Origin: Echinicola soli
GTDB taxonomy: Bacteria > Bacteroidota > Bacteroidia > Cytophagales > Cyclobacteriaceae
Assembly: GCF_006575665.1 (NCBI RefSeq)
Contig: NZ_CP041253.1
Location: 4,839,501 to 4,903,500 of the forward strand
DNA: 64,000 nucleotides
Direction: 5' to 3'
The position numbers and the translations under genes were made by a program. The notes beneath the pieces were generated by a model that saw nothing but the letters and a program-made list of their open reading frames with translations, ran no database searches and had not been told where the DNA came from. Every line of letters starts with the position of its first letter. Positions within the stretch are counted from its first letter, which is position 1. Shown here one piece after another: positions 1 through 64,000 of the stretch.

Positions 1-499
1 CGCATTTGACCACAGAATAAAAAACTAAAAATCTCGAACCTTTGTCTTTAGCAAAACCCGAAATATGCATAGCCTATCTACGCCGCGGCGCACAAGTGTT
101 GCGACCTGAAATTGCTTCAACATCGGCCGCTATGCTTTAGTTTTCTGCATTACCTGGCGGCCAAACAGGGCAATGCTGAAACCGGACCAAGCAATATTTC
201 TGGGAGATGAGAGATTTCCAGGTGGTTTTGGTAAGCATATTTCTCTTTAATTTAGCAATAGGAATACGTTCTCCAGCATAAAAAATCAGCACAAACCTTA
301 TTAATCTGCACCATCTGCGTGCTATCGAAACCAACCCTAATCCCCCAACTTTTTCACTTGGCCCTAAAACCTTCAAACTAACTGATTTTTGGTTTTTATG
401 ACTAATTTATAGTGCATTGGTCCATCATACCCAAAAGCCCCTTCAGGAATTTTTCTATCCATGTCAAGTTTAAAAAAATATCATTAATATTGCAGTCAA
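1..499. other. No supported gene at window start
   Basis: I see no convincing coding region here. A 79-codon minus-strand frame (137-376) has no recognisable domain or composition of a real protein. The stretch is AT-rich towards its right end and probably holds the 5' regulatory region of the gene starting at 500. The left part may be the remnant or flank of a gene outside the window. Confidence 0.5.
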
Positions 500-892
500 A
501 TGATAAGGTCGTTATTCTACATATGGCTTTCGATGATTATAGTACTGAACAGTATGATCTTTTCAGTCATCCAGATGGATTACGTCCTCAATAAGGAATA
601 TATAGCAGAAAACCTTTGTATCAATAGGGATAAGCCAGAGATGCACTGTGATGGGAAATGTTTTTTGGCCGAAAAGCTTAAAGAAGCCCAAGACCAAAAA
701 GAGCAACAACCTGGCGGCATAGATTTTAGTCGGGACTTCGGCATCTATATTTTACAAGAAAACCATTTTGGGTTTCAGGGACTCAAAATTCCCAATAATT
801 TGCCCATTGCATTTTACCAAGGGGGAAATTGTTTTCATACCTCTACGGACATTTTTCATCCTCCGAAAAACAACAGTTTACTTATCGCTTAA
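500..892 (+). CDS. Small membrane-anchored protein with conserved Cys motif
   Basis: This is a 130-residue protein of unknown function. Residues 1-25 form one hydrophobic segment, which could be an uncleaved signal anchor. Then comes a Cys-rich block with C40, C50 and C54 in the arrangement C-x9-C-x3-C (MHCDGKC), followed by a charged stretch and a C-terminal tail ending in FHPPK. I recall similar short proteins in other Bacteroidota near outer-membrane receptor and metal genes, but no function is known to me. It lies 270 nt upstream of the di-haem/MbnP operon on the same strand, so a role in the same metal or redox process is plausible but is inference. The start at 500 gives the complete hydrophobic segment; internal ATG codons at residues 12 and 19 are alternatives. 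Confidence 0.7.
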   Translation: MIRSLFYIWLSMIIVLNSMIFSVIQMDYVLNKEYIAENLCINRDKPEMHCDGKCFLAEKLKEAQDQKEQQPGGIDFSRDFGIYILQENHFGFQGLKIPNNLPIAFYQGGNCFHTSTDIFHPPKNNSLLIA

Positions 893-1161
893 AAGAAATA
901 CGCATAGGTTTTGCCAACCTTCATGGCATGCCCTGCCTTCTGGAAAAGGCTTTATCATGCGTGATGAGCGTGCTTTATTTCAAAAAATGTATTAACAAGA
1001 GTGCTTGTCCCAGTAAATGGGTGCAGTGATTTTCTGTATCAACATAGAAAAACAGGACGGCCATGCGCTGTCCTTAGGCCATTTATGTAGTGCGCCATTT
1101 GCATTACAGGCTTTTCTGAACAGAATCATGATGCCACTGGGACAGTCTCTGCATATCCTAT

Positions 1162-2292
1162 TTGATTATGCGATACCCGCACCTATTTTATTTGGGAATA
1201 ATATTCGTATGTGGTTTGCAATGGGCATGTGGGAATGGAGAGGAAGAACAACCTTCTCCCCAAAACCCCAGCCTTTCGCTTCAGCATCCCGAGTACTTCC
1301 CCAATGACGTGCCCATGCCATCTGACAATCCCCTGACCGAAAAAGGCGTGGAACTTGGGCGCATGTTGTTCTATGAAAAACAACTGTCCATAGACAGGAC
1401 AATCTCCTGTGCTTCTTGCCACCAGCAGGAAAAGGCATTCACAGATGGTAAAAAAATAAGCACCGGCATCCATGATACTCCGGGTGATAAAAATGCCATG
1501 TCCCTGGCTAACCTGCACTGGACTTCTCGTTTTTTTTGGGATGGAAGGGCCGCTACCTTGGAAGAACAGGCACTACAGCCAATCGAGGATCATCGGGAAA
1601 TGAACCTGCCACTGGATCAGGCTGTAGCACGCCTTCAGGCCGATGAACAGTATCCTGAACGATTTAAGGTGGCATTTGGCACCGATCAAATTACCGAAGA
1701 GCTGATCGGAAAAGCCATTGCCCAATTCATGAGGACATTGGTTTCCGGCGATTCGAAATTTGACCGATGGATCAGGAGTGAAGTGGAGTTCACCGAACAG
1801 GAGCAGCTCGGAATGGAGTTGTTCTTCACCCATCCAGAGCCTTCCCTGCAGATTCGTGGCGGCAACTGCGGTGACTGTCACCTCGGTTTTCTGACCTCAG
1901 GAGACAGGAACAACCTATTGGGCTTTCACAACAATGGACTGGACATTGACCAAGACCTCGAAGAAGGCCTCGCCGCCGTGACAGGAAACTCCAGGGACAA
2001 AGGAAAATTCAAAGCACCAACACTCCGTAATATTGCTTTGACAGCTCCCTATATGCATGATGGGCGTTTTGGGACGCTGAAAGAGGTGCTGGAGCATTAT
2101 GACCAACATATCCAAATGAACAGCACGCTGGATATCCTCATTATGGAAGCCAGCAATGAGGATATCCTATCAGGAAAAGCCATTAAGCTTCATTTAACAG
2201 ATAGTGAAAAGGAGGCCATTATCACTTTTCTCCACACGTTAACAGACGAAAAATTTATTAACAATCCGAAATTTTCGGATCCATTTAACTAA
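1162..2292 (+). CDS. Di-haem cytochrome c peroxidase/MauG-family protein (MbnH-like), copy 1
   Basis: This 376-residue exported protein belongs to the bacterial di-haem cytochrome c peroxidase/MauG family. The N-terminal hydrophobic segment ends at Cys23, which could be lipidated, although the lipobox (QWAC) is imperfect. Two c-type haem motifs are visible: CASCH at residues 83-87 and CGDCH at 236-240. The family signature TAPYMHDGR follows at 294-302. Classical members reduce H2O2; MauG and MbnH instead use a bis-Fe(IV) state to oxidise tryptophan in a partner protein. The gene is first of a tight operon and lies 9 nt before an MbnP-like gene, which favours an MbnH-type role over general peroxide removal. 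It is a paralogue of the protein at 3057-4118. The family is certain; the substrate is inferred from the neighbour. Confidence 0.9.
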   Translation: MIMRYPHLFYLGIIFVCGLQWACGNGEEEQPSPQNPSLSLQHPEYFPNDVPMPSDNPLTEKGVELGRMLFYEKQLSIDRTISCASCHQQEKAFTDGKKISTGIHDTPGDKNAMSLANLHWTSRFFWDGRAATLEEQALQPIEDHREMNLPLDQAVARLQADEQYPERFKVAFGTDQITEELIGKAIAQFMRTLVSGDSKFDRWIRSEVEFTEQEQLGMELFFTHPEPSLQIRGGNCGDCHLGFLTSGDRNNLLGFHNNGLDIDQDLEEGLAAVTGNSRDKGKFKAPTLRNIALTAPYMHDGRFGTLKEVLEHYDQHIQMNSTLDILIMEASNEDILSGKAIKLHLTDSEKEAIITFLHTLTDEKFINNPKFSDPFN

Positions 2293-2301
2293 GCAATTGA
2301 C

Positions 2302-3042
2302 ATGAAAAAAATAGCAATAATAGTATTGACGGTTTGGACTCTTACAGCCTGCAACGACCGAGAGGAAACACCTTCCGGCATGGCCGTAAGCTTTAGCTTT
2401 TCCCATGTACTGGATGGAAATCCACTTGAGCTGGAAGGCGACGCTTTCACGTTGCCTTCAGGGGAGAGCTTCACTCCGCGAAAATTTAAATATTATATCT
2501 CAAACATCACCTTCAAGAACAGCATCTCTGGCAGCAGTTATACCGTATCAGATGGCTACTTTCTTATCGACGAGGCAGGAAAGAAAAAATTCAGCGTGGA
2601 AATTCCTTCTGACGATTATGATGCGCTCACCTTTTATGTGGGGATCGACAAGGCACGAAACTTATCCACTGACCAAGTGGGCGACTTGGATCCGAGCAAC
2701 GATATGGCCTGGAACTGGAACACCGGGTATAAATTTCTGGTGCTGGAAGGGGAATGGGAATATGAGTCTGATGAACGACATGGCCTGGTTGTACATATTG
2801 GCAGTAATGACCCTGAAAGCGAACAAAATTTCAAGGCCATCAATTTTGACCTCGCTTCAGCCGGGCAATCCTTGGGTTCTGAAGCAGTAGTCCAGCTTGA
2901 CTTCCAAGCGGAACTGAACGAACTATTTATGGATCCCAACGAGCTTATTCTTCACGAGCTGGAAAACACCAGTATTAAGGGCGGAAAATGGGCCGTCAAT
3001 ATTGCCAATAATTATCAAGAAGGGTTCTTTACACTCCAGTAA
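2302..3042 (+). CDS. MbnP-like copper-binding lipoprotein
   Basis: This 246-residue predicted lipoprotein (lipobox LTAC, Cys17) resembles the MbnP family. Features seen are the block ITFKN after a KFKYYIS strand (about residues 61-73), the stretch MAWNWNTGYKF (136-146, with W137 and W139) and His160/His165 in RHGLVVHIG. In methanotroph MbnP and MopE/CorA proteins a tryptophan is converted to kynurenine by an adjacent di-haem enzyme and then helps bind copper. Here the gene sits between two such di-haem genes, 9 and 14 nt away. I infer a surface copper-binding protein matured by one or both neighbours. I cannot tell from sequence alone which tryptophan would be modified. No methanobactin biosynthesis genes are nearby. 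Confidence 0.85.
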   Translation: MKKIAIIVLTVWTLTACNDREETPSGMAVSFSFSHVLDGNPLELEGDAFTLPSGESFTPRKFKYYISNITFKNSISGSSYTVSDGYFLIDEAGKKKFSVEIPSDDYDALTFYVGIDKARNLSTDQVGDLDPSNDMAWNWNTGYKFLVLEGEWEYESDERHGLVVHIGSNDPESEQNFKAINFDLASAGQSLGSEAVVQLDFQAELNELFMDPNELILHELENTSIKGGKWAVNIANNYQEGFFTLQ

Positions 3043-3056
3043 CGTGTTTTACCAAT

Positions 3057-4118
3057 TTGAAAAAGGCAATTACATATCGACTGCTCCTCCCTCTATGCCT
3101 GAAAATACTGTTGGTAGGCTGTCTTCCGGACGCTGCGGATAATCAAGGGAAATCACCGGACTATTTCAGCCCTGTGGTTTCCCCCAGCCTTCTTCAGGAG
3201 GATTTTCCCCAACCAGCTAGAAACCCCATGAGCAAACAAGGGGTATTGCTGGGAAAGACCTTGTTTTATGATCATGGCTTGTCAGCCAATGGTAAAGTGA
3301 ATTGCGCAAGCTGTCATTTGCCCCAATTGGCTTTCAGTGACGGAGTTAGTCTTAGTGATCAAGGGGTATCGGGTAAAATGCTCCACAGGCACTCTCCCGC
3401 CCTTTTCAACATGACCTGGCACAAAGGACTGTTTTGGGATGGGGGATCGACCAATTTGGAATCGCTGGTCTTTGGTCCGCTGACCCATCCAGATGAAATG
3501 GGGGCAGACTTAAATGAAGTCATCCATTATTTACGTGGTAACCAGGACTATTCCGAGCTGTTTAAGGCAGCTTTTAAGACGGATACCATCACCAGTGCAT
3601 TCATCAGCCGGGCTTTGGCCCAATTTGTCAGAACGCTCATTTCCCAGGACAGTCGGTATGACCAATGGCAGAGGAAAGAAACGGATTTTAATCCACAAGA
3701 AATCAGCGGTTATCAACTGTACCAAAAGCACTGCAACAGCTGTCACCAGGAGGGCTTATTTACCGATCTTCAGTACCACAATAATGGCCTGGATGCGACA
3801 TACCCCGATCCAGACGAACTGGAAGAGCTGTTGCTCGGCCGCTACCGGATTTCTTTTGACGACCAGGACTTAGGTGCCTATAAAACCCCTTCCCTGAGAA
3901 ATATATACCTGACGGCTCCTTACATGCATGATGGGAGGTTCGAAACGCTGGAAGAGGTACTCGATCATTATGAAAACGGTATCCAACGTAATGGGAGCTT
4001 AGCTCCTGAACTGGAAAACGGGATCAATTTGACCAATCAGCAGCGAGAAGACCTATTGGCTTTCCTTGCGACCCTGACCGACCACACATTTATCAACAAT
4101 AAAGCTTACCAAAAGTAA
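3057..4118 (+). CDS. Di-haem cytochrome c peroxidase/MauG-family lipoprotein (MbnH-like), copy 2
   Basis: This is a 353-residue paralogue of the di-haem protein at 1162-2292. A good lipobox (LVGC, Cys22) predicts a lipoprotein. The haem motifs are CASCH at 83-87 and CNSCH at 226-230, and the family signature TAPYMHDGRF occurs near the C-terminus. The reading frame opens with TTG at 3057, which is needed to include the basic start of the signal peptide (MKKAITYR). No in-frame ATG gives a complete signal peptide. It follows the MbnP-like gene by 14 nt and precedes the beta-barrel gene by 10 nt. Two di-haem enzymes around one MbnP suggests division of labour, such as maturation versus electron delivery, but this is not shown by the sequence. 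Confidence 0.9.
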   Translation: MKKAITYRLLLPLCLKILLVGCLPDAADNQGKSPDYFSPVVSPSLLQEDFPQPARNPMSKQGVLLGKTLFYDHGLSANGKVNCASCHLPQLAFSDGVSLSDQGVSGKMLHRHSPALFNMTWHKGLFWDGGSTNLESLVFGPLTHPDEMGADLNEVIHYLRGNQDYSELFKAAFKTDTITSAFISRALAQFVRTLISQDSRYDQWQRKETDFNPQEISGYQLYQKHCNSCHQEGLFTDLQYHNNGLDATYPDPDELEELLLGRYRISFDDQDLGAYKTPSLRNIYLTAPYMHDGRFETLEEVLDHYENGIQRNGSLAPELENGINLTNQQREDLLAFLATLTDHTFINNKAYQK

Positions 4119-4128
4119 GCCCAGAAAA

Positions 4129-5223
4129 ATGAGAAAAAAGCTATTCATCTTATTCATAATAATATTATCACTCCCCTTGCTATCAAACGAGGCCAAAGCC
4201 TGTGACAGCTGCAATTTCTTCGAATATAGCCTATTGCAAAACAGGAGCTATATTGGATTGTTTTACAGACATCGACAGTTTGGTGGATATGACCAATACG
4301 GCTACTCCTCTCCCAGCCCAGGAACCGCTTTGGTCACCAGTAAGCTACCTGCTGGATTTGAAAATGGAGTTGTTGCCAAATACACCCCCAATGCTCGTAA
4401 AGCCGCCTCTCCATCGATCGATCAGGACTTAATAGTGATGCACGAGCCAGAAGGCACGGGGCTGTATGTCAATAAAACCGATCAGGACTGGGAAACCTAT
4501 GAAACCGTAGAGCTCAGGGGAAATTTTACCTGGAAGAACAAGTGGAACTTTACCTTTATCCTCCCTTTTGAATCCAATAGGATACACTACCAAAAAATGT
4601 TGGACCTGCCCAACCCCGTTCAGGATACGACTTTGACCGTGCATGGCTGGGGGGACATGACTGTGGCCGCAGATTACATCCATTATATTTATAATACCAA
4701 AGCCCGCCATACCTTTAGGCCAGGATTGGCCATTGTCGTTCCTACTGGCCAATCAAACAAGGTAGCTTCAAATAATAGTCCATTTGATCCGATCATCCAA
4801 CCTGGAACCGGATCCTGGAGCTATGTCGCCCGGTTCAATTACCAATTGTTCTATACCAAAACCGGCCTAAATACCGGATTCAGCTACAAGCAATCCACCG
4901 AAGGGGCCCAAAACTACCAGTTCGGAAGTAGTTTTAATGCCTCAGCTATTGGCTTTCACCAAATATCCCTCCAAGATGACTGGATGCTCATACCCAATGC
5001 CGGTGCCTATTACGAACAATCCCATAAGGATACCTGGACGGATGAAAAGCAACAGCTTACCGGTGGAAAAGTAGTCTTTGCCCAAGCGGGACTAGACGTA
5101 AATAGACAAGAATGGACTCTCAGTTTGATGTGGCAAACACCAGTGTACCAAGACCTGAACGGCAACCAAATCCACCATCAAAACCGGATCAGTATTGGTT
5201 TTATCAAAGCTTTTAAACTATAA
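4129..5223 (+). CDS. Outer-membrane beta-barrel-like protein with N-terminal CxxC
   Basis: This is a 364-residue protein with a signal peptide that appears to end at AKA, leaving a mature N-terminus beginning CDSCN (Cys25, Cys28). The CxxC lacks the following His, so it is not a haem c site; it could bind a metal or form a disulphide. The rest is rich in alternating hydrophobic/aromatic strands, glycine and asparagine (for example around residues 130-160 and 255-340), as in outer-membrane barrels. It ends in a hydrophobic/aromatic strand (FIKAFKL). I do not recognise a named family. It closes the di-haem/MbnP operon (10 nt gap), and a terminator-like hairpin lies 90 nt downstream. A transport or docking role for the copper-related lipoprotein is inference only. 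Confidence 0.75.
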   Translation: MRKKLFILFIIILSLPLLSNEAKACDSCNFFEYSLLQNRSYIGLFYRHRQFGGYDQYGYSSPSPGTALVTSKLPAGFENGVVAKYTPNARKAASPSIDQDLIVMHEPEGTGLYVNKTDQDWETYETVELRGNFTWKNKWNFTFILPFESNRIHYQKMLDLPNPVQDTTLTVHGWGDMTVAADYIHYIYNTKARHTFRPGLAIVVPTGQSNKVASNNSPFDPIIQPGTGSWSYVARFNYQLFYTKTGLNTGFSYKQSTEGAQNYQFGSSFNASAIGFHQISLQDDWMLIPNAGAYYEQSHKDTWTDEKQQLTGGKVVFAQAGLDVNRQEWTLSLMWQTPVYQDLNGNQIHHQNRISIGFIKAFKL

Positions 5224-5312
5224 ATCAGGAACCCACCTTGAAGCTAGCGTTTTTTGCATTAGCAGTGAAGCTCTCCGGTAATCACCGGGCAACTTTTTCT
5301 GTTGAATAAATA

Positions 5313-5345
5313 AAAAAGGGGAAAGCCAGTAGCTTTCCCCTTTTC
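5313..5345. terminator. Bidirectional rho-independent terminator
   Basis: The arms AAAGGGGAAAGC and GCTTTCCCCTTT pair perfectly around a five-base loop, with A and T runs on the outer sides. The hairpin lies between two convergent genes (ends at 5223 and 5381) and so fits termination in both directions. Confidence 0.85.
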
Positions 5346-5380
5346 ACCTTTTACATTAACCCTTATATAAATACTAATCA

Positions 5381-6715
5381 TTACAAAGCGATCTGAAATT
5401 GCATTACGGCCATTCCTTTACGCTCATCAGTGACATAATTCCCTTCACTGGCTGCCGCAAAGATGGGACGGCTCTGATAACTCAGGGACAGTTTAACCCG
5501 ATTCCCATCGATCAGCCAGTTGACGCCCCCATCATACATGGCCATGGGATCATCCAACAGGTCAAAATTGGAATATTGGCTGCTGATATAAGGCTGCAGT
5601 GTGCCTGCTTTTCCAAATAAGTCCCTTCTAAACAGGTACCCAAACTGCGCATAAAACGTATTCCCTGTGCCAATGGTCGGAAAGGCACTTCCCGGACCAT
5701 TGAGTGTTCCTTCAGCATTGACTCCGGTGGCAGGATTCATCGCACCGATATTTCTGAGGTAATTTTTTCCATAATCGCTATACGTATAAGCTGCGTAGGC
5801 TGTAATAGCGTTTCCTTTGCTGGGATCTATGGGTCGATCATAGAATGCATCAATGGCAAAAATCCCCAGATTGGTCCTCACTGTATCGGTGGTATTATCT
5901 GCATAATGCCACATCGCATCCTTCTGGGCCATAAAGCCTGCACCAATGTTAAACACACTTTTGGTTCCCAAATAAGATCCCGCTTGGTAGGGTGTCGTGT
6001 TGGATTCCTTGTCCAAAAACATGTATTTAAAATAACCATGGTACTGGGCATATCCTATTTCTGAAGTAAACAGGGAATTTTCATCAATCACCGGCTCCTG
6101 GACAGAAGACGGTTCGATGGACATGGGTTTGGACACGGCCATTCGGTAATCCAGTTTCCCCAATTGCCCCTTGGCATAGATACTTAGCTTACGGACAAAT
6201 TGATCATTCACGTCATTGGTGGCCTGCTGGTACAGCGGGGCATCCAAAGAAAGGATCGAACCAATAGAAGGTGACGAATAACGGGACACACCGTTCCACC
6301 CTGTCAGACCGGCACCGATGGACAATTTTTCTTTGGCCACTTTATATTCCCCAATCGCGTCCAGGAAAAAAATCCCCTGCTTTCGCGGTGACCGGTAGGA
6401 CAAATTGTTTTGACCAAATTGTGTATAAAAAAACACCTTGTCTGTCAACTGGCCAAAAACCTGTATACGCGTCCTTCTCAGTCCAATGTCCATGATCTGG
6501 TCATCAGGGGTGCCATAAACTTCGGAGCCTGGGTTGGCCTGTGTGTAGCGTAGCCAAATCTGATTAAGAAATGTCCCTTTCACATAATGACTACCATCAT
6601 CATTGAGGTCAAAGCGCAATTCCTTTTTCTTTGGTGTAACAGAAGGTGAAGTTTGTGCCCAAGTAGTAATGGAAAAGGTAATAAAAAAGGCAAAACAAAC
6701 ACTAAAGTACTTCAT
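5381..6715 (-). CDS. OprO/OprP-like porin
   Basis: This is a 444-residue outer-membrane protein with a clear signal peptide (cleavage near TWAQ). The mature part starts with a KKELRFDLNDDGSHYVKGT-type strand followed by many amphipathic strands, and it resembles the phosphate-selective porin O/P family of Bacteroidota. The LRRTRIQVFGQLTDKVFFYTQFG region (about residues 83-105) is typical of that family's early strands. Substrate cannot be read from sequence. It is transcribed away from the TonB receptor gene, with a 275 nt AT-rich divergent spacer that presumably holds both promoters. It converges on the MbnP operon through a shared terminator. Family assignment is good; ion specificity is unknown. 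Confidence 0.8.
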   Translation of the reverse strand: MKYFSVCFAFFITFSITTWAQTSPSVTPKKKELRFDLNDDGSHYVKGTFLNQIWLRYTQANPGSEVYGTPDDQIMDIGLRRTRIQVFGQLTDKVFFYTQFGQNNLSYRSPRKQGIFFLDAIGEYKVAKEKLSIGAGLTGWNGVSRYSSPSIGSILSLDAPLYQQATNDVNDQFVRKLSIYAKGQLGKLDYRMAVSKPMSIEPSSVQEPVIDENSLFTSEIGYAQYHGYFKYMFLDKESNTTPYQAGSYLGTKSVFNIGAGFMAQKDAMWHYADNTTDTVRTNLGIFAIDAFYDRPIDPSKGNAITAYAAYTYSDYGKNYLRNIGAMNPATGVNAEGTLNGPGSAFPTIGTGNTFYAQFGYLFRRDLFGKAGTLQPYISSQYSNFDLLDDPMAMYDGGVNWLIDGNRVKLSLSYQSRPIFAAASEGNYVTDERKGMAVMQFQIAL

Positions 6716-6990
6716 GATAATTAATAAAATTTAAATTGGGATACTGTTAAGCTTATTCCTACGGAATAAAAGGCCATTCATCCATCATTTGCTTATTTTT
6801 TATGTAAAACAAGTATTAATGTTTATGAACGGTAACACTCATCATTAATAGAATAGAAACCGTCAATATTCGATAAACCTTACGAAAAGCACATATCTAT
6901 TATTTAGTCAAAGCTAATTTTTTTTTTATATATATTTAATATTTAATTTCGCTAATAGTAAATAAAAATTTAGCACCTATACAAACAAGC

Positions 6991-9351
6991 ATGAAACAAT
7001 TAACAACGATCATATTGCTTTTACTGGCTACCCACAGTCATGCCCAAAGGACCGGAGAGATTTCCGGAACGGTTATGAACGCTGTACAGGCATCGGTCTA
7101 TGCTTCCATTCAAGTAGTGGGCACTGACCTTGGCTCATCCACTGCAGCAGACGGATCATACAAAATCGATAACGTTCCAGCTGGCGCCACCACCATAAAA
7201 GTAAAACTTTTGGGCTATCAAACCGCCCAAAAAACCGTCATCGTAGTCGCAGGACAAAGTATAAAAGTAGATTTTCAACTAAAAGAGGATAACTTAAACC
7301 TCAATGAAGTGGTCATCAGTGCCACCCGTTATGAACTGGACCGAAAGGAAGCTCCAGTTGTGGTCAATGTCCTTAGTCCCAAACTGTTTAATGCCATCCA
7401 GTCCGTATCCTTGTCTGAAGGTTTAAATTATCAGCCTGGGGTCCGGGTAGAAACCAATTGCCAGAACTGTGGCTTTACCCAGGTCAGACTGAATGGTTTA
7501 GAAGGTGCCTATTCCCAGATCTTGATCAATAGCCGCTCGGTGTTCAGTTCGTTAAACAGTGTTTATGGCCTTGACCAAATCCCCACCAATATCATCGAAC
7601 GCGTGGAAATCGTGCGGGGTGGCGGATCTGCCCTTTTTGGTTCCAATGCCATAGGCGGTACCATTAACATTATCACCAAAGAACCCGTAGAAAATACTTG
7701 GCAAATCGGATCCAACTTTTCCCTTATCGATGGTACTACTTCGGACAATTCCCTCAATTTCAATGGATCTCTCACCAGTGAAGACCTTGGCTCAGGAGTT
7801 ACCTTTCACGGCCTATACCGCCAGCGCGGCAGCTACGATGCCAATGGAGACGGTTTCACCGAAATCACGCATTTAGAAAACAACACTTTTGGCATGAAAG
7901 CGTTCTTGAAACCAGGTGAACACAGCAAGATAAGTTTGGACTTCAGTGCCATCAAAGAGTACCGCCGAGGTGGAGACCACTTAGATATCCCTCCGCATTT
8001 TACCGACATTACCGAAGAGCTTACCCACAATACCATCATTGGTGGATTGACCTATGAGCTGTACAGCAAAGACCACAAAAATCATTTCTCCACCTATATG
8101 TCTGGTCAAAAAACAATCAGGGACAGTTATTATGGCGGCTTAGGAGGAGGGCGAACCACTGCTGACAGCACATTGGCTGCCAATGCATATGGTAAAACCA
8201 ATGACGTATCGCTGGTGGCCGGAAGCCAATTTTCCAGAAATTTCACCAATAACGACGTCGTTATTTTTGGAGCTGAATATCAGTTAAGCGATGTGGAAGA
8301 CGAGATCAAAGGCTACCAGCGCCTTATTGACCAATCTGTCAATACCATTGGGGTTTATGGCCAGTATGAATGGCGCCCTAATGACAGGCTCACTGCGCTA
8401 ATGGGAGGTAGATTTGACCATACCATGGTCGATGGCCACTACGAGCTGTCTTCCATCTCCCGCTCTACCAATGTGTCAACGGGCGTATTCAGCCCACGTG
8501 CCAATATCCTTTATGATATAAGAGAATATCTTCAATTCCGGATTGGCTACGCTCGTGGATTCCGGGCTCCACAGGCCTTTAATGAAGACCTTCATATCTC
8601 CTCTGTTGGTGGGGAGCCTACCTTTGTGATTCTTTCGGATGACCTGAAAACAGAACTCTCCGATGCATTTACCACTTCCCTAAATTTCACCAAAACCATC
8701 GGTGACCTGCAATTTAGCTTCTTGGCAGAAGGTTTTTATACCGTGCTAAAACGGCCATTTACTACGGTCAGCACAGGGGCTACACTTCCTAACGGATCCA
8801 TTCTGGAAGAAGTCAGAAATGGAACCGGTGCCTTGGTTCGAGGAGGGAATTTTGAACTGAATCTCTCTCCTTCCTCCAAGGTGACCGTACAAACGGGAGG
8901 AACCTTGCAGCAGTCGACATATAATGAGCCACAGGTCCTCTTCGAACCTGAAGGGGAAAACGAAAATGAACCAACCGTAACTACTGATGAGTTTCTTCGT
9001 TCCCCAAATGCTTACGGCTATCTCTCTACCAATTTCGCCTTGACCGAGCATTTGGGACTGGACCTGACCGGTGCTTATACCGGCTCCATGATAGTACCGC
9101 ATGTAGTGAGCGAATCGGGTTTTATTGACTTGATAGACAGCCAACAGTTTTTTGATGCCAATATCAAGCTGGCTTACCACTTTGACCTCATCAGCGGTTT
9201 TCATATGGAGCTTTCGGCGGGTGTCCAAAATGTCTTTAATAGCTACCAGAATGATTTTGACACAGGTGCTTTGCGGGATTCCAATTATATTTATGGACCT
9301 TCCAGACCAAGAACGCTTTTCTTCGGTGTGAAAATTGGTGATTTCCATTGA
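6991..9351 (+). CDS. TonB-dependent outer-membrane receptor with CxxC in plug
   Basis: This 786-residue receptor has a signal peptide (to about Ala18) and a carboxypeptidase-regulatory-like beta domain (20-97). A TonB-box-like stretch NLNEVVISATR (103-113) leads into a plug of about 120-235 with the ending GGGSALFGSNAIGGTINIITK. A 22-strand barrel follows and finishes with FFGVKIGDFH. The plug carries C157 and C160 in NCQNCGFTQVRLNGLEG, a variant I associate with a Bacteroidota receptor group near metal genes. It imports a ligand across the outer membrane using TonB/ExbBD energy. With the MbnP/di-haem operon nearby and a thioredoxin-like gene behind it, copper or another metal complex is a reasonable guess. 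The ligand is not determined by sequence. Confidence 0.88.
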   Translation: MKQLTTIILLLLATHSHAQRTGEISGTVMNAVQASVYASIQVVGTDLGSSTAADGSYKIDNVPAGATTIKVKLLGYQTAQKTVIVVAGQSIKVDFQLKEDNLNLNEVVISATRYELDRKEAPVVVNVLSPKLFNAIQSVSLSEGLNYQPGVRVETNCQNCGFTQVRLNGLEGAYSQILINSRSVFSSLNSVYGLDQIPTNIIERVEIVRGGGSALFGSNAIGGTINIITKEPVENTWQIGSNFSLIDGTTSDNSLNFNGSLTSEDLGSGVTFHGLYRQRGSYDANGDGFTEITHLENNTFGMKAFLKPGEHSKISLDFSAIKEYRRGGDHLDIPPHFTDITEELTHNTIIGGLTYELYSKDHKNHFSTYMSGQKTIRDSYYGGLGGGRTTADSTLAANAYGKTNDVSLVAGSQFSRNFTNNDVVIFGAEYQLSDVEDEIKGYQRLIDQSVNTIGVYGQYEWRPNDRLTALMGGRFDHTMVDGHYELSSISRSTNVSTGVFSPRANILYDIREYLQFRIGYARGFRAPQAFNEDLHISSVGGEPTFVILSDDLKTELSDAFTTSLNFTKTIGDLQFSFLAEGFYTVLKRPFTTVSTGATLPNGSILEEVRNGTGALVRGGNFELNLSPSSKVTVQTGGTLQQSTYNEPQVLFEPEGENENEPTVTTDEFLRSPNAYGYLSTNFALTEHLGLDLTGAYTGSMIVPHVVSESGFIDLIDSQQFFDANIKLAYHFDLISGFHMELSAGVQNVFNSYQNDFDTGALRDSNYIYGPSRPRTLFFGVKIGDFH

Positions 9352-9415
9352 GATGGGAAGTGTTGAATATTTAGGGATTGAAAAGTACTAGCTAATCGAT
9401 ATTTCACCTATAGTT

Positions 9416-9901
9416 ATGAAAACATTATTGCTCCGGTTTATTGTGATGACGGGTATATTTACCTGTCATCACACTACCTCTTCAGGACAAGAAAAGATCA
9501 ACTGGTTAACTTTTGAGCAATTGGAAGATTCGCTTCAAAAAAAACCAAAAAAAGTATTTGTTGATTTTTACACCGACTGGTGTACCTATTGTAAAAAAAT
9601 GGACAAAAAGGTATTCACCCATCCCGAGGTCATCTCCGTCATAAACTCGGCCTACTATGCGGTCAAGATGGATGCAGAAAGCAGGGATACTATTCGTTTT
9701 GATGGCCACCTCCTGGTCAATCACCAAGCTACCGATAAGCGACCTGGCATCCATGACATGGCCCTGTTACTTGGCAGTCGGAATGGGGAGTTCATCCCCC
9801 CTTCCCTCATCCTGCTGGACGAGCAGTTTAAGGTCATCGATCGGAAATTTGAGTACCTCTACAGTGAAAGGCTGTTAAAGTGGCTGCGACAATCGCCCTA
9901 A
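9416..9901 (+). CDS. Secreted thioredoxin-fold protein
   Basis: This 161-residue protein has an N-terminal hydrophobic export signal and a thioredoxin-like domain. The redox motif is in FYTDWCTYCKKM (C56, C59), preceded by a KKVFVD strand. A cis-proline-type segment (GEFIPPSLILLD) lies further on. It probably reduces or isomerises disulphides of periplasmic or outer-membrane proteins. It starts 64 nt after the TonB receptor on the same strand, so co-transcription is likely. Receptor and operon barrel both carry CxxC pairs that could be its substrates, which is inference. The domain call is secure; a more exact subfamily (thioredoxin_7/DUF255-like) is less so. Confidence 0.85.
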   Translation: MKTLLLRFIVMTGIFTCHHTTSSGQEKINWLTFEQLEDSLQKKPKKVFVDFYTDWCTYCKKMDKKVFTHPEVISVINSAYYAVKMDAESRDTIRFDGHLLVNHQATDKRPGIHDMALLLGSRNGEFIPPSLILLDEQFKVIDRKFEYLYSERLLKWLRQSP

Positions 9902-10139
9902 TCGCAACTTTCCGCTACCAACCCCTACTTTCCATGATCCATTGAACATCCGGGAAGTTGCTTTACAAAACACTAGAAAGTATTCCCCCTTACCAATCTA
10001 CCCTGTTTCCTCCCAATGACTTTGACCCGAAATCAATCCGGGCCCAACAGCATTCACATTTTTTTTAGGCAAAATGAAACTTTTTACCATAAATACATGT
10101 ATATACATTAAATTCATTTACATTTAATTTAAACGTCTT

Positions 10140-10145
10140 AGGAGG
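10140..10145 (+). promoter_or_regulatory. Strong Shine-Dalgarno site of the pirin gene
   Basis: A perfect AGGAGG stands four bases before the ATG at 10150. Bacteroidota genes usually lack such strong sites, and most genes in this window do too. It fixes the start of the pirin gene. Confidence 0.75.
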
Positions 10146-10149
10146 CACT

Positions 10150-11169
10150 ATGAAAGATACAGCAGTAAAAAAAATCAGGCAACTTGGATTCCAGTGGCAA
10201 ACACAAGACCCCTTTCTGTTTTGCGCATATCACTTGGACGAATTTCCAGAAGGAAACGATGACCTAGGACCAAAAGCTTCTTTGGAAGGTCGAAATATTG
10301 GTCAGGACTTTACCATCAAGGACGGATGGAGAATGTACCATGGAAGCAAGGTACCCGGCTTTCCTGCCCACCCCCATAAAGGCTTTGAAACAGTTACTTT
10401 GGTGGAACGTGGATTTGCGGATCATTCGGATTCATTGGGAGCAGCAGGAAGATTTGGCCAGGGTGACGTGCAGTGGATGACCGCCGGTAAGGGTGTCATG
10501 CACAGCGAGATGTTCCCATTGCTGAACAAAGAGGAAAAGAACCCATTGCTGTTGTTCCAGCTATGGCTAAACCTGCCCAAAGCAAAGAAAAATGTTCCTG
10601 CCCATTTCAAAATGCTCTGGGGAGAGACCATTCCGGTGCATACCGAAAAGGATGAAAATGGTAATCAAATCAGCATCAAAGTGGTCGCGGGACAATATGC
10701 AGAGGCCAAGGCTCCTTCTCCCAACCCTGATTCCTGGGCAGCGGATCCTGAAAACCATGTGGCCATTTGGACCATAAAATTGGCTCCCAATGCCAAATGG
10801 ACCTTACCAGCCACGGCGGAAGGCATTAATCGCTCCCTATTCTTCTACAAAGGAGAAAAACTGGAGGCAGAAGGCTTTGAGGTGCCAGAGGGACATTCAT
10901 TGGACCTGTTTTCTGAAAAGGAAATCACCTTTGTGAATGGAAATCAACCTGCAGAGTTGCTTTTCCTCCAAGGAAAACCCATCAATGAACCAGTGGTGCA
11001 GCATGGGCCGTTCGTCATGAACAGTACACAGGAAATCCACCAGGCCATGACGGAATTTCAGCAGACCCAATTTGGAGGCTGGCCGTGGCCAAACCATGAG
11101 CCGACACATGCCAAAGAAAAAGGACGCTTTGCCATCCATGCTGATGGACGCGAAGAAGTAAAAGGCTAA
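10150..11169 (+). CDS. Pirin family protein
   Basis: This is a 339-residue bicupin of the pirin family. The N-terminal cupin carries the metal-ligand block [15 protein letters not shown] (about residues 76-90), followed by [17 protein letters not shown] with the further His and Glu ligands. The C-terminal half has the pirin_C type fold ending near [19 protein letters not shown]. Pirins bind iron; some show quercetinase activity or act as redox-sensitive cofactors, and the physiological role here is unknown. Length is somewhat above the usual 230-300 residues because of a longer N-terminus and C-terminal tail. It stands alone between a 250 nt upstream gap and a downstream hairpin. Confidence 0.9.
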
Positions 11170-11179
11170 TATAAATATT

Positions 11180-11236
11180 CATTCCGGCGACAGGAGCGCT
11201 TTCCTAGAAATAAGGGACCTTTCCTTCGCCGGAATG
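11180..11236. terminator. Long-loop hairpin between convergent genes
   Basis: CATTCCGGCGA (11180-11190) and TCGCCGGAATG (11226-11236) form a perfect 11-bp stem, with a loop of 35 bases. It separates the convergent pirin and glycerate kinase genes, so it may act as a bidirectional terminator. The loop is longer than usual and the following T-run is broken. Confidence 0.5.
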
Positions 11237-11241
11237 TCCTT

Positions 11242-12366
11242 TTAATCCTTTTTCCCAAAATCACTATTGCTTAAAAATTCCTTCAAACTACTTTTCAGCT
11301 GCTTCTCGGCCGCTTTACCTACATTTCTTTTACTAAAGTTCAATCCAGGCAGGTTAATGACCTCATCAAAGCCACTCTTTATGCCTTCCTTCTCCCCTCC
11401 TGAAGTAATCAAAATAGACTTTTTCCCTTGTTTTATAGCCAGTTGCAACAGCTCGTAACTTCCTTTCCCAGAGGATGACTGATGGTCAAACTTCCCTTCT
11501 CCCGTGATCACCCAATCTGCCCACCTTACCTTTTGCTCCATCCCTACCTGTTCAAAAAAATAGTGGGCACCCTGCTTGATTTCCACCGGAAAAAAAGCAC
11601 TTAGCCCTAAGGCAATCCCTCCTGCCGCCCCAAAGCCCGGTTGATCCTTTAATGCTCTATTTCCTTTGGCATTCATCAATTCAAAAACCCTTTCCGCGGC
11701 TTGTTCGTGCGCCTGTTGGTCGTCGCCCTTCAAGCCCTTTTGAGGGCCAAAGACCGGAACGGCTCCTTGATTTCCAAAAAAGGTATTGTCCACGTCGCAC
11801 AAGCAGGTAAAACGGATACTGTGCCTTTTGGGCGGTCGCTGGATATAGGCCACCTTTGACAGAAAACCAGGGCTGAACATCGGGATTTCACGCCCCTGAG
11901 CGTCTAAAAACAAATACCCAAACGCACGTAAAATCCCAGTTCCCATATCTACTGTGGCACTTCCTCCAAGTCCTAGGATGATGTGGTCAACACCTTGCCT
12001 AATCGCCTCCAAGACCAATAGCCCAGTCCCATAGCTACTGGTCACCTTCGCATTCACTTCATAAGCCTCCAGTCCATCAAGCCCACTTAACGTGGACACA
12101 TCGACCAAAGCTTCTTTATGACTTTTATTCAAAAAAATTGAACCTTGTTTAATGTTACCAATCGCGTTTAGGCCTATCACTGGTATCTCATTTAATTTCA
12201 ACTGTTTACCGAGTAGAAAGCAAGTACCATCACCTCCATCAGCAATAGGACACAATTGGAAGTTGGCTTGGTGGAAATGCTCGTCCAAGGTTTCCTTGAT
12301 CAGTGCTGCCGCCCGATCAGCGGAGATGGTTCCTTTGAAAGCATTGGGAGCTATCAGGATATTCAT
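11242..12366 (-). CDS. Glycerate kinase (GlxK/GarK type)
   Basis: This 374-residue enzyme phosphorylates D-glycerate with ATP to a phosphoglycerate. It starts MNILIAPNAFKGTISA, the typical N-terminus of the GlxK/GarK family. It also shows PIADGGDGT (about 41-49), the glycine-rich GLGGSATVDMGTGILRAFG segment (132-150) and the ending ITGEGKFDHQSSSGKG region (about 289-304). Length matches the family (370-380). The next gene in its transcription direction is the convergent pirin gene. No tartronate-semialdehyde or glycolate pathway genes are nearby, so it probably serves general glycerate salvage. Confidence 0.93.
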   Translation of the reverse strand: MNILIAPNAFKGTISADRAAALIKETLDEHFHQANFQLCPIADGGDGTCFLLGKQLKLNEIPVIGLNAIGNIKQGSIFLNKSHKEALVDVSTLSGLDGLEAYEVNAKVTSSYGTGLLVLEAIRQGVDHIILGLGGSATVDMGTGILRAFGYLFLDAQGREIPMFSPGFLSKVAYIQRPPKRHSIRFTCLCDVDNTFFGNQGAVPVFGPQKGLKGDDQQAHEQAAERVFELMNAKGNRALKDQPGFGAAGGIALGLSAFFPVEIKQGAHYFFEQVGMEQKVRWADWVITGEGKFDHQSSSGKGSYELLQLAIKQGKKSILITSGGEKEGIKSGFDEVINLPGLNFSKRNVGKAAEKQLKSSLKEFLSNSDFGKKD

Positions 12367-12440
12367 GGGTGGTAAATTTGGTTATTCTATTATAATCATC
12401 CGACTTGGCTTAGATGGACTCGCATACAACTATCGCGTCT

Positions 12441-13569
<1,129 letters not shown>

Positions 13570-13655
13570 AAAAGGTCTTTATATAAACCTAATAATAAGA
13601 CTTTTTTGGATTTCATTCCGTAAAAGTCGAATAAATAAACCTCCTATGACAAGTT

Positions 13656-15014
13656 TTATAAGGTATTTTTTTCCTTCATCCGTTTAAAATAATCCTTGGT
13701 GGCCGCCCTTACTTTTGGTGAAAGGTATATGGCTGAAATCATGGTCGGGAAGGCCATCACGGCGTACATGCCATCTACAAAACTCATCACGACCTTTAGC
13801 GAAACTACTGCCCCGGCAACAATGGTCAACAGATAGAAATAGTTGTAATAATCCGCCTTGTCCGCTCCAAAGAGGTAGTTAAAGCACTTGTGGCCATAGT
13901 AGCTGTAGGTAAACATGGTGGACAGCGCAAAGACCAGTACCGCAGCCATCAAGAAATATTTACCTACTACTGGAATCCCGCTCTGAAAAGCCGAAAGGGT
14001 CATCAGCACGCCATCTTTTTCGCCCGTTTCCCACACTCCGGTCACCATAATGGTCATGGCCGTAAGCGTGCACACCACAATGGTATCGATAAATGGGCCC
14101 AGCATCGCAATCAGCCCCTCTCGCACAGGCTCTTCATTTTTAGAGGCACCATGGACCATGGGAGCAGTACCGATTCCTGCCTCGTTGCTGAAAGCTGCTC
14201 GCCGGGCACCTGTGATGATCACCGCTCCGACGGAGCCTCCCAAAACCGCTTCTCCTGAGAAAGCATCTTCGACGATAAACAGAAAAGAAGGAATGATCTG
14301 GCCACTGAATTTAAACAAAATGATCATTACACTGATAAAGTAAAGGGTGACCATAAAAGGCACCAACTTCGAGGCTACAGCCGCTATCCGCTGTATACCG
14401 CCCAAAATTACCGTGGCGACCAAAAGCATCATCGAAATGCCCAAAACCCATCGTGTAGTGACACCATAATCCAAGCCAAATGGTTTTAAGAGTACTACAC
14501 GGATCACATCAGTCAATTGGTTGGCCTGGAAGATGGCCAAAAGTCCCATGATGCCAGCAACACAAAAGATCACTGACAGAAAGCGCCACTTCTTGCCCAT
14601 CCCCTCTTCAATCACATACATGGGGCCTCCCTGGATATGGCCCGAGCTGTCTTTGCCACGGTACATAATGGCCAGTGTACAGGTAAAGTATTTGGTCGCC
14701 ATACCGACAAATGCCGACACCCACATCCAGAATATAGCTCCGGGACCGCCCGTTCCGATGGCCAAAGCCACCCCACTGATATTGCCCAGCCCCACTGTCG
14801 CGGCTATGGCTGAAGAGAGTGCTTGGAAAGAGGTGATGTCCCCTTTGGCATTGGGGTCATCGTATTTGCCGCCTACCACCTTCATGGCATGAGCAAAACC
14901 CCTGAAAGGAATTATTCCAGAATATAAAAACAACAATGTACCTCCTCCCAAAAGCAGGTACAGCAATGGCCATCCCCAAATCCAGTTACTAAAATCAATG
15001 ATCAGTTGCCCCAT
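13656..15014 (-). CDS. Alanine/glycine:cation symporter (AGCS family)
   Basis: This is a 452-residue inner-membrane protein with about 11 hydrophobic segments. Family signatures are visible: SSAIAATVGLGNISGVALAIGTGGPGAIFWMW spans about residues 66-97 and the ITGARRAAFSNEAGIGTAPMVHG region lies in the middle. It imports alanine or glycine with Na+ or H+. The gene is monocistronic: a TAGTTTTG element lies 47-54 nt upstream, and the next upstream gene is divergent proB. The family call is firm; the exact amino acid and coupling ion are not determined. Confidence 0.93.
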   Translation of the reverse strand: MGQLIIDFSNWIWGWPLLYLLLGGGTLLFLYSGIIPFRGFAHAMKVVGGKYDDPNAKGDITSFQALSSAIAATVGLGNISGVALAIGTGGPGAIFWMWVSAFVGMATKYFTCTLAIMYRGKDSSGHIQGGPMYVIEEGMGKKWRFLSVIFCVAGIMGLLAIFQANQLTDVIRVVLLKPFGLDYGVTTRWVLGISMMLLVATVILGGIQRIAAVASKLVPFMVTLYFISVMIILFKFSGQIIPSFLFIVEDAFSGEAVLGGSVGAVIITGARRAAFSNEAGIGTAPMVHGASKNEEPVREGLIAMLGPFIDTIVVCTLTAMTIMVTGVWETGEKDGVLMTLSAFQSGIPVVGKYFLMAAVLVFALSTMFTYSYYGHKCFNYLFGADKADYYNYFYLLTIVAGAVVSLKVVMSFVDGMYAVMAFPTMISAIYLSPKVRAATKDYFKRMKEKNTL

Positions 15015-15060
15015 AGTTTACGTTTGATTCATGCTATGCAGTCCTGCTTTTTCCTTAAAG

Positions 15061-15068
15061 CAAAACTA
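15061..15068 (-). promoter_or_regulatory. Putative Bacteroidota -7 element for the AGCS gene
   Basis: On the minus strand the sequence reads TAGTTTTG, an exact match to the Bacteroidota -7 consensus TAnnTTTG. It lies about 47 nt before the ATG at 15014. No clear -33 TTG partner was found, so this is tentative. Confidence 0.4.
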
Positions 15069-15134
15069 AAAAGTGAATATTACCACCATTTTCCCGCTTA
15101 TCCAAACGACTTCGCCTTGCTGATTTACTTATTG

Positions 15135-15164
15135 CTCACGGATTTCACTGATTCTCACGGATTT
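15135..15164. repeat. Two direct copies of CTCACGGATTT
   Basis: CTCACGGATTT occurs at 15135-15145 and again at 15154-15164, a 19-base period. It resembles the short 'ACGGATTTCACGGATT' repeats dispersed in intergenic DNA of many bacteria. It lies in the divergent spacer between the symporter gene and proB. Confidence 0.5.
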
Positions 15165-15211
15165 TATAGTTTAGGGGAATAATAATTTTTAAAAATATCC
15201 GGAAACCTTGC

Positions 15212-15219
15212 TATTTTTG
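15212..15219 (+). promoter_or_regulatory. Putative Bacteroidota -7 element for proB
   Basis: TATTTTTG matches TAnnTTTG exactly and lies 24 nt before the proB ATG. A -33 TTG at the right distance is not evident, so the call is tentative. Confidence 0.4.
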
Positions 15220-15242
15220 GTACCGCTTTGTAAAATGTCCAT

Positions 15243-16331
15243 ATGATCCATCAAAAGGCCAATACCATCGTTATCAAAATAGGCTCCAATGTCCTCACCC
15301 AGGCCAATGGTATCCCTGACACCATGCGCATGAAAGCCTTGGTGCGACAAATGGTTTACCTCCGTGAGCAAGGCCAGGAAATCGTCCTTATCACTTCCGG
15401 TGCTGTGGCTTTTGGGAGGAAATCTACAATTTTTGAGAAAAAAACCGATGCGGTCGTCCAGAAGCAGATATTCGCTGCAGTTGGCCAAATCGAGTTGATC
15501 AAGAACTACAAGCAGCTTTTTTTGGAGCACAACACGCCGATTGCGCAGATCATGGTGACCAAGAGCGATTTCAGGGACAGAAAGCACTACCTGAACATGA
15601 AAAATTGTCTGGAAGGGCTCCTGAAAAACAATATCATTCCAGTAATCAACGAGAATGACACCGTTTCGGTGACCGAATTGATGTTTACCGATAATGATGA
15701 ACTGGCGGGACTGGTGGCCGCCATGCTGGATGCCAACAACCTGATTATCCTTAGCAATGTCGATGGGATATTCAAGGGCCATCCCAATGATCCCGAAGCC
15801 GAGCTGATCGAAAAAGTAGGCTCAAAAGCTCCATCCATGGCCAATTATATTTCTTCTTCCAAAAGTTCCTTTGGCCGTGGCGGGATGCTCACAAAGATGA
15901 ACATGGCCAAGAAATCAGCCGATCTGGGTATCGGTGTCACCATTGCCAATGGCAAACGGGAAGATGTGCTTATCGATTATTACCACAATAGGTTGCGGTG
16001 TACCTATTTCGAACCGGCCAAGGCCAAACAAAGCCCCAAAAAGTGGATCGCACACAGTGAGCACTATTCCAAAGGGGAAGTCATCATCAACGCTGGTGCC
16101 GAAAATGCCCTGCGATCCGATAAAATAACCAGTCTGCTCCCCATTGGGGTACTTGAGATCCGGGGAAATTTCACCAAAGGTGAAATTATCCGTATCCAAT
16201 CGGAAGACGGCCGTAAAGTTGGCCTTGGCAAGGCCGCCTATGGTGCCAAAGTGGCTGCCGAAAAACAAGGAATGAGCAATCAAAAACCCATTGTCCACTA
16301 CGACTATCTCTACCTCTATCAGGATAGCTGA
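15243..16331 (+). CDS. proB: Glutamate 5-kinase
   Basis: This 362-residue enzyme phosphorylates L-glutamate at the gamma carboxyl, the first step of proline synthesis. The amino-acid-kinase domain (about 1-250) shows the N-terminal VIKIGSNVLT, TSGAVAFG, the substrate loop VINENDTVSVTE and the nucleotide segment ILSNVDGIF. A C-terminal PUA domain follows (about 275-355, GEVIINAGAENAL and GVLEIRGNFTKGEI). Full length matches bacterial ProB with PUA. proA is not adjacent, whereas the two genes are often paired; it must lie elsewhere if the pathway is complete. The ATG at 15243 gives the standard N-terminus. Confidence 0.95.
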   Translation: MIHQKANTIVIKIGSNVLTQANGIPDTMRMKALVRQMVYLREQGQEIVLITSGAVAFGRKSTIFEKKTDAVVQKQIFAAVGQIELIKNYKQLFLEHNTPIAQIMVTKSDFRDRKHYLNMKNCLEGLLKNNIIPVINENDTVSVTELMFTDNDELAGLVAAMLDANNLIILSNVDGIFKGHPNDPEAELIEKVGSKAPSMANYISSSKSSFGRGGMLTKMNMAKKSADLGIGVTIANGKREDVLIDYYHNRLRCTYFEPAKAKQSPKKWIAHSEHYSKGEVIINAGAENALRSDKITSLLPIGVLEIRGNFTKGEIIRIQSEDGRKVGLGKAAYGAKVAAEKQGMSNQKPIVHYDYLYLYQDS

Positions 16332-16613
16332 GCCGATAGACATAAAATTATTGGTATAAACCATTTATATGGTTAAAAAGGATCGCAAACAAATGAAGCT
16401 GGTTTTTTTAAGATGATAAGGATTTTTCAATTTGTCCTGATGCTTTATACACCTAAAGATAATATCCTGGCTAGGTAAAACACCCGTGGTTAAGAAAAAT
16501 AACGGTTAATGCTGTTATTCCCTTCGATTCACTGTACTTTTAAACATTGCTTAGTCATTCGGTGCAAGCACACATCAAAAGGAAAAATTAACCATTTCAA
16601 AAATACAATCATC

Positions 16614-17534
16614 ATGAACACAGACCACACGCAATTCGTCAGAGCTGAGGAACAAAATAATGTATGGCTGTCCAAGAAAAATGATCAAACCGCTACCTTT
16701 TCGGATCATGGCATTACCCCCACGGTCCTTGAAAGTGAGGCTGAGGTCGGCCAAGCCATGTTAAATGAGCTTTACGCCACCGCAAAAGGAAAAGATGGTG
16801 ATATTAATATTGCCTTGCTTGGTGGTAGAGGTGCTCAGGAATTACATCGTTTGTTAGGAAAGTTGGCGGAATCGGGAGCAAAAGATGAGCTTCTCTCCCG
16901 GCTGAATGTATTTACGCAAGATGCGCTGGCACCAATGGGCATGGCCAATGGCTTTAGTTTTGTCAGGGATTTTGAGCGCATTTTGGGCGATGCATTTTTC
17001 AAAAAAATAAAGAGCTTTACGCCCATGCAAACCGATACGGAGGACTTGGAATCCGCCCTAGTTGACTACCTTAATAAGCTGGAAGCACTGGGTGGTCTGG
17101 ACATCTTTTTTATTGGCCATGGGCCAGAAGAAAACCAAGCATCCCACTTGGCCTATATCAAGCCATTTTCCGGAGCAAAACCCCAGCATCTGGCCGGTTT
17201 GATCCCCATTTCCAGTAGTATTTTGGAGCATCATATCAGCAAGTTCAAAGCTGGTGGAAGCGTGGTGAACGAAAACGAAGAAAAGGAATGCCGGTCTGCG
17301 GAGTACATTCTCACCTTGGGCCCTGCAGCAATCTTGCAAGCCAAAAAGGTGGTTCAATCTGTAGTAGACGCCGATTCTGCACCCGCCAAAGTCCAAACCT
17401 ACGCCAAGGTGCTCAACACGTCCATAAGTACCGACAAAGAGGAAGCGCTGCAACAGCTGAATGCCAACCCGGGCTTATGGATCAGGCTAAACGCAAACAC
17501 GAAATCCTTTGTATTGCCTAATTTGGGAGTGTAA
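16614..17534 (+). CDS. NagB/6-phosphogluconolactonase-fold protein with altered active site
   Basis: This 306-residue protein has the NagB/RpiA-like sugar-phosphate isomerase fold: NIALLGGRGAQELHRLL near residues 63-79, an FTQDALAP motif, and IFFIGHGPEENQASHLAYIKPF at about 163-184. The last segment corresponds to the GIGxDGHIAFNEP loop of glucosamine-6-phosphate deaminase or GMGPDGHTASLF of 6-phosphogluconolactonase. Here the catalytic aspartate and glutamate positions look changed and a few residues are inserted. It may act on a different sugar phosphate. I choose ATG 16614, where homology begins; the frame is open back to 16509, but that extension is Cys/His-rich and unlike a protein start. 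No zwf, gnd or nag gene is adjacent. Confidence 0.75.
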   Translation: MNTDHTQFVRAEEQNNVWLSKKNDQTATFSDHGITPTVLESEAEVGQAMLNELYATAKGKDGDINIALLGGRGAQELHRLLGKLAESGAKDELLSRLNVFTQDALAPMGMANGFSFVRDFERILGDAFFKKIKSFTPMQTDTEDLESALVDYLNKLEALGGLDIFFIGHGPEENQASHLAYIKPFSGAKPQHLAGLIPISSSILEHHISKFKAGGSVVNENEEKECRSAEYILTLGPAAILQAKKVVQSVVDADSAPAKVQTYAKVLNTSISTDKEEALQQLNANPGLWIRLNANTKSFVLPNLGV

Positions 17535-17723
17535 ATAGAGATAAATGCTATTTTCAGTTGATCACGAATCAAATTGAAGATTAAAGACCATGTTATCCTT
17601 TGTCTTTCGGATTGCCAAATCCAAGCATTTGCCAGGTGCCAAAATTACTTTGTTATAACAAAACCGCTCTCCCATCAATTGAACTCCGGAACCAGGTAAA
17701 ACGGAGCATCCAGTCCTTCCCAA

Positions 17724-20700
17724 TCACTCTATCACCACACCCACACCTATTTTTTCCAACAAATACGGATTGTGGTCGATCACGAGGATGTCATTGGCTT
17801 GGCTAAGATTTTGGAGGATATCAAATAGCAGATCGATATCCGCATAGTGCAGGCCGGTGCTCGGCTCGTCCAAAATCAAGAGCTGGCCCTGGGTCTTGCC
17901 ATTAAGCCAATTGAGCAACAGCAAGCGCTGTTTTTCTCCCGAAGAGAGGGATTTTACTGTTTGCTCCAAGCTCAGATGGGCCAAGCCTATGGCTTCCAGT
18001 TGCTGGACAAACTGCTGCCTCGAACTAGCCATATCCTGATCGGCCAGCCAAGTTTGCAATTCGGTAAGCGATAGGGCCAATACCTCCGCGATATGAAGCC
18101 CTCCCACTTGATATTCCAATAAATGGGCCTGATACCGTCGTCCATGACAAAGCTCACATTTTTCGATATGGTTGGCAGCAACATCTAGGCTGGTGGAGAC
18201 CACGCCAGTTCCCTTGCAGTTTGGGCATTGACTGGATTTGTTTTTATAGGAAAAGTCCTTCGCCTTCAAGCCTGTCTCGTTTGCAAAGATTTTGCTAATG
18301 TCTTTTAAGAGGTCCAAATACGCAACCAACAAGGTACTGTTATGGGCATACAGCTTTTTTGGCTCGAAATATTGGGCACCGCTATATGGCTTGGGACAAG
18401 TAATGGCGGCACAATTTACCGGATGACCTTGAACGATGCTCGGTATCAGAATGTCTTTCACCAAGGTAGTCTTTCCGATTCCCGACTTACCCGTAACGGC
18501 TGTAATTCCGCCAACAGGTACTTCTAATGCTTCCTTGACCAGCGTATGCCTGGCCAGGTGCCGTAATGATATAGCCACCTCTCCTGCTTCCAAGGCAATG
18601 GGATGAGTGGGCTGCTTTAAAAATGGATGGCAATCCGGCGTTTTCAAAAATGCCTCTGGGCTACCATCAAAGGTGAGATAGCCACCATGCTTCCCGGCTT
18701 TCGGGCCAATCTCCACCAAATTATCTGCAGCCATTATGATTTCTTTGTTGTGCTCGATCACGATTACTGTATTTCCCTTCATCACCAATTCCTTCAAAAT
18801 ATGTACTAAGTCGGGAATATTATCCGCCGATAAGCCCGCAGAAGGCTCATCCAGCAAATAGGTAATGCCCTTTAGCGGACTGTTGAGCTGCTTGATCAGG
18901 GCCACTCGCTGCTGCTCTCCCCCGCTCAAGGTAGTCGACTTTCGGTTGAGTTGAAGATGGTCGATATGCAATTGGCTTGCCCGTTTAAGTGTATTGGCCA
19001 AATGCGCCCTAACGCTTTCGATCAGCTGTCGGTCAATGGTTTCAGTAGCCCCTGATGCACCTAACCAGCGGTCAAGACCTCTGAAATCCATGGATTTCAG
19101 TGTATGGACGGATTGACCGCCAATCATTACTTCAAGCCGCTCAGGTTTTAGCCCACTCCCCTGACAGTGACTGCACTTTGTGTATGAAAGCAGTGCTTTG
19201 AGCGGCTGGTATTTGTTCTTTCGGGTCAAAAAATACTCATCCATCAGGTACTTGAAAAGACCGCTCCACTTCATCTTTACCTGCTGGGTACCTTCCCGTG
19301 TTTTGGTTTTAAACTTCCAGGTCGCCTCCCATGTTCTTTCTTCCACTCCCTTGAACACAACCTCCTTTTGAACAGCAGTCAACTCCCTAAAAGGAGTGGT
19401 CAGATCAAAGCCATATTCCCTTCCGACTTCTCCCAAAATGGCCATGTACTGTCCACTGGCCTGGCCATAATAAGCCAAGGATTTGTGATGCTCAAACAGC
19501 CCTTCAGCGATGCTTAAATTTTCATCCAACACGATTTTATCGAGATCGGGGAGCAATTCCTGCCCCATCCCATCACAGACTACGCATTTCCCCAATTCAT
19601 GGTTACTGGAAAAATGACTTGCTGACCATTCCAGTCCCGTGTATTGGGCCTTTCTGGAAAAGGCAAAACGCAAGGTTTTATCAAAATCCGTTTGCTGGGC
19701 AATGTCCGATCGCTCGGAGAAGTTCCTCTCCTTTCGGGTAATGCAAATACTCGGGGTAAGGCCTTCGATATAATCCACTTCCAACTGAAAATTCACGCCC
19801 ACTCTCGATTGCTGATAGCTTGAAAATTGCTTGGTCATTTCCTGCAAGCCATATCCGTGCAAAGTATCAATGACCAGGGAAGATTTTCCCGAACCGGAAA
19901 TCCCCGTGACCACCGACAAATACCCCTTGGGGAATTCCAAGCTGATGTCTTTTAGGGCATGCGTACGGGCTCCTCTGATGGCAATGACATCTTGGTCCTG
20001 TACCGGTGGCAGCTTGTCTTCGGACAACTGAGGGCGTAAGGCATTGTCCACTAATATATCACATTCGGATTGGAAAAGCGGGTGATTTTCGAAACACACA
20101 ATCCCCGCCGTTTGCTCTTTTAGCTGGTTCAGGGCATCCATTAATTGCTGGACATTCTGCTGATGCAGCCCTATACTCGGTTCCTCCAAGAGCAAAACTG
20201 TCTTTTTGGAGGGCTTCGCAAAATGCTTGGTCAACTTAATGCGTTGGGCTTCACCGCCTGACAAGGTATTGGAGGGCTGCCCCAGCTTAATGTATCCCAG
20301 TCCCAACTGGAGCATCAAGGCCAATATCTCCGCCAGTTTCTTTTCTTCTGCAAAAAAGTCTGCTGCTTCCTTGATACTCAAATCATAGATCTCCGCAATA
20401 TTTTTACTATTCCAATGTACTTTTAGCACATCGGGTGTAAACCGCTTGCCTTGACAGACAGGACAAACTTGATTGATATTTCCCATCACGCTCATGGAGA
20501 GGGTGATCACCCCCGCTCCCTCACAGTTGGAACAGCGGCCGGTTTTATTGTTAAATGAAAAAGCACCTTTTGCCAATTTCAAGGCTTTTGCCTCTGGGGT
20601 TTTGGCCAGCAAATCCCGAATTTTATCCGCCAGCCCAGTATAGGTGGAAGGATTGCTTCGTGGTGTTTTCCCTATCGGCTGGTCGGTTACCGTAAGCAAG

Positions 20701-22211
20701 TTCAGGTCATGCTCTTCACCGTAAGTGGAAATCCGCTCGAGTACCGCACTTGTTTTTCTACTGACCACGGACAAGGTTTTGGCCTCGGGCTGAAAGTTAG
20801 CTACCCGCTTGTGGGCCACTTGCTTTTTAGCCTGATTACCAGCATCCTGAATCGCAGTCAACGTTGGACTTTCAAGTCCTTTTGCTTGTAGAAATTTCCG
20901 TGTGATTCCGTTAAAAATGATTTTTCCCCCTTCTATTCCTGCCTTTGGTCCCAGCTCCACGATCCAATCTGCCGATCGGATAAAATGGAGGTCGTGCTCC
21001 ACCACCATCACGGTATTTCCCCTGTTGATCAATCGATCAAAAATATGGCGAAGATGCTGTTGATAAGCGGACGGCAAACCTATCGAGGGCTCATCAAAAA
21101 CGTATAATATGCCTTGCAAGTTGCTATTGACCTGCTTGATCAATTTTATGCGCTGTCCATCACCTGAGGAAATGTCCATGCTGGATGTGCTCAGCTGGTA
21201 ATGCTCCATCCCCAGCCGGATAAGGTCCAGCAGTTGCGTACACAGCTTATCGACCAATACTTTTTCCCCACCAAATAAGGATTGTGCTTGAAGGCGATCA
21301 TACAATTGCTGTAAGGGAAGGTCCATCCACTCCCGAAAGTTCAATCCCTTCCATCGATACTTCAGGTGCTCGGGTTTTATCCGTGCTCCTTGACAGGTCG
21401 GGCATATTTTGGAGCTCACAAAGCGTAAGATGCTGACATTCCTATCGAGTCTCAGAATATCGGACATGATGGGAATAATCCCTCTGTAATAGCCTTCCTC
21501 GCGTGGTTTGGCCTTGAATCCTTCCCACCTGAGGCGCGACTCCAGACTGTGCTTTCCGTAATAGACTTTGATGCGGTTACTCCCATAAAGGATCACTTCC
21601 TGCTGTTCGGGGCTGAGCTCCTTCCAAGGAATATCCACCGAAAAACCATGTGCCGCACACACCTTGTTCAACTCCTCCACCGTTACCTGCGAATAGACAA
21701 TGTAACCATTGGGCAAGGTGGTGGTAATGGCACCTTCCCGCAAAGTTTTGTTTTCGTCACCCACCAATTTATCGATATCGATGTACTCCGCCTCACCAAT
21801 GCCACGACAGTTGTCACAGGCTCCCTTTGGGTGGTTAAAAGAAAAAAGCGACTTGCTCATGGTCTCCTCCCCTGCAAAGCGTGCAAACAACACCCGAAAC
21901 AGCGGTGTCAACTCCGAAAGGGTCCCAAACGTAGCACTGATGGACTGAAAGCGCTTGGACTGCTCCACCTTGATCACCGGAGGCAAATCGGCGATACTGT
22001 CCACCTCTGCGGTAGGAATCGCTTGTGCATTTTGCTGGTTATAAGCCGGCAGGCTCTCCAAAAAATATCGATATCCTTCATTGGCTATCACCCCCATGGC
22101 CAAGGACGATTTCCCTGACCCCGATAAACCGGTCACTACGATCAGCTGATTTTCGGGAATATCCAATGAAACGTTCTTGAGGTTATTTTGGTAGGCGTTC
22201 GTAATGCGCAT
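17724..22211 (-). CDS. Tandem-duplicated UvrA-like ABC ATPase without UvrB-binding domain
   Basis: This 1495-residue protein contains two UvrA-like units, giving four ABC ATPase halves. Unit 1: Walker A GLSGSGKSS (28-36), zinc-finger pairs CDNC/CPTC (132-135, 270-273) and Walker B FDEPS (372-376). Its second half keeps DQPIGKTPRSNP (510-521), CSNC/CPVC and LSGGEAQR (650-657) but has no Walker A, and its Walker B reads LLLEEPS. Unit 2: Walker A GISGSGKSS (770-778), LSGGEQQR (1095-1102), LDEPS; then Walker A GKSGIGKTT (1241-1249), LSSGEKQR (1422-1429), LDEPS. The segment between LFARF and SLFSFN (about 107-124) is short, so the UvrB-interaction domain of canonical UvrA is missing. It is therefore probably not the repair UvrA but a relative of UvrA2-type or fused proteins linked to DNA-damage or drug tolerance. 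Confidence 0.9.
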   Translation of the reverse strand: MRITNAYQNNLKNVSLDIPENQLIVVTGLSGSGKSSLAMGVIANEGYRYFLESLPAYNQQNAQAIPTAEVDSIADLPPVIKVEQSKRFQSISATFGTLSELTPLFRVLFARFAGEETMSKSLFSFNHPKGACDNCRGIGEAEYIDIDKLVGDENKTLREGAITTTLPNGYIVYSQVTVEELNKVCAAHGFSVDIPWKELSPEQQEVILYGSNRIKVYYGKHSLESRLRWEGFKAKPREEGYYRGIIPIMSDILRLDRNVSILRFVSSKICPTCQGARIKPEHLKYRWKGLNFREWMDLPLQQLYDRLQAQSLFGGEKVLVDKLCTQLLDLIRLGMEHYQLSTSSMDISSGDGQRIKLIKQVNSNLQGILYVFDEPSIGLPSAYQQHLRHIFDRLINRGNTVMVVEHDLHFIRSADWIVELGPKAGIEGGKIIFNGITRKFLQAKGLESPTLTAIQDAGNQAKKQVAHKRVANFQPEAKTLSVVSRKTSAVLERISTYGEEHDLNLLTVTDQPIGKTPRSNPSTYTGLADKIRDLLAKTPEAKALKLAKGAFSFNNKTGRCSNCEGAGVITLSMSVMGNINQVCPVCQGKRFTPDVLKVHWNSKNIAEIYDLSIKEAADFFAEEKKLAEILALMLQLGLGYIKLGQPSNTLSGGEAQRIKLTKHFAKPSKKTVLLLEEPSIGLHQQNVQQLMDALNQLKEQTAGIVCFENHPLFQSECDILVDNALRPQLSEDKLPPVQDQDVIAIRGARTHALKDISLEFPKGYLSVVTGISGSGKSSLVIDTLHGYGLQEMTKQFSSYQQSRVGVNFQLEVDYIEGLTPSICITRKERNFSERSDIAQQTDFDKTLRFAFSRKAQYTGLEWSASHFSSNHELGKCVVCDGMGQELLPDLDKIVLDENLSIAEGLFEHHKSLAYYGQASGQYMAILGEVGREYGFDLTTPFRELTAVQKEVVFKGVEERTWEATWKFKTKTREGTQQVKMKWSGLFKYLMDEYFLTRKNKYQPLKALLSYTKCSHCQGSGLKPERLEVMIGGQSVHTLKSMDFRGLDRWLGASGATETIDRQLIESVRAHLANTLKRASQLHIDHLQLNRKSTTLSGGEQQRVALIKQLNSPLKGITYLLDEPSAGLSADNIPDLVHILKELVMKGNTVIVIEHNKEIIMAADNLVEIGPKAGKHGGYLTFDGSPEAFLKTPDCHPFLKQPTHPIALEAGEVAISLRHLARHTLVKEALEVPVGGITAVTGKSGIGKTTLVKDILIPSIVQGHPVNCAAITCPKPYSGAQYFEPKKLYAHNSTLLVAYLDLLKDISKIFANETGLKAKDFSYKNKSSQCPNCKGTGVVSTSLDVAANHIEKCELCHGRRYQAHLLEYQVGGLHIAEVLALSLTELQTWLADQDMASSRQQFVQQLEAIGLAHLSLEQTVKSLSSGEKQRLLLLNWLNGKTQGQLLILDEPSTGLHYADIDLLFDILQNLSQANDILVIDHNPYLLEKIGVGVVIE

Positions 22212-22258
22212 GTAACGTTAAACTTTCGTATGAAGGGTCAACTATAGAAAACAAAAAG

Positions 22259-22403
22259 AGGCTGTCCCATAAGTTAAAAACGCTGTCTGACGACAGAGCC
22301 TGTTTCGACAGATCTGAAAAGAATCCCAAACAGCTGATTATCAAATGAAATCAAATTGATGGGATTTCTCCTAACGTCGAAATGACAAGTTATGAGGCAG
22401 CCT
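22259..22403. repeat. 145-bp element with imperfect terminal inverted repeats
   Basis: The 17-base left end AGGCTGTCCCATAAGTT (22259-22275) pairs with the right end AAGTTATGAGGCAGCCT (22387-22403) with three mismatches. The interior contains a small hairpin (CTGTC-tgac-GACAG) and no ORF. It fills most of the gap between the UvrA-like and pgi genes. It resembles the element at 48707-48834, so both may be copies of one dispersed non-coding repeat or a MITE-like element. Confidence 0.6.
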
Positions 22404-22432
22404 ATTTGAACTTCGTTCAGATACTATTTTAC

Positions 22433-24076
22433 TTACCGCATTGCCTTGTAAGCATTGATCAGGCCATTGGTAGAAGCATCGTGCGAGGTGACATTTTCAT
22501 CCCCTTCCAGCTCAGGAAGAATCTTCTTGGCCAGTACTTTTCCAAGCTCCACGCCCCACTGGTCAAAGCTAAAGATATTCCAAATTGCTCCTTGGACAAA
22601 GATCTTGTGCTCGTAAATCGCTACCAGCGCTCCCAATGTATAGGGATCTACCTTTTTAACCAAAATGGAATTAGTAGGACGGTTTCCTTCAAACACCTTG
22701 TGCGGTGCCAATTTGGAAATTTCCGCTTCAGATTTTCCGGCTTTGGCAAGTTCCTCTTTCACCTCATCCAGTGACTTCCCGTTCATCAAGGCTTCTGTCT
22801 GCGCAAAGAAGTTGGAAAGCAACTTCGGGTGGTGGTCGCCTACAGGGTTATGCGAAATGGCCGGGGCAATAAAGTCGCAAGGGATCAAATGAGTACCTTG
22901 GTGGATCAATTGATAAAAAGCATGCTGACCATTGGTGCCGGGCTCGCCCCAGATGACGGGACCGGTAGTGTAGTCCACTTTTTCGCCATTTCTGGAAACA
23001 TACTTCCCGTTACTTTCCATATTTCCTTGCTGAAAGTAGGCTGCAAAACGGTGCATGTACTGATCATACGGCAAAATGGCCTCCGAAGCAGCTCCCAGGA
23101 AATTGGTATTCCAAATACCGATCAAGGCCAGGATCACAGGGATATTTGACTCCAGGTCAGTTTCTCTGAAATGCTTATCTACCGCATGGGCACCTTCCAA
23201 TAGCTTCTCGAAATTATCAAAACCGATGGCACAGGCAATGGGCAGTCCGATGGCAGACCAAAGCGAGTATCTTCCACCTACCCAATCCCAAAAGGCAAAC
23301 ATATTGGCCGTATCAATCCCAAATTCCGAAACGGCCTCGGCATTGGTGGACAATGCCACAAAATGCTTGGCTACGGCTGCCTCATCCTTGGCATGGTCAA
23401 GGAACCAAGATCTTGCCGTATGGGCATTGGTCATGGTTTCTTGTGTGGTAAATGTCTTGGAAGCGATAAAGAAAAGCGTGGTCTCAGCATCTACTTTTTT
23501 CAAGGTTTCGGCCATGTGCGTACCGTCCACATTAGAGACAAAGTAGATATCCAGGCTTTCATTCTGGTAAGGTTTCAGCGCTTCTGTCACCATTACAGGC
23601 CCCAGGTCACTTCCCCCAATACCGATATTCACCAGTGATTTGATGGGCTTTCCGGTGAAGCCTTTCCATTCACCGTTATTGATCTTATCGGCAAAGGCCT
23701 TCATCTGTGCCAACACGGCATTGACATCAGGCATCACATCCTTACCATCTACTTTCACAGGGGTATTGCTGCGGTTTCTCAAAGCGGTGTGAAGTACGGC
23801 TCTATCTTCTGTTTGGTTGATATGGGCACCGGTAAACATCGCTTCAATGGCCTCTCCCAGTTCGGTTTCCTTGGCCAGTTCAAAAAGTGATTTGAAGACT
23901 TCATCATCTATCCGGTTTTTGGAATAATCCACCAATATATCTTCAAAACGGGTGGAAAATTTTTCAAAGCGGCTATTGTCAGCAAAAAGTGATTGGATAG
24001 TTTGTGATTTTCTCTGATCAGCTAGCTGCGACAGCTTTTTCCAGGCTGCTGTTTGTGTTGGATTGGTATTTTTCAT
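22433..24076 (-). CDS. pgi: Glucose-6-phosphate isomerase
   Basis: This 547-residue enzyme interconverts glucose-6-phosphate and fructose-6-phosphate. PGI signatures are clear: [13 protein letters not shown] at about residues 150-162, FISNV-like [30 protein letters not shown] at about 268-279, and the catalytic region [18 protein letters not shown]. Length matches the long (E. coli-like) class. A minus-strand TATTTTTG element is present 88-95 nt upstream. Flanked by a repeat element downstream and a divergent TonB-domain gene upstream. Confidence 0.97.
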
Positions 24077-24163
24077 GTTTATTAGGTTGATTGGATGGCC
24101 ATATATGGCAAACCCATGGTAAAATGAGCTTTCCAGTTATTGGTTGTAAAACAATTCAGTGAA

Positions 24164-24171
24164 CAAAAATA
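24164..24171 (-). promoter_or_regulatory. Putative Bacteroidota -7 element for pgi
   Basis: The minus strand reads TATTTTTG, matching TAnnTTTG, about 88 nt before the pgi ATG. No convincing -33 element was found. The rest of the 308-nt spacer 24077-24384 is AT-rich, and I see no gene in it. Confidence 0.4.
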
Positions 24172-24384
24172 AGATTTATATTTTGGCCATAAAATTAATC
24201 GGCACGAGTTTCAGTTATCATGTTGTTAATTTACGGTCAAAAAACTGGCCATTCATTATTTAACCAACCAACACTCATCGCTAAACACTCCCGACCCTCT
24301 CATTTTAAAGCCTTCTTGCGTATTTCTGCGTAGCCAAACTTTTGCTGGCCAACCAAAATACTTCTATATTTCTGGACTGCATAA

Positions 24385-25140
24385 ATGCTCCAAATCATGA
24401 GAATTACTCCTTTTTTAGGCGTTTTTTGCCTCGTTTTGATTTTCGCCCCTAAGCTCCAGGCTCAAGACATTATCCCTCTCAATAAATATGGTAAAGAAAT
24501 CAAGAAGATGGAAGAGGCCTACTACTACAAAAAATCATTTTCAGTCGAACAACAGCAAGAGACTTATCATATCTATGGAAGGGATTACAAGTTTACAGCG
24601 CTATGGATCTACTTTAAAGATGAGACAGGAAATACCACTTCCCTTCTAAAAACCAACTATGATTCATTGGGAAACAAAATCAGGATTAGCAAACAGGATT
24701 TCACAAAAAACTATACCGAAATCCAATACTTGGCTGATGAAAAGGCTGTCAGGTACTATATCACCAATGCATTGGGAATATTAATCGAAGGATGGATTAT
24801 TGATGGCGAAAAAACCACTCAAGTAGATCGTGTATTGGAAAAGCCATCCTTTATGAATCAAGAGTACTTTTCGGATTTTTTGAAAAAAGAGCTCCAATAT
24901 CCTCTTTACTCTCGCAGGTATGGTGAATCAGGCACTATACTCACTGCCCTACACATATCAAAAGAGGGAAAACTTAAGAAAATTGAAATTGTAAATAAAG
25001 AAACCTCTTATGATAGACTGGTTAAGGAAGCCAAACGATTTTTCGGAAAGTATGATGGTGCATTTCTCCCTGCCCAAGATCTGCAAGGCAAGCCTGTGGA
25101 CGGCTATTTTATTTTTCCACTCAGATTTGTGTTAAATTGA
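24385..25140 (+). CDS. Secreted protein with TonB C-terminal-like domain
   Basis: This 251-residue protein has a cleavable signal peptide (MRITPFLGVFCLVLIFAPKLQAQ, running from the ATG at residue 5 or from residue 1). The first two thirds (about 28-165) contain antiparallel-strand repeats of the kind LKTNYDSLGNKIRISKQDF, as in Bacteroidota secreted proteins. The last 90 residues fit a TonB C-terminal fold: ELQYPLYSRRYGESGTILT, then HISKEGKLKKIEIVN and a final FIFPLRFVLN strand. True TonB proteins keep an N-terminal membrane anchor and a Pro-rich spacer; neither is seen here, so it is probably not an energy transducer. Function unknown. Confidence 0.75.
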   Translation: MLQIMRITPFLGVFCLVLIFAPKLQAQDIIPLNKYGKEIKKMEEAYYYKKSFSVEQQQETYHIYGRDYKFTALWIYFKDETGNTTSLLKTNYDSLGNKIRISKQDFTKNYTEIQYLADEKAVRYYITNALGILIEGWIIDGEKTTQVDRVLEKPSFMNQEYFSDFLKKELQYPLYSRRYGESGTILTALHISKEGKLKKIEIVNKETSYDRLVKEAKRFFGKYDGAFLPAQDLQGKPVDGYFIFPLRFVLN

Positions 25141-25169
25141 ACTTTTAAAATCATTGTTCACTCACGATC

Positions 25170-25895
25170 ATGGAACTCAACCAGAATTTTCTCACTTCCC
25201 TGGAGACCCATTTTGGCAATAAAAAAGGCTACCCCTACGATATACCTTCCCTTGCCAACTTAAAGGAGCTTTCATTTGAGGCTCCTGTCACGTTCTTTGT
25301 CGGGGAAAATGGCAGTGGAAAATCCACCCTACTGGAAGCCATTGGGGTGGGCATGAGCCTAAATGCCGAAGGCGGCAGTAAAAATTTCAATTTCTCTACA
25401 CAGGAAAGTCATAGTGCCCTATCGGCAGACATCAAATTCATCAAAGGCTATAGAAATCCCAAAGACAGTTTCTTTCTAAGAGCCGAGTCATTTTACAATG
25501 TAGCCTCCGAAATCGATCGGCTTGCAGGGGGCATCCATAAACACTATGGCAATCGATCATTACACAGCAGGTCGCATGGAGAATCCTTCTTGGCACTGAT
25601 GGAAAACAGGTTCAGGGGAAATGGATTTTATCTCCTTGACGAAATAGAATCGGCCTTAAGTCCTGCCAGACAACTGGATGCCTTGGCCCAAATTGACCGT
25701 TTGGTAAAGCAACGGTCACAATTTATTATTGCCACTCATTCCCCTATTCTGTTGGCCTACCCCAATGCCCATATTTTGGAATTCTCCCATCAGGGCATAC
25801 AAAAAACACCCTATGAGGAAACAGAAACCTATCGTGTCACCAAGGATTTTTTGGCGAATTACAAGCATATTCAGCATGTTTTGTTTGATCAATAA
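25170..25895 (+). CDS. Small predicted ABC-type ATPase (COG3910-like)
   Basis: This 241-residue cytosolic ATPase carries Walker A GENGSGKST (about residues 45-53), a short LHSRSHGESFL segment in place of the ABC signature (about 129-139), Walker B FYLLDEIESALSP (about 151-163) and the H-loop IIATHSPILLAYP (about 188-200). Proteins of this compact type are related to RecF/SMC-like ATPases and occur alone in many genomes with no assigned function. It follows the TonB-domain gene by 29 nt, so the two may share a transcript. There is no nuclease or transporter partner nearby. Confidence 0.85.
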   Translation: MELNQNFLTSLETHFGNKKGYPYDIPSLANLKELSFEAPVTFFVGENGSGKSTLLEAIGVGMSLNAEGGSKNFNFSTQESHSALSADIKFIKGYRNPKDSFFLRAESFYNVASEIDRLAGGIHKHYGNRSLHSRSHGESFLALMENRFRGNGFYLLDEIESALSPARQLDALAQIDRLVKQRSQFIIATHSPILLAYPNAHILEFSHQGIQKTPYEETETYRVTKDFLANYKHIQHVLFDQ

Positions 25896-26005
25896 ACACA
25901 TCTCCAATAATTTTGGCGAATGTGATTAGCCTTTTTAACCCTCAAAACATCCAGCCTTCAAACCTTAAACCCCATAGTTAACATTCAATCCCTTATTTGT
26001 AAACA

Positions 26006-26044
26006 TTTGGATACGTTTGGATAAAGGGGAGCTATATACCTTTA
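26006..26044 (+). promoter_or_regulatory. Putative promoter with tandem TTTGGATA motif, upstream of GH31 gene
   Basis: TTTG (26016-26019), 17 bases, then TACCTTTA (26037-26044) gives a Bacteroidota-type promoter with one mismatch in the -7 element. The -33 box is part of the second of two TTTGGATA copies (26006-26013 and 26016-26023) spaced exactly ten bases apart, about one helical turn. That could be an operator for a sugar-responsive regulator; this is inference. Confidence 0.4.
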
Positions 26045-26079
26045 CTGTACTAAAATAACCTATTTACGACCCGGACAAT

Positions 26080-28941
26080 ATGTACAGTACCAAGCTGATT
26101 TATGCCCTTATCCTAACGGCCGTTGTCACGGCATGTTCTTCCTCGGCAAGCAAGCCCGTTCAAACTGGAAATGGCATCACCATTTCCCTTCCTTCTGACG
26201 ATCCCAACACACCTAAGCAAGTTCGGCTGGAAGTCATCACCGATAATATCATCCGGGTATCTTCCTCCCCACTGGACAAGCTGCCTCCTTCCAGCAGCCT
26301 AATGATCACAGACCAACTTCCCAGCACACCAACCTGGGAAAAAGTGGAAACAGCAGATTCCATCTGCCTGAAGACATCCCGGGTCCAAGCGTGGGCGTCC
26401 AAGCAGACAGGCGAAGTGACGTTTAAAGATGCCTCCGGTAACAGGATACTTCGCGAAGCCCCATCCGGTAAGGCATTTGGCCCACCTGCGGATCCTGATC
26501 AGGATGGCATTTTTTCTATCCGACAAAGCTTCGAAAGCGACGCCAACGAAGCCCTTTTTGGTCTTGGCCAGCAGCAAACCGGCCTATTTAACTACAAAGG
26601 CTACCATGTAGACCTCACCCAGTACAACGGCGTCGTGGCGGTACCTTTTCTGGTATCCAGTCGCAACTATGCCATTCTGTGGGACAATTACTCCATTACC
26701 AAATTTGGCGATGACCGGGATCCCTTGCCATTATCGGAGCTCAGGCTCTATGACGCCACCGGAAAGGAAGGCTTTCTCACCGCCACCTATGCCAATGACA
26801 AAAGCAGGCCCGATGAAGGCTTGATCGAACAAGAAGGCCACATTGCCTATACTTTTTTGGATGATTTGAACAAAATCCCCCAGAACTTTGACATGGCAAA
26901 TGGAGTGGCCACCTGGAATGGAAAAATACAAGGCAGAAAAAATGGCACACATCGATTTTACATGACCTATTCAGGGTACCTCAAAGTGTGGGCTGCTGGG
27001 AAACTTATCGTAGATCGCTGGCGGGAAAGCTGGAATCCAGGACCATTGGTTTTTGGCATTCCATTGAATACTGAAAAAGCAACGGAATTTAAAATTGAAT
27101 GGATTCCTGAATCCACCCAGTCTTTCCTCAGTCTAACATTCCTCCCTCCTGATCCACATAAAACAGAAGCCACCTATACCTTCCGTTCAGAAGCAGGCAA
27201 AATGCTGGATTACTATTTGGTGGCAGGCGATGACATGGATGAACTTATCTCGGGTTACCGTCAGCTTACCGGTAAAGCCCAGGTCATGCCAAAATGGGCC
27301 ATGGGATTCTGGCAAAGCCGGGAACGGTACAAAACCCAAGCAGAGCTGCTGAACACGGTAGCCGAATACCGCAAGCGAAACATACCGCTGGACAATATCG
27401 TCCAGGATTGGTCCTATTGGCGGGAAGATGCTTGGGGAAGTCATGAGTTTGATCCCGAACGCTTTCCTGATCCAGAAGGAATGATCGATCAAGTCCATGA
27501 ACAATATCATGCCCGAATCATGATATCGGTCTGGCCAAAATTCTACGAAGGCATCCAACATTACAAGGAATTTGACGAAAAGGGATGGCTATACAAACAA
27601 AACATCATCAACCGCCAGCGGGACTGGATCGGAGAAGGCTATATCAGTACGTTTTACGATGCCTTTAACCCCGGTGCCCGAAAGCTTTTCTGGAAACAGA
27701 TCAACGAAAAACTGTACAGTAAAGGCATTGATGCCTGGTGGCTGGACGCCACCGAGCCCGATGTCCTTTCCAATGCTTCCATCAAACACCGAAAAAACCT
27801 GATGAACCCTACGGCCTTGGGATCGGCCACTGAATTTTTCAATGGCTATCCCCTGGTCAATGCCAAAGGCATCTATCATGGCCAGCGGACCACCAATCCG
27901 GACGAACGGGTCTTCATTCTCACCCGCTCTGGATTTCCCGGCATCCAACGATACGGAGCAGCCACTTGGAGCGGGGATATTTCTGCTAGATTTGATGAAT
28001 TGGAGCAGCAGATTCCTGCTGGTCTGAATTTTTCCCTTTCGGGACTGCCCTATTGGACCACGGATATTGGTGGATTTTTTGTCGAGGACAAGTATGACCG
28101 GCCAGATCCGGAAGGTGAGGCCTTGGAAGAATGGCGTGAATTGAACACACGATGGTACCAATATGGTACATTTACACCCCTTTACCGTTCTCATGGCCAA
28201 TATCCCTATCGGGAAGTATTTAATATTGCCCCTGAAGGCCATCCGGCCTATGAATCCATTGTCTTTTACAATAGGCTACGCTATCGGTTGATGCCTTATA
28301 TCTATTCGTTGACAGGAAGTGTCCACCATGATGACTATACCATCATGCGACCATTGATCATGGACTTTGGCGACGATACGGCTGTCAGGAAAATCGATGA
28401 CCAGTTTATGTTTGGTCCTTCTATTTTGGTCAATCCCGTGTACCATTACAAGGCTACCAGCAGAGATATCTATTTCCCCAAAGGAGCAGGCTGGTACGAT
28501 CTCTTAACGGGAGCTTATCAAGAAGGGGGTGTTCAAAAAAGCGTAGCCGCGCCATATGGAAAGATCCCTTTGTATGTGCAGGCGGGCAGCATCATCCCAT
28601 TTGGCCCAGCGATCCAATACACCGATGAGAAAGCAGCAGCAGAGATCACCCTTTTTGTATACGCCGGCCAAAATGGAAGCTTTGAGCTCTACGAAGACGA
28701 AGAAACCAATTACAACTACGAACAGGGACGGTTTTCAATCATTCCGATAACATACGACAACGATAACAAAACGCTGCGCATTGGTGAGCATAAAGGAAAC
28801 TTCAAGGGCATGTTGGCTTCCAGGACTTTCAGGGTCATCTTGGTAGAAAAAGACCTTCCTGTGGCTTATGACCCTGATTTATCCACAAAGAACACCATCA
28901 ATTACACTGGTAAAGCAGTAAAAATGAAATTGAGAAATTAA
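26080..28941 (+). CDS. GH31 glycoside hydrolase with PA14 domain, probable alpha-xylosidase
   Basis: This 953-residue lipoprotein (lipobox VTAC, Cys19) has an N-terminal beta-sandwich, a PA14 insert at about residues 264-357 (WNGKIQGRKNGTHRFYMT onward) and the GH31 (beta/alpha)8 catalytic domain at about 395-760. C-terminal beta domains follow. The nucleophile is Asp556 in WWLDATEPD and the likely acid/base is Asp633 in ATWSGDIS. The WWLDATEP form and the PA14 insert are typical of xyloglucan-type alpha-xylosidases such as Cellvibrio Xyl31A. It probably removes alpha-xylose from xyloglucan oligosaccharides at the cell surface or in the periplasm. It is not in a SusCD locus here. The family is certain; the substrate is likely but untested. 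Confidence 0.92.
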   Translation: MYSTKLIYALILTAVVTACSSSASKPVQTGNGITISLPSDDPNTPKQVRLEVITDNIIRVSSSPLDKLPPSSSLMITDQLPSTPTWEKVETADSICLKTSRVQAWASKQTGEVTFKDASGNRILREAPSGKAFGPPADPDQDGIFSIRQSFESDANEALFGLGQQQTGLFNYKGYHVDLTQYNGVVAVPFLVSSRNYAILWDNYSITKFGDDRDPLPLSELRLYDATGKEGFLTATYANDKSRPDEGLIEQEGHIAYTFLDDLNKIPQNFDMANGVATWNGKIQGRKNGTHRFYMTYSGYLKVWAAGKLIVDRWRESWNPGPLVFGIPLNTEKATEFKIEWIPESTQSFLSLTFLPPDPHKTEATYTFRSEAGKMLDYYLVAGDDMDELISGYRQLTGKAQVMPKWAMGFWQSRERYKTQAELLNTVAEYRKRNIPLDNIVQDWSYWREDAWGSHEFDPERFPDPEGMIDQVHEQYHARIMISVWPKFYEGIQHYKEFDEKGWLYKQNIINRQRDWIGEGYISTFYDAFNPGARKLFWKQINEKLYSKGIDAWWLDATEPDVLSNASIKHRKNLMNPTALGSATEFFNGYPLVNAKGIYHGQRTTNPDERVFILTRSGFPGIQRYGAATWSGDISARFDELEQQIPAGLNFSLSGLPYWTTDIGGFFVEDKYDRPDPEGEALEEWRELNTRWYQYGTFTPLYRSHGQYPYREVFNIAPEGHPAYESIVFYNRLRYRLMPYIYSLTGSVHHDDYTIMRPLIMDFGDDTAVRKIDDQFMFGPSILVNPVYHYKATSRDIYFPKGAGWYDLLTGAYQEGGVQKSVAAPYGKIPLYVQAGSIIPFGPAIQYTDEKAAAEITLFVYAGQNGSFELYEDEETNYNYEQGRFSIIPITYDNDNKTLRIGEHKGNFKGMLASRTFRVILVEKDLPVAYDPDLSTKNTINYTGKAVKMKLRN

Positions 28942-29000
28942 AAATTAAACAAAAGTCAATAAAGTTGAATTTTAGTTAATTTTGGGTTTTATAATAAAAA

Positions 29001-29036
29001 CAAAAGGGCCTCATGGTGTCATGAAGCCCTTTTTTA
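29001..29036. terminator. Bidirectional terminator between GH31 and acnA
   Basis: AAAAGGGC-c-TCATG and CATGA-a-GCCCTTTT form a stem with one internal mismatch and a four-base loop, followed by a T-run on the plus strand and an A-rich left side. It lies between convergent gene ends at 28941 and 29055. Confidence 0.8.
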
Positions 29037-29054
29037 TGGTTTGATAGTTCGTAC

Positions 29055-31832
29055 TTAATCTTGTTTTAGGAATTCCCTTAGCACATAATGAAGAATACCG
29101 CCATTCTTATAATAAGCGATTTCCACTTCTGAGTCCAAACGACAGACCACCTCAAAATTCACCACAGCACCTCCATCTTTCCTGGCTGTGGCATTCAGCT
29201 TCTTCTGTGGACTGAGCCCTTCGGTGATTCCCTCAATGGTAATTTCCTCTTTGCCATCTAGCCCCAAACTTGACGCAGACTGTCCTTCGGCAAATTGTAA
29301 AGGAAGCACACCCATTCCCACCAGGTTGGATCGATGGATACGTTCATAACTTTCTGCTATGACCGCATGGATTCCCAGTAGAGTGGTTCCTTTGGCCGCC
29401 CAGTCACGCGAGGACCCACTTCCGTACTCTTTACCCGCCAATACCACCAATGGAGTGTTGTCCTTCTGGTATTTTTCGGAGGCTTCAAAGACGGTCATTT
29501 CTTCGCCGGAAGGAATGTAGGTAGTATACCCCCCTTCTCTGGAAGCCAGTTGGTTTTTGATCCGTACATTGGCAAAGGTTCCCCTGACCATTACTTCATC
29601 ATTCCCCCTTCTGGATCCATAGGAGTTGAAATCTTTTTTCTCCACTCCCCTCCCCACAAGATATTGGCCGGCCGGGGAGCTTTCGGCAAAAGCCCCTGCT
29701 GGAGAGATATGGTCTGTGGTGATAGAATCCCCCAATTTTAAGAGCACTCTCGCTCCTTGGATGTTTTGTGGTTCTGGTACTTCACTGCTGATGCCCTGGA
29801 AAAAAGGTGCTTCCTTGATATAGGTAGACTTATCTGACCATTGGTACACCTTATCACTTGGTGCCTGCAGGTTTTTCCATTGCTCATTTCCTTCAAAGAT
29901 CTCCCCATAGTTTTTTTCAAAATCACCAGGGTTTAGGACTTTCCCCATCACCTCAAAGATTTCATCATTGCTTGGCCAAATATCCTTGAGAAAAACTGGC
30001 TCCAAGTTTGGATCAAATCCCAGTGGTTCTTCATTAAGGTCCACATCTACCCGCCCGGCAAGGGCATAGGCTACTACGAGCATCGGTGACATCAGGTAAT
30101 TCATCTTGACCTGTGGATGCACGCGGGCTTCAAAGTTTCTGTTTCCGGACAGTACTGAGGCCACGACCAGGTCATTTTCTTCCACTGCATGGGCAATGTG
30201 CCTGGGCAGCGGACCGGAATTACCAATACAGGATGTGCAGCCATAGCCAACGATATGAAATCGCAATGCTTCCAGGTCATCCAAGAGGCCGGAGTTTTCA
30301 AGGTAATCGGTTACCACCTTGGAACCTGGCGCCAGAGATGTCTTGACCCATGGCTTGACGTCGAGTCCGCGTTCACGTGCTTTTTGGGCTACCAGCCCAG
30401 CTCCGATCATCACACTTGGATTGGAGGTATTGGTACAGGAAGTAATGGCCGCAATGACAATGCTTCCATCAGAAAGCGCAAATTCCTCATTGTTGATCTT
30501 CACTTCTACGGTTTTAAGACCGTTTTTGGTCTTGGTAGCTATTTCCACATCGTCAGGAAGATCACCAGGTTTATCCACGGGCTGGCCACCTCCTTCACTA
30601 AACCAGCGGCTCTTGTCACGCTTATCGATGGGGATATATTCCCTCCCGTGCACTTCTTCTAGTAATTCGCCAAATTTATCCTTAAAGTTTCGTACCAAAA
30701 TTTTATCCTGAGGGCGCTTAGGACCCGATACTGTAGGCTCCACTGTGCCAAGATCGAGTTCTACCAGACTACTGTATTTCACCGACTCCTCATCCTCACG
30801 CCACAGCATGTTGGCTTTTGCATAATCTTCTACCAGTTTGATTTGGTCCCTGGACCTATTGGTCTTGCTCATATAGTCTAGTGTACGATCATCTATGGGG
30901 AAATAAGTCACTGTACAGCCAAACTCAGGGGACATATTGGAAATGGTCGCCCTATCCGGAACGGTAAGGGTATCCAAACCAGGACCAAACACTTCCACAA
31001 ACTTCCCTACCACGCCGTGCTTGCGCAAAAGCTCAGTAATGGTCAGTACCATATCGGTAGCGGTCGTTCCCAAAGGCAATTTACCGGTCAGTTTCAATCC
31101 TACCACCTGGGGCATGATAAAATAAATGGGCTGACCAAGCAAGGCTGCTTCCGCTTCAATGCCTCCTACTCCCCAACCGACTACACCGATTCCATTTACC
31201 ATAGGTGTGTGTGAATCAGTGCCGACCAGGGTATCCGGAAATACATTGCCATCACGCTCGATCACGCCTTTGGCCAGATATTCCAAGTTCACCTGGTGAC
31301 AAATCCCCATGCCAGGAGGAACCACAGAAAAATTATCAAAGGATTTTTGTGCCCACTTCAAAAACTCATAACGTTCTCCATTTCGTTCATACTCCACATC
31401 CACGTTTTTCTTATAAGAATAATTGGTGCCAAAATAATCCACTTGGACGGAGTGGTCCACGACCAGGTCCACGGGGATCAGTGGATTGATCTTTTGTGGA
31501 TCTTTACCTTTACGCACTGCCTCCGCCCGTAATGAGGCAATATCCACCACGGCAGGTACTCCTGTAAAATCCTGCATCAAGACCCTTGCAGGTTTAAAGG
31601 GCACATCTTTATCTGATGCTTCCGGTTTCCAATTTAGAAGGGTCTCGGTATGCTCTTTGGTGATTGCAAAGTCATCATAGTTCCGAAGGGCATTCTCCAG
31701 CAATATCCGAATCGAAAACGGAAGCTGGTTGATCTTATGACCTTGTTGCTGCAATGACGCCAAACTCCAGTAGTTTAGCTTACCTTTTGCAGTATCAAGT
31801 TGCTTTTTGATATGATAAGGATCTAGTGACAT
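29055..31832 (-). CDS. acnA: Aconitate hydratase (AcnA type)
   Basis: This is a 925-residue iron-sulphur enzyme that converts citrate to isocitrate. It shows the IRP/AcnA-type features LENALRN near the N-terminus, VGTDSHTPMVNGIGVVGWGVGG (substrate-binding block), the cluster cysteine in AAITSCTNTSNPSVM and the pair in YGCTSCIGNSGPL. The C-terminal swivel domain has GKEYGSGSSRDWAAKG. The frame is open further upstream to 31994, but homology begins at MSLDPYHIKKQL, so I set the start at 31832. The extra 54 residues are Tyr/Cys-rich and unlike aconitase. The spacer to the divergent gene at 31996 is 163 nt. Partner isocitrate dehydrogenase is at 59673-61136. Confidence 0.95.
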   Translation of the reverse strand: MSLDPYHIKKQLDTAKGKLNYWSLASLQQQGHKINQLPFSIRILLENALRNYDDFAITKEHTETLLNWKPEASDKDVPFKPARVLMQDFTGVPAVVDIASLRAEAVRKGKDPQKINPLIPVDLVVDHSVQVDYFGTNYSYKKNVDVEYERNGERYEFLKWAQKSFDNFSVVPPGMGICHQVNLEYLAKGVIERDGNVFPDTLVGTDSHTPMVNGIGVVGWGVGGIEAEAALLGQPIYFIMPQVVGLKLTGKLPLGTTATDMVLTITELLRKHGVVGKFVEVFGPGLDTLTVPDRATISNMSPEFGCTVTYFPIDDRTLDYMSKTNRSRDQIKLVEDYAKANMLWREDEESVKYSSLVELDLGTVEPTVSGPKRPQDKILVRNFKDKFGELLEEVHGREYIPIDKRDKSRWFSEGGGQPVDKPGDLPDDVEIATKTKNGLKTVEVKINNEEFALSDGSIVIAAITSCTNTSNPSVMIGAGLVAQKARERGLDVKPWVKTSLAPGSKVVTDYLENSGLLDDLEALRFHIVGYGCTSCIGNSGPLPRHIAHAVEENDLVVASVLSGNRNFEARVHPQVKMNYLMSPMLVVAYALAGRVDVDLNEEPLGFDPNLEPVFLKDIWPSNDEIFEVMGKVLNPGDFEKNYGEIFEGNEQWKNLQAPSDKVYQWSDKSTYIKEAPFFQGISSEVPEPQNIQGARVLLKLGDSITTDHISPAGAFAESSPAGQYLVGRGVEKKDFNSYGSRRGNDEVMVRGTFANVRIKNQLASREGGYTTYIPSGEEMTVFEASEKYQKDNTPLVVLAGKEYGSGSSRDWAAKGTTLLGIHAVIAESYERIHRSNLVGMGVLPLQFAEGQSASSLGLDGKEEITIEGITEGLSPQKKLNATARKDGGAVVNFEVVCRLDSEVEIAYYKNGGILHYVLREFLKQD

Positions 31833-31995
31833 ATGTTTTTTATGGTTATAAATGGTAAAAATAGTTTCTATATGATAACTGCTTAAAAAACAGTATGATT
31901 CCTTAATATAAGATTTTTTACAGTAAATTGTAAGCTGATATTTAGGGCATACTGCCCGAAACTGATAATTTGATACACCTAAACTCACCCGCACT

Positions 31996-33042
31996 ATGAA
32001 AGAAGTGCTTTATGCATTTTCTGTTATATTTATCATCGCAACATTAATGCCACTGGTAAAAAAAGACTATTGGACTTTTCGGGTTTTTGATTATCCCCGC
32101 TTCCAAAAGCTATTGTTAATATCGGCAACATTAATTTGCTGGACTTTTGTGGATTATGACCAATTATCAAAAGTAGATTTCGGGATCATTATTACCCTTG
32201 TCCTACTATGTATTTTTCTCCTAAAACAAATCATACCCTATTCACCATTTCATACTAAAATGGTCAAATCGGCCAATGCCCAAGAAAAGACAACGGTCAA
32301 AGTGCTCGTTGGAAATGTTTATCAGTACAACAAAGATTACGATCGATGCCTTCACTTGATCAACGAGGAAAATCCTCACCTTTTTATGCTGGTAGAAACA
32401 GACCAGGGCTGGGCGGACGCCATGGCAGTACTTAAAGAGGAGTATCCCTATCAAGTAGAACTCCCGCTGGAAAACACCTACGGCATGCTACTCTATGCCA
32501 AGTTTCCACTTAAAAACACCGAAATCAATTACCTCATTGATGAAGACATTCCTTCTATTTTCACTGATCTACAGATGGAAGGACAACTCATTAAGCTTTT
32601 TGCCATCCACCCGACCCCACCTGTGCCAGGGGAAAACACCCACAGTACTGAAAGAGACGCAGAGATATTGATTGTGGGGGAAAAAGCCAAATCTGAACGT
32701 AGTCCCACCATCATCATGGGTGATCTCAATGATGTGGCCTGGAGCTATACCACTGAACTTTTCCTAAAGATCAGTGGTATGGGAGATCCAAGAATAGGAC
32801 GTGGTATGTATAATACCTTCCATGCCAACTATCCCTTCCTTCGATGGCCCTTGGATCATATATTCTTAAGCAATCAATTTCGACTCAAAAAAATAAAGGT
32901 GCACCCTTCCATTGGATCGGATCATTTCCCCATTAGTGCGGATTTGGTTCTTGATAAAAACAATGATAACGAGCAGTTGGAGGCTAGTGCTGAAGAAAAA
33001 GCAGAGGCAAAAGAGAAAATCGTCAGCGGAATGGAATTTTAA
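31996..33042 (+). CDS. Membrane-anchored endonuclease/exonuclease/phosphatase family protein
   Basis: This 348-residue protein has two or three N-terminal membrane segments (about 3-20, 38-52 and 62-80) followed by an EEP catalytic domain. The DNase I-like metal and catalytic residues are visible: VGNVYQYN, the metal Glu in FMLVETD, FAIHPTPP, the MGDLNDV pair, and GSDHFPI at the end. Such proteins hydrolyse phosphodiester bonds, acting on nucleic acids or lipid head groups; the substrate is unknown here. The C-terminal tail is rich in Glu, Lys and Ala. It is divergent from acnA and converges with mlaD. Confidence 0.88.
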   Translation: MKEVLYAFSVIFIIATLMPLVKKDYWTFRVFDYPRFQKLLLISATLICWTFVDYDQLSKVDFGIIITLVLLCIFLLKQIIPYSPFHTKMVKSANAQEKTTVKVLVGNVYQYNKDYDRCLHLINEENPHLFMLVETDQGWADAMAVLKEEYPYQVELPLENTYGMLLYAKFPLKNTEINYLIDEDIPSIFTDLQMEGQLIKLFAIHPTPPVPGENTHSTERDAEILIVGEKAKSERSPTIIMGDLNDVAWSYTTELFLKISGMGDPRIGRGMYNTFHANYPFLRWPLDHIFLSNQFRLKKIKVHPSIGSDHFPISADLVLDKNNDNEQLEASAEEKAEAKEKIVSGMEF

Positions 33043-33176
33043 TGAACCCTTCAAAAAACCACCTCAAGTGTAAAAAAACCTATATTAATTGTAAATTACC
33101 AGCCAATGGTAAACAACAACTAAAAGACGGCTATCCTTTCCGAACGGCCGTCCATTTATGCAAATGCTATTTTAGA

Positions 33177-34175
33177 TTATTCACCCCCCTTTTCAGCTTC
33201 CTCTGCGGCTTTGGCCTCAGCCTTCTCCTTACGCTTATGCGCCTTTCTCATGATCCAGGCATACTTAAGAGCTTCCAAGTTCTCATTGAGCAGCGTGGTA
33301 GTGGTTTCAGTATTTTTAATCGTTGTTTTGATATAATCGGCAAACTCCTCATCGTTGAGCAGCATTCCCATAGCATTGTCGTTCGAATTCAGTTTTTCAC
33401 TGGCATCCTTAAAGTTTATCGCTGCCTCTGTGGCGGTCATACTGGTATTCTCCAGTTCATAAGCTGTCTTTTTCAAACTGGAATAAACCGTCGTATCGTG
33501 GGACAATTCATAGAGAATGGTACCCTCCCTGTCCAAATTGGCCGTGAAATCTCCCAAATCGCGGGAAATACGACTGCTATTGGCCGCCGTACGCTCTAAG
33601 CTGGCCACCGTGTTTTTAAAGTTAGCGGCCAACAGGCTATCGGTAAGCACCGCTCCTATGATGCCTTCACCATTGGCGATTTTTCCGGTAAGTACTTTCA
33701 AGTCATTGGTAATGGAAACAAGGTTTTGGTTATTTTCCTGCAATGTCTCCATCATATTATCGGTATCCAACGGCATGACGGCCTGCAAGCGGTCTCCATT
33801 CTCAATAGCTGGTGCTTGGGTAGTCCCCCCGTAGATCACGATAATTTTGTTACCGATCAATCCGTCGGAACTGATGGTGGCCTTGGAGTCCTTACGGATA
33901 TAATCCTTACTGGCTGCATCCACGTTCATGGAGATTTCGACCTGCGAATTACCATAAAATTTGATGGAGGTTACCGTACCGATCTTCACCCCCGAAAACC
34001 AGACGTTGTTCCCTGGCTGGAGTCCTTGGACATCATCAAAAACAGCTTTTAGCCCCACACTCTTTACAAAGACCTTTTGCTGGGCTCCCAATGTCAAAAT
34101 ACCGACAACCGCAATGATAATCCCTACCAAAACGAATATTCCAACGATTACTGATTTTTTATTATCATTTCTCAT
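33177..34175 (-). CDS. mlaD: MlaD-family (MCE) substrate-binding protein
   Basis: This 332-residue protein has one N-terminal membrane anchor (about 8-28: KSVIVGIFVLVGIIIAVVGIL) and an MCE domain at about 35-115 (GLKAVFDDVQGLQPGNNVWFSGVKIGTV). A long helical, coiled-coil-like C-terminal region of about 150-315 follows, with a charged Lys/Glu/Ala tail. It is the periplasmic lipid-binding part of an Mla-type phospholipid transporter. It overlaps the preceding mlaF gene by one base (TAATG), so the two are translationally coupled. No mlaC-like or outer-membrane mla gene is seen, as is common in Bacteroidota. Confidence 0.92.
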   Translation of the reverse strand: MRNDNKKSVIVGIFVLVGIIIAVVGILTLGAQQKVFVKSVGLKAVFDDVQGLQPGNNVWFSGVKIGTVTSIKFYGNSQVEISMNVDAASKDYIRKDSKATISSDGLIGNKIIVIYGGTTQAPAIENGDRLQAVMPLDTDNMMETLQENNQNLVSITNDLKVLTGKIANGEGIIGAVLTDSLLAANFKNTVASLERTAANSSRISRDLGDFTANLDREGTILYELSHDTTVYSSLKKTAYELENTSMTATEAAINFKDASEKLNSNDNAMGMLLNDEEFADYIKTTIKNTETTTTLLNENLEALKYAWIMRKAHKRKEKAEAKAAEEAEKGGE

Positions 34176-34924
34176 TATGTAATGAAATTATAGTCATAAA
34201 ATGATTTCACTCTTTGATCTTCCGGTGTTTTAAACACCTCTTCGAATTTTCCTTCAGCGCCGAATTGGCCATCCAAAAGTACCGCTACCCTGTCCCCGGT
34301 TTCCCTGGCACAGGTCAAGTCATGGGTAATGATGATGGATGAGGTATTGTAATTTTCCCTTACTTCATTGATAAGGTTATTGATATCGCTACAGGTAATT
34401 GGATCTAGTCCCGCAGTAGGTTCATCATAAAGCATGATCTCCGGCTTGAGAATAAGCGTCCGGGCGATACCGATCCTCTTTCTTTGTCCACCGGAGAGTT
34501 CCGAGGGCATCTGGTTAATGGTCTGTGACAATCCCACTGCCTCAAGAACCTCCTCTACCATTTTATCTTTTTCAGTCCTGCTCAGCCCCTTTACATTCCT
34601 TACCAATGGAAACTCCAGGTTTTCACGGACAGTCATGCTGTCATAGAGTGCGCTGGCCTGAAATGAAAACCCGATCTTTAGCCGTAGCTCATTAAGGTCG
34701 TTTGCCTTGAGGTTGGAAACTTCCTTTCCCAGGACGTTCATGATCCCTTCGTCCTGGGTCAGTAAACCCACCATGATTTTGATCAACACGGATTTACCAG
34801 TACCGGATTTACCCAGTACCACTACGTTTTCGCCCTTGTAAAGGTCCAGATCCACTCCCATCAGCACATCCAGTTCTCCAAAAGACTTTTTCAATCCCCT
34901 GACTTCTACTACTTTTTCTCTCAT
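34175..34924 (-). CDS. mlaF: ABC transporter ATP-binding protein, Mla type
   Basis: This 249-residue ABC ATPase shows Walker A GKSGTGKSV (about residues 38-46), signature LSGGQRKRIGIART (about 143-156), Walker B IMLYDEPTAGLDP and the H-loop IIITHDL. It energises lipid movement by MlaE and MlaD between inner and outer membranes. The gene lies 3 nt after mlaE and overlaps mlaD by one base; the order mlaE-mlaF-mlaD is conserved in many Bacteroidota. Assignment is by sequence and operon context together. Confidence 0.93.
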   Translation of the reverse strand: MREKVVEVRGLKKSFGELDVLMGVDLDLYKGENVVVLGKSGTGKSVLIKIMVGLLTQDEGIMNVLGKEVSNLKANDLNELRLKIGFSFQASALYDSMTVRENLEFPLVRNVKGLSRTEKDKMVEEVLEAVGLSQTINQMPSELSGGQRKRIGIARTLILKPEIMLYDEPTAGLDPITCSDINNLINEVRENYNTSSIIITHDLTCARETGDRVAVLLDGQFGAEGKFEEVFKTPEDQRVKSFYDYNFIT

Positions 34925-34927
34925 AGA

Positions 34928-35725
34928 TTAGGACATTCTGATAAAGTTAACAATCTGTAATGCCAGCAATTCTTCGATAAAGATCAAAAACATCGCCAAT
35001 ACCACCGAGGCATTCGCTGCTTTGCCCACTCCTTCGGTACCTTTGGAAGAATGGTATCCTTTATAGCATCCCACTATTCCGATAGTAAAGCCGAATACCA
35101 GTGATTTAATAATGGATGAAAAGATATCCAGAAAAGAAATGGCTTCAAACACCTGTACAAAATAAGTGGAAAAACTTACACTTTCACTACTGTTTACTGA
35201 AAGAAAAGCCCCCATTAACGCCAAAAAGTCCGTGTACATCACCAGTACAGGAATCATGAAAGTGGTGGCCAGTACACGGGTGACCACCAAAAACTTAAAC
35301 GGATTGGTTGCCGACACCTCCATGGCATCGATCTGTTCGGTTACTTTCATAGAACCAATCTCCGCACCGATACTGGACCCCACTTTACCTGCAGCGATCA
35401 GCGCAGTTACCAATGGCCCCATCGCCCGCACAATCGCAATGGAAATCAAGGACGGCAACCATGAGGTCGCACCAAACTCGGACAGGGATGGACGAGATTG
35501 GTTGGTGAAAACAATCCCCACAATAAAGCCTGTCAGGGAGATCAGTGCCAAAGAATTATAGCCAATTTTATAACATTGGCGCATTACCTCCTTAAACTCA
35601 TAAGGAGGCACCCATACTTCCTTAAAGAAGCGTTTGAGAAATGCAAAAGCATCCGCCAAACCTAACATCATCGAATCGATCTTAGGACTGATCAAGTGCT
35701 CTCTTTTATTGGATTTATTAGCCAT
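34928..35725 (-). CDS. mlaE: ABC transporter permease, MlaE family
   Basis: This is a 265-residue inner-membrane permease with about five membrane segments. The family block GPLVTALIAAGKVGSSIGAEIGSMKVTEQIDAMEV is at about residues 109-143, and the region GCYKGYHSSKGTEGVGKA lies near the C-terminus (about 218-235). It forms the transmembrane core of the phospholipid transporter with MlaF and MlaD, which follow immediately. An N-terminal extension of roughly 40 residues (NKREHLISPKIDSM) is cytoplasmic. It is first gene of the operon; the promoter should lie in the 69 nt spacer before it. Confidence 0.93.
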   Translation of the reverse strand: MANKSNKREHLISPKIDSMMLGLADAFAFLKRFFKEVWVPPYEFKEVMRQCYKIGYNSLALISLTGFIVGIVFTNQSRPSLSEFGATSWLPSLISIAIVRAMGPLVTALIAAGKVGSSIGAEIGSMKVTEQIDAMEVSATNPFKFLVVTRVLATTFMIPVLVMYTDFLALMGAFLSVNSSESVSFSTYFVQVFEAISFLDIFSSIIKSLVFGFTIGIVGCYKGYHSSKGTEGVGKAANASVVLAMFLIFIEELLALQIVNFIRMS

Positions 35726-35794
35726 AAAGTATACTTGAATGTGCGAAACTAATAATTTTAGCTCGATTAGACTTATTTAAAAACGATTAATGCA

Positions 35795-36988
35795 TCACAA
35801 AATATCTCCCAGGGATTCTTTCTTCAAAGGTTTCACTAAAAAACCACTGACCATGTCATATTGTTTGCTCCGCTCCTCATCCCTTGGATCGATAGAAGAA
35901 GAGAGCATCCGGACTTCCACGTCTATTTCACGCTCGACCAATTGATCCAAAAAGTCCCATCCCTTCATCTCTGGCATATTGATATCTAGCAAAAGTAAGT
36001 CCACTTTATTTTCCTCTAGCCATAATAGTGCCTCAACTGGATTTGCAAAAAAATACAAATCCAACCGGGGATTGTTTTTCAGCAACAGCCTTTTATTTAT
36101 CAGGTGCTGTACTTTGTCATCATCCACGATTAATATGGACTTTGAACGATGATCAGTTATTGGTGTATTTAATTGGTTATGTACCATCTCATCCGCGAGT
36201 ATTTCATTCATTCTTTTTACTTCTTCGTCAAGCTCTTCCGAGGATTGTTTTAGTAACTCAATGACTTCCTTACTTGCATGACCTTCCTTGATGAAGTTGA
36301 CCATTCCAAGCACATTGGAAAGTGGTCTTCTGAGGTTATGGGAATTCATAAAGGCAAACTTCCGAAGACGATCATTTTGCTCTTTTAGTGAAGTGTTTAA
36401 CATTTCCTTTTCTATCATATTCTGATGAATGGTAGTATTATCTACCGCTGCCACCATCAGCTTTTCTTTCCTGTTTCTAAGGAATGGAACAAAGTATAAA
36501 TCCACCATTCTTTTCTCACCATTTCTATCACGTAATTCACACTTCTTTATCGACTGTTTTTGGGCGGTATAAACTTCCTCTAAGCGTTTCCTGGAAATCC
36601 CAGAAAAAACATCAAAACCGATGGCATTTTCCCGCTGTATTTTATCTCCAAAAATGATAGCAGCCATATCATTGGAATTAACGATTTTTCCAGACTGTTT
36701 GTCCACCACCCACATGCTTATCGGGATGTTATCAAAGATCACTTCATACCCCTCCCACACTCTCCGATCCATCTTCGTCGAACGCTCCACCAACAGGTAT
36801 ATCAATCCCCCTGAAGCCCCTACAAAAAGAATGGCTTTGGCCACTTCAAAGGTAACCGTTTTGGATAGCCCTAAAGCCTCCTGAAACTGGTCAAGGAACA
36901 AGGAAGAAAAAGTCACCCAACTTCCTCCTATGAGAATATAGATAATGGCTATCCTGAGACTAGACTTCATTCGAATATTAGCTTGCAA
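35795..36988 (-). CDS. Membrane PAS protein with histidine-phosphotransfer-like helix and receiver domain, no kinase ATPase domain
   Basis: This 397-residue signalling protein has two membrane segments (about 12-32 and 50-67) and a PAS domain (about 80-190; FDNIPISMWVVDKQSGKIVNSN). A HisKA-like dimerisation helix pair follows with the phosphorylatable-type H217 in FAFMNSHNLRRPLSNVLGM. A receiver domain then begins at about 284 (ILIVDDD, phospho-acceptor D335 in LLLLDINMPEMKG, K386). The HATPase catalytic domain that normally follows the DHp helices is missing, with only about 20 residues between them. It therefore cannot autophosphorylate alone; it may receive phosphate from another kinase. 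The gene stands alone, with a 715 nt gap upstream. Confidence 0.85.
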   Translation of the reverse strand: MQANIRMKSSLRIAIIYILIGGSWVTFSSLFLDQFQEALGLSKTVTFEVAKAILFVGASGGLIYLLVERSTKMDRRVWEGYEVIFDNIPISMWVVDKQSGKIVNSNDMAAIIFGDKIQRENAIGFDVFSGISRKRLEEVYTAQKQSIKKCELRDRNGEKRMVDLYFVPFLRNRKEKLMVAAVDNTTIHQNMIEKEMLNTSLKEQNDRLRKFAFMNSHNLRRPLSNVLGMVNFIKEGHASKEVIELLKQSSEELDEEVKRMNEILADEMVHNQLNTPITDHRSKSILIVDDDKVQHLINKRLLLKNNPRLDLYFFANPVEALLWLEENKVDLLLLDINMPEMKGWDFLDQLVEREIDVEVRMLSSSIDPRDEERSKQYDMVSGFLVKPLKKESLGDIL

Positions 36989-37703
36989 ACTAAGATATAA
37001 AAAATATCACCGCAAAACCCTATGGAAGCTCAATATCAAGGGTATATTTTGTTTTAGACTAAACTAAAAAATTAAACCAAGACTAAATTAGTTAAGACTA
37101 AAAAAGTTTTATATAATTATATTTCAGATACTTAATATGGTTTAATTAAAGTAAAAATTTATATTCAATACTATTTCCTAACTACAATTTAATTTGGCTC
37201 CATAATCCTTAACCCCTGAGCTTTTCTACATGTTAATGGCATTGACTTAGATGATTGTTTTTTCATTTATCCCGTTTACACCAGGTCAAATCCTACCTGA
37301 TCTTAGCTGAATCCTCCCGCACCTTTAGGAAAAAAAACAGCACAAAAAGGACCGTCAATCCCCCCTACCATCCTACCCCAATGGGCTGTGATTCGCGTTG
37401 GATCCGAGCACACTTTTCCCTGCATATCTTTCCAAATCCTGTCCTGTTTACTTGACTAAAAAACCATCAAAAAAATTTCCTTCATGGGAAGTTTATCCTT
37501 AACTTCAGTACAGTGAAAGAAGCCGGATCAGCCATCCCGGAAAAGTACTGCTACCGGTAAAAACCCAGATAAAAAACCGGCTGTTTTGAGGTGAAAAAAA
37601 TTTAGCTTTTCAAGCTTACTTTTTGCCCCAAAAAGCCCTGATAAAAAAAGAAAAATCCAAGGCCATTTCATTCCCAATAACACGCCATAAAACGGTCAAA
37701 AAA
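36989..37703. other. Intergenic region with AGACTAAA repeats
   Basis: This 715-nt spacer between divergent genes has no convincing ORF. Near the start of the PAS/receiver gene, AGACTAAA occurs three times on the plus strand (37056, 37080 and 37095) within 50 bases of very AT-rich DNA, which may be a regulator site. The remainder is AT-rich and likely holds the promoter of the YCII gene; TTACTTTTTG at about 37617 is close to the -7 consensus but one base too long. Confidence 0.5.
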
Positions 37704-38156
37704 ATGATAAAATTCCTCTCCATATTCGCCCTGCTAATTAGCTTACTTTCGTCCGCTTTTGCACAAGAAAAATACGACGAAGAACTGGTAAAAAAATACC
37801 AGGCTGACGATTATGGGATGCGGAAATATGTCATGGCATTTCTGAAAAGAGGTCCAGATGTGGAACGCTATTCTGAAGAAGAAAGAGCTAAAATCCAACA
37901 GGGCCATATGGCACATATTGGAAAAATGGCAGCGGAAAAAAAACTTGTTTTAGCTGGTCCCTTCTACGGTGAAGGAGCGCTTCGGGGAATCTTTATCTTT
38001 GATCTGGACGATATCAAAGAAGCTGAAAAACTCACTTCCGAAGACCCTGCTGTCAAGGCGGGCGTGCTCAAAATAGAACTGCTGGAATGGTATGGATCGG
38101 CGGCAGTGATGGCCATTCCCGAAATCCATGAGAAAATACAGAAAATAGCTTTTTGA
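37704..38156 (+). CDS. Secreted YCII-domain protein
   Basis: This 150-residue protein has a signal peptide (MIKFLSIFALLISLLSSAFAQ) and a YCII-related domain. The domain block is KYVMAFLKRGPD, the HMAHIGKMAAEKKLVLAGPF segment (about residues 72-91) and FIFDLDDIKEAEKLTSEDP (about 100-118). The YCII fold is a ferredoxin-like barrel of unclear biochemical role, sometimes fused to other domains. I choose ATG 37704 because it begins the signal peptide; the frame is open back to 37623, but that extension is basic and unlike an export signal. Bacteroidota often encode exported YCII proteins. Function unknown. Confidence 0.85.
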   Translation: MIKFLSIFALLISLLSSAFAQEKYDEELVKKYQADDYGMRKYVMAFLKRGPDVERYSEEERAKIQQGHMAHIGKMAAEKKLVLAGPFYGEGALRGIFIFDLDDIKEAEKLTSEDPAVKAGVLKIELLEWYGSAAVMAIPEIHEKIQKIAF

Positions 38157-38170
38157 CCTCCAATTTTGAT

Positions 38171-38203
38171 GGCTCTTGGTCAAGGTTAGTTTGACCAAGA
38201 GCC
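38171..38203. terminator. Perfect 13-bp hairpin between convergent genes
   Basis: GGCTCTTGGTCAA (38171-38183) and TTGACCAAGAGCC (38191-38203) pair perfectly around a seven-base loop. It lies between the ends of the YCII gene and the AddB-like gene. No T-run follows on either side, so its termination activity is uncertain. Confidence 0.6.
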
Positions 38204-38266
38204 GTCAACTATGGTCAAGTGCTACATCTGGATTCCTGAAAGCTCTACCATCTTGCCTCCTTGTAA

Positions 38267-41140
38267 CTATCTTCCACAAATTTCCTTATAGGGGCAATAT
38301 TGACATTTCTTCAAATCATCAGTTTGGTCAAAGGCAATGGTCTTATCAAATATCTCCGAGAGCATTGCTTTTAACCCTTCTTCAAACTCCTGCTGATAAT
38401 CCAGGTAGTTATTCAGTTCATCCCTTTCTCCTCTGCCTTCTTTTAGCTGCAGATAAGGATTAAAATCGTCTTTGAATATCTCCTTTAGGTTAAATATAGC
38501 CGGTTTGAGCGGTGCTTGGTTTTGGGGAAATTTAGCTTGGTACAGCAGGCCATAGATCAACGTTTGCATGGCCGCTTTGTTTCTCTTGGAATCCTCCCGG
38601 TCAAAAAGTGATAGAATGGATGGGAAGTCCTTGATATCCTGGCCAGACTTATAATCGATCAGGCGCACCACGCCATCTTGTTTGTCCACACGGTCTATAA
38701 TGCCTTTTAATGCTACCGCATAAACCACTTCGTTTGCCCGTACTGATAGGGCAGTTTGATAGCTTACATCCTTTTCCAGGGAAACCAATTCAAAAGGTGC
38801 TCCCTTCTGATCCCATTTCAGGAGCTCGTCAATGTACTTTTTCATCACATCCCGGACGATCGCCAGCTGGCCACTCAAACGGGTATCAGCTTCTTCATCG
38901 AGATGATAAAATTCCCGGATGGCCTTTTCAATAGATGGTGCGATATATTTACTTAACTGCTCAAAATCCTCTTTTTGGACCACTTTTCGCTGCTTCCTTT
39001 CCATAAATCCCTTGTAAAGGTACTCCAGGCTATAATGGGCAAGGTTACCAAATACTGCTGGACTCACCTCTTCCTCCACTTTATCCTTCTCGTTGATATT
39101 GGCCAAATAGCGAAAATAGAACTTCAACCGACAGTCCAGCCATATACTCAAAGCCGACGGGGAAAATGCCGTCTCTGCCCGCCCATCCTCCTTGACCAGG
39201 TATTTTTCCAATAACTGCATGACCTCATCGGTTTTGACAATGGTGATGGCCTCTCCTTGATGGCCATCCACTGGAACGAACACCACCTCCTCGGCAATAT
39301 CCTTGTTCATTTCCATGGTCATCTGACGAATATAACGGCTCATCTCACCTACTTTTCCCTGATCTGCAGCGGTGGAATAGATCAGATGCACTTCCTCTGC
39401 CCGATGGAGAAGCCTATAAAAAGTATAGGCGTATATGGCATCATTTTGTTCTTGGACGGGCAGTCCAAATGCCTTTCTGATGTTGAATGGGATGAGGGAA
39501 TTCAGGGAGGCTGACGGCGGAAAACTACCTTCATTCATATTTGCAATGATCACGCGCTTAAAATCCAGGTTACGGGACTCCAGCACCCCCATCACCTGCA
39601 AGCCCGCAAGAGGCTCCCCTTCAAAAGGCAACCGTACCTCCCGAAAAACCTGCCTAAACAACCTGATAAAGAACTCCAGGTTAATGGAGATTGACTCCTG
39701 TTTCTGAAAAACATCCTTAAGGCGGGTAAGCTGTTTGTGACATTGGTAAAGGTAACTTCGCTGGAGCTGGTCATCCTCCAGTCGTTCTGCTAACATAAGC
39801 ATAAGGCTTTCCAAATAAGCGAATAACCCCGTAGTTTCCAGCTTTTGGAAGATCAGCTCAAAAAGTTCACCACCAGATTGCAGTACTGTCTGTGAGATAT
39901 AAACTTGGTTTTTCCGTTGAATGCTGTCCAAAAGTTCCCCCACAAAATGAACCTTCTCCGTCTTGAGGTATGTCGTAGAAAGCAGCTCCTTTACCGCCTG
40001 ATGATAAAAGGTCACGGTGCCTTCCTCCACCTTCACATAGCGCTGAAGCTCCAAAACAGCCTCCAAAAACGCATAAACGGGGGCATTCCGGACAGGATAT
40101 CCCATCGTGACGTTCACCTTATCCAAGTGGCCAGGAAGTTGGTTCATCACCGGAAACAGCAATTGCTCATCAGGCAAGATGACCACCGTTTCCTCTGGAT
40201 GCTCATCTTTGCCAATTTCTCCCAAAACACTCCCGATCAAATTTGCTTGGTTGATCTTTAGCGGGGTTTGGTAAACCTTCGTTTTTGCTTTGGTCTGCCG
40301 GATGTGGTGGGGTATGGTTTTGGGAAACGTAGGCCCAAGCACCTTGTCCTTTTGGTACTCCCTAAAAAAAAGCCCGGCCTCTTGCTGATAGTCTTCCAGG
40401 TAAAAAGCATCCAAATCCCAATAAACCGAAGCATCAAAAGCCTCCACAAAATGCTTGATCAATTTCTCCTCAGTTCCGGTAAAAGCATTAAACCCGACAA
40501 ATGCATAATGCAAGTCAGGTTGCTCCAGCTCGGCAATATTTTCGGCCACCTGTCGATAAAGCATGCCCGAATAGGCATAACCTGTGAGCTCAAGTTCACT
40601 TTTAAACCGCTCGTAGAGTGGTCCAAGCAATTCCCAATAACGGATAAACCTATCCTTGTGACCATTCTCCCCCAACCTTCCCTCACGCTCAAATGATTTC
40701 CAGAACTGCTTCACCAAGGCTATTTGACCATCGGTCAAGAAACTCAAATCCGTCTCTATTTCCTTAATTTCTGAAACTAACTTATATAATTTGGTCGGAT
40801 CGACCATAAACTGGTCGATGTCGTTAAAGTCCTTCAGGATCATCTCTCCCCAAAAGTAAAACCGGTCAAAAGGCTCTGCGTCTACCTGCAATTCACGATA
40901 AACTCGATACAGTTCAAAAATCAAGGTCAACTGGTCGGCCGGTTTGTTATGGGCAAATTTGTAAAATAGCTCCTCAATGGTAATTACCGAGGGCATCCAC
41001 TGTGGACGATCGATCAACTTGCCCAAATGCTGTATAAAAAACAATCCAGCCCTTCTATTGGGAAGCACTACTGCTACTTTGCTGAGGTCGTCATGCTTCT
41101 GTAATAAGTCGGATGCGGTATCTTTAAGGAAACTCTCCAT
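38267..41140 (-). CDS. addB: AddB-like PD-(D/E)XK nuclease with Fe-S cysteines
   Basis: This 957-residue protein is the partner of the AddA-like helicase-nuclease encoded just upstream. The N-terminal region is an inactivated helicase fold (VVLPNRRAGLFFIQHL at about 24-39). The C-terminal PD-(D/E)XK domain shows FGNLAHYSLEYL, GIIDRVDKQDGVVRLIDYKSG and four cysteines: one in WLDCRLKFYF and three in CQYCPYKEIC. This is the arrangement known to hold a 4Fe-4S cluster in AddB. Together with AddA it resects double-strand breaks for RecA-dependent repair. Sequence similarity outside the C-terminus is low, as is usual for Bacteroidota AddB. Confidence 0.9.
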   Translation of the reverse strand: MESFLKDTASDLLQKHDDLSKVAVVLPNRRAGLFFIQHLGKLIDRPQWMPSVITIEELFYKFAHNKPADQLTLIFELYRVYRELQVDAEPFDRFYFWGEMILKDFNDIDQFMVDPTKLYKLVSEIKEIETDLSFLTDGQIALVKQFWKSFEREGRLGENGHKDRFIRYWELLGPLYERFKSELELTGYAYSGMLYRQVAENIAELEQPDLHYAFVGFNAFTGTEEKLIKHFVEAFDASVYWDLDAFYLEDYQQEAGLFFREYQKDKVLGPTFPKTIPHHIRQTKAKTKVYQTPLKINQANLIGSVLGEIGKDEHPEETVVILPDEQLLFPVMNQLPGHLDKVNVTMGYPVRNAPVYAFLEAVLELQRYVKVEEGTVTFYHQAVKELLSTTYLKTEKVHFVGELLDSIQRKNQVYISQTVLQSGGELFELIFQKLETTGLFAYLESLMLMLAERLEDDQLQRSYLYQCHKQLTRLKDVFQKQESISINLEFFIRLFRQVFREVRLPFEGEPLAGLQVMGVLESRNLDFKRVIIANMNEGSFPPSASLNSLIPFNIRKAFGLPVQEQNDAIYAYTFYRLLHRAEEVHLIYSTAADQGKVGEMSRYIRQMTMEMNKDIAEEVVFVPVDGHQGEAITIVKTDEVMQLLEKYLVKEDGRAETAFSPSALSIWLDCRLKFYFRYLANINEKDKVEEEVSPAVFGNLAHYSLEYLYKGFMERKQRKVVQKEDFEQLSKYIAPSIEKAIREFYHLDEEADTRLSGQLAIVRDVMKKYIDELLKWDQKGAPFELVSLEKDVSYQTALSVRANEVVYAVALKGIIDRVDKQDGVVRLIDYKSGQDIKDFPSILSLFDREDSKRNKAAMQTLIYGLLYQAKFPQNQAPLKPAIFNLKEIFKDDFNPYLQLKEGRGERDELNNYLDYQQEFEEGLKAMLSEIFDKTIAFDQTDDLKKCQYCPYKEICGR

Positions 41141-41475
41141 TTATTGGTTACTGGTTATTAGTTATCGAATAGAATTGTAATTGGTATAAGTCCACTGCCG
41201 GCAGTCCGCAGCTATCCCCTCTATCACTGAAGTAGGCTTTAGGCCTTCGGCCAATTAGCCTTGATTCCCTATCACGGCGCACGGAATACTGCCTACTAAC
41301 CTCTATTTAAAAGCCGTCACTGCGAAGCATGAGAAGGGAAATTTGAGAGAAGGAGCTGTGGCAGTCTCAGTATTACGGAATTGCCACGCCCTTTCCGACC
41401 CACACCCCATCCTAAAAGGCCTCACAATGAATAACATCGAATTCATAGTCGAGCTCAGGTTACTACCTATCACAC
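41141..41475. other. Intergenic region between addB and addA, with dispersed repeats
   Basis: No ORF of note. It contains several palindromic pieces such as CTGCCGGCAG (around 41195) and a REP-like element (41315-41430, listed separately). Whether addA and addB form one transcript across this gap is unclear. Confidence 0.5.
41315..41430. repeat. REP-like intergenic repeat
   Basis: The stretch begins CCGTCACTGCGAAGCATGAG, includes GTGGCA (41358-41363) ... TGCCAC (41382-41387) flanking ACGGAATT, and ends CCTCACAATGA. This is a degenerate form of the 'GTCATTGCGAGNNGNGAAGCAATCTC ... GATTGCCACG ... GCAATGAC' element dispersed between genes in many Bacteroidota genomes. Its presence inside an otherwise conserved gene pair suggests insertion. 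Confidence 0.6.
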
Positions 41476-44400
41476 TCACACCTCTATAATCTTCCCTGTT
41501 TCGAGATAGCACAGAAATCCTTTGACCTGATAGTCACCCAGTCCAGCCACCAGTGCCATGTATTCCCTTACCTGTCGTTGGTACTTTTCCAGTTCTTCCC
41601 CTGTTTTAAAGTCTATCACTTCAGCCACGCGGCCATTAATGACAATCCTGTCCGGTCGCTTTTGACGACCTCCAGGCAGCAACACCCCCTGCTCGGTCAG
41701 TACCCTGCTCTCTCCTTCGAACCAAGATCTAAATTTCTTATTGACAAAGAGCTTTTCCAATTGATCTCTGACGATTTCCCTCTCCTCTCGGTCCAACCTT
41801 CCTTCAAAATAAAAGGCCTGTAGCTGATCCATCGCTTCCTGTCGATTACTTGACTTTTCCAGCAACTCATGGATCAATACGCCAAAACTCCTTTTATGAC
41901 GCTGCGCCAATCCCTCTTCACTGAAATCCACTGCGTATTTCTTGACTTCCAGTAGCTCGCCCCACTTCCTATGGTTCCAGGTCAACTGGTGATCCTTCGT
42001 CGGCCGGGTATCTGCCGATGTAATGGGCTTCTCCGGCCATGCTCCCCACTCGAACCTACCTGACTCATGGTCAAAAAAATCCGACAAGTCATGATCAGCT
42101 GTTTTAAGCCCTCCCTTATCCATAATTTCCAACAGGTTTTTCTCCAGTGGATTGGAAGAAGCCTTGCTTGAATTCTTTACTACTTTCTTTGGGCTTATGG
42201 TCCATAGCACTTCTTCTGCTCTGGTCAGGGCCACGTAGATCATGTTCAACGTATCCAAATAAGCCATGGTCACCTCTTCCAGGTGGATAGGCTGAAAGAC
42301 CGAATCTGCCAGTTCTTTTTTCAGAGTTAGGGGAATAATGGCTTCCACGTCTTCCTCCACATCTCTAAAAGGGGACCAGATAATATTATCCTTGGAAAAG
42401 TCCACAATTCTCCACATCAGAAATGGCATCAAAACAACCTTGTATTGCAGTCCCTTGGATTTGTGGATGGTCACGATCGGCATAGCATCATGACCTTCAG
42501 GAATCTTTACGGTACGCTTCTGGCTGTTTTCCTCCCACCAATGGAGAAATCCGGCAAGGTCCGCCCGGTTATTGGCCACATAATCATAAACGGCTTCCTT
42601 AAAACCAGAAATATAGGCCAGTTCTGTACGCAATTCATAAAAGCCCAACAGGGCTACCAACTCTTCCAGTAACTCCATGAGGGGCAACTTGGCTATCCTG
42701 TGCTCCGCCGCTTCGAAGGCGGCAATTTTCTCTGCCAACCAATCCGGCTTATCCGATGAAGAGAAAACCTCATGGGAAATAGGCTTTCCGTTTAGCGAAC
42801 TCCAGTAGAACCACAAAGTCTGGAAGGGTACGTGGTCTGACGGATCGGCCAAATAGTTCAAGGCAGCAATCAACCCCTTTACTGTGGCGGCCTTGTCCAA
42901 AAACATGGATTCATCAGAAACCACATCAAAGCTGTAATCCAATCCAGGATGCTCATGTTTATAGGCCATCAGGGCATCGGCGATCAGGGCACCTTGATGC
43001 TTTTTCCTGACCAAAAAGGCAATGTCCTTCGGCCGATAGCCATAGTCCTGCAGCTCCATGACCATGGTGGGTAACCTTTCCAGCACCATTTCACTATATC
43101 CCAAATCCTCTTCATCTCCCGTTTCTTCCAAAAACTCCATCCGCACCATACCTTGAAAATCCAGTTCGTTTTTAGCCGCCGGGACTTTCTGCGCCACATC
43201 CTGATAAGCTTTGGTCAAGATCCCTGGACTAGGGTGTCCGGTTTCCCGCTCGAAACTCCTTTCCAATTGCTCGGGCAACACGCTGAAAAGGGTGTTGTTA
43301 AAGGTGACCAGGTGCGGAAGTGAGCGGTAATTGGTATCCAGCCCTTTCACCGCTATCCGCGGAGAACCGATATCTCCTTCGACCTTCTCCAGCAATAGCT
43401 TCATATCCCCTCCTCTCCAGCGGTAAATGGATTGTTTGACATCCCCCACCACCAGATTGGTATGCCCATATCCCAGGGAGTTTTCCAGTAGGGGCCTAAA
43501 ACTATCCCATTGGAAACCGGAGGTGTCTTGGAATTCATCGATTAAAAAATGCTTGTACTGGTTACCTACTTTTTCATAGATAAAAGGGGCATCATTCTCC
43601 TTGGTGATTTCCTTCAAGAAATCATTGGCATCGGAAATCATCAGGATATTTTCCTCATCCTTAATGTCCCTAAGCTCCTCCAGGAGATTTCTGAAAATGC
43701 CGTAGGCATAGAAGTTCTTGTCGATGGCCTGATAGGTCAGCCACTCTCGGCGAACGGGAACAAATTGCCCGAGAACATCCCCCAGTCCTGCATGGTAAGC
43801 CGAAATAATGGCATCTTTTTGTTTGCTTGTTTTGCTATACCATTTGGTTTCATCATCAATGGCTGCCTTCCTGCTTTCCGATAATTCGGGTATTGGGTTG
43901 GTTTTCTCTCCCAACTTATCAAACAATAAGGCGAACCCCCGCTTTCCACCGGAGAAATCTGTCCATTCCAATCCAAATTGTCGGCGAATGGCATCGGCCT
44001 GTTCTTTCATCTCGATGGCCTTTTTATGCAAGGCCTGTTTTTTGGTGTTAAGGTATTTTCTAAAAATCTCCAGGTTCCTTTCACTGGAAAGGAATTCCCT
44101 GATCAATTGCTGGTACTGCTTGAAATTTTCTGTAAAGATCTCCATTCCCAGGTCGCGGATATTGCTTCTGATATCCCAAGAGCTCCCTTCCTGAATCCTG
44201 GTCAATGCGTAATCCACTAACCATTTATGCAAATAGGGATCGTCCAAAACATGCTGGACCACCCGATCCACTACCCGCTCGAGAACAGCATCCTGGTCCA
44301 GTGCCACATCAAATTTAGCCTGCAGATCAATCTCCCTGGCAAATGCCCTGACTACTTTTTGGAAAAAACTATCAATCGTCGAGACAGAAAAATTGGCATA

Positions 44401-44706
44401 ATCGTGTAGGATCGATGTGAGCACCTTGCTTGCCTGTGCTTTTAATCCTGCGTCATCCAGCTGCAAATGCTGCATCAATTGCTGGTCAAGATATTCATCT
44501 GGCCGCACTTCATCTTTAAGCCTTCCAAGTACCTCCAGTATGCGGCTTTTCATTTCCTGTGTGGCTTTGTTGGTAAAGGTAACCGCCAATATCCCCCTAA
44601 AGGCCATTGGATGGGCCAAGGCCAGTTTCAGGTATTCCAAGGTAAGTGTATAGGTCTTTCCTGAACCGGCAGAGGATTTATAGATGATAAAGGGCTTTGC
44701 TTCCAT
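41476..44706 (-). CDS. addA: AddA-like UvrD-family helicase-nuclease
   Basis: This 1076-residue superfamily 1 helicase shows Walker A SSAGSGKTYTL (about residues 11-21), TFTNKATQEMKSR, the Walker B/Q region FLIDEFQDTSGFQW, GDVKQSIYRWRGG, TIHKSKGLQYKVVLMP and ALTRAEE. A C-terminal PD-(D/E)XK nuclease with IHELLEKS and VIDFKTGEE follows. It unwinds and cuts DNA ends with the AddB-like partner downstream. The open frame reaches 44763, but I place the start at ATG 44706 (MEAKPFIIYKSSAG), where the helicase homology begins. The products serve recombinational repair and degradation of foreign linear DNA. Confidence 0.92.
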   Translation of the reverse strand: MEAKPFIIYKSSAGSGKTYTLTLEYLKLALAHPMAFRGILAVTFTNKATQEMKSRILEVLGRLKDEVRPDEYLDQQLMQHLQLDDAGLKAQASKVLTSILHDYANFSVSTIDSFFQKVVRAFAREIDLQAKFDVALDQDAVLERVVDRVVQHVLDDPYLHKWLVDYALTRIQEGSSWDIRSNIRDLGMEIFTENFKQYQQLIREFLSSERNLEIFRKYLNTKKQALHKKAIEMKEQADAIRRQFGLEWTDFSGGKRGFALLFDKLGEKTNPIPELSESRKAAIDDETKWYSKTSKQKDAIISAYHAGLGDVLGQFVPVRREWLTYQAIDKNFYAYGIFRNLLEELRDIKDEENILMISDANDFLKEITKENDAPFIYEKVGNQYKHFLIDEFQDTSGFQWDSFRPLLENSLGYGHTNLVVGDVKQSIYRWRGGDMKLLLEKVEGDIGSPRIAVKGLDTNYRSLPHLVTFNNTLFSVLPEQLERSFERETGHPSPGILTKAYQDVAQKVPAAKNELDFQGMVRMEFLEETGDEEDLGYSEMVLERLPTMVMELQDYGYRPKDIAFLVRKKHQGALIADALMAYKHEHPGLDYSFDVVSDESMFLDKAATVKGLIAALNYLADPSDHVPFQTLWFYWSSLNGKPISHEVFSSSDKPDWLAEKIAAFEAAEHRIAKLPLMELLEELVALLGFYELRTELAYISGFKEAVYDYVANNRADLAGFLHWWEENSQKRTVKIPEGHDAMPIVTIHKSKGLQYKVVLMPFLMWRIVDFSKDNIIWSPFRDVEEDVEAIIPLTLKKELADSVFQPIHLEEVTMAYLDTLNMIYVALTRAEEVLWTISPKKVVKNSSKASSNPLEKNLLEIMDKGGLKTADHDLSDFFDHESGRFEWGAWPEKPITSADTRPTKDHQLTWNHRKWGELLEVKKYAVDFSEEGLAQRHKRSFGVLIHELLEKSSNRQEAMDQLQAFYFEGRLDREEREIVRDQLEKLFVNKKFRSWFEGESRVLTEQGVLLPGGRQKRPDRIVINGRVAEVIDFKTGEELEKYQRQVREYMALVAGLGDYQVKGFLCYLETGKIIEV

Positions 44707-44935
44707 GGGCTTTAATTTAGGCAAAACAAGGGGAATTTTAAGGATATACAAAGCCTTTGACACTAACTGTCGTAATTTTCAGTAAATATAGAACCCTTAT
44801 AAAAAGCGACGAAAAGTCTCATTCGATGATGACTGAAATCATGGGGCCTCTTTTCAAATTGCGATCCCCAATAATTCCCTATTTGCTGAAGTATCCCTAT
44901 CTTCGCTCCAAAACGTAAATTTTATTCAACACCGG

Positions 44936-45706
44936 ATGTTCTTCTACCTTGCGCAGTTTCTTACCTTCTTGGCCATGCCACTTACCCTTGTGATCATTTG
45001 TCTGATCCTTGGGATATTATGGAGAAAAAATAAAAAAGGAACGCTATTTGGTGGTATTGGCTTGGTCCTGTTGCTATTTTTCTGCAATACATTTATATCT
45101 AACACTGTCATGTATTTATGGGAACCGACGTTCAAGCCTATCGCCCCCCTTCCCACCTACGAATTTGGCATCGTGCTGACAGGAGTGACAAATCTCGACA
45201 AAACCGCCTATGACCGCACCTTCTTTAAAAAAGGAGCGGACAGGGTTACTCAAGCTGTTCAGCTCTATAAAATGAACAAGATAAAGAAGATACTGATCAC
45301 AGGCGGTCAGGGATTGACCCCTACCAATTCCAATACCGAAGCAGCACTACTGGCCGACTTTATGAAAATAGCAGGCGTACCAAAAAAGGACATTATCGTA
45401 GAAGACCAGGCCGTTAACACCCGGCAAAACGCCCTTTTTACCGGGCAAAAGCTGACAGCGCTAGAAATTGACCCAAAGTCAACCCATTTATTGATCACCT
45501 CCGCTTTCCATATGAAGCGGGCCAAGGCCTGTTTTGACAAGGTGGGAGTGTCTACTGCCACTTTTCCGGTAGATTATTATGCTTCCGACATCAAAGCTGA
45601 CGTTAAAAGCCTGATCATCCCATCACCAGAAGGACTGGTTATCTGGCACAAGTTGTTTAAAGAATGGATAGGTCTCACTGTTTATAAGCTGGTAGGATAT
45701 ATTTAA
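44936..45706 (+). CDS. YdcF/ElyC/SanA-like DUF218 protein
   Basis: This 256-residue protein has two N-terminal membrane segments (about 1-24 and 34-62) and a DUF218 domain: IVLTGVTNLD at about 79-88, ILITGGQGLTPTNSNTEAALL at about 119-139, then VEDQAVNTRQNALFTGQKL and LLITSAFHMKRAKACFDKVG. Members such as ElyC and SanA affect envelope or peptidoglycan precursor homeostasis; the enzymatic reaction is not established. The gene is divergent from addA and alone. Confidence 0.88.
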   Translation: MFFYLAQFLTFLAMPLTLVIICLILGILWRKNKKGTLFGGIGLVLLLFFCNTFISNTVMYLWEPTFKPIAPLPTYEFGIVLTGVTNLDKTAYDRTFFKKGADRVTQAVQLYKMNKIKKILITGGQGLTPTNSNTEAALLADFMKIAGVPKKDIIVEDQAVNTRQNALFTGQKLTALEIDPKSTHLLITSAFHMKRAKACFDKVGVSTATFPVDYYASDIKADVKSLIIPSPEGLVIWHKLFKEWIGLTVYKLVGYI

Positions 45707-45742
45707 AAAAGAAGAAGTAGTAAATTCCCATTTATCCAATTT

Positions 45743-46204
45743 TCACCAGGTCGCAGATTTGAGACTTGGCATAGCCCTGATAATATCGCTTAGGCTTATC
45801 TGTCCCAATAGTTTTCCATCCTTAAGCACAGGAAAACGTCTTATCTTCAATTCCAAAAATCGGTGGGCTGCATCAAAAACCGTTACTTCAGGATCCATGG
45901 TAAACACATCCTTGGTCATGTGCTCATGTACACGGCCAGCCATTCTTGGGGTATTATTGTATTTTCCGCGAATGATTTCCTTAAGGCAATCTACCTCGGA
46001 GATAATACCTACAAGGTTTTGGTCATCGTCCAATACAGGTGCTCCTGAAATCCTCTTTTGGGTCAATACCTGAATGACATTGTCAATGGTGTCGTCAGGG
46101 TGGAATGTGGTGAGGTTAGTGGTCATGTGATCCGACACCAATATAGGTTGGGAAGCGCGCGTACTGGGTTCGGCCAAGCGAACACCTTGAAAACTTTTTA
46201 CCAT
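45743..46204 (-). CDS. CBS-domain protein
   Basis: This is a 153-residue cytosolic protein made of two CBS motifs (about 18-80 and 88-150), including ISGAPVLDDDQNLVGIISEVD and IRRFPVLKDGKLLGQISLSDI. CBS pairs bind adenosine nucleotides and regulate partner proteins or act as free-standing sensors. No partner enzyme is attached or adjacent. The first 20 residues are unstructured. Confidence 0.88.
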   Translation of the reverse strand: MVKSFQGVRLAEPSTRASQPILVSDHMTTNLTTFHPDDTIDNVIQVLTQKRISGAPVLDDDQNLVGIISEVDCLKEIIRGKYNNTPRMAGRVHEHMTKDVFTMDPEVTVFDAAHRFLELKIRRFPVLKDGKLLGQISLSDIIRAMPSLKSATW

Positions 46205-46331
46205 AATTATTTCGGGTTTAAATGAGTTATGAGCTGAATAATATACCTAATTAAAAAGAGAATTACAAAATATATTTTAAATACAACGCTAAAAATCGGT
46301 ATAAACTCACAAAAAAATCAAATAAACCCAA

Positions 46332-46826
46332 TTAATTTCCTCCGTCGCAATTGATACGTAAAAGCTGAATGCCTTGTCCAAACGCCAACCTCTCCGGTGA
46401 TTCAAACCGAAAGATATCACCGTCTTGAGTCATAGGGCCATACCCTTCCAAGACCAAGTTATCCTTAAATAGGAAAGCCACCTCACGTTTGGAAATTTTT
46501 CCTTCTGAGGCAAAACGGTACTCGGCAAACAATGTATCCCCTAACATTTTACCTTCAAAGGATCCCGAATTGATGTCCTTTTCATATAGTTTATATGTAA
46601 GCCTGCCCCTAATTTTTCCATCAGCTTTTTGGTCAATCTGGAGACGTACGGTATCCTTTTCATTTAAATAGGCATAGCAAATGTTATCCTTTTCCGGATA
46701 GGATTCGGACAGTCCACGTTCATTGTCCAGTATTCTGTCCGAATCCTTCCCATTTCTTTGTCCACAAGCCATCAGCAACAGGAGCAAAATAAGGGAAATG
46801 TTAATGTTCTTGTTTATTATCATCAT
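46332..46826 (-). CDS. Hypothetical lipoprotein
   Basis: This 164-residue protein has a signal peptide with lipobox LMAC (Cys21) and a following low-complexity linker. The remaining part (about 45-160) is predicted beta-rich, with patterns such as GKIRGRLTYKLYEKDINSGSFEGKM (written here as a region, 70-94) typical of small lipocalin-like or META-like folds. I do not recognise a family. It lies 9 nt downstream of cutC, so it probably shares that transcript. Confidence 0.7.
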   Translation of the reverse strand: MMIINKNINISLILLLLLMACGQRNGKDSDRILDNERGLSESYPEKDNICYAYLNEKDTVRLQIDQKADGKIRGRLTYKLYEKDINSGSFEGKMLGDTLFAEYRFASEGKISKREVAFLFKDNLVLEGYGPMTQDGDIFRFESPERLAFGQGIQLLRINCDGGN

Positions 46827-46835
46827 TGTAGGGCA

Positions 46836-47579
46836 TTAGTTATCCAGCACCTGCAAAAACCCTTCCACCTCTTTTTTACTGACGGTCAAAACTTTCCCCT
46901 GGTGTTCCGCCACCGCACTTAGGGCCAAGTTTTCATTCCAAAACTTGCTGGAAGAAGCTCTCCACGCTTTACAGCTGGCATGAATTTCCCTCAAATTGCC
47001 CGTGGCCGAAAGGGCTTCTACCAATTCAACTTTCATACCTCCCCCCGGCATGACAATGATCCTGTTTCCGGCTTTATGAAGCAATCGCTTGATCATATCA
47101 AGCCCTTCAGTGACAGTATTTTTCCCCCCTGAGGTAAGTATCCTCCTAAACCCACATTCTATAACTGCCTCCAGCGACTTTTCGAAGTTTCTACTTGCGT
47201 CAAAAGCCCTGTGAAAAGTACACGGCAAACCTCCTGCAGCTTCCACCAGTTGCTCACAGGCACCGATATTGACCTCTCCTTGGGGCGTAAGCACGCCAAA
47301 GACAAAACCATCGGCACCATATCCTTTGAGGATTCGGATATCCTCTTTCATCACCTGCAGTTCGTCATTGGTATAGACAAAATCTCCTCCACGTGGCCGG
47401 ATCATAACGAATACCGGGATATTGACCTTACTTTTGATATGTTTAAGCGTTCCTGCGGAAGGTGTCTCTCCACCTTCCAAGAAATCGGCACAAAGCTCCA
47501 ACCTGTTGATACCATATTCGGAAGCCTTGATCGCCGCCTCCACGGTAAACACCGGAGCTTCTAGTAGAATCTTTGTCAT
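46836..47579 (-). CDS. cutC: CutC family TIM-barrel protein
   Basis: This 247-residue protein of the CutC family shows EAPVFTVEAAIKASEYGINRLELCA (residues about 7-31), the core PVFVMIRPRGGDFVYT, ADGFVFGVL and FHRAFDASRNF, plus GGGMKVE. The name comes from copper tolerance in E. coli, but the biochemical role is disputed. In this operon it follows a glycosylasparaginase gene by 3 nt. I have seen this pairing in other Bacteroidota, which would fit a role in glycan or glycoconjugate turnover; that is inference. Length is standard. Confidence 0.93.
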   Translation of the reverse strand: MTKILLEAPVFTVEAAIKASEYGINRLELCADFLEGGETPSAGTLKHIKSKVNIPVFVMIRPRGGDFVYTNDELQVMKEDIRILKGYGADGFVFGVLTPQGEVNIGACEQLVEAAGGLPCTFHRAFDASRNFEKSLEAVIECGFRRILTSGGKNTVTEGLDMIKRLLHKAGNRIIVMPGGGMKVELVEALSATGNLREIHASCKAWRASSSKFWNENLALSAVAEHQGKVLTVSKKEVEGFLQVLDN

Positions 47580-47582
47580 TTT

Positions 47583-48566
47583 TTAAAATTTACTTTTTGA
47601 GTCAACCAAGGCTTTACCGTCCTGATGATGCATGGCATAATTAAATCCTGGATGTACAGCATATGCGCCATGTTCTCCATCCTTATTGACCGCGAGAAAT
47701 CCAGCTTGGATGCCATCGATTCCCTTATTTTTGCTGATCAATCTCCTCACGGCTTCTTCACAAGCTTCCTGAGGGCTCCTTCCCTGTCGCATCAGCTCTA
47801 CGATTAGAAAACTACCACAGATTTTGATAATGGATTCCCCTAGTCCTGTGGCCGTGGCGGCACCTACTTCATTGTCCACATAAAGCCCCGCCCCTATGAT
47901 CGGACTATCGCCTACCCTTCCGTGCATCTTATACGCCAAGCCGCTGGTGGTACAGGATCCTGCCAAATTACCGTTTTCATCCAGGCCAATCATACCAATG
48001 GTATCATGGTTTTCAATATTGATGATCGGCTTATATTCGGACTTGAGTTTCCACTTTTGGTAGGCCTTTTCCGCAGCAGGGCTTAATTTTTCCTCTTCCA
48101 TGGGAAAGCCTTCCTGTATGGCAAACTGCCTTGCTCCTTCTCCTGCCAGCATCACATGTGGTGTATCCTCCATGACCTTTCTGGCAAGGGAAATCGGGTG
48201 CTTCACCTGACGGACAAAACAAACCGATCCGCAGGAACCATCTCCCTTCATGATAGAAGCATCCAAGGTCACAATCCCCTCTCTGTCCGGAAGTCCTTGA
48301 AGCCCTACAGAAAGATTCTTCAGGTCGTTTTCGGTCACCATAACACCCTGTTCCACAGCATCCACAATATCTCCTGACTTACCCAATACTTCCCAGGCTT
48401 TGTCATTGGCGGGCATACCATGGTTCCAGGTGGAAAGGATAAGTGGTTTATGTTTTTCACCCTTTTTTCTCCCCGTAAAACCACCCATGGATCCAGACAT
48501 GGAACCTGGTAATATTAGGGCTGAGGACAAAAGGGTATTTTTGAGAAATTTTCTTCTATCTGACAT
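47583..48566 (-). CDS. N4-(beta-N-acetylglucosaminyl)-L-asparaginase (glycosylasparaginase)
   Basis: This is a 327-residue exported Ntn-hydrolase that cleaves the GlcNAc-asparagine link of N-glycopeptides. It starts with a Tat-like segment (DRRKFLKN, then a hydrophobic stretch to about residue 27). The autocatalytic cleavage site is NHDTIGMIG, with Thr189 the new N-terminal nucleophile of the beta chain. The substrate loop GRVGDSPIIGAGLYVDNEVGAA (about 216-237) and the SESIIK-like ending are present. The gene lies upstream of cutC and a small lipoprotein in one likely transcript. Periplasmic location is expected from the signal. Confidence 0.93.
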   Translation of the reverse strand: MSDRRKFLKNTLLSSALILPGSMSGSMGGFTGRKKGEKHKPLILSTWNHGMPANDKAWEVLGKSGDIVDAVEQGVMVTENDLKNLSVGLQGLPDREGIVTLDASIMKGDGSCGSVCFVRQVKHPISLARKVMEDTPHVMLAGEGARQFAIQEGFPMEEEKLSPAAEKAYQKWKLKSEYKPIINIENHDTIGMIGLDENGNLAGSCTTSGLAYKMHGRVGDSPIIGAGLYVDNEVGAATATGLGESIIKICGSFLIVELMRQGRSPQEACEEAVRRLISKNKGIDGIQAGFLAVNKDGEHGAYAVHPGFNYAMHHQDGKALVDSKSKF

Positions 48567-48706
48567 TATAAGTTCATTTTTGGCATTGATTTCTATTCCG
48601 AAAAATAATCAATTTTAAAGACAAATAATATTTCCACTCGTCAAATAATCGATTTTTTCAATAAACTAAATCGATAAACACATAAATTTCAATAAAGTAA
48701 CACAAA

Positions 48707-48834
48707 AAAAGGGCCTGTCTTATAGTGTCTTTCTTACAGGAGAAAAAATTTCGCCATTACTTTCGTAAGAGATCCCTCCGTAGCCAGTCCGCCAAAGGCG
48801 GAACCGATTGACATACTATAAAACAGCCCCTTTT
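48707..48834. repeat. 128-bp element with imperfect inverted-repeat ends
   Basis: The left arm AAAAGGGCCTGTCTTATAGTGTC (48707-48729) and the right arm at 48810-48834 (starts GACATACTATAAAACAG, ends CCCCTTTT) are imperfect inverses. An internal hairpin TCCGCC-aaa-GGCGGA lies at 48788-48802. There is no coding potential. The termini resemble those of the element at 22259-22403 (GGCTGT..CATAA). It may also terminate transcription of the TPR gene or protect the intergenic gap. Confidence 0.6.
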
Positions 48835-48855
48835 ATCGTTCCTTACTACCTTACA

Positions 48856-50658
48856 TTATTTAATCGCCTCTATATAGGCTTGTTCTTTAAAATAGTCCTT
48901 AAACTCCAGGTCGGTAGCTGCCCTAAGTTTTAGGTAAGGGCTGCGCTGTACAGCCTTTTTGAGGTTTTCGTAAAGTCGCTCTTCATCGCTGTTCTGGGCG
49001 GCGACCAGTGCCAGGCCATAAAAGGCATAACCAAACTCCATATTGCTCAGAGCACTTTCCTCAAAAGCGATGGCCGCTTGGCCGTACTCTTCGGCAAGAA
49101 AATAGGCCAATCCATTGTTAAACTTATTGGTGGCCGTTTCAGGAGCTTTGTCCAATCTTAATGTCGCCAATTTATAATCCCCTCTAATGATGTCCAAGGC
49201 TCCTCGTTTACCTTCATTGAAACTTAGGAATTCGGGATTGTCCTTTGCCAGGGCATTGGCTTTTGAAATTTCCAGGTACGCTGCCCCATAATCGCCCCAC
49301 ATCAGGTAAGCCTGCCCCATATTGTGCCTTGCCTGTGGGCTCTCATTGATTTCATTGGACATTCTGAAAAGCCTCATGGCCTCATTGACTTTATTATTCT
49401 TGTCAGTGATCTTGATCATGCGATGGGCCTGGTTCAGGTATACCACTCCCAGGTTATTATAGGCCAATGCAGAGCCGTGCTTTTTAAGCATGGCCTCATA
49501 GATCAGCTGTTTGTCCTTCAGGCCAGGGTTAAATGAGGCAGCCCTTGCCAGTTCGGCTTCCGTAAGCTCATCTCCAGTGGCAGTGCCATTGATGTACATA
49601 TTGGCCATAGCAGATATCTCGGGATCACTTCTTCGGTCTTGGGCCATCATCACCATGACTTTAGCCAACTGCATTTCCCCGAACTTTTCCTTCGAGAACC
49701 TATTATAAGAAGGGATCTCCTTTAATTGCTCCACTTTACTATCATAGCTGTCATCTGCATAGATCGCATCAAAGTATTTGTCCCGCTCTTTCATATCGAT
49801 TCCTTCGAATGTCCTCAGCAAATGCCTGAACAGCAACCAATCAGGTTCTTTGCGCTGCAATACAATTTCTATATTTTCCACATCACCCTGGTACCCCATT
49901 TTTTTAAGTTGCACCTTGACCTGCTGTTCGGCTACCTGTGCTCTGGTGGAAGCCAAGCTGCTGTAGTCACTTTCATCGGGCGAGGCCATTCCCAACACAA
50001 TGATCTTATGGATTTCTTCCCCTTTATCCACCAGGCTTTTAAGTCCACCGGCAAAAGCTTCATTGGCTGACGACAGGTTGGTCTGGGCGGCGTTTTTAGA
50101 AAAATAATAATTTAGTTCATGAGCGGCCATGTTCATAAAATCATCGTCATAGCTCATGAAAGCCCCTACTTCCGGAATATTTTCTCCAGGAGAAAACTGC
50201 CCCACCCTAGCCAAATTGACGGTACTGATAATGCCATTTGCCAAGGTCATGTAGGGAGTAGTATATGTTTTACCCGTCTCCACTTCTTCCAGCAATCCCT
50301 TGATTCTTAGCTCGCCCCTGTCCATGCCTTCCATATAAGGAAACGACATATTGCGGATAATTTCCACTGCCTGTCCCGGACCAGCAAGATCACGTTCATC
50401 AATTTTGATTTCCTCCAGTGGAAGCGCCCCTTCCCCATACTGGTATTCGGGTAACAGCGTATAATTATTTTCTTCCGATACCAGACCTGCCGGTATGGTG
50501 GCACGTAATTTGAATCGAACCGAATCGTTATGCAGTACCAAGGGGTCTTTGTCCACCTTTACTATTGGCAATCCAGCCTTGTCAAAAAGTGATTGTGTAC
50601 TACAAGACACCCAAAACACTGAAAAGCAAACCATTAAAATCTTAAACGAGTATTTCAT
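48856..50658 (-). CDS. TPR-repeat lipoprotein with OmpA-like segment
   Basis: This is a 600-residue lipoprotein (lipobox WVSC, Cys18) counted from ATG 50658. The frame is open to 50721, but the signal peptide begins at MKYSFKILMV, so I take the inner start. The N-terminal part is beta-rich (about 20-170). A segment around 230-290 (VLGMASPDESDYSS, then ASTRAQVAEQQVKVQLKKMG) resembles an OmpA C-like peptidoglycan-binding pattern. TPR-like helices fill about 400-590 (GVVYLNQAHRMIK, ARHNMGQAYLMWGDY, NKFNNGLAYFLAEEYGQ). It is probably an outer-membrane scaffold protein of unknown partner. The start spacer is shared with the divergent pspC gene. Confidence 0.8.
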   Translation of the reverse strand: MKYSFKILMVCFSVFWVSCSTQSLFDKAGLPIVKVDKDPLVLHNDSVRFKLRATIPAGLVSEENNYTLLPEYQYGEGALPLEEIKIDERDLAGPGQAVEIIRNMSFPYMEGMDRGELRIKGLLEEVETGKTYTTPYMTLANGIISTVNLARVGQFSPGENIPEVGAFMSYDDDFMNMAAHELNYYFSKNAAQTNLSSANEAFAGGLKSLVDKGEEIHKIIVLGMASPDESDYSSLASTRAQVAEQQVKVQLKKMGYQGDVENIEIVLQRKEPDWLLFRHLLRTFEGIDMKERDKYFDAIYADDSYDSKVEQLKEIPSYNRFSKEKFGEMQLAKVMVMMAQDRRSDPEISAMANMYINGTATGDELTEAELARAASFNPGLKDKQLIYEAMLKKHGSALAYNNLGVVYLNQAHRMIKITDKNNKVNEAMRLFRMSNEINESPQARHNMGQAYLMWGDYGAAYLEISKANALAKDNPEFLSFNEGKRGALDIIRGDYKLATLRLDKAPETATNKFNNGLAYFLAEEYGQAAIAFEESALSNMEFGYAFYGLALVAAQNSDEERLYENLKKAVQRSPYLKLRAATDLEFKDYFKEQAYIEAIK

Positions 50659-50736
50659 AAACTGTTTAGGCTTAGAGCGGTTTATTAGAATATTCATTAT
50701 ATTTATATTACTTTTAGACAATATTTAAAATCCTAG

Positions 50737-50958
50737 ATGATGGAAAAACTGAAAATATTCTTCGAAGACAGAGCATTTGGAGTTTGTTCTAAATTGGGTG
50801 AAAAACTCAACTTCCCTATTGACGGTATTCGTCTGTTTTTCATCTATACTTCTTTTATCACGCTTGGCTCCCCTATCATTATTTATGTGACCATGGCCAT
50901 GCTGATGAAAGTGAGAAAGTTTTTCAGAAAGAGTAATAATCCCGTACTTTTCGATTAA
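50737..50958 (+). CDS. PspC-domain small membrane protein
   Basis: This is a 73-residue protein of the PspC type: FGVCSKLGEKLNFPIDGIRLFFI in residues 14-36 leads into one membrane helix, followed by a basic tail. PspC domains in enterobacteria sense membrane stress with PspA/PspB; standalone forms in Bacteroidota have no defined role. It overlaps the end of the convergent glycosyltransferase gene by four bases. Confidence 0.85.
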   Translation: MMEKLKIFFEDRAFGVCSKLGEKLNFPIDGIRLFFIYTSFITLGSPIIIYVTMAMLMKVRKFFRKSNNPVLFD

Positions 50959-51962
50959 AGGTCCCGATATTTTCGCCTGCCCATTATATAATAGGAAAGC
51001 ACAATGGAAGTAACTTCCTTACTAGCTTTCTGGATAGGCAATTTTAATGCCAAAGCCCCTTGCTTGTCATACCTGTTCTGCATTTTAAAAAAATCACAAT
51101 ATGCTTTTATCACTTGTCCCGCATGCTTTCCTTTTCCGGAAAGTACAAACTGCAAGGCCGCCACAGCATCCAAAAGTACCCTGAACACCATTATTTTGAG
51201 AAAACCACCGCTCGTAAGGTTTTTACTGAGCATCAAGAGATTGTTCCGGAAATTCAAATAGGTCTTGAATGGACTGGTCCGGGAAAGCGTACCGCCACCG
51301 ACATGATAAACCGGCACCTTACCTAAATACCCCAATTTCCAACCCTTTCTGGCCATGCGCCAGCACAGGTCTATTTCTTCCATGTGTGCAAAAAAATCAG
51401 CCTCAAAGCCTCCCAAGTCATGATACACATCGGCCCTGACTCCGTAACAGGCTCCTGACACCCAGTCCACCTCCACTTCATCATCATACTGACCATGATC
51501 CTTCTCCAAGGTTCCAAACACCCTTCCCCTGCAAAACGGATACCCTAGACGGTCAATATAACCACCTCCTGCACCGGCATAGTCAAAATGGAATTTATCT
51601 TGTTGCGACAGGATTTTAGGCTGGACTGCGGAGAAGGCCTCGTGCGATCGGAGCCAATCGACCAGCTGAATATCCCACTTTTCGCTGACTTCTACATCAG
51701 AATTCAGTAAGATATAATAGCGATACTGTCCTTTTAGTTGTTCAAGCACCTCATTATACCCCCGACTGAAGCCATGGTTTTCGGATAGACTTATAAGTTT
51801 TACGGCCGAAAAATGCGTTTTCATCAATTCCAGGGAACCATCACTGCTGTTATTGTCAGCGACGATTACATCAAAAAAACTATGGGCCAACACACCGGGA
51901 AGGAAGCGGCGTAGCATCCCTTCCCCATTATAATTCAGTATGACGACAGCTGCTTCTTTCAT
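50955..51962 (-). CDS. Glycosyltransferase family 2
   Basis: This 335-residue GT-A glycosyltransferase begins VVILNYNGEGMLRRFLPG, with VADNNSSDGSLEL (about 35-47), the DXD-like LLNSDVEVSE and the acceptor region GACYGVRADVYHDLGGFEADFFAHMEEIDLCWR. The C-terminal third is helical and basic, as in rhamnosyl- or dolichol-type GT2 enzymes. Donor and acceptor cannot be stated. It is convergent with pspC. Upstream (toward 52050) is ybaB, 87 nt away, on the same strand. Confidence 0.9.
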   Translation of the reverse strand: MKEAAVVILNYNGEGMLRRFLPGVLAHSFFDVIVADNNSSDGSLELMKTHFSAVKLISLSENHGFSRGYNEVLEQLKGQYRYYILLNSDVEVSEKWDIQLVDWLRSHEAFSAVQPKILSQQDKFHFDYAGAGGGYIDRLGYPFCRGRVFGTLEKDHGQYDDEVEVDWVSGACYGVRADVYHDLGGFEADFFAHMEEIDLCWRMARKGWKLGYLGKVPVYHVGGGTLSRTSPFKTYLNFRNNLLMLSKNLTSGGFLKIMVFRVLLDAVAALQFVLSGKGKHAGQVIKAYCDFFKMQNRYDKQGALALKLPIQKASKEVTSIVLSYYIMGRRKYRDL

Positions 51963-52049
51963 GTGTCTATAATTGATTTTTTATGGTCACATGGAAGCTC
52001 GCAGGATGTAGAAATATCCCTCTGTGTGTCGCTTTTGTCATACTCAATC

Positions 52050-52385
52050 TCATCCAAACATGCTTCCCATGTCCATCCCTGGAATATTGGGCATCATCCC
52101 TTCAGTGGCTTTTTGCATCTCTTCTTTGATGATTTTATCCATTTTTTCATAGGCCTTATTGGCCGCTGCCACGATCAGGTCCTTAAGCATGTCCTTATCT
52201 TCCGGGGTCATCAGGCTCTCATCGATGGCGATGTCCACCATTTGTCTGTGGCCATTGACGATTACCTTCACCATTCCGGCTCCTGCCTCTGCTTCCGCTG
52301 TAAGGTGAACCAGCTCGGCCTGTTTCTCTTTGATTTTGGCCTGGGCTTCCTTCACCTTGTTCATGATATTCATAAAATCAAACAT
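52050..52385 (-). CDS. YbaB/EbfC nucleoid-associated protein
   Basis: This 111-residue DNA-binding protein begins MFDFMNIMNKVKEAQAKIKEKQAEL, then shows the family core VKVIVNGHRQMVDIAIDESLM and LIVAAANKAYEKMDKIIKEEMQ. It ends in a Met/Gly-rich tail (MPNIPGMDMGSMFG), as expected. It is a dimer that binds DNA and may influence recombination and gene expression. In many genomes it lies by dnaX/recR; here the neighbours are a glycosyltransferase and hisS. A TATATTTG promoter element is upstream. Confidence 0.93.
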   Translation of the reverse strand: MFDFMNIMNKVKEAQAKIKEKQAELVHLTAEAEAGAGMVKVIVNGHRQMVDIAIDESLMTPEDKDMLKDLIVAAANKAYEKMDKIIKEEMQKATEGMMPNIPGMDMGSMFG

Positions 52386-52408
52386 ACATCTCGCTTTTTT
52401 TTGAATTC

Positions 52409-52416
52409 CAAATATA
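52409..52416 (-). promoter_or_regulatory. Putative Bacteroidota -7 element for ybaB
   Basis: The minus strand reads TATATTTG, an exact TAnnTTTG match, about 25 nt before the ybaB start. A TTG lies about 15 bases further upstream, shorter than usual spacing. Confidence 0.5.
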
Positions 52417-52606
52417 ATTGATTTAAAGCAACAATCCGCTGACCACCGTCAAACGCTGGAACTTTAAAAACCAATTGGGTTAAACTATTATTCCGAGGTA
52501 AAAGCCCTTCCGCTCCAAAGGCATTTATCTCTGAAGATCAAATTGGTCAGTGCATAGTCCTTTTTCAAACGATCGATGGCTATGCACTTTTTGTGTCGTC
52601 CATCAC

Positions 52607-53980
52607 CTAGCTTGCTTTGATAATACCAATGGCTTCTTCCAAGGTATGCATTTCCTGCTCTCCTGTCTTTAAATTTTTCAGGGCCACCTTGTGCTCGGCT
52701 ATTTCATTGTCCCCTATCATCATCACATAAGGAATTTGCTTCTTGTCGGCATAGTTAAATTGCTTCTTGACTTTGGCTGCATCTGGATAAATCTCCGCTG
52801 ACAAACCTGCTTTCCTCAAACTGTTAAGCACTTTCAGCCCGTAATCCCTGCCCTTCTCGTCAAAATAACCGATCATCACTGAGCTGGAATGCATGTCATC
52901 TTCCGGGAAAAGTCCGAGCTCATCAAGCACATCATAAATCCTGTCTACTCCAAAAGAAAATCCAACCCCGGATACCCCTTCAAGCCCAAAAACCCCAGTG
53001 AGGTTATCGTACCTACCTCCTCCACTTACAGAGCCGATGGAAACATGGTTTACCTTTACCTCAAAAATTGCTCCTGTATAATAGGACAGGCCCCGTGCGA
53101 GGACTACGTCAAAATCCACATGTTCCTGGTTTTCGCCAAATTCCGCCAATATGGTAAAGACTTCTTCCAACTCCGAAACTCCTTTAAGCCCTTCTTCACT
53201 TTCTGCCAAAAAGTCCTTTAAGTAAGCCAACTTCTCATTGTTATCTCCCTTCAAATCAATTATGGGCGTCAGTTTTTGGATAGATTTCCCTTCAAAGCCC
53301 CGCTGTGCCAGTTCTTCTTGTACTTTTTCCCAGCCTATTTTGTCCAGCTTATCGATGGCCACACAGAGCTCTCCTTCCTTGCCTGGTTCTCCGATCACCT
53401 CTGATATTCCAGTGAGTATCTTACGGTTGTTGATCTTGATATCATAGTTGTTCAATCCCAATGCCGCAAACACCCTTCTGATCATCAATAGAATTTCCGT
53501 TTCACAGATTAGGCTATCGGTCCCGACCACATCGGCATCACATTGGTAAAACTCGCGGTATCTTCCTTTCTGAGGCCTGTCTGCCCGCCAAACCGGTTGG
53601 ATCTGGTAACGCTTAAACGGAAAGGTAATATCGTTTCTGTTCATCACGACATATCGCGCAAAAGGCACAGTCAGGTCATACCGCAAGCCCTTTTCTGCCA
53701 CTTTTGGCAAAACATGGGCCGCTCCCTTTCCCAGATCTTCTCCCTTGACTTTTTTCAGGAAATCTCCACTGTTGAGTATTTTAAACAGTAACTGATCTCC
53801 TTCATCACCATATTTACCAGTAAGGACCGATAGGTTTTCCATTGACGGTGTCTCTAGCTGCTGATAGCCAAAAAGACGGAAGGTCGCTTTTATAGTGTCC
53901 AGGATGTAGTTTCTTCGGACCATTTGTGCTGGACCAAAATCCCGGGTTCCTTTAGGTAAAGAAGGTTTCTGGATGCTCAT
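52607..53980 (-). CDS. hisS: Histidine-tRNA ligase
   Basis: This 457-residue class II aminoacyl-tRNA synthetase charges tRNA-His. Seen are KGTRDFGP at the N-terminus, motif 2 region RYQIQPVWRADRPQKGRYREFYQCDADVVG (about 122-151), the HisA-type LVRGLSYYTGAIFEV-like ARGLSYYTGAIFEV, and motif 3 GGGRYDNL with VGFSFGVDRIYDVL. The anticodon-binding domain occupies the last 100 residues. Length is normal for the longer Bacteroidota form. A -7 element is 18-25 nt upstream of the start. Confidence 0.96.
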   Translation of the reverse strand: MSIQKPSLPKGTRDFGPAQMVRRNYILDTIKATFRLFGYQQLETPSMENLSVLTGKYGDEGDQLLFKILNSGDFLKKVKGEDLGKGAAHVLPKVAEKGLRYDLTVPFARYVVMNRNDITFPFKRYQIQPVWRADRPQKGRYREFYQCDADVVGTDSLICETEILLMIRRVFAALGLNNYDIKINNRKILTGISEVIGEPGKEGELCVAIDKLDKIGWEKVQEELAQRGFEGKSIQKLTPIIDLKGDNNEKLAYLKDFLAESEEGLKGVSELEEVFTILAEFGENQEHVDFDVVLARGLSYYTGAIFEVKVNHVSIGSVSGGGRYDNLTGVFGLEGVSGVGFSFGVDRIYDVLDELGLFPEDDMHSSSVMIGYFDEKGRDYGLKVLNSLRKAGLSAEIYPDAAKVKKQFNYADKKQIPYVMMIGDNEIAEHKVALKNLKTGEQEMHTLEEAIGIIKAS

Positions 53981-53997
53981 GAATGCTAAATTTTGCC

Positions 53998-54005
53998 CAA
54001 AGGTA
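53998..54005 (-). promoter_or_regulatory. Putative Bacteroidota -7 element for hisS
   Basis: The minus strand reads TACCTTTG, an exact TAnnTTTG match, 18 nt before the ATG at 53980. The -33 element is not obvious. Confidence 0.45.
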
Positions 54006-54341
54006 AAAAATATGATCGATTAAGTGAAGGTTTTATCCAATGCCCTAAAATTTAACTGAAATTAGGTGACATCACCGATGTGCCTAACATTAGACCACAG
54101 CATTTACAGAACAGGCACGATTTGCGGGGTATGGTTTCAATGCAACCACGGATGGTACCAAGCTCAAAGATTCTACGGTCAATCAAACGGAACCTCCTCC
54201 CATAGCCGATCTCGCCCCGCTCCAGGTGGTCCACCTTTTTGAAGCTATAATGTAAAACGCCCAACTTTTCCGCTTGATCCCCTGGGCAAACGGATTTAAA
54301 AGACTCAGTCCCTTTGGGATTGGTAAATCTAGCCGTGTTTT

Positions 54342-54371
54342 CATCGTCCAAGGATCAATCCTTGGACGATG
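54342..54371. repeat. Perfect 30-base palindrome
   Basis: CATCGTCCAAGGA and TCCTTGGACGATG (13 bases each) flank a four-base loop TCAA. There is no T-run, so it is not a standard terminator; it could be a recombination or protein-binding site or a repeat end. Confidence 0.6.
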
Positions 54372-55198
54372 AATGGTTAAGCCCCACCCAACCCCTGTTA
54401 ATGAACCCTATTATTAGAAAGACCGCTTTTAGCCATTGAGGCTGAAAGTCTTTCTGACATTAACCCGAGGCAAGACCTTGGGGCATAAGCCAAAACCACT
54501 CCTCTAACGCAGGCTGAAAGCCCATCTCAGTTCTTCCATTTAGCCAAACAATATGCACGGGAGTACTTATAACCGTTAAGATGTTTAGCTGGCCTTACAG
54601 GCCGCGGGTAGTCCCTCCATCACCTATAAGCCCAATGCGTTTCATTGGGCTGGATTAAGCCCCTTTTCAGGGGAGGGTTTTAAAATTATTTCCCTGATCC
54701 CTTTCGGTAAGTTGATATATTCCTAAAACCGCCTAAAGGGTTAATATGCATAATCAATGGTCAGCTGTCCAACCCTTGAGGATCAGACATTCAGGCCTGC
54801 CATTCATAGAGCCATTGATTTTGCTATTGCCTGGTAAATGCGTTTGGCCTGGCTTGATCCCCAAAAACCGGATCACGCCATATTTCTGGTGGAGGGCTAA
54901 GGTTTCCATTCATTTTGGTATATCGCTACGAAATCGCCAAAACACGAAGTGTTTTGAAGGCTGATTCCAAATTTCATGGAAAACAAACAGCTTTGGGGCT
55001 AAGAGCTTTGTGGTTTACCGTATCTTATTCGTTACCAAGCTATCCCACCTAACGGCGGGGCAGACCAATTGGCGTTGATATACCACTTAATAGAAAAGAA
55101 CCAACGCTCAATGCCGCCCGTACTTTAAGAAGTGTTCAGCTAAAAACTCACTGCTCGCGGTTCCGCAGCACAGCTGCCGGAACAACAGGTGGCCTGCT

Positions 55199-55311
55199 TT
55201 TTTTTGCCACGAAGGCTAGAGTCACACAGTAGATTTGTTGGGAAGTGTCGTGCAGTCCGCACCTTTGTTTCCCAAAAAAACTTAGTGCCTTGGTGACTTT
55301 GTGGCAAAAAA
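55199..55311. repeat. Degenerate 'GCCACGAAGGC' dispersed repeat
   Basis: The left end TTTTTTGCCACGAAGGC (55199-55215) and the right end GTGACTTTGTGGCAAAAAA (55293-55311) form an imperfect inverted pair. The right half CTTAGTGCCTTGGTGACTTT is of the widely dispersed 'CTTAGTG..CTTTGTGGC' intergenic repeat type. Confidence 0.6.
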
Positions 55312-55406
55312 CAAAAAAGAAAGCATATTAAAATAAAGGGATTCATGCCCCCAGTTTTTCTGCTTGCCCCATAAACCTCCCCAAAACACCAGTCCCGCAT
55401 AAAACA

Positions 55407-55438
55407 AAAGGACCATGGCACTTGAGCCATGGTCCTTT
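55407..55438 (-). terminator. Rho-independent terminator for the small minus-strand gene
   Basis: AAAGGACCATGGC and GCCATGGTCCTTT pair perfectly (13 bp) around a six-base loop. On the minus strand the stem is followed by TGTTTTATG, a T-rich tail. It lies 69 nt downstream of the gene at 55508-55717. Confidence 0.8.
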
Positions 55439-55507
55439 CGATTACTTTTAGGAGTTATTGCATGTAAATTTTCATCAAATTCCAATTTGTTTTAATTCCC
55501 ACAAAAA

Positions 55508-55717
55508 TTATAACAATAATGCACTCCGGATTCCTTCTGCTAGCTTTCTACCTATAGAATGGTCCGTAGGTTCTGATGACTCCGTTTCAATGGAGGTCAC
55601 CGCTGTTTTTCGCCTGATGATTTCCCATACATTGTCCTTTGCCTCTCTTTCACTCCCTGCTTCTGTATGGATTTGAAACTCTACATCATTAATCTCAATT
55701 TTTATCAGATATTTCAT
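55508..55717 (-). CDS. Small hypothetical protein
   Basis: This 69-residue cytosolic protein begins MKYLIKIEINDVEFQIHTEAGSE and is mostly charged, with a beta strand pair then helix pattern (EAKDNVWEIIRRK) and a short tail. I do not recognise a family. It is supported by plausible amino acid composition, its own terminator 69 nt downstream and its position in an otherwise empty region. Confidence 0.6.
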   Translation of the reverse strand: MKYLIKIEINDVEFQIHTEAGSEREAKDNVWEIIRRKTAVTSIETESSEPTDHSIGRKLAEGIRSALLL

Positions 55718-56480
55718 AACTACATTTATTTAAGCAGTTTAAAACTAAACAATCTATACTACCATTACACTTTCGTGTCACCCGCCATATCACGGCTCAT
55801 ATTATTATTAAAAATCAGTAAAAAGCATTTCAAATTAAATTATATGCATTTCGTAAATATAATCAAATTACTTTAAATGCAAATACTTTTCATACAAACT
55901 GTATCTCCCAACCCTGTAATTATACGTAAACATGCTACGCTTTGGATTTCGCTGGTTACTTGCACAGTTCCCAAAAATGATACCAAACACTTACCTACTA
56001 TAGATAAAAAACACCTAATCGTGCATTTATGTTCAATAATAAACACCTATAACAGTCTAGCATCCCATCATCCATGGTTCAAACAAACGTTTTTTTGGCA
56101 CTAAATCCCTATATGAATTTAGCCGCAACACGTAAGGAAACAGTGCTTGTCATAGGTAAAACCCACCTATCTGGTAAATTATTTTAATAGGTGTGTTGCG
56201 ATTATTCAGGTTTAATCTCCATTAAAAAAACAGGGTTCAGGACTAGAGCAAGGGAACCGCCTTTCTTTTACATTATTGGCCTTTTGAAAGGCCTGGGCCA
56301 TATTCAAAACACAAACATTGCATCAAGTAATACACGTTATTTGTGGGCATATCACGATGTTAATAGCCCCAATAGTTAGCCCTAAAGATAATTTTAAAAA
56401 ATAGACAATATAAACTTTATACAGGCTTACACATTATACGAAATTTTATTCGTACTTTTGCAACTTAATTAATCCTTATC
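55718..56480. other. AT-rich spacer upstream of typA
   Basis: 763 nt without a convincing gene; frames of 60-75 codons here look random. It contains a GGCCTTTTGAAAGGCC palindrome near 56278 and, at the right end, the typA -7 element. Much of it is plain AT-rich spacer. Confidence 0.45.
56453..56460 (+). promoter_or_regulatory. Putative Bacteroidota -7 element for typA
   Basis: TACTTTTG matches TAnnTTTG exactly and lies 20 nt before the ATG at 56481, giving a short leader. No consensus -33 TTTG is at the right distance. Confidence 0.45.
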
Positions 56481-58286
56481 ATGCAGAATATTCGTAACAT
56501 CGCGATTATCGCACACGTTGACCACGGCAAGACTACCTTGGTAGACAAAATCATTCACGCTTCCAAAATTTTCCGTGAAAATCAGCAATTTGAAGACCTG
56601 ATCCTAGACAACAACGACCTGGAACGGGAAAGGGGCATTACGATCCTTTCCAAAAACGTGTCGGTAAGATATAAAGATATTAAAATCAACATCATCGATA
56701 CGCCTGGTCACGCCGATTTTGGCGGGGAAGTAGAAAGGGTATTGAAAATGGCCGATGGTGTCTTGCTCCTGGTGGATGCCTTCGAAGGCCCTATGCCACA
56801 GACACGTTTCGTATTGAGCAAAGCCCTGGCACTTGGACTCACCCCGATCGTGGTGATCAACAAGGTGGACAAACCAAACTGTCGTCCTGATGAAGTGCAC
56901 GAGGCGGTATTTGACCTGATGTTTAACCTTGACGCGACAGAGGAGCAGCTGGACTTTGTGACCATGTACGGTTCTGCCAAAAACAACTGGATGGGCCCTG
57001 ACTGGAAAAACGAGACAGACTCTATCCTTCCGCTTTTGGACACTATCATCGAGCACATTCCTGCTCCACAAATCCAAGAGGGCAGCACCCAAATGCAAAT
57101 CACTTCCTTGGACTTTTCCAATTTCGTGGGAAGGATTGCCATAGGTCGTTTGAAGCGTGGGACCTTGAAAGAGAACACCCAGATCGCCCTTTGCAAAGCA
57201 GATGGATCAATCAAGAAAATGCGTATCAAAGAACTTCATGTATTTGAAGGACTTGGTAAAAATAAAGTGGAAGAAGTCCAGGCGGGTGATATCTGTGCGG
57301 TGACCGGTATCGAGGGATTTGAAATTGGTGATACCATTGCCGATGCCGAAAACCCTGAACCGCTTCCAAGAATTGCGATCGATGAGCCTACTATGAACAT
57401 GCTCTTCACGATCAACAACTCCCCTTTCTTCGGCAAGGAAGGTAAATTCGTTACTTCCCGACACCTGAGGGATCGTCTCTTCAAGGAAATGGAAAAGAAC
57501 CTGGCACTGCGCGTAGAACCTACAGATAGCGAGGAAAAATTCTTGGTTTATGGCCGAGGTATCCTGCACTTGTCTGTATTGATCGAAACCATGAGACGTG
57601 AAGGCTACGAACTTCAGGTAGGTCAGCCCCAGGTAATCTATAAGGATATCGATGGCGTCAAAAATGAACCGATCGAATCCCTTGTAGTGGATGTACCCGA
57701 AGAAACTGCCGGAAAAGTAATCGAACTGGCTACGCAGCGAAAAGGTGAGCTGCAAGTGATGGAACCACGTGGAGATCTCCAACACCTGGAGTTCCGTATT
57801 CCTTCACGAGGTTTGATCGGCCTAAGAAACAACGTACTCACCGCTACGCAAGGTGAAGCGATCATGAACCACCGATATATGGACTATGAGCCGTTCAAGG
57901 GTACTATTCCAGGCCGGATCAACGGTTCGCTGATTTCTATGGAGTCCGGGCCAACTACAGGTTATGCCATTGACAAGCTTCAGGACCGAGGAACCTTCTT
58001 TGTGGATCCAGGAGAAGAAATTTATGGAGGCCAGGTAATCGGCGAACACTCCAGGGACAATGACATCGTGGTAAACGTCCAAAAGGGCAAGAAGCTCACC
58101 AACATGCGTGCTTCTGGCTCTGATGATAACACCAAGATCGCCCCGGCAAAGAAATTCTCGCTGGAAGAAGCCATGGAATACATCCAAAAAGATGAATACC
58201 TGGAAATCACTCCTAAGAGCATGAGGATGCGTAAAATCTACCTCGACGAAGGTGAAAGAACCAGAATGGCCAAAAAAGACGCCTAA
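56481..58286 (+). CDS. typA: Translational GTPase TypA/BipA
   Basis: This 601-residue ribosome-associated GTPase shows G1 AHVDHGKTT (about residues 11-19), G2 in the ERERGITI region, G3 DTPGHADF, G4 NKVDKP and the following EF-G-like domains II, III and V, plus the TypA-specific C-terminal domain (about 480-601: NKRYMDYEPFKG region and EEAMEYIQKDEYLEITPKSMRMRK). It helps ribosome assembly and translation under stress or low temperature. A perfect terminator lies right after it. Length is standard. It is monocistronic. Confidence 0.97.
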   Translation: MQNIRNIAIIAHVDHGKTTLVDKIIHASKIFRENQQFEDLILDNNDLERERGITILSKNVSVRYKDIKINIIDTPGHADFGGEVERVLKMADGVLLLVDAFEGPMPQTRFVLSKALALGLTPIVVINKVDKPNCRPDEVHEAVFDLMFNLDATEEQLDFVTMYGSAKNNWMGPDWKNETDSILPLLDTIIEHIPAPQIQEGSTQMQITSLDFSNFVGRIAIGRLKRGTLKENTQIALCKADGSIKKMRIKELHVFEGLGKNKVEEVQAGDICAVTGIEGFEIGDTIADAENPEPLPRIAIDEPTMNMLFTINNSPFFGKEGKFVTSRHLRDRLFKEMEKNLALRVEPTDSEEKFLVYGRGILHLSVLIETMRREGYELQVGQPQVIYKDIDGVKNEPIESLVVDVPEETAGKVIELATQRKGELQVMEPRGDLQHLEFRIPSRGLIGLRNNVLTATQGEAIMNHRYMDYEPFKGTIPGRINGSLISMESGPTTGYAIDKLQDRGTFFVDPGEEIYGGQVIGEHSRDNDIVVNVQKGKKLTNMRASGSDDNTKIAPAKKFSLEEAMEYIQKDEYLEITPKSMRMRKIYLDEGERTRMAKKDA

Positions 58287-58311
58287 TAACCTTATGGTTT
58301 GAAAAATAACG

Positions 58312-58348
58312 AAAACTCCCTTAAAGAAATTTAAGGGAGTTTTTTTTT
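58312..58348 (+). terminator. Strong rho-independent terminator of typA
   Basis: AAAACTCCCTTAAA and TTTAAGGGAGTTTT form a perfect 14-bp stem around GAAA, followed by a run of T. It starts 26 nt after the typA stop codon. Confidence 0.92.
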
Positions 58349-58537
58349 CAAAATACAATCACAGCAGGCTTATAGGTATAAATGGGGGGCTATATGATTT
58401 ACTATCGGTAAACTGAGCGCTAGCGAGCTATGGAGATCGAAGCATCGCGTGGACGGATGAATTTGGGTGCCCATGCTCCTGATGCAGTCGATAATGATAT
58501 ATGTTTTCCTTGCCCATGGTCAGTACCTACGGCACTG

Positions 58538-58901
58538 TCAGGATGCTGTATTCAATTGGTTTGCGCCACAGTTATCCCTCATATCTATATGGCCCGAGGT
58601 ATACGCTAATCGAAAAACTGCCAAATCATAAGAATCCACCCGATGATCCCTTACATAAGTTCCTTTTGCTGCAAAGTCCCCTGCTACAGAAGACCAAGCT
58701 CTCTCGAAAGTGCCTTCCTTATAAAATACATAGTACTCTTCCCTTTGGAGCTCATACCCTTCCTTTGAAGCACCTGTCATGGGAGAAACGGACTTTGACA
58801 GCTCCCATTTCCCATAAATATCCACATCTGGGTCAATAGCAGGTGAAAGGTCACCACAACCGATCAGAAAAGCATCCCATCAAAATTAAAAACCGTCTCA
58901 T
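58538..58901 (-). pseudogene. Frameshifted small lipoprotein, paralogue of the next gene
   Basis: The body reads YGKWELSKSVSP... with EGTFERAW and AAKGTYV, clearly similar in spacing to the 158-residue lipoprotein at 58926-59402 (GDWELVKAEG, EGTFTKTV, EATGTYV). Its lipoprotein signal (MRRFLILMGC) starts at ATG 58901 but is in a different frame from the body (GCGDLSPAIDPD onward). One base too many lies around GATCGG (near 58860). Only a GTG at 58825 gives the body an in-frame start. The C-terminus also seems cut short after DNC. Either a pseudogene or a sequencing error. Confidence 0.7.
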
Positions 58902-58925
58902 GTTTTTACAGATATTTCATATAAA

Positions 58926-59402
58926 TCATTGCCTTTCATAATACAGCCAAGGCCCATCACAGGGAGCCCAGCTGATATTGGCCAATTGTCCCTCCAGGGA
59001 AATGTGCAAAGCTTCCTTCTCCACATCCTGGCTTGAACAATTATAGGCCATTCCATCTCCACCGGTAAAGGTCAGCACCACAACGCCCACATATTTGTCT
59101 TGCATTTCCTCCCCTATTTCTTCGATCACGTAGGTGCCGGTGGCTTCTGAATGAATATCCTTGCTATCTACGGTTTTGGTAAAGGTACCTTCATTGGTAA
59201 AAGTATAGATTTCTTTCCGGGTCATCTCCTCAGGTTCAGGGGCATCTTCAGGTATAAAACTCCCTTCAGCCTTCACCAACTCCCAATCTCCTGCCACAAA
59301 TGATTCACTGGCGCAAATAATAATTTCCGGTTCCGGGTCAGTCTCTGTACATGCGCCCAAAACAAATAAAAACATAAATGAGGTAAAGAATGGTTTTTTC
59401 AT
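58926..59402 (-). CDS. Small lipocalin-like lipoprotein
   Basis: This 158-residue lipoprotein has lipobox LGAC (Cys18). The remaining part carries a WELVKAEG strand, EIYTFTNEGTFTKTV, ATGTYVIEE and a final YERQ strand, the pattern of Bacteroidota lipocalin-like small secreted proteins. Two Cys (in CASES and NCSS) could form a disulphide. Function is unknown. It is a paralogue of the frameshifted gene downstream (24 nt apart), so a tandem duplication is likely. Confidence 0.75.
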   Translation of the reverse strand: MKKPFFTSFMFLFVLGACTETDPEPEIIICASESFVAGDWELVKAEGSFIPEDAPEPEEMTRKEIYTFTNEGTFTKTVDSKDIHSEATGTYVIEEIGEEMQDKYVGVVVLTFTGGDGMAYNCSSQDVEKEALHISLEGQLANISWAPCDGPWLYYERQ

Positions 59403-59672
59403 AACAATTAAGTGGTTTTACCCCCTATACGCAAATTACCAATGTTATGTCTCAAAAGAAACCAATTAAAAAGAAATAAAAGAATTGAACATCTCTTGGT
59501 TTATTATATATAGTGTCACAACTATAATTTCACAAAACTACTTCCTAGCCGATCACAAATTCATTCAAAAATAACATAAGAAGGACAAAAGAGGCCACCA
59601 CTTAGGATCACATCACACGATGCTTCACCCTATTTAGTGACAGCCTCTTCAGTCATCTTTTAAAACTGCACC

Positions 59673-61136
59673 TTACTCTCCCTGCGCCAGCGAAAATCCT
59701 CTTTCACCATCAAATGTGTACAGGTTCTCGGTTTTGATAAAGTCAAAGCCTAAATCCTCCACCTGCTTCAGTACTTCCAATATCTGGCTATGGGTAATGA
59801 CCGACTGGTCGGCATTAAAGAACCTTACCCTCCAGTGGTCAGAGCAGAATGTTTCCTTCATACCATCTGGGTATACTTTCACCCCACGGTTGGTAATCAG
59901 TTGCATTTTCAGTCCACCGGCATCCACTGCTCGCAGCTTGTCACCAATGATATTGGCATCACGTCCATTTTCCTTCCAGTCGATAAACACATCCAAGCCG
60001 ATCAGCTCTTTCTTGCATGGTTTTCTTTCAGCCAGCTTGATTGCGCCCATATTGTCATCAGCACCGTCTCCTTTTTTAAATTCAGCAGGAACCATTTTTT
60101 CAGGCTTTTGGCCAAGGCGCTCGATCACGGCTTGGGCAAATTCCTTTGTCCCTACCAATTGGGAAGAGACACCTTCTTGGTAGATATCACCGGTATGGAT
60201 ACCATCTTCCAAGGTCTTCATCCAGGCATTGCTGACTTTTTCTGCCACTTCTGGCTGGCCGATATGTACCAGCATCATGATGGCACCATTCAGCAGCCCC
60301 GATGGATTGGCGATGTTTTGTCCTGCAATATCAGGGGCAGAACCGTGGATCGCCTCAAACATCGCCACGTCTTCCCCTACATTGGAAGAACCGCCAAGTC
60401 CTACAGAACCCGTGATCTGAGCCGCCACATCGGAGATGATATCGCCATAGAGGTTTAGCGTCACGATCACATCAAACATTTCGGGCTTATCTGCGATCAA
60501 TGCCGTTCCGATGTCGATGATCTTATGATCTGCTTCAATATCCGGATACTCCTTGGCTACTTCGTTAAATACTTTATGGAACAGACCATCGGCCAACTTC
60601 ATGATGTTGTCCTTGGTCATACAGGTTACCTTCTTTCTGTTGTATTTTTTGGCATATTCAAAAGCATAGCGGATGATTTTTTCAGAACCAGGTCTGGAAA
60701 TAAGCTTCAGGCACTGGTATACATCATCGGTCTGCCTGTGTTCGATGCCGGCATACAGGTCTTCCTCATTTTCCCGAACGATCACCATGTCCGTTTTCGG
60801 AAAGTGGGTCCTGATATATGGCGAATAGGCTTTACATGGCCTTACATTGGCATACAATCCCAGCGTCTTTCTCGTGGTTACGTTAAGGCTTTTGAAGCCT
60901 CCACCCTGAGGTGTGGTAATGGGAGACTTTAAAAATATCTTTGTTTCTCTAAGCGAATCCCAAGCTTTTGGTTCGATTCCCGAGCTGATGCCTTTCAGAT
61001 AGACCTGCTCGCCTATTTCAATGACTTCAGGTTCTATTTGTGCGCCTGCAGCTTCCAAAATCTCCAGGGTGGCTTTCATGATTTCCGGGCCGATACCATC
61101 ACCGTAGGCTACGGTTATTTTTCTTTTGGATGACAT
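59673..61136 (-). CDS. NADP-dependent isocitrate dehydrogenase (Thermus-type)
   Basis: This 487-residue enzyme of the isocitrate/isopropylmalate dehydrogenase family begins KITVAYGDGIGPEIM. It shows PITTPQGGGFKSLNVTTRK (substrate region), RENEEDLYAGIEHR, the metal site NLYGDIISDVAAQITG and EAIHGSAPDIAGQNIANPSG. A C-terminal extension of about 140 residues follows, as in Thermus thermophilus isocitrate dehydrogenase and related Bacteroidota enzymes. It converts isocitrate to 2-oxoglutarate with NADP in the TCA cycle, next to aconitase in function (29055-31832). The gene is alone. Cofactor preference is from family knowledge. Confidence 0.92.
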   Translation of the reverse strand: MSSKRKITVAYGDGIGPEIMKATLEILEAAGAQIEPEVIEIGEQVYLKGISSGIEPKAWDSLRETKIFLKSPITTPQGGGFKSLNVTTRKTLGLYANVRPCKAYSPYIRTHFPKTDMVIVRENEEDLYAGIEHRQTDDVYQCLKLISRPGSEKIIRYAFEYAKKYNRKKVTCMTKDNIMKLADGLFHKVFNEVAKEYPDIEADHKIIDIGTALIADKPEMFDVIVTLNLYGDIISDVAAQITGSVGLGGSSNVGEDVAMFEAIHGSAPDIAGQNIANPSGLLNGAIMMLVHIGQPEVAEKVSNAWMKTLEDGIHTGDIYQEGVSSQLVGTKEFAQAVIERLGQKPEKMVPAEFKKGDGADDNMGAIKLAERKPCKKELIGLDVFIDWKENGRDANIIGDKLRAVDAGGLKMQLITNRGVKVYPDGMKETFCSDHWRVRFFNADQSVITHSQILEVLKQVEDLGFDFIKTENLYTFDGERGFSLAQGE

Positions 61137-61176
61137 AAAGTATTTTATTAAAGATGTTAACTTTCAAAATATGGTA

Positions 61177-61184
61177 CAAAAATA
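61177..61184 (-). promoter_or_regulatory. Putative Bacteroidota -7 element for isocitrate dehydrogenase
   Basis: The minus strand reads TATTTTTG, matching TAnnTTTG, 41 nt before the ATG at 61136. The rest of the 364-nt divergent spacer holds a nested hairpin (TAGCCAGG 61254-61261 with CCTGGCTA 61289-61296) and no gene. Confidence 0.4.
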
Positions 61185-61446
61185 TAAAATTTTGTGGGAG
61201 ATGACTGCTATCCAAGCCACTATTTGTTATGTGGACAGTGGGAAGGTCAAAAGTAGCCAGGGCCTAAAATGAATGGCCTGGTTTCCCGCCTGGCTATCTA
61301 TTGAATATCTGTCGAACACCTTACAGGACCGACTGATCCCGCTCCACCTCCAGCATATTTTCTACCCCCAAAAAACGGACAATTAAATCCAACAGGGTCA
61401 CTATCAGAGATAAACTACCCGTAGCATTCATTTTTACAAGGTTTAC

Positions 61447-61477
61447 TTTGTGTTTGCTACGGCACCTCGTATATTTG
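61447..61477 (+). promoter_or_regulatory. Consensus Bacteroidota promoter for enoyl-CoA hydratase
   Basis: TTTG (61447-61450), a 19-base spacer and TATATTTG (61470-61477) match both the -33 and -7 consensus of Bacteroidota primary sigma factor promoters exactly. The predicted start lies a few bases on, giving a leader of about 17 nt before ATG 61501. This is the best promoter in the window and supports the phylum assignment. Confidence 0.65.
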
Positions 61478-61500
61478 AACTCAAACATAGGTTTTAGAGC

Positions 61501-62286
61501 ATGGCTGAATCTACCAATATCCTTTCTGAAAACAAAGACGGTATTCTCTACCTCACCGTTAACCGGGAATCCAAACTCAACGCAATCAATTTTGACACCC
61601 TTGAAGAGCTGAAAAACATCTTCAATGAAGTAAGCGACAACAAGTCGATCAGGGGGGTGATTTTGACAGGATCCGGGGAAAAGGCCTTTGTGGCTGGTGC
61701 GGATATCAGTGAAATTGCTGAGCTGAATGAGCTGAATGCCCGTAAGTTTTCCGAGAATGGACAGGAAGTCTTCAGCCTGATCGAATCCTGTCACAAACCG
61801 GTAATTGCCGTGATCAACGGATTTGCCCTCGGCGGGGGCTGCGAACTTTCCATGGCCTGCCATATGCGAATTGCCACCAGCAATGCTAAATTTGGACAGC
61901 CTGAAGTTAACTTGGGCATTATCCCGGGATATGGAGGCACCCAGCGACTGACCTTTTTGGTAGGGCGAACGAAGGCCAATGAGCTACTGATGACCGGTGA
62001 CATGATCGATGCACAAGAAGCCAAGTCCCTCGGTTTGGTAAACTATGTGACCGACACCAAGGCCGAGGCAATCCAAAAAGCAGAAGAAATCCTGCAAAAG
62101 ATCATGACCAAGGCACCACTGTCCATAGGAATGATCATTGATTGCATAAATGCCGTCTACAGCAATGACGAAAACGGTTATCTCATTGAGGCCAACAGTT
62201 TTGCCCGGTGCGTAAAATCCGATGATTATTCCGAAGGAACCTCTGCCTTTTTAGAAAAACGAAAACCCAATTTTAAAGGGGAATAG
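61501..62286 (+). CDS. Enoyl-CoA hydratase/isomerase family protein
   Basis: This 261-residue crotonase-fold enzyme hydrates 2-enoyl-CoA in fatty-acid or amino-acid degradation. The oxyanion block KAFVAGADISEI (about 61-72), INGFALGGGCELSMAC (about 105-120) and FGQPEVNLGIIPGYGGTQRL (about 131-150) are present, and both catalytic glutamates (E115 and E135) are kept. That favours true hydratase activity over isomerase or dehydratase variants. It precedes a flippase gene by 21 nt; they may share a transcript though functionally unrelated. Confidence 0.93.
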   Translation: MAESTNILSENKDGILYLTVNRESKLNAINFDTLEELKNIFNEVSDNKSIRGVILTGSGEKAFVAGADISEIAELNELNARKFSENGQEVFSLIESCHKPVIAVINGFALGGGCELSMACHMRIATSNAKFGQPEVNLGIIPGYGGTQRLTFLVGRTKANELLMTGDMIDAQEAKSLGLVNYVTDTKAEAIQKAEEILQKIMTKAPLSIGMIIDCINAVYSNDENGYLIEANSFARCVKSDDYSEGTSAFLEKRKPNFKGE

Positions 62287-62307
62287 GCCCCTGCTTATCC
62301 CGATCCC

Positions 62308-63822
62308 ATGAGTAAACTCAAACAACTTGCCGGTCAAACCGCCATTTACGGGATCAGTAGTATTTTGGGAAGGGTTATTAACTTTCTCCTTCTCCCCCTC
62401 TATATTGCTTACCTTTCGAAGGAAGACCTTGGCTCATTTACGGCCATCTACGCCTTCATCGCTTTTTTTAATGTGATCTTTACCTACGGTATGGAAACCA
62501 CCTTCTTCAGGTTTTCAACCGGAAAAGGCCTGGATCCGCAAAAAGTCTATAACAATGTCCAATCACTGGTCCTGACCACTTCCCTGTCATTGGGTGCACT
62601 GTTGTTTCTGAGTGCGGAGCAATTGAGTGTGTGGATGGAATACCCCGGTAAATCACACCTGTTTCAGTGGACGGCCATGATCCTGACCATTGACGCCGTC
62701 CTGGCCATTCCCTATGCCAAACTGAGAGCTGAAAACAAATCCCTCAAATTTGCGCTGACCAAGCTGCTGAACATCCTGTTGAATGTCGGTTTCAATATCT
62801 TCTTTATCGTGGTATGTCGGCACGTATACCAGGGGGATTACCTTGGTTTCCTTCAGCCGTTCGTTGGGAGTTTTTACCACCCTGAATGGGGCGTGGACTA
62901 TATCCTGCTTTCCAACCTCTTTGCCAATGCCCTGATCATTCCGGTGCTGTTCTTCATGTCAGGAAAATTCAGCTGGCAGATGGACAAAAGCATCCTTGGT
63001 CCCATGTGGCATTATGCCCTTCCGCTGTTGTTTATGGGCCTTGCAGGGGTGACCAATGAAGTCTTTTCAAGGTTCTTGTTTGAATATGTCCTTCCGGAAA
63101 ATTTCTACCCAGGTCTTACAGCCCGTGAAGCAGGCGGTATCTTCGGCGCCAACTTCAAGTTGGCCATCTTTATGAACCTGATCATCCAGGCCTTCAAGTA
63201 CGCCGCTGAGCCGTTTTTCTTTTCCCAAAGCGAGGATAAAAACAGCCCACAGCTGTATGCAAGGGTCATGCATTGGTTCATCATTTTCTGCAGTGTACTG
63301 ATGATACTCGTCGCCGTAAACCTGGACATCATCAGCAAGATCATTCTGGGCAACAAAGGCTACCAGGCCGGTATGGACATCGTACCCATGCTGCTTATGG
63401 GCTACTTGATGCTGGGTGTATATTTTAACCTCAGCATCTGGTTCAAGATCACCGACCGGACCATTTACAGCTTTTACATCACCTTTACCGGCGCGGTGGT
63501 CACCATACTGGTGATTTTTCTGATGGTACCCCAATACGGCTACACTGGTGCTGCCATGAGTACCTTGGCCACTTATGTGATCATGTCTGTCATGTGTTAT
63601 TTCTTTGGTCAAAAGTACTACCCCATTCCCTACAAGACCGCCAATGATATTTTCTATTTGGTCATTGCCTTTGGCTTTTCTTACCTGGGTTTTTATATCC
63701 AACTGGATTCCGGCGTCCTTACATTCCTTGTCCACAACCTCCTTCCGTTGCTTTTTTTGGGCTTGGTGGTTTTGATGGAGCGGGAAGAAATCAGGCAACT
63801 CAAAAACCGGATACGGCGCTAG
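62308..63822 (+). CDS. Polysaccharide flippase (Wzx/MVF-like)
   Basis: This 504-residue integral membrane protein with about 12-14 hydrophobic segments begins KLKQLAGQTAIYGISSILGRVINFLLLP (about residues 3-30), typical of polysaccharide biosynthesis (Polysacc_synt/MatE-like) flippases. A re-entrant loop with YGMETTFFRFSTGKG follows at about 60-75. It probably flips undecaprenyl-linked sugars across the inner membrane for surface polysaccharide. The glycosyltransferases of its pathway are not adjacent here. The frame ends at 63822. Confidence 0.9.
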   Translation: MSKLKQLAGQTAIYGISSILGRVINFLLLPLYIAYLSKEDLGSFTAIYAFIAFFNVIFTYGMETTFFRFSTGKGLDPQKVYNNVQSLVLTTSLSLGALLFLSAEQLSVWMEYPGKSHLFQWTAMILTIDAVLAIPYAKLRAENKSLKFALTKLLNILLNVGFNIFFIVVCRHVYQGDYLGFLQPFVGSFYHPEWGVDYILLSNLFANALIIPVLFFMSGKFSWQMDKSILGPMWHYALPLLFMGLAGVTNEVFSRFLFEYVLPENFYPGLTAREAGGIFGANFKLAIFMNLIIQAFKYAAEPFFFSQSEDKNSPQLYARVMHWFIIFCSVLMILVAVNLDIISKIILGNKGYQAGMDIVPMLLMGYLMLGVYFNLSIWFKITDRTIYSFYITFTGAVVTILVIFLMVPQYGYTGAAMSTLATYVIMSVMCYFFGQKYYPIPYKTANDIFYLVIAFGFSYLGFYIQLDSGVLTFLVHNLLPLLFLGLVVLMEREEIRQLKNRIRR

Positions 63823-64000
63823 TGTACATCCGGATGTGGGGTTTGGGATGGTAGATATTGACCTGCTTATGGCCGACATCCATAAGTCGAAAACGTAGTA
63901 CGAAAAAACTCAACCCGATGGAGAAAAGAAGGTCGCCCATGATGAAGAAAGGAGGAAATAGAAATCGAAAAGACTTCATCGGCACACCGGGAAACATCTA
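63823..64000. other. Unresolved window end
   Basis: The last 178 nt may hold the start of a plus-strand gene (an open frame from ATG 63918 runs to the edge with MEKRRSPMMKKGG) or the end of a minus-strand frame (63800-63997). Neither has a recognisable domain, so I do not call a gene. Confidence 0.3.

Follow-up and report, generated by a model that had tools for sequence, protein, structure and literature searches.

Copper sites of the MbnP type, for which a haem enzyme rewrites a tryptophan, have been described in a methanotroph. As Manesis reportedly described in 2021, the site of Methylosinus MbnP consists of one histidine and one methionine, and the first tryptophan of a WxW motif is said to be kynurenine. 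The structures compared here are 7l6g for MbnP and 6e1c, which we take to be MbnH of Methylosinus trichosporium. If our functional reading of the present locus holds, MopE/SACCP and CorA/CorB are alike in that a di-haem enzyme accompanies a surface protein whose copper site contains kynurenine (as outlined in PMC3912023). The pair of MbnH and MbnP is already known from outside methanobactin operons (according to section 12 of PMC3621798), which agrees with an original prediction of a standalone pair at this locus. A two-enzyme form is not reported in any of the literature matches listed on MbnH/MbnP, a scope short of most subscription papers including the two main ones on MbnP/MbnH. With respect to regulation, CutF-like leaders precede copper genes (in the account of PMC9973294), and cruR operons include MbnPH-like genes (as summarised in PMC9426467). 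What appears to be new here, judged by sequence, is a form with two enzymes around MbnP (A-MbnP-B) headed by a CutF-like leader.

The locus lies in a window of 64,000 nucleotides, i.e. the whole stretch of DNA that was analysed, from Echinicola soli. The genome consists of one contig of 5.55 Mb and encodes a single PF20243 protein, whose nearest other MbnP among the protein matches is that of E. rosea (83% identity). All genes of the operon are on the forward strand. The CutF-like leader ORF (positions 500 to 892; 130 residues, no Pfam family, best E-value 0.21) is separated by a gap of 275 nt (893 to 1167) from enzyme A, an MbnH/MauG-like di-haem protein of 374 residues (1168 to 2292). Then follow the MbnP lipoprotein (2302 to 3042; 246 residues, lipid anchor at Cys17), enzyme B, which is a second MbnH/MauG-like di-haem protein (3057 to 4118; 353 residues, TTG start), and an outer-membrane channel-like barrel (4129 to 5223; 364 residues). 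Pfam assigns CCP_MauG, MbnP and CCP_MauG to the first three of these four proteins; the barrel gene has no match over the cut-off. The ORF coordinates confirm the previously noted spacing of 9, 14 and 10 nt between the four genes. The unit had been thought to begin at 1162, the leader gene having been missed, and its start is corrected to 500. Enzyme A has two possible starts, TTG at 1162 and ATG at 1168; we adopted the latter, where a Met-Arg-Tyr stretch is found which is present in a congener (L039), too.

In contrast to MbnP/MbnH of Methylosinus trichosporium, the operon contains two enzymes and not one, lacks methanobactin genes, and possesses a leader and a barrel with a CxxC motif. Moreover, its proteins score below the cut-offs of the corresponding equivalogs: MbnP reaches 49 of the 140 bits required by the narrower MbnP model TIGR04052 and is not filed under it, and A and B reach 282.8 and 234.2 of the 362.85 bits required by the MbnH model TIGR04039, which is why both are classed only as MbnH-like. 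Besides A and B, the host genome contains a third TIGR04039 match, which lies in a 615-aa frame at another place. A promoter scan was not above shuffled sequences (14 versus 14.8 hits), and an alignment of ten Echinicola upstream regions, judged by eye and with L035 and L036 shifted by a longer ORF call, revealed no clear shared operator block past the leader's own start. The TonB receptor at 6991 was considered as a copper receptor, which is unsupported: its best solved relatives are TonB-linked, colicin I, haem and B12 receptors, and these matches mostly cover the plug.

The proposed MbnP family membership is borne out by PF20243 (E = 4.8e-43; 147.7 bits, cut-off 27), and a comparison with the MbnP structure showed that the fold matches that of 7l6g. 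No MopE or CorA chain is among the matches listed for MbnP. The residues W137, W139, H160 and H165 are present at the numbered positions. Their proposed equivalence to kynurenine and histidine ligands stood only in part: among 141 MbnPs, W137 is conserved in 139 (it is lost or unaligned in only two) and H165 in 132, but H160 is not conserved and was thus rejected as a family ligand. By our analysis, the likelier second copper ligand would be M135, which had been overlooked; it lies two residues before WxW and is kept in 115 of the 141 sequences. An acidic stretch after the lipid Cys occurs in 65 of 85 MbnPs, compared with 34 of 127 other lipobox ORFs (control ORFs taken from any frame). We also considered a rule of one enzyme per tryptophan. 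As most loci with a single enzyme retain W139 and seven of the 20 MbnPs followed by two enzymes have lost it, this was rejected as a general rule. A loss of WxW along with the enzymes was not seen: of the 19 MbnPs that have no enzyme gene next to them, eight retain the complete set of four residues. All ten searched genomes with such enzyme-less MbnPs contain a TIGR04039 match somewhere; some of these matches are weak or of a long kind (615-690 aa).

Both enzymes are of the MauG-like di-haem type, as had been suggested. The E-values for PF03150 are 8.8e-62 for A and 7.2e-53 for B (208.6 and 179.7 bits, cut-off 25.6), and the CxxCH motifs are located at residues 81 and 234 in A, and at 83 and 226 in B. 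The best solved relative of either is chain 6e1c_A, annotated as "Di-heme enzyme" (E = 2.6e-61 for A, 2e-48 for B), with 41.6% identity to A and 38.1% to B; A and B share 37.9%. Enzyme A, with Trp124, Gln134, Glu144 and Tyr311, matches 6e1c at 15 of 15 checked positions, B at 14, having Leu in place of Gln134.

In a sample of 296 genomes of the phylum, 78 have a PF20243 match. From 80 loci of this sample 83 MbnPs were read, and for 81 of them a same-strand di-haem gene lies within 300 nt. The order A-MbnP-B occurs in none of the 80 loci: two of the 83 MbnPs were scored as flanked on both sides (L105, L132), but the upstream gene encodes a 649-aa protein in one case and belongs to a preceding MbnP in the other. 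In L083 and L145, the two loci scored as "upstream only", the frame in question overlaps MbnP and runs downstream. Among 59 related genomes the order was found in 15. These are ten of the 11 genomes of the genus, including this one, and G020, G021, G042, G045 and G052; the locus of G045 contains two MbnPs. Named records with this order are those of Echinicola arenosa, E. pacifica, an uncultured Pontibacter and Rufibacter roseus, as well as Adhaeribacter terrigena, again with two MbnPs. An alternative order, MbnP followed by two enzymes, was observed for 20 of 63 MbnPs of at least 200 residues from 94 loci, which had been selected for having an A-like enzyme. No enzyme gene is found beside 18 of the 58 MbnPs in the set of relatives. 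The idea that a second di-haem enzyme and the barrel extend the two-gene set is corroborated, as both recur as partners in other genomes.

According to their sequences, A and B belong to two old lineages. In a tree of 136 enzymes, the upstream enzymes of the 15 bracketed loci and that of L078 form a clade to which no other enzyme belongs (16 members, support 0.973), and the 15 downstream enzymes fall within a clade of 18 (support 0.998), of which one member, L072, sits upstream of its own MbnP. The enzyme and MbnP trees are single FastTree runs with midpoint rooting, and enzymes longer than 480 residues were excluded from both enzyme trees. In the larger of these, the B clade comprises 25 members instead of 18 (support 0.994), and the 16 A enzymes are united only at the level of a clade of 60 (support 0.91), which includes many enzymes away from MbnP and some downstream of it; the statement that A is upstream therefore applies to the clade of 16 only.

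For studying co-occurrence, A was defined by an A5 score above 430 bits and B by an A6 score of at least 384 bits; these cut-offs were set after seeing the scores, the next ones being 396 and 373. Among the 59 related genomes, 27 possess A, 23 possess B and 40 possess MbnP, and all genomes with A or B have MbnP. B is present in 22 of the 27 genomes with A, compared with one of the 32 others (Fisher p = 1.8e-10). If the genus is left out, B is present in 12 of 17 genomes with A and in one of 31 others (p = 1.0e-6); restricting this further to genomes with MbnP gives 12 of 17 and one of 13 (p = 7.8e-4). Because the genomes are related, all three p-values overstate the significance. Six of the 22 co-occurrence genomes are draft assemblies with A and B on separate contigs; for G012, the unit was perhaps cut by the end of a contig. 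That both are kept together in MbnP genomes even if they are not adjacent favours co-operation over redundancy.

At the level of sequence, the leader is the best evidence for copper in this operon. It has a hydrophobic N-terminus, the motif C40-x9-C50-DGK-C54, and a C-terminal HPP (P121-P122) eight residues ahead of the stop codon. CutF-like proteins were collected by demanding fewer than 150 residues, a CxxxC motif, PP in the last 15 residues and a same-strand gene at a distance of at most 1000 nt (rules as given in PMC9973294); the leader fits with 130 residues, C50-C54, PP in the last 15 and a gap of 275 nt. With CutF of Rhodobacter capsulatus and CruR of Bordetella pertussis it shares the Cys motif, the C-terminal proline pair, the character of a small, presumably exported protein, and the position at the head of a (here probable) metal operon, with a same-strand gene following after a gap. 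The spacing differs: 45 residues separate the motifs in both CutF and CruR, and about 67 separate C-x9-C-x3-C from [HRK]PP here. A DUF2946 match (PF11162, CruR) was not found in Pfam up to E = 1. At E-values up to 0.01, this CutF-like leader is the only one in the host genome.

Among 95 distinct relatives of the leader from the loci, all contain CxxxC and 94 contain PP in the last 27 residues; in the control, 1667 unlabelled ORFs with lengths of 100-160 residues, the count is 143. The last Cys and PP are 65-70 residues apart in the middle 80% of the relatives, and PP is preceded by His in 52 and by Arg in 18 of the 94 cases. A model of the N-terminal part only, trained on leaders from 15 of the searched loci, found 93 leaders, 92 of them with PP; hence the proline motif is not a recruitment effect. 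Leaders occur in 115 of the 296 phylum genomes (56 of the 78 with MbnP, 59 of the 218 without), and lie at most 1 kb upstream of MbnP or its preceding enzyme gene for 37 of the 83 phylum MbnPs and for 31 of the 58 from the relatives. Twelve of the 15 bracketed loci have one and none was seen in the other three; in this count L066 was scored positive although its leader lies between two MbnP genes. The median gap from leader to next gene is 137.5 nt (84 cases) versus 7 nt among other operon genes (289 cases). In the E. soli operon, the region from 860 to 1200 folds better than shuffled sequences (z = -2.68; one of 100 shuffles as good). A C-rich Rho-loading signal in the gap is unsupported (C 21%, G 22%). 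Although this folding would suit a CutF-type unmasking of a ribosome-binding site, such sites play a minor part in Bacteroidota, so that CruR-type termination is as likely.

The CxxC motif noted at the presumed mature N-terminus of the barrel is indeed present, with C25 and C28 following a signal-like stretch. The structural model (mean pLDDT 78.7; residues 16-28, which include CxxC, and 61-112 are below 50) matches the COG4313 channel 4rl8 and FapF with target TM values of 0.65-0.72; the barrel differs from these by the CxxC at its presumed mature N-terminus and by its linkage to MbnP. Many distant operon partner barrels start with CxxCxC, and a same-strand barrel is located within 4 kb for 29 of 58 MbnPs of the relatives and for 32 of 83 of the phylum.

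The fold, the residues, the gene order, the conservation and the co-occurrence are established here. We interpret the locus, with a probability of about two in three, as a copper-handling operon, most likely for uptake, that follows the MbnP/MbnH principle of a surface Cu(I) site prepared by tryptophan oxidation. The leader peptide would sense copper during its own synthesis, and its HPP stall-type motif would set, together with the long gap, the output of the downstream genes. MbnP is predicted to be exported as a lipoprotein, probably onto the cell surface. As the family suggests, the MbnH-like enzymes would use H2O2 to turn the first Trp of WxW, Trp137, into kynurenine and would thereby prepare a Cu(I) site in which H165 and probably M135 take part; the barrel with its N-terminal CxxC might then move copper across the outer membrane. 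Enzyme A, which has every checked residue of 6e1c, is most likely the one that makes kynurenine; for B, the most likely role is that of a non-redundant partner with the same MbnP as its substrate. A more specific version is unlikely, though conceivable: two non-redundant MauG-type enzymes would perform successive or different oxidations in the WxW region, giving a site unlike that of methanotroph MbnP, and a nascent-chain copper sensor of Bacteroidota would operate by an HPP stall.

The enzymes might instead be independent or redundant, one serving MbnP and the other another exported protein, which is possible but doubtful. A candidate substrate is P', a second MbnP which lies directly behind the operon in five Echinicola genomes; this genome lacks it, and so do L043, L044, L063 and L070, four of the five bracketed loci from beyond the genus, which makes P' a weak reason for a second enzyme. 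The other protein might also be an unlinked one. A-like enzymes are found away from MbnP in many genomes and beside a molybdopterin-fold protein in other genera, and in G022 A and B enclose a DUF3050 gene and MbnP is elsewhere, all of which speaks for this reading; the co-occurrence of A and B even when apart and the good support of the clades of 16 and 18 speak against it. P' also bears on the rather improbable reading that the site holds a metal other than copper or a metal-free redox cofactor, since in seven of seven cases M135 and H165, the two probable ligands, are lost from it and WxW is kept. Some CutF-like leaders are likewise thought to sense other metals, but the cysteine motif of this leader is of the kind found upstream of copper genes (both as stated in PMC9973294), and M135, W137 and H165 are all present in this MbnP.

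That the operon confers copper tolerance or storage and not uptake seems somewhat unlikely. The leader would then turn it on at high copper, as CutF does for a copper oxidase; CutF acts in this direction and CruR in the opposite one (following PMC9973294 and PMC9426467), and a well-folded gap is also part of the CutF model. By contrast, copper represses CorA, which is of the analogous kynurenine class (according to PMC3912023), and the cruR operons with MbnPH-like genes are described in connection with copper uptake (again in PMC9426467). Peroxide defence, with MbnP as an accessory of ordinary cytochrome c peroxidases, is very improbable. Both enzymes do belong to PF03150 and have matches to cytochrome c peroxidases with solved structures, but MbnP is a constant neighbour of di-haem enzymes. 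In addition, true cytochrome c peroxidases have Met at the sixth-ligand position, where A and B have Tyr (Y311 and Y305, aligned with the Tyr of 6e1c); among 136 aligned enzymes including 6e1c, Tyr311 occurs in 128 and Glu144 in 135.

Read as a copper-handling operon, the locus represents a compact Bacteroidota form of an MbnP-type system with a natural two-enzyme arrangement, which makes a division of labour testable by means of single gene deletions. On the regulatory side, Bacteroidota surveys differ: a survey of RAPP/RGPP leaders names none for copper in this phylum (in the portion of PMC12992588 that covers it), whereas 40% of CutF-like proteins after normalising, and 19% without, come from Bacteroidota (figures from PMC9973294, in whose main text "Mbn" is absent). 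A leader of the [HRK]PP form would escape a search of the RAPP/RGPP type. Proline-ending leaders of Bacteroidota are known for secretion genes (as presented in PMC10987492), and with the leader family described here, copper-sensing translation arrest can be tested directly in this phylum.

A second MbnP, P', is present as a single copy in each of five Echinicola genomes (loci L032:12053-12850, L033:12122-12916, L034:12075-12872, L035:12256-13080 and L036:12502-13326), where it lies behind the barrel gene and is preceded by an ORF similar to the leader, the small CutF-like ORF heading the operon; two copies were found in locus L072, and P' is absent in the window. All seven P' sequences retain the WxW motif, possess Ser or Ala at position 135 and Glu at position 165 (numbering of the window's MbnP), and constitute one clade with a support of 0.999. 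In genome G010, the MbnP reading frame (L039:8668-9636) overlaps the start of the gene for the di-haem enzyme B and comprises 322 residues, compared with 246 in the window.

Downstream of the operon, at 5381-9901, the window contains a porin-like gene on the minus strand, followed by genes for a TonB receptor whose plug includes a CQNCG stretch and for a thioredoxin-like protein. This trio occupies the same place in the other nine operon-bearing genomes of the genus, except for L039, whose gene order the gene caller used did not cover. Upstream, the gap between the leader and the gene of enzyme A measures 495 nt in L037 and 664 nt in L039; its length is 235-355 nt in the eight remaining genomes of this genus that were examined. 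As judged by eye, the two longer gaps hold inserted, similar-looking sequence. In the congeners represented by L031-L038, an ORF of 446-450 residues and one of 93-94 residues precede the leader; the longer one resembles the oxygen-independent coproporphyrinogen oxidase HemN, with a radical-SAM Cys motif recognized by eye. Neither ORF was found at the corresponding place in the window's genome. The third di-haem match of this genome is part of a 615-aa frame (match at C1:1491728-1492606) and is located away from MbnP.

In genome G022 (L161:6299-9559), one A-type and one B-type enzyme enclose, in MbnP's place, a DUF3050 gene (profile match to PF11251, E = 2e-98); the MbnP of this genome sits elsewhere, without an adjoining enzyme gene. 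Additionally, an exported protein of about 165 residues adjoins A-like MbnH enzymes in seven loci. In L185 it gave a profile match to the molybdopterin-binding fold PF00174 (E = 7.7e-8), and its counterparts in L187, L190, L191, L194, L195 and L208 were assigned by eye or by size. A TonB-receptor-like gene of about 670 codons, as read in L185 and L190, is often also present at these loci. Genes for a binding protein and a permease (PF13531, PF00528) follow in L195. The exported protein is possibly a further substrate of the A-like MbnH enzyme class.
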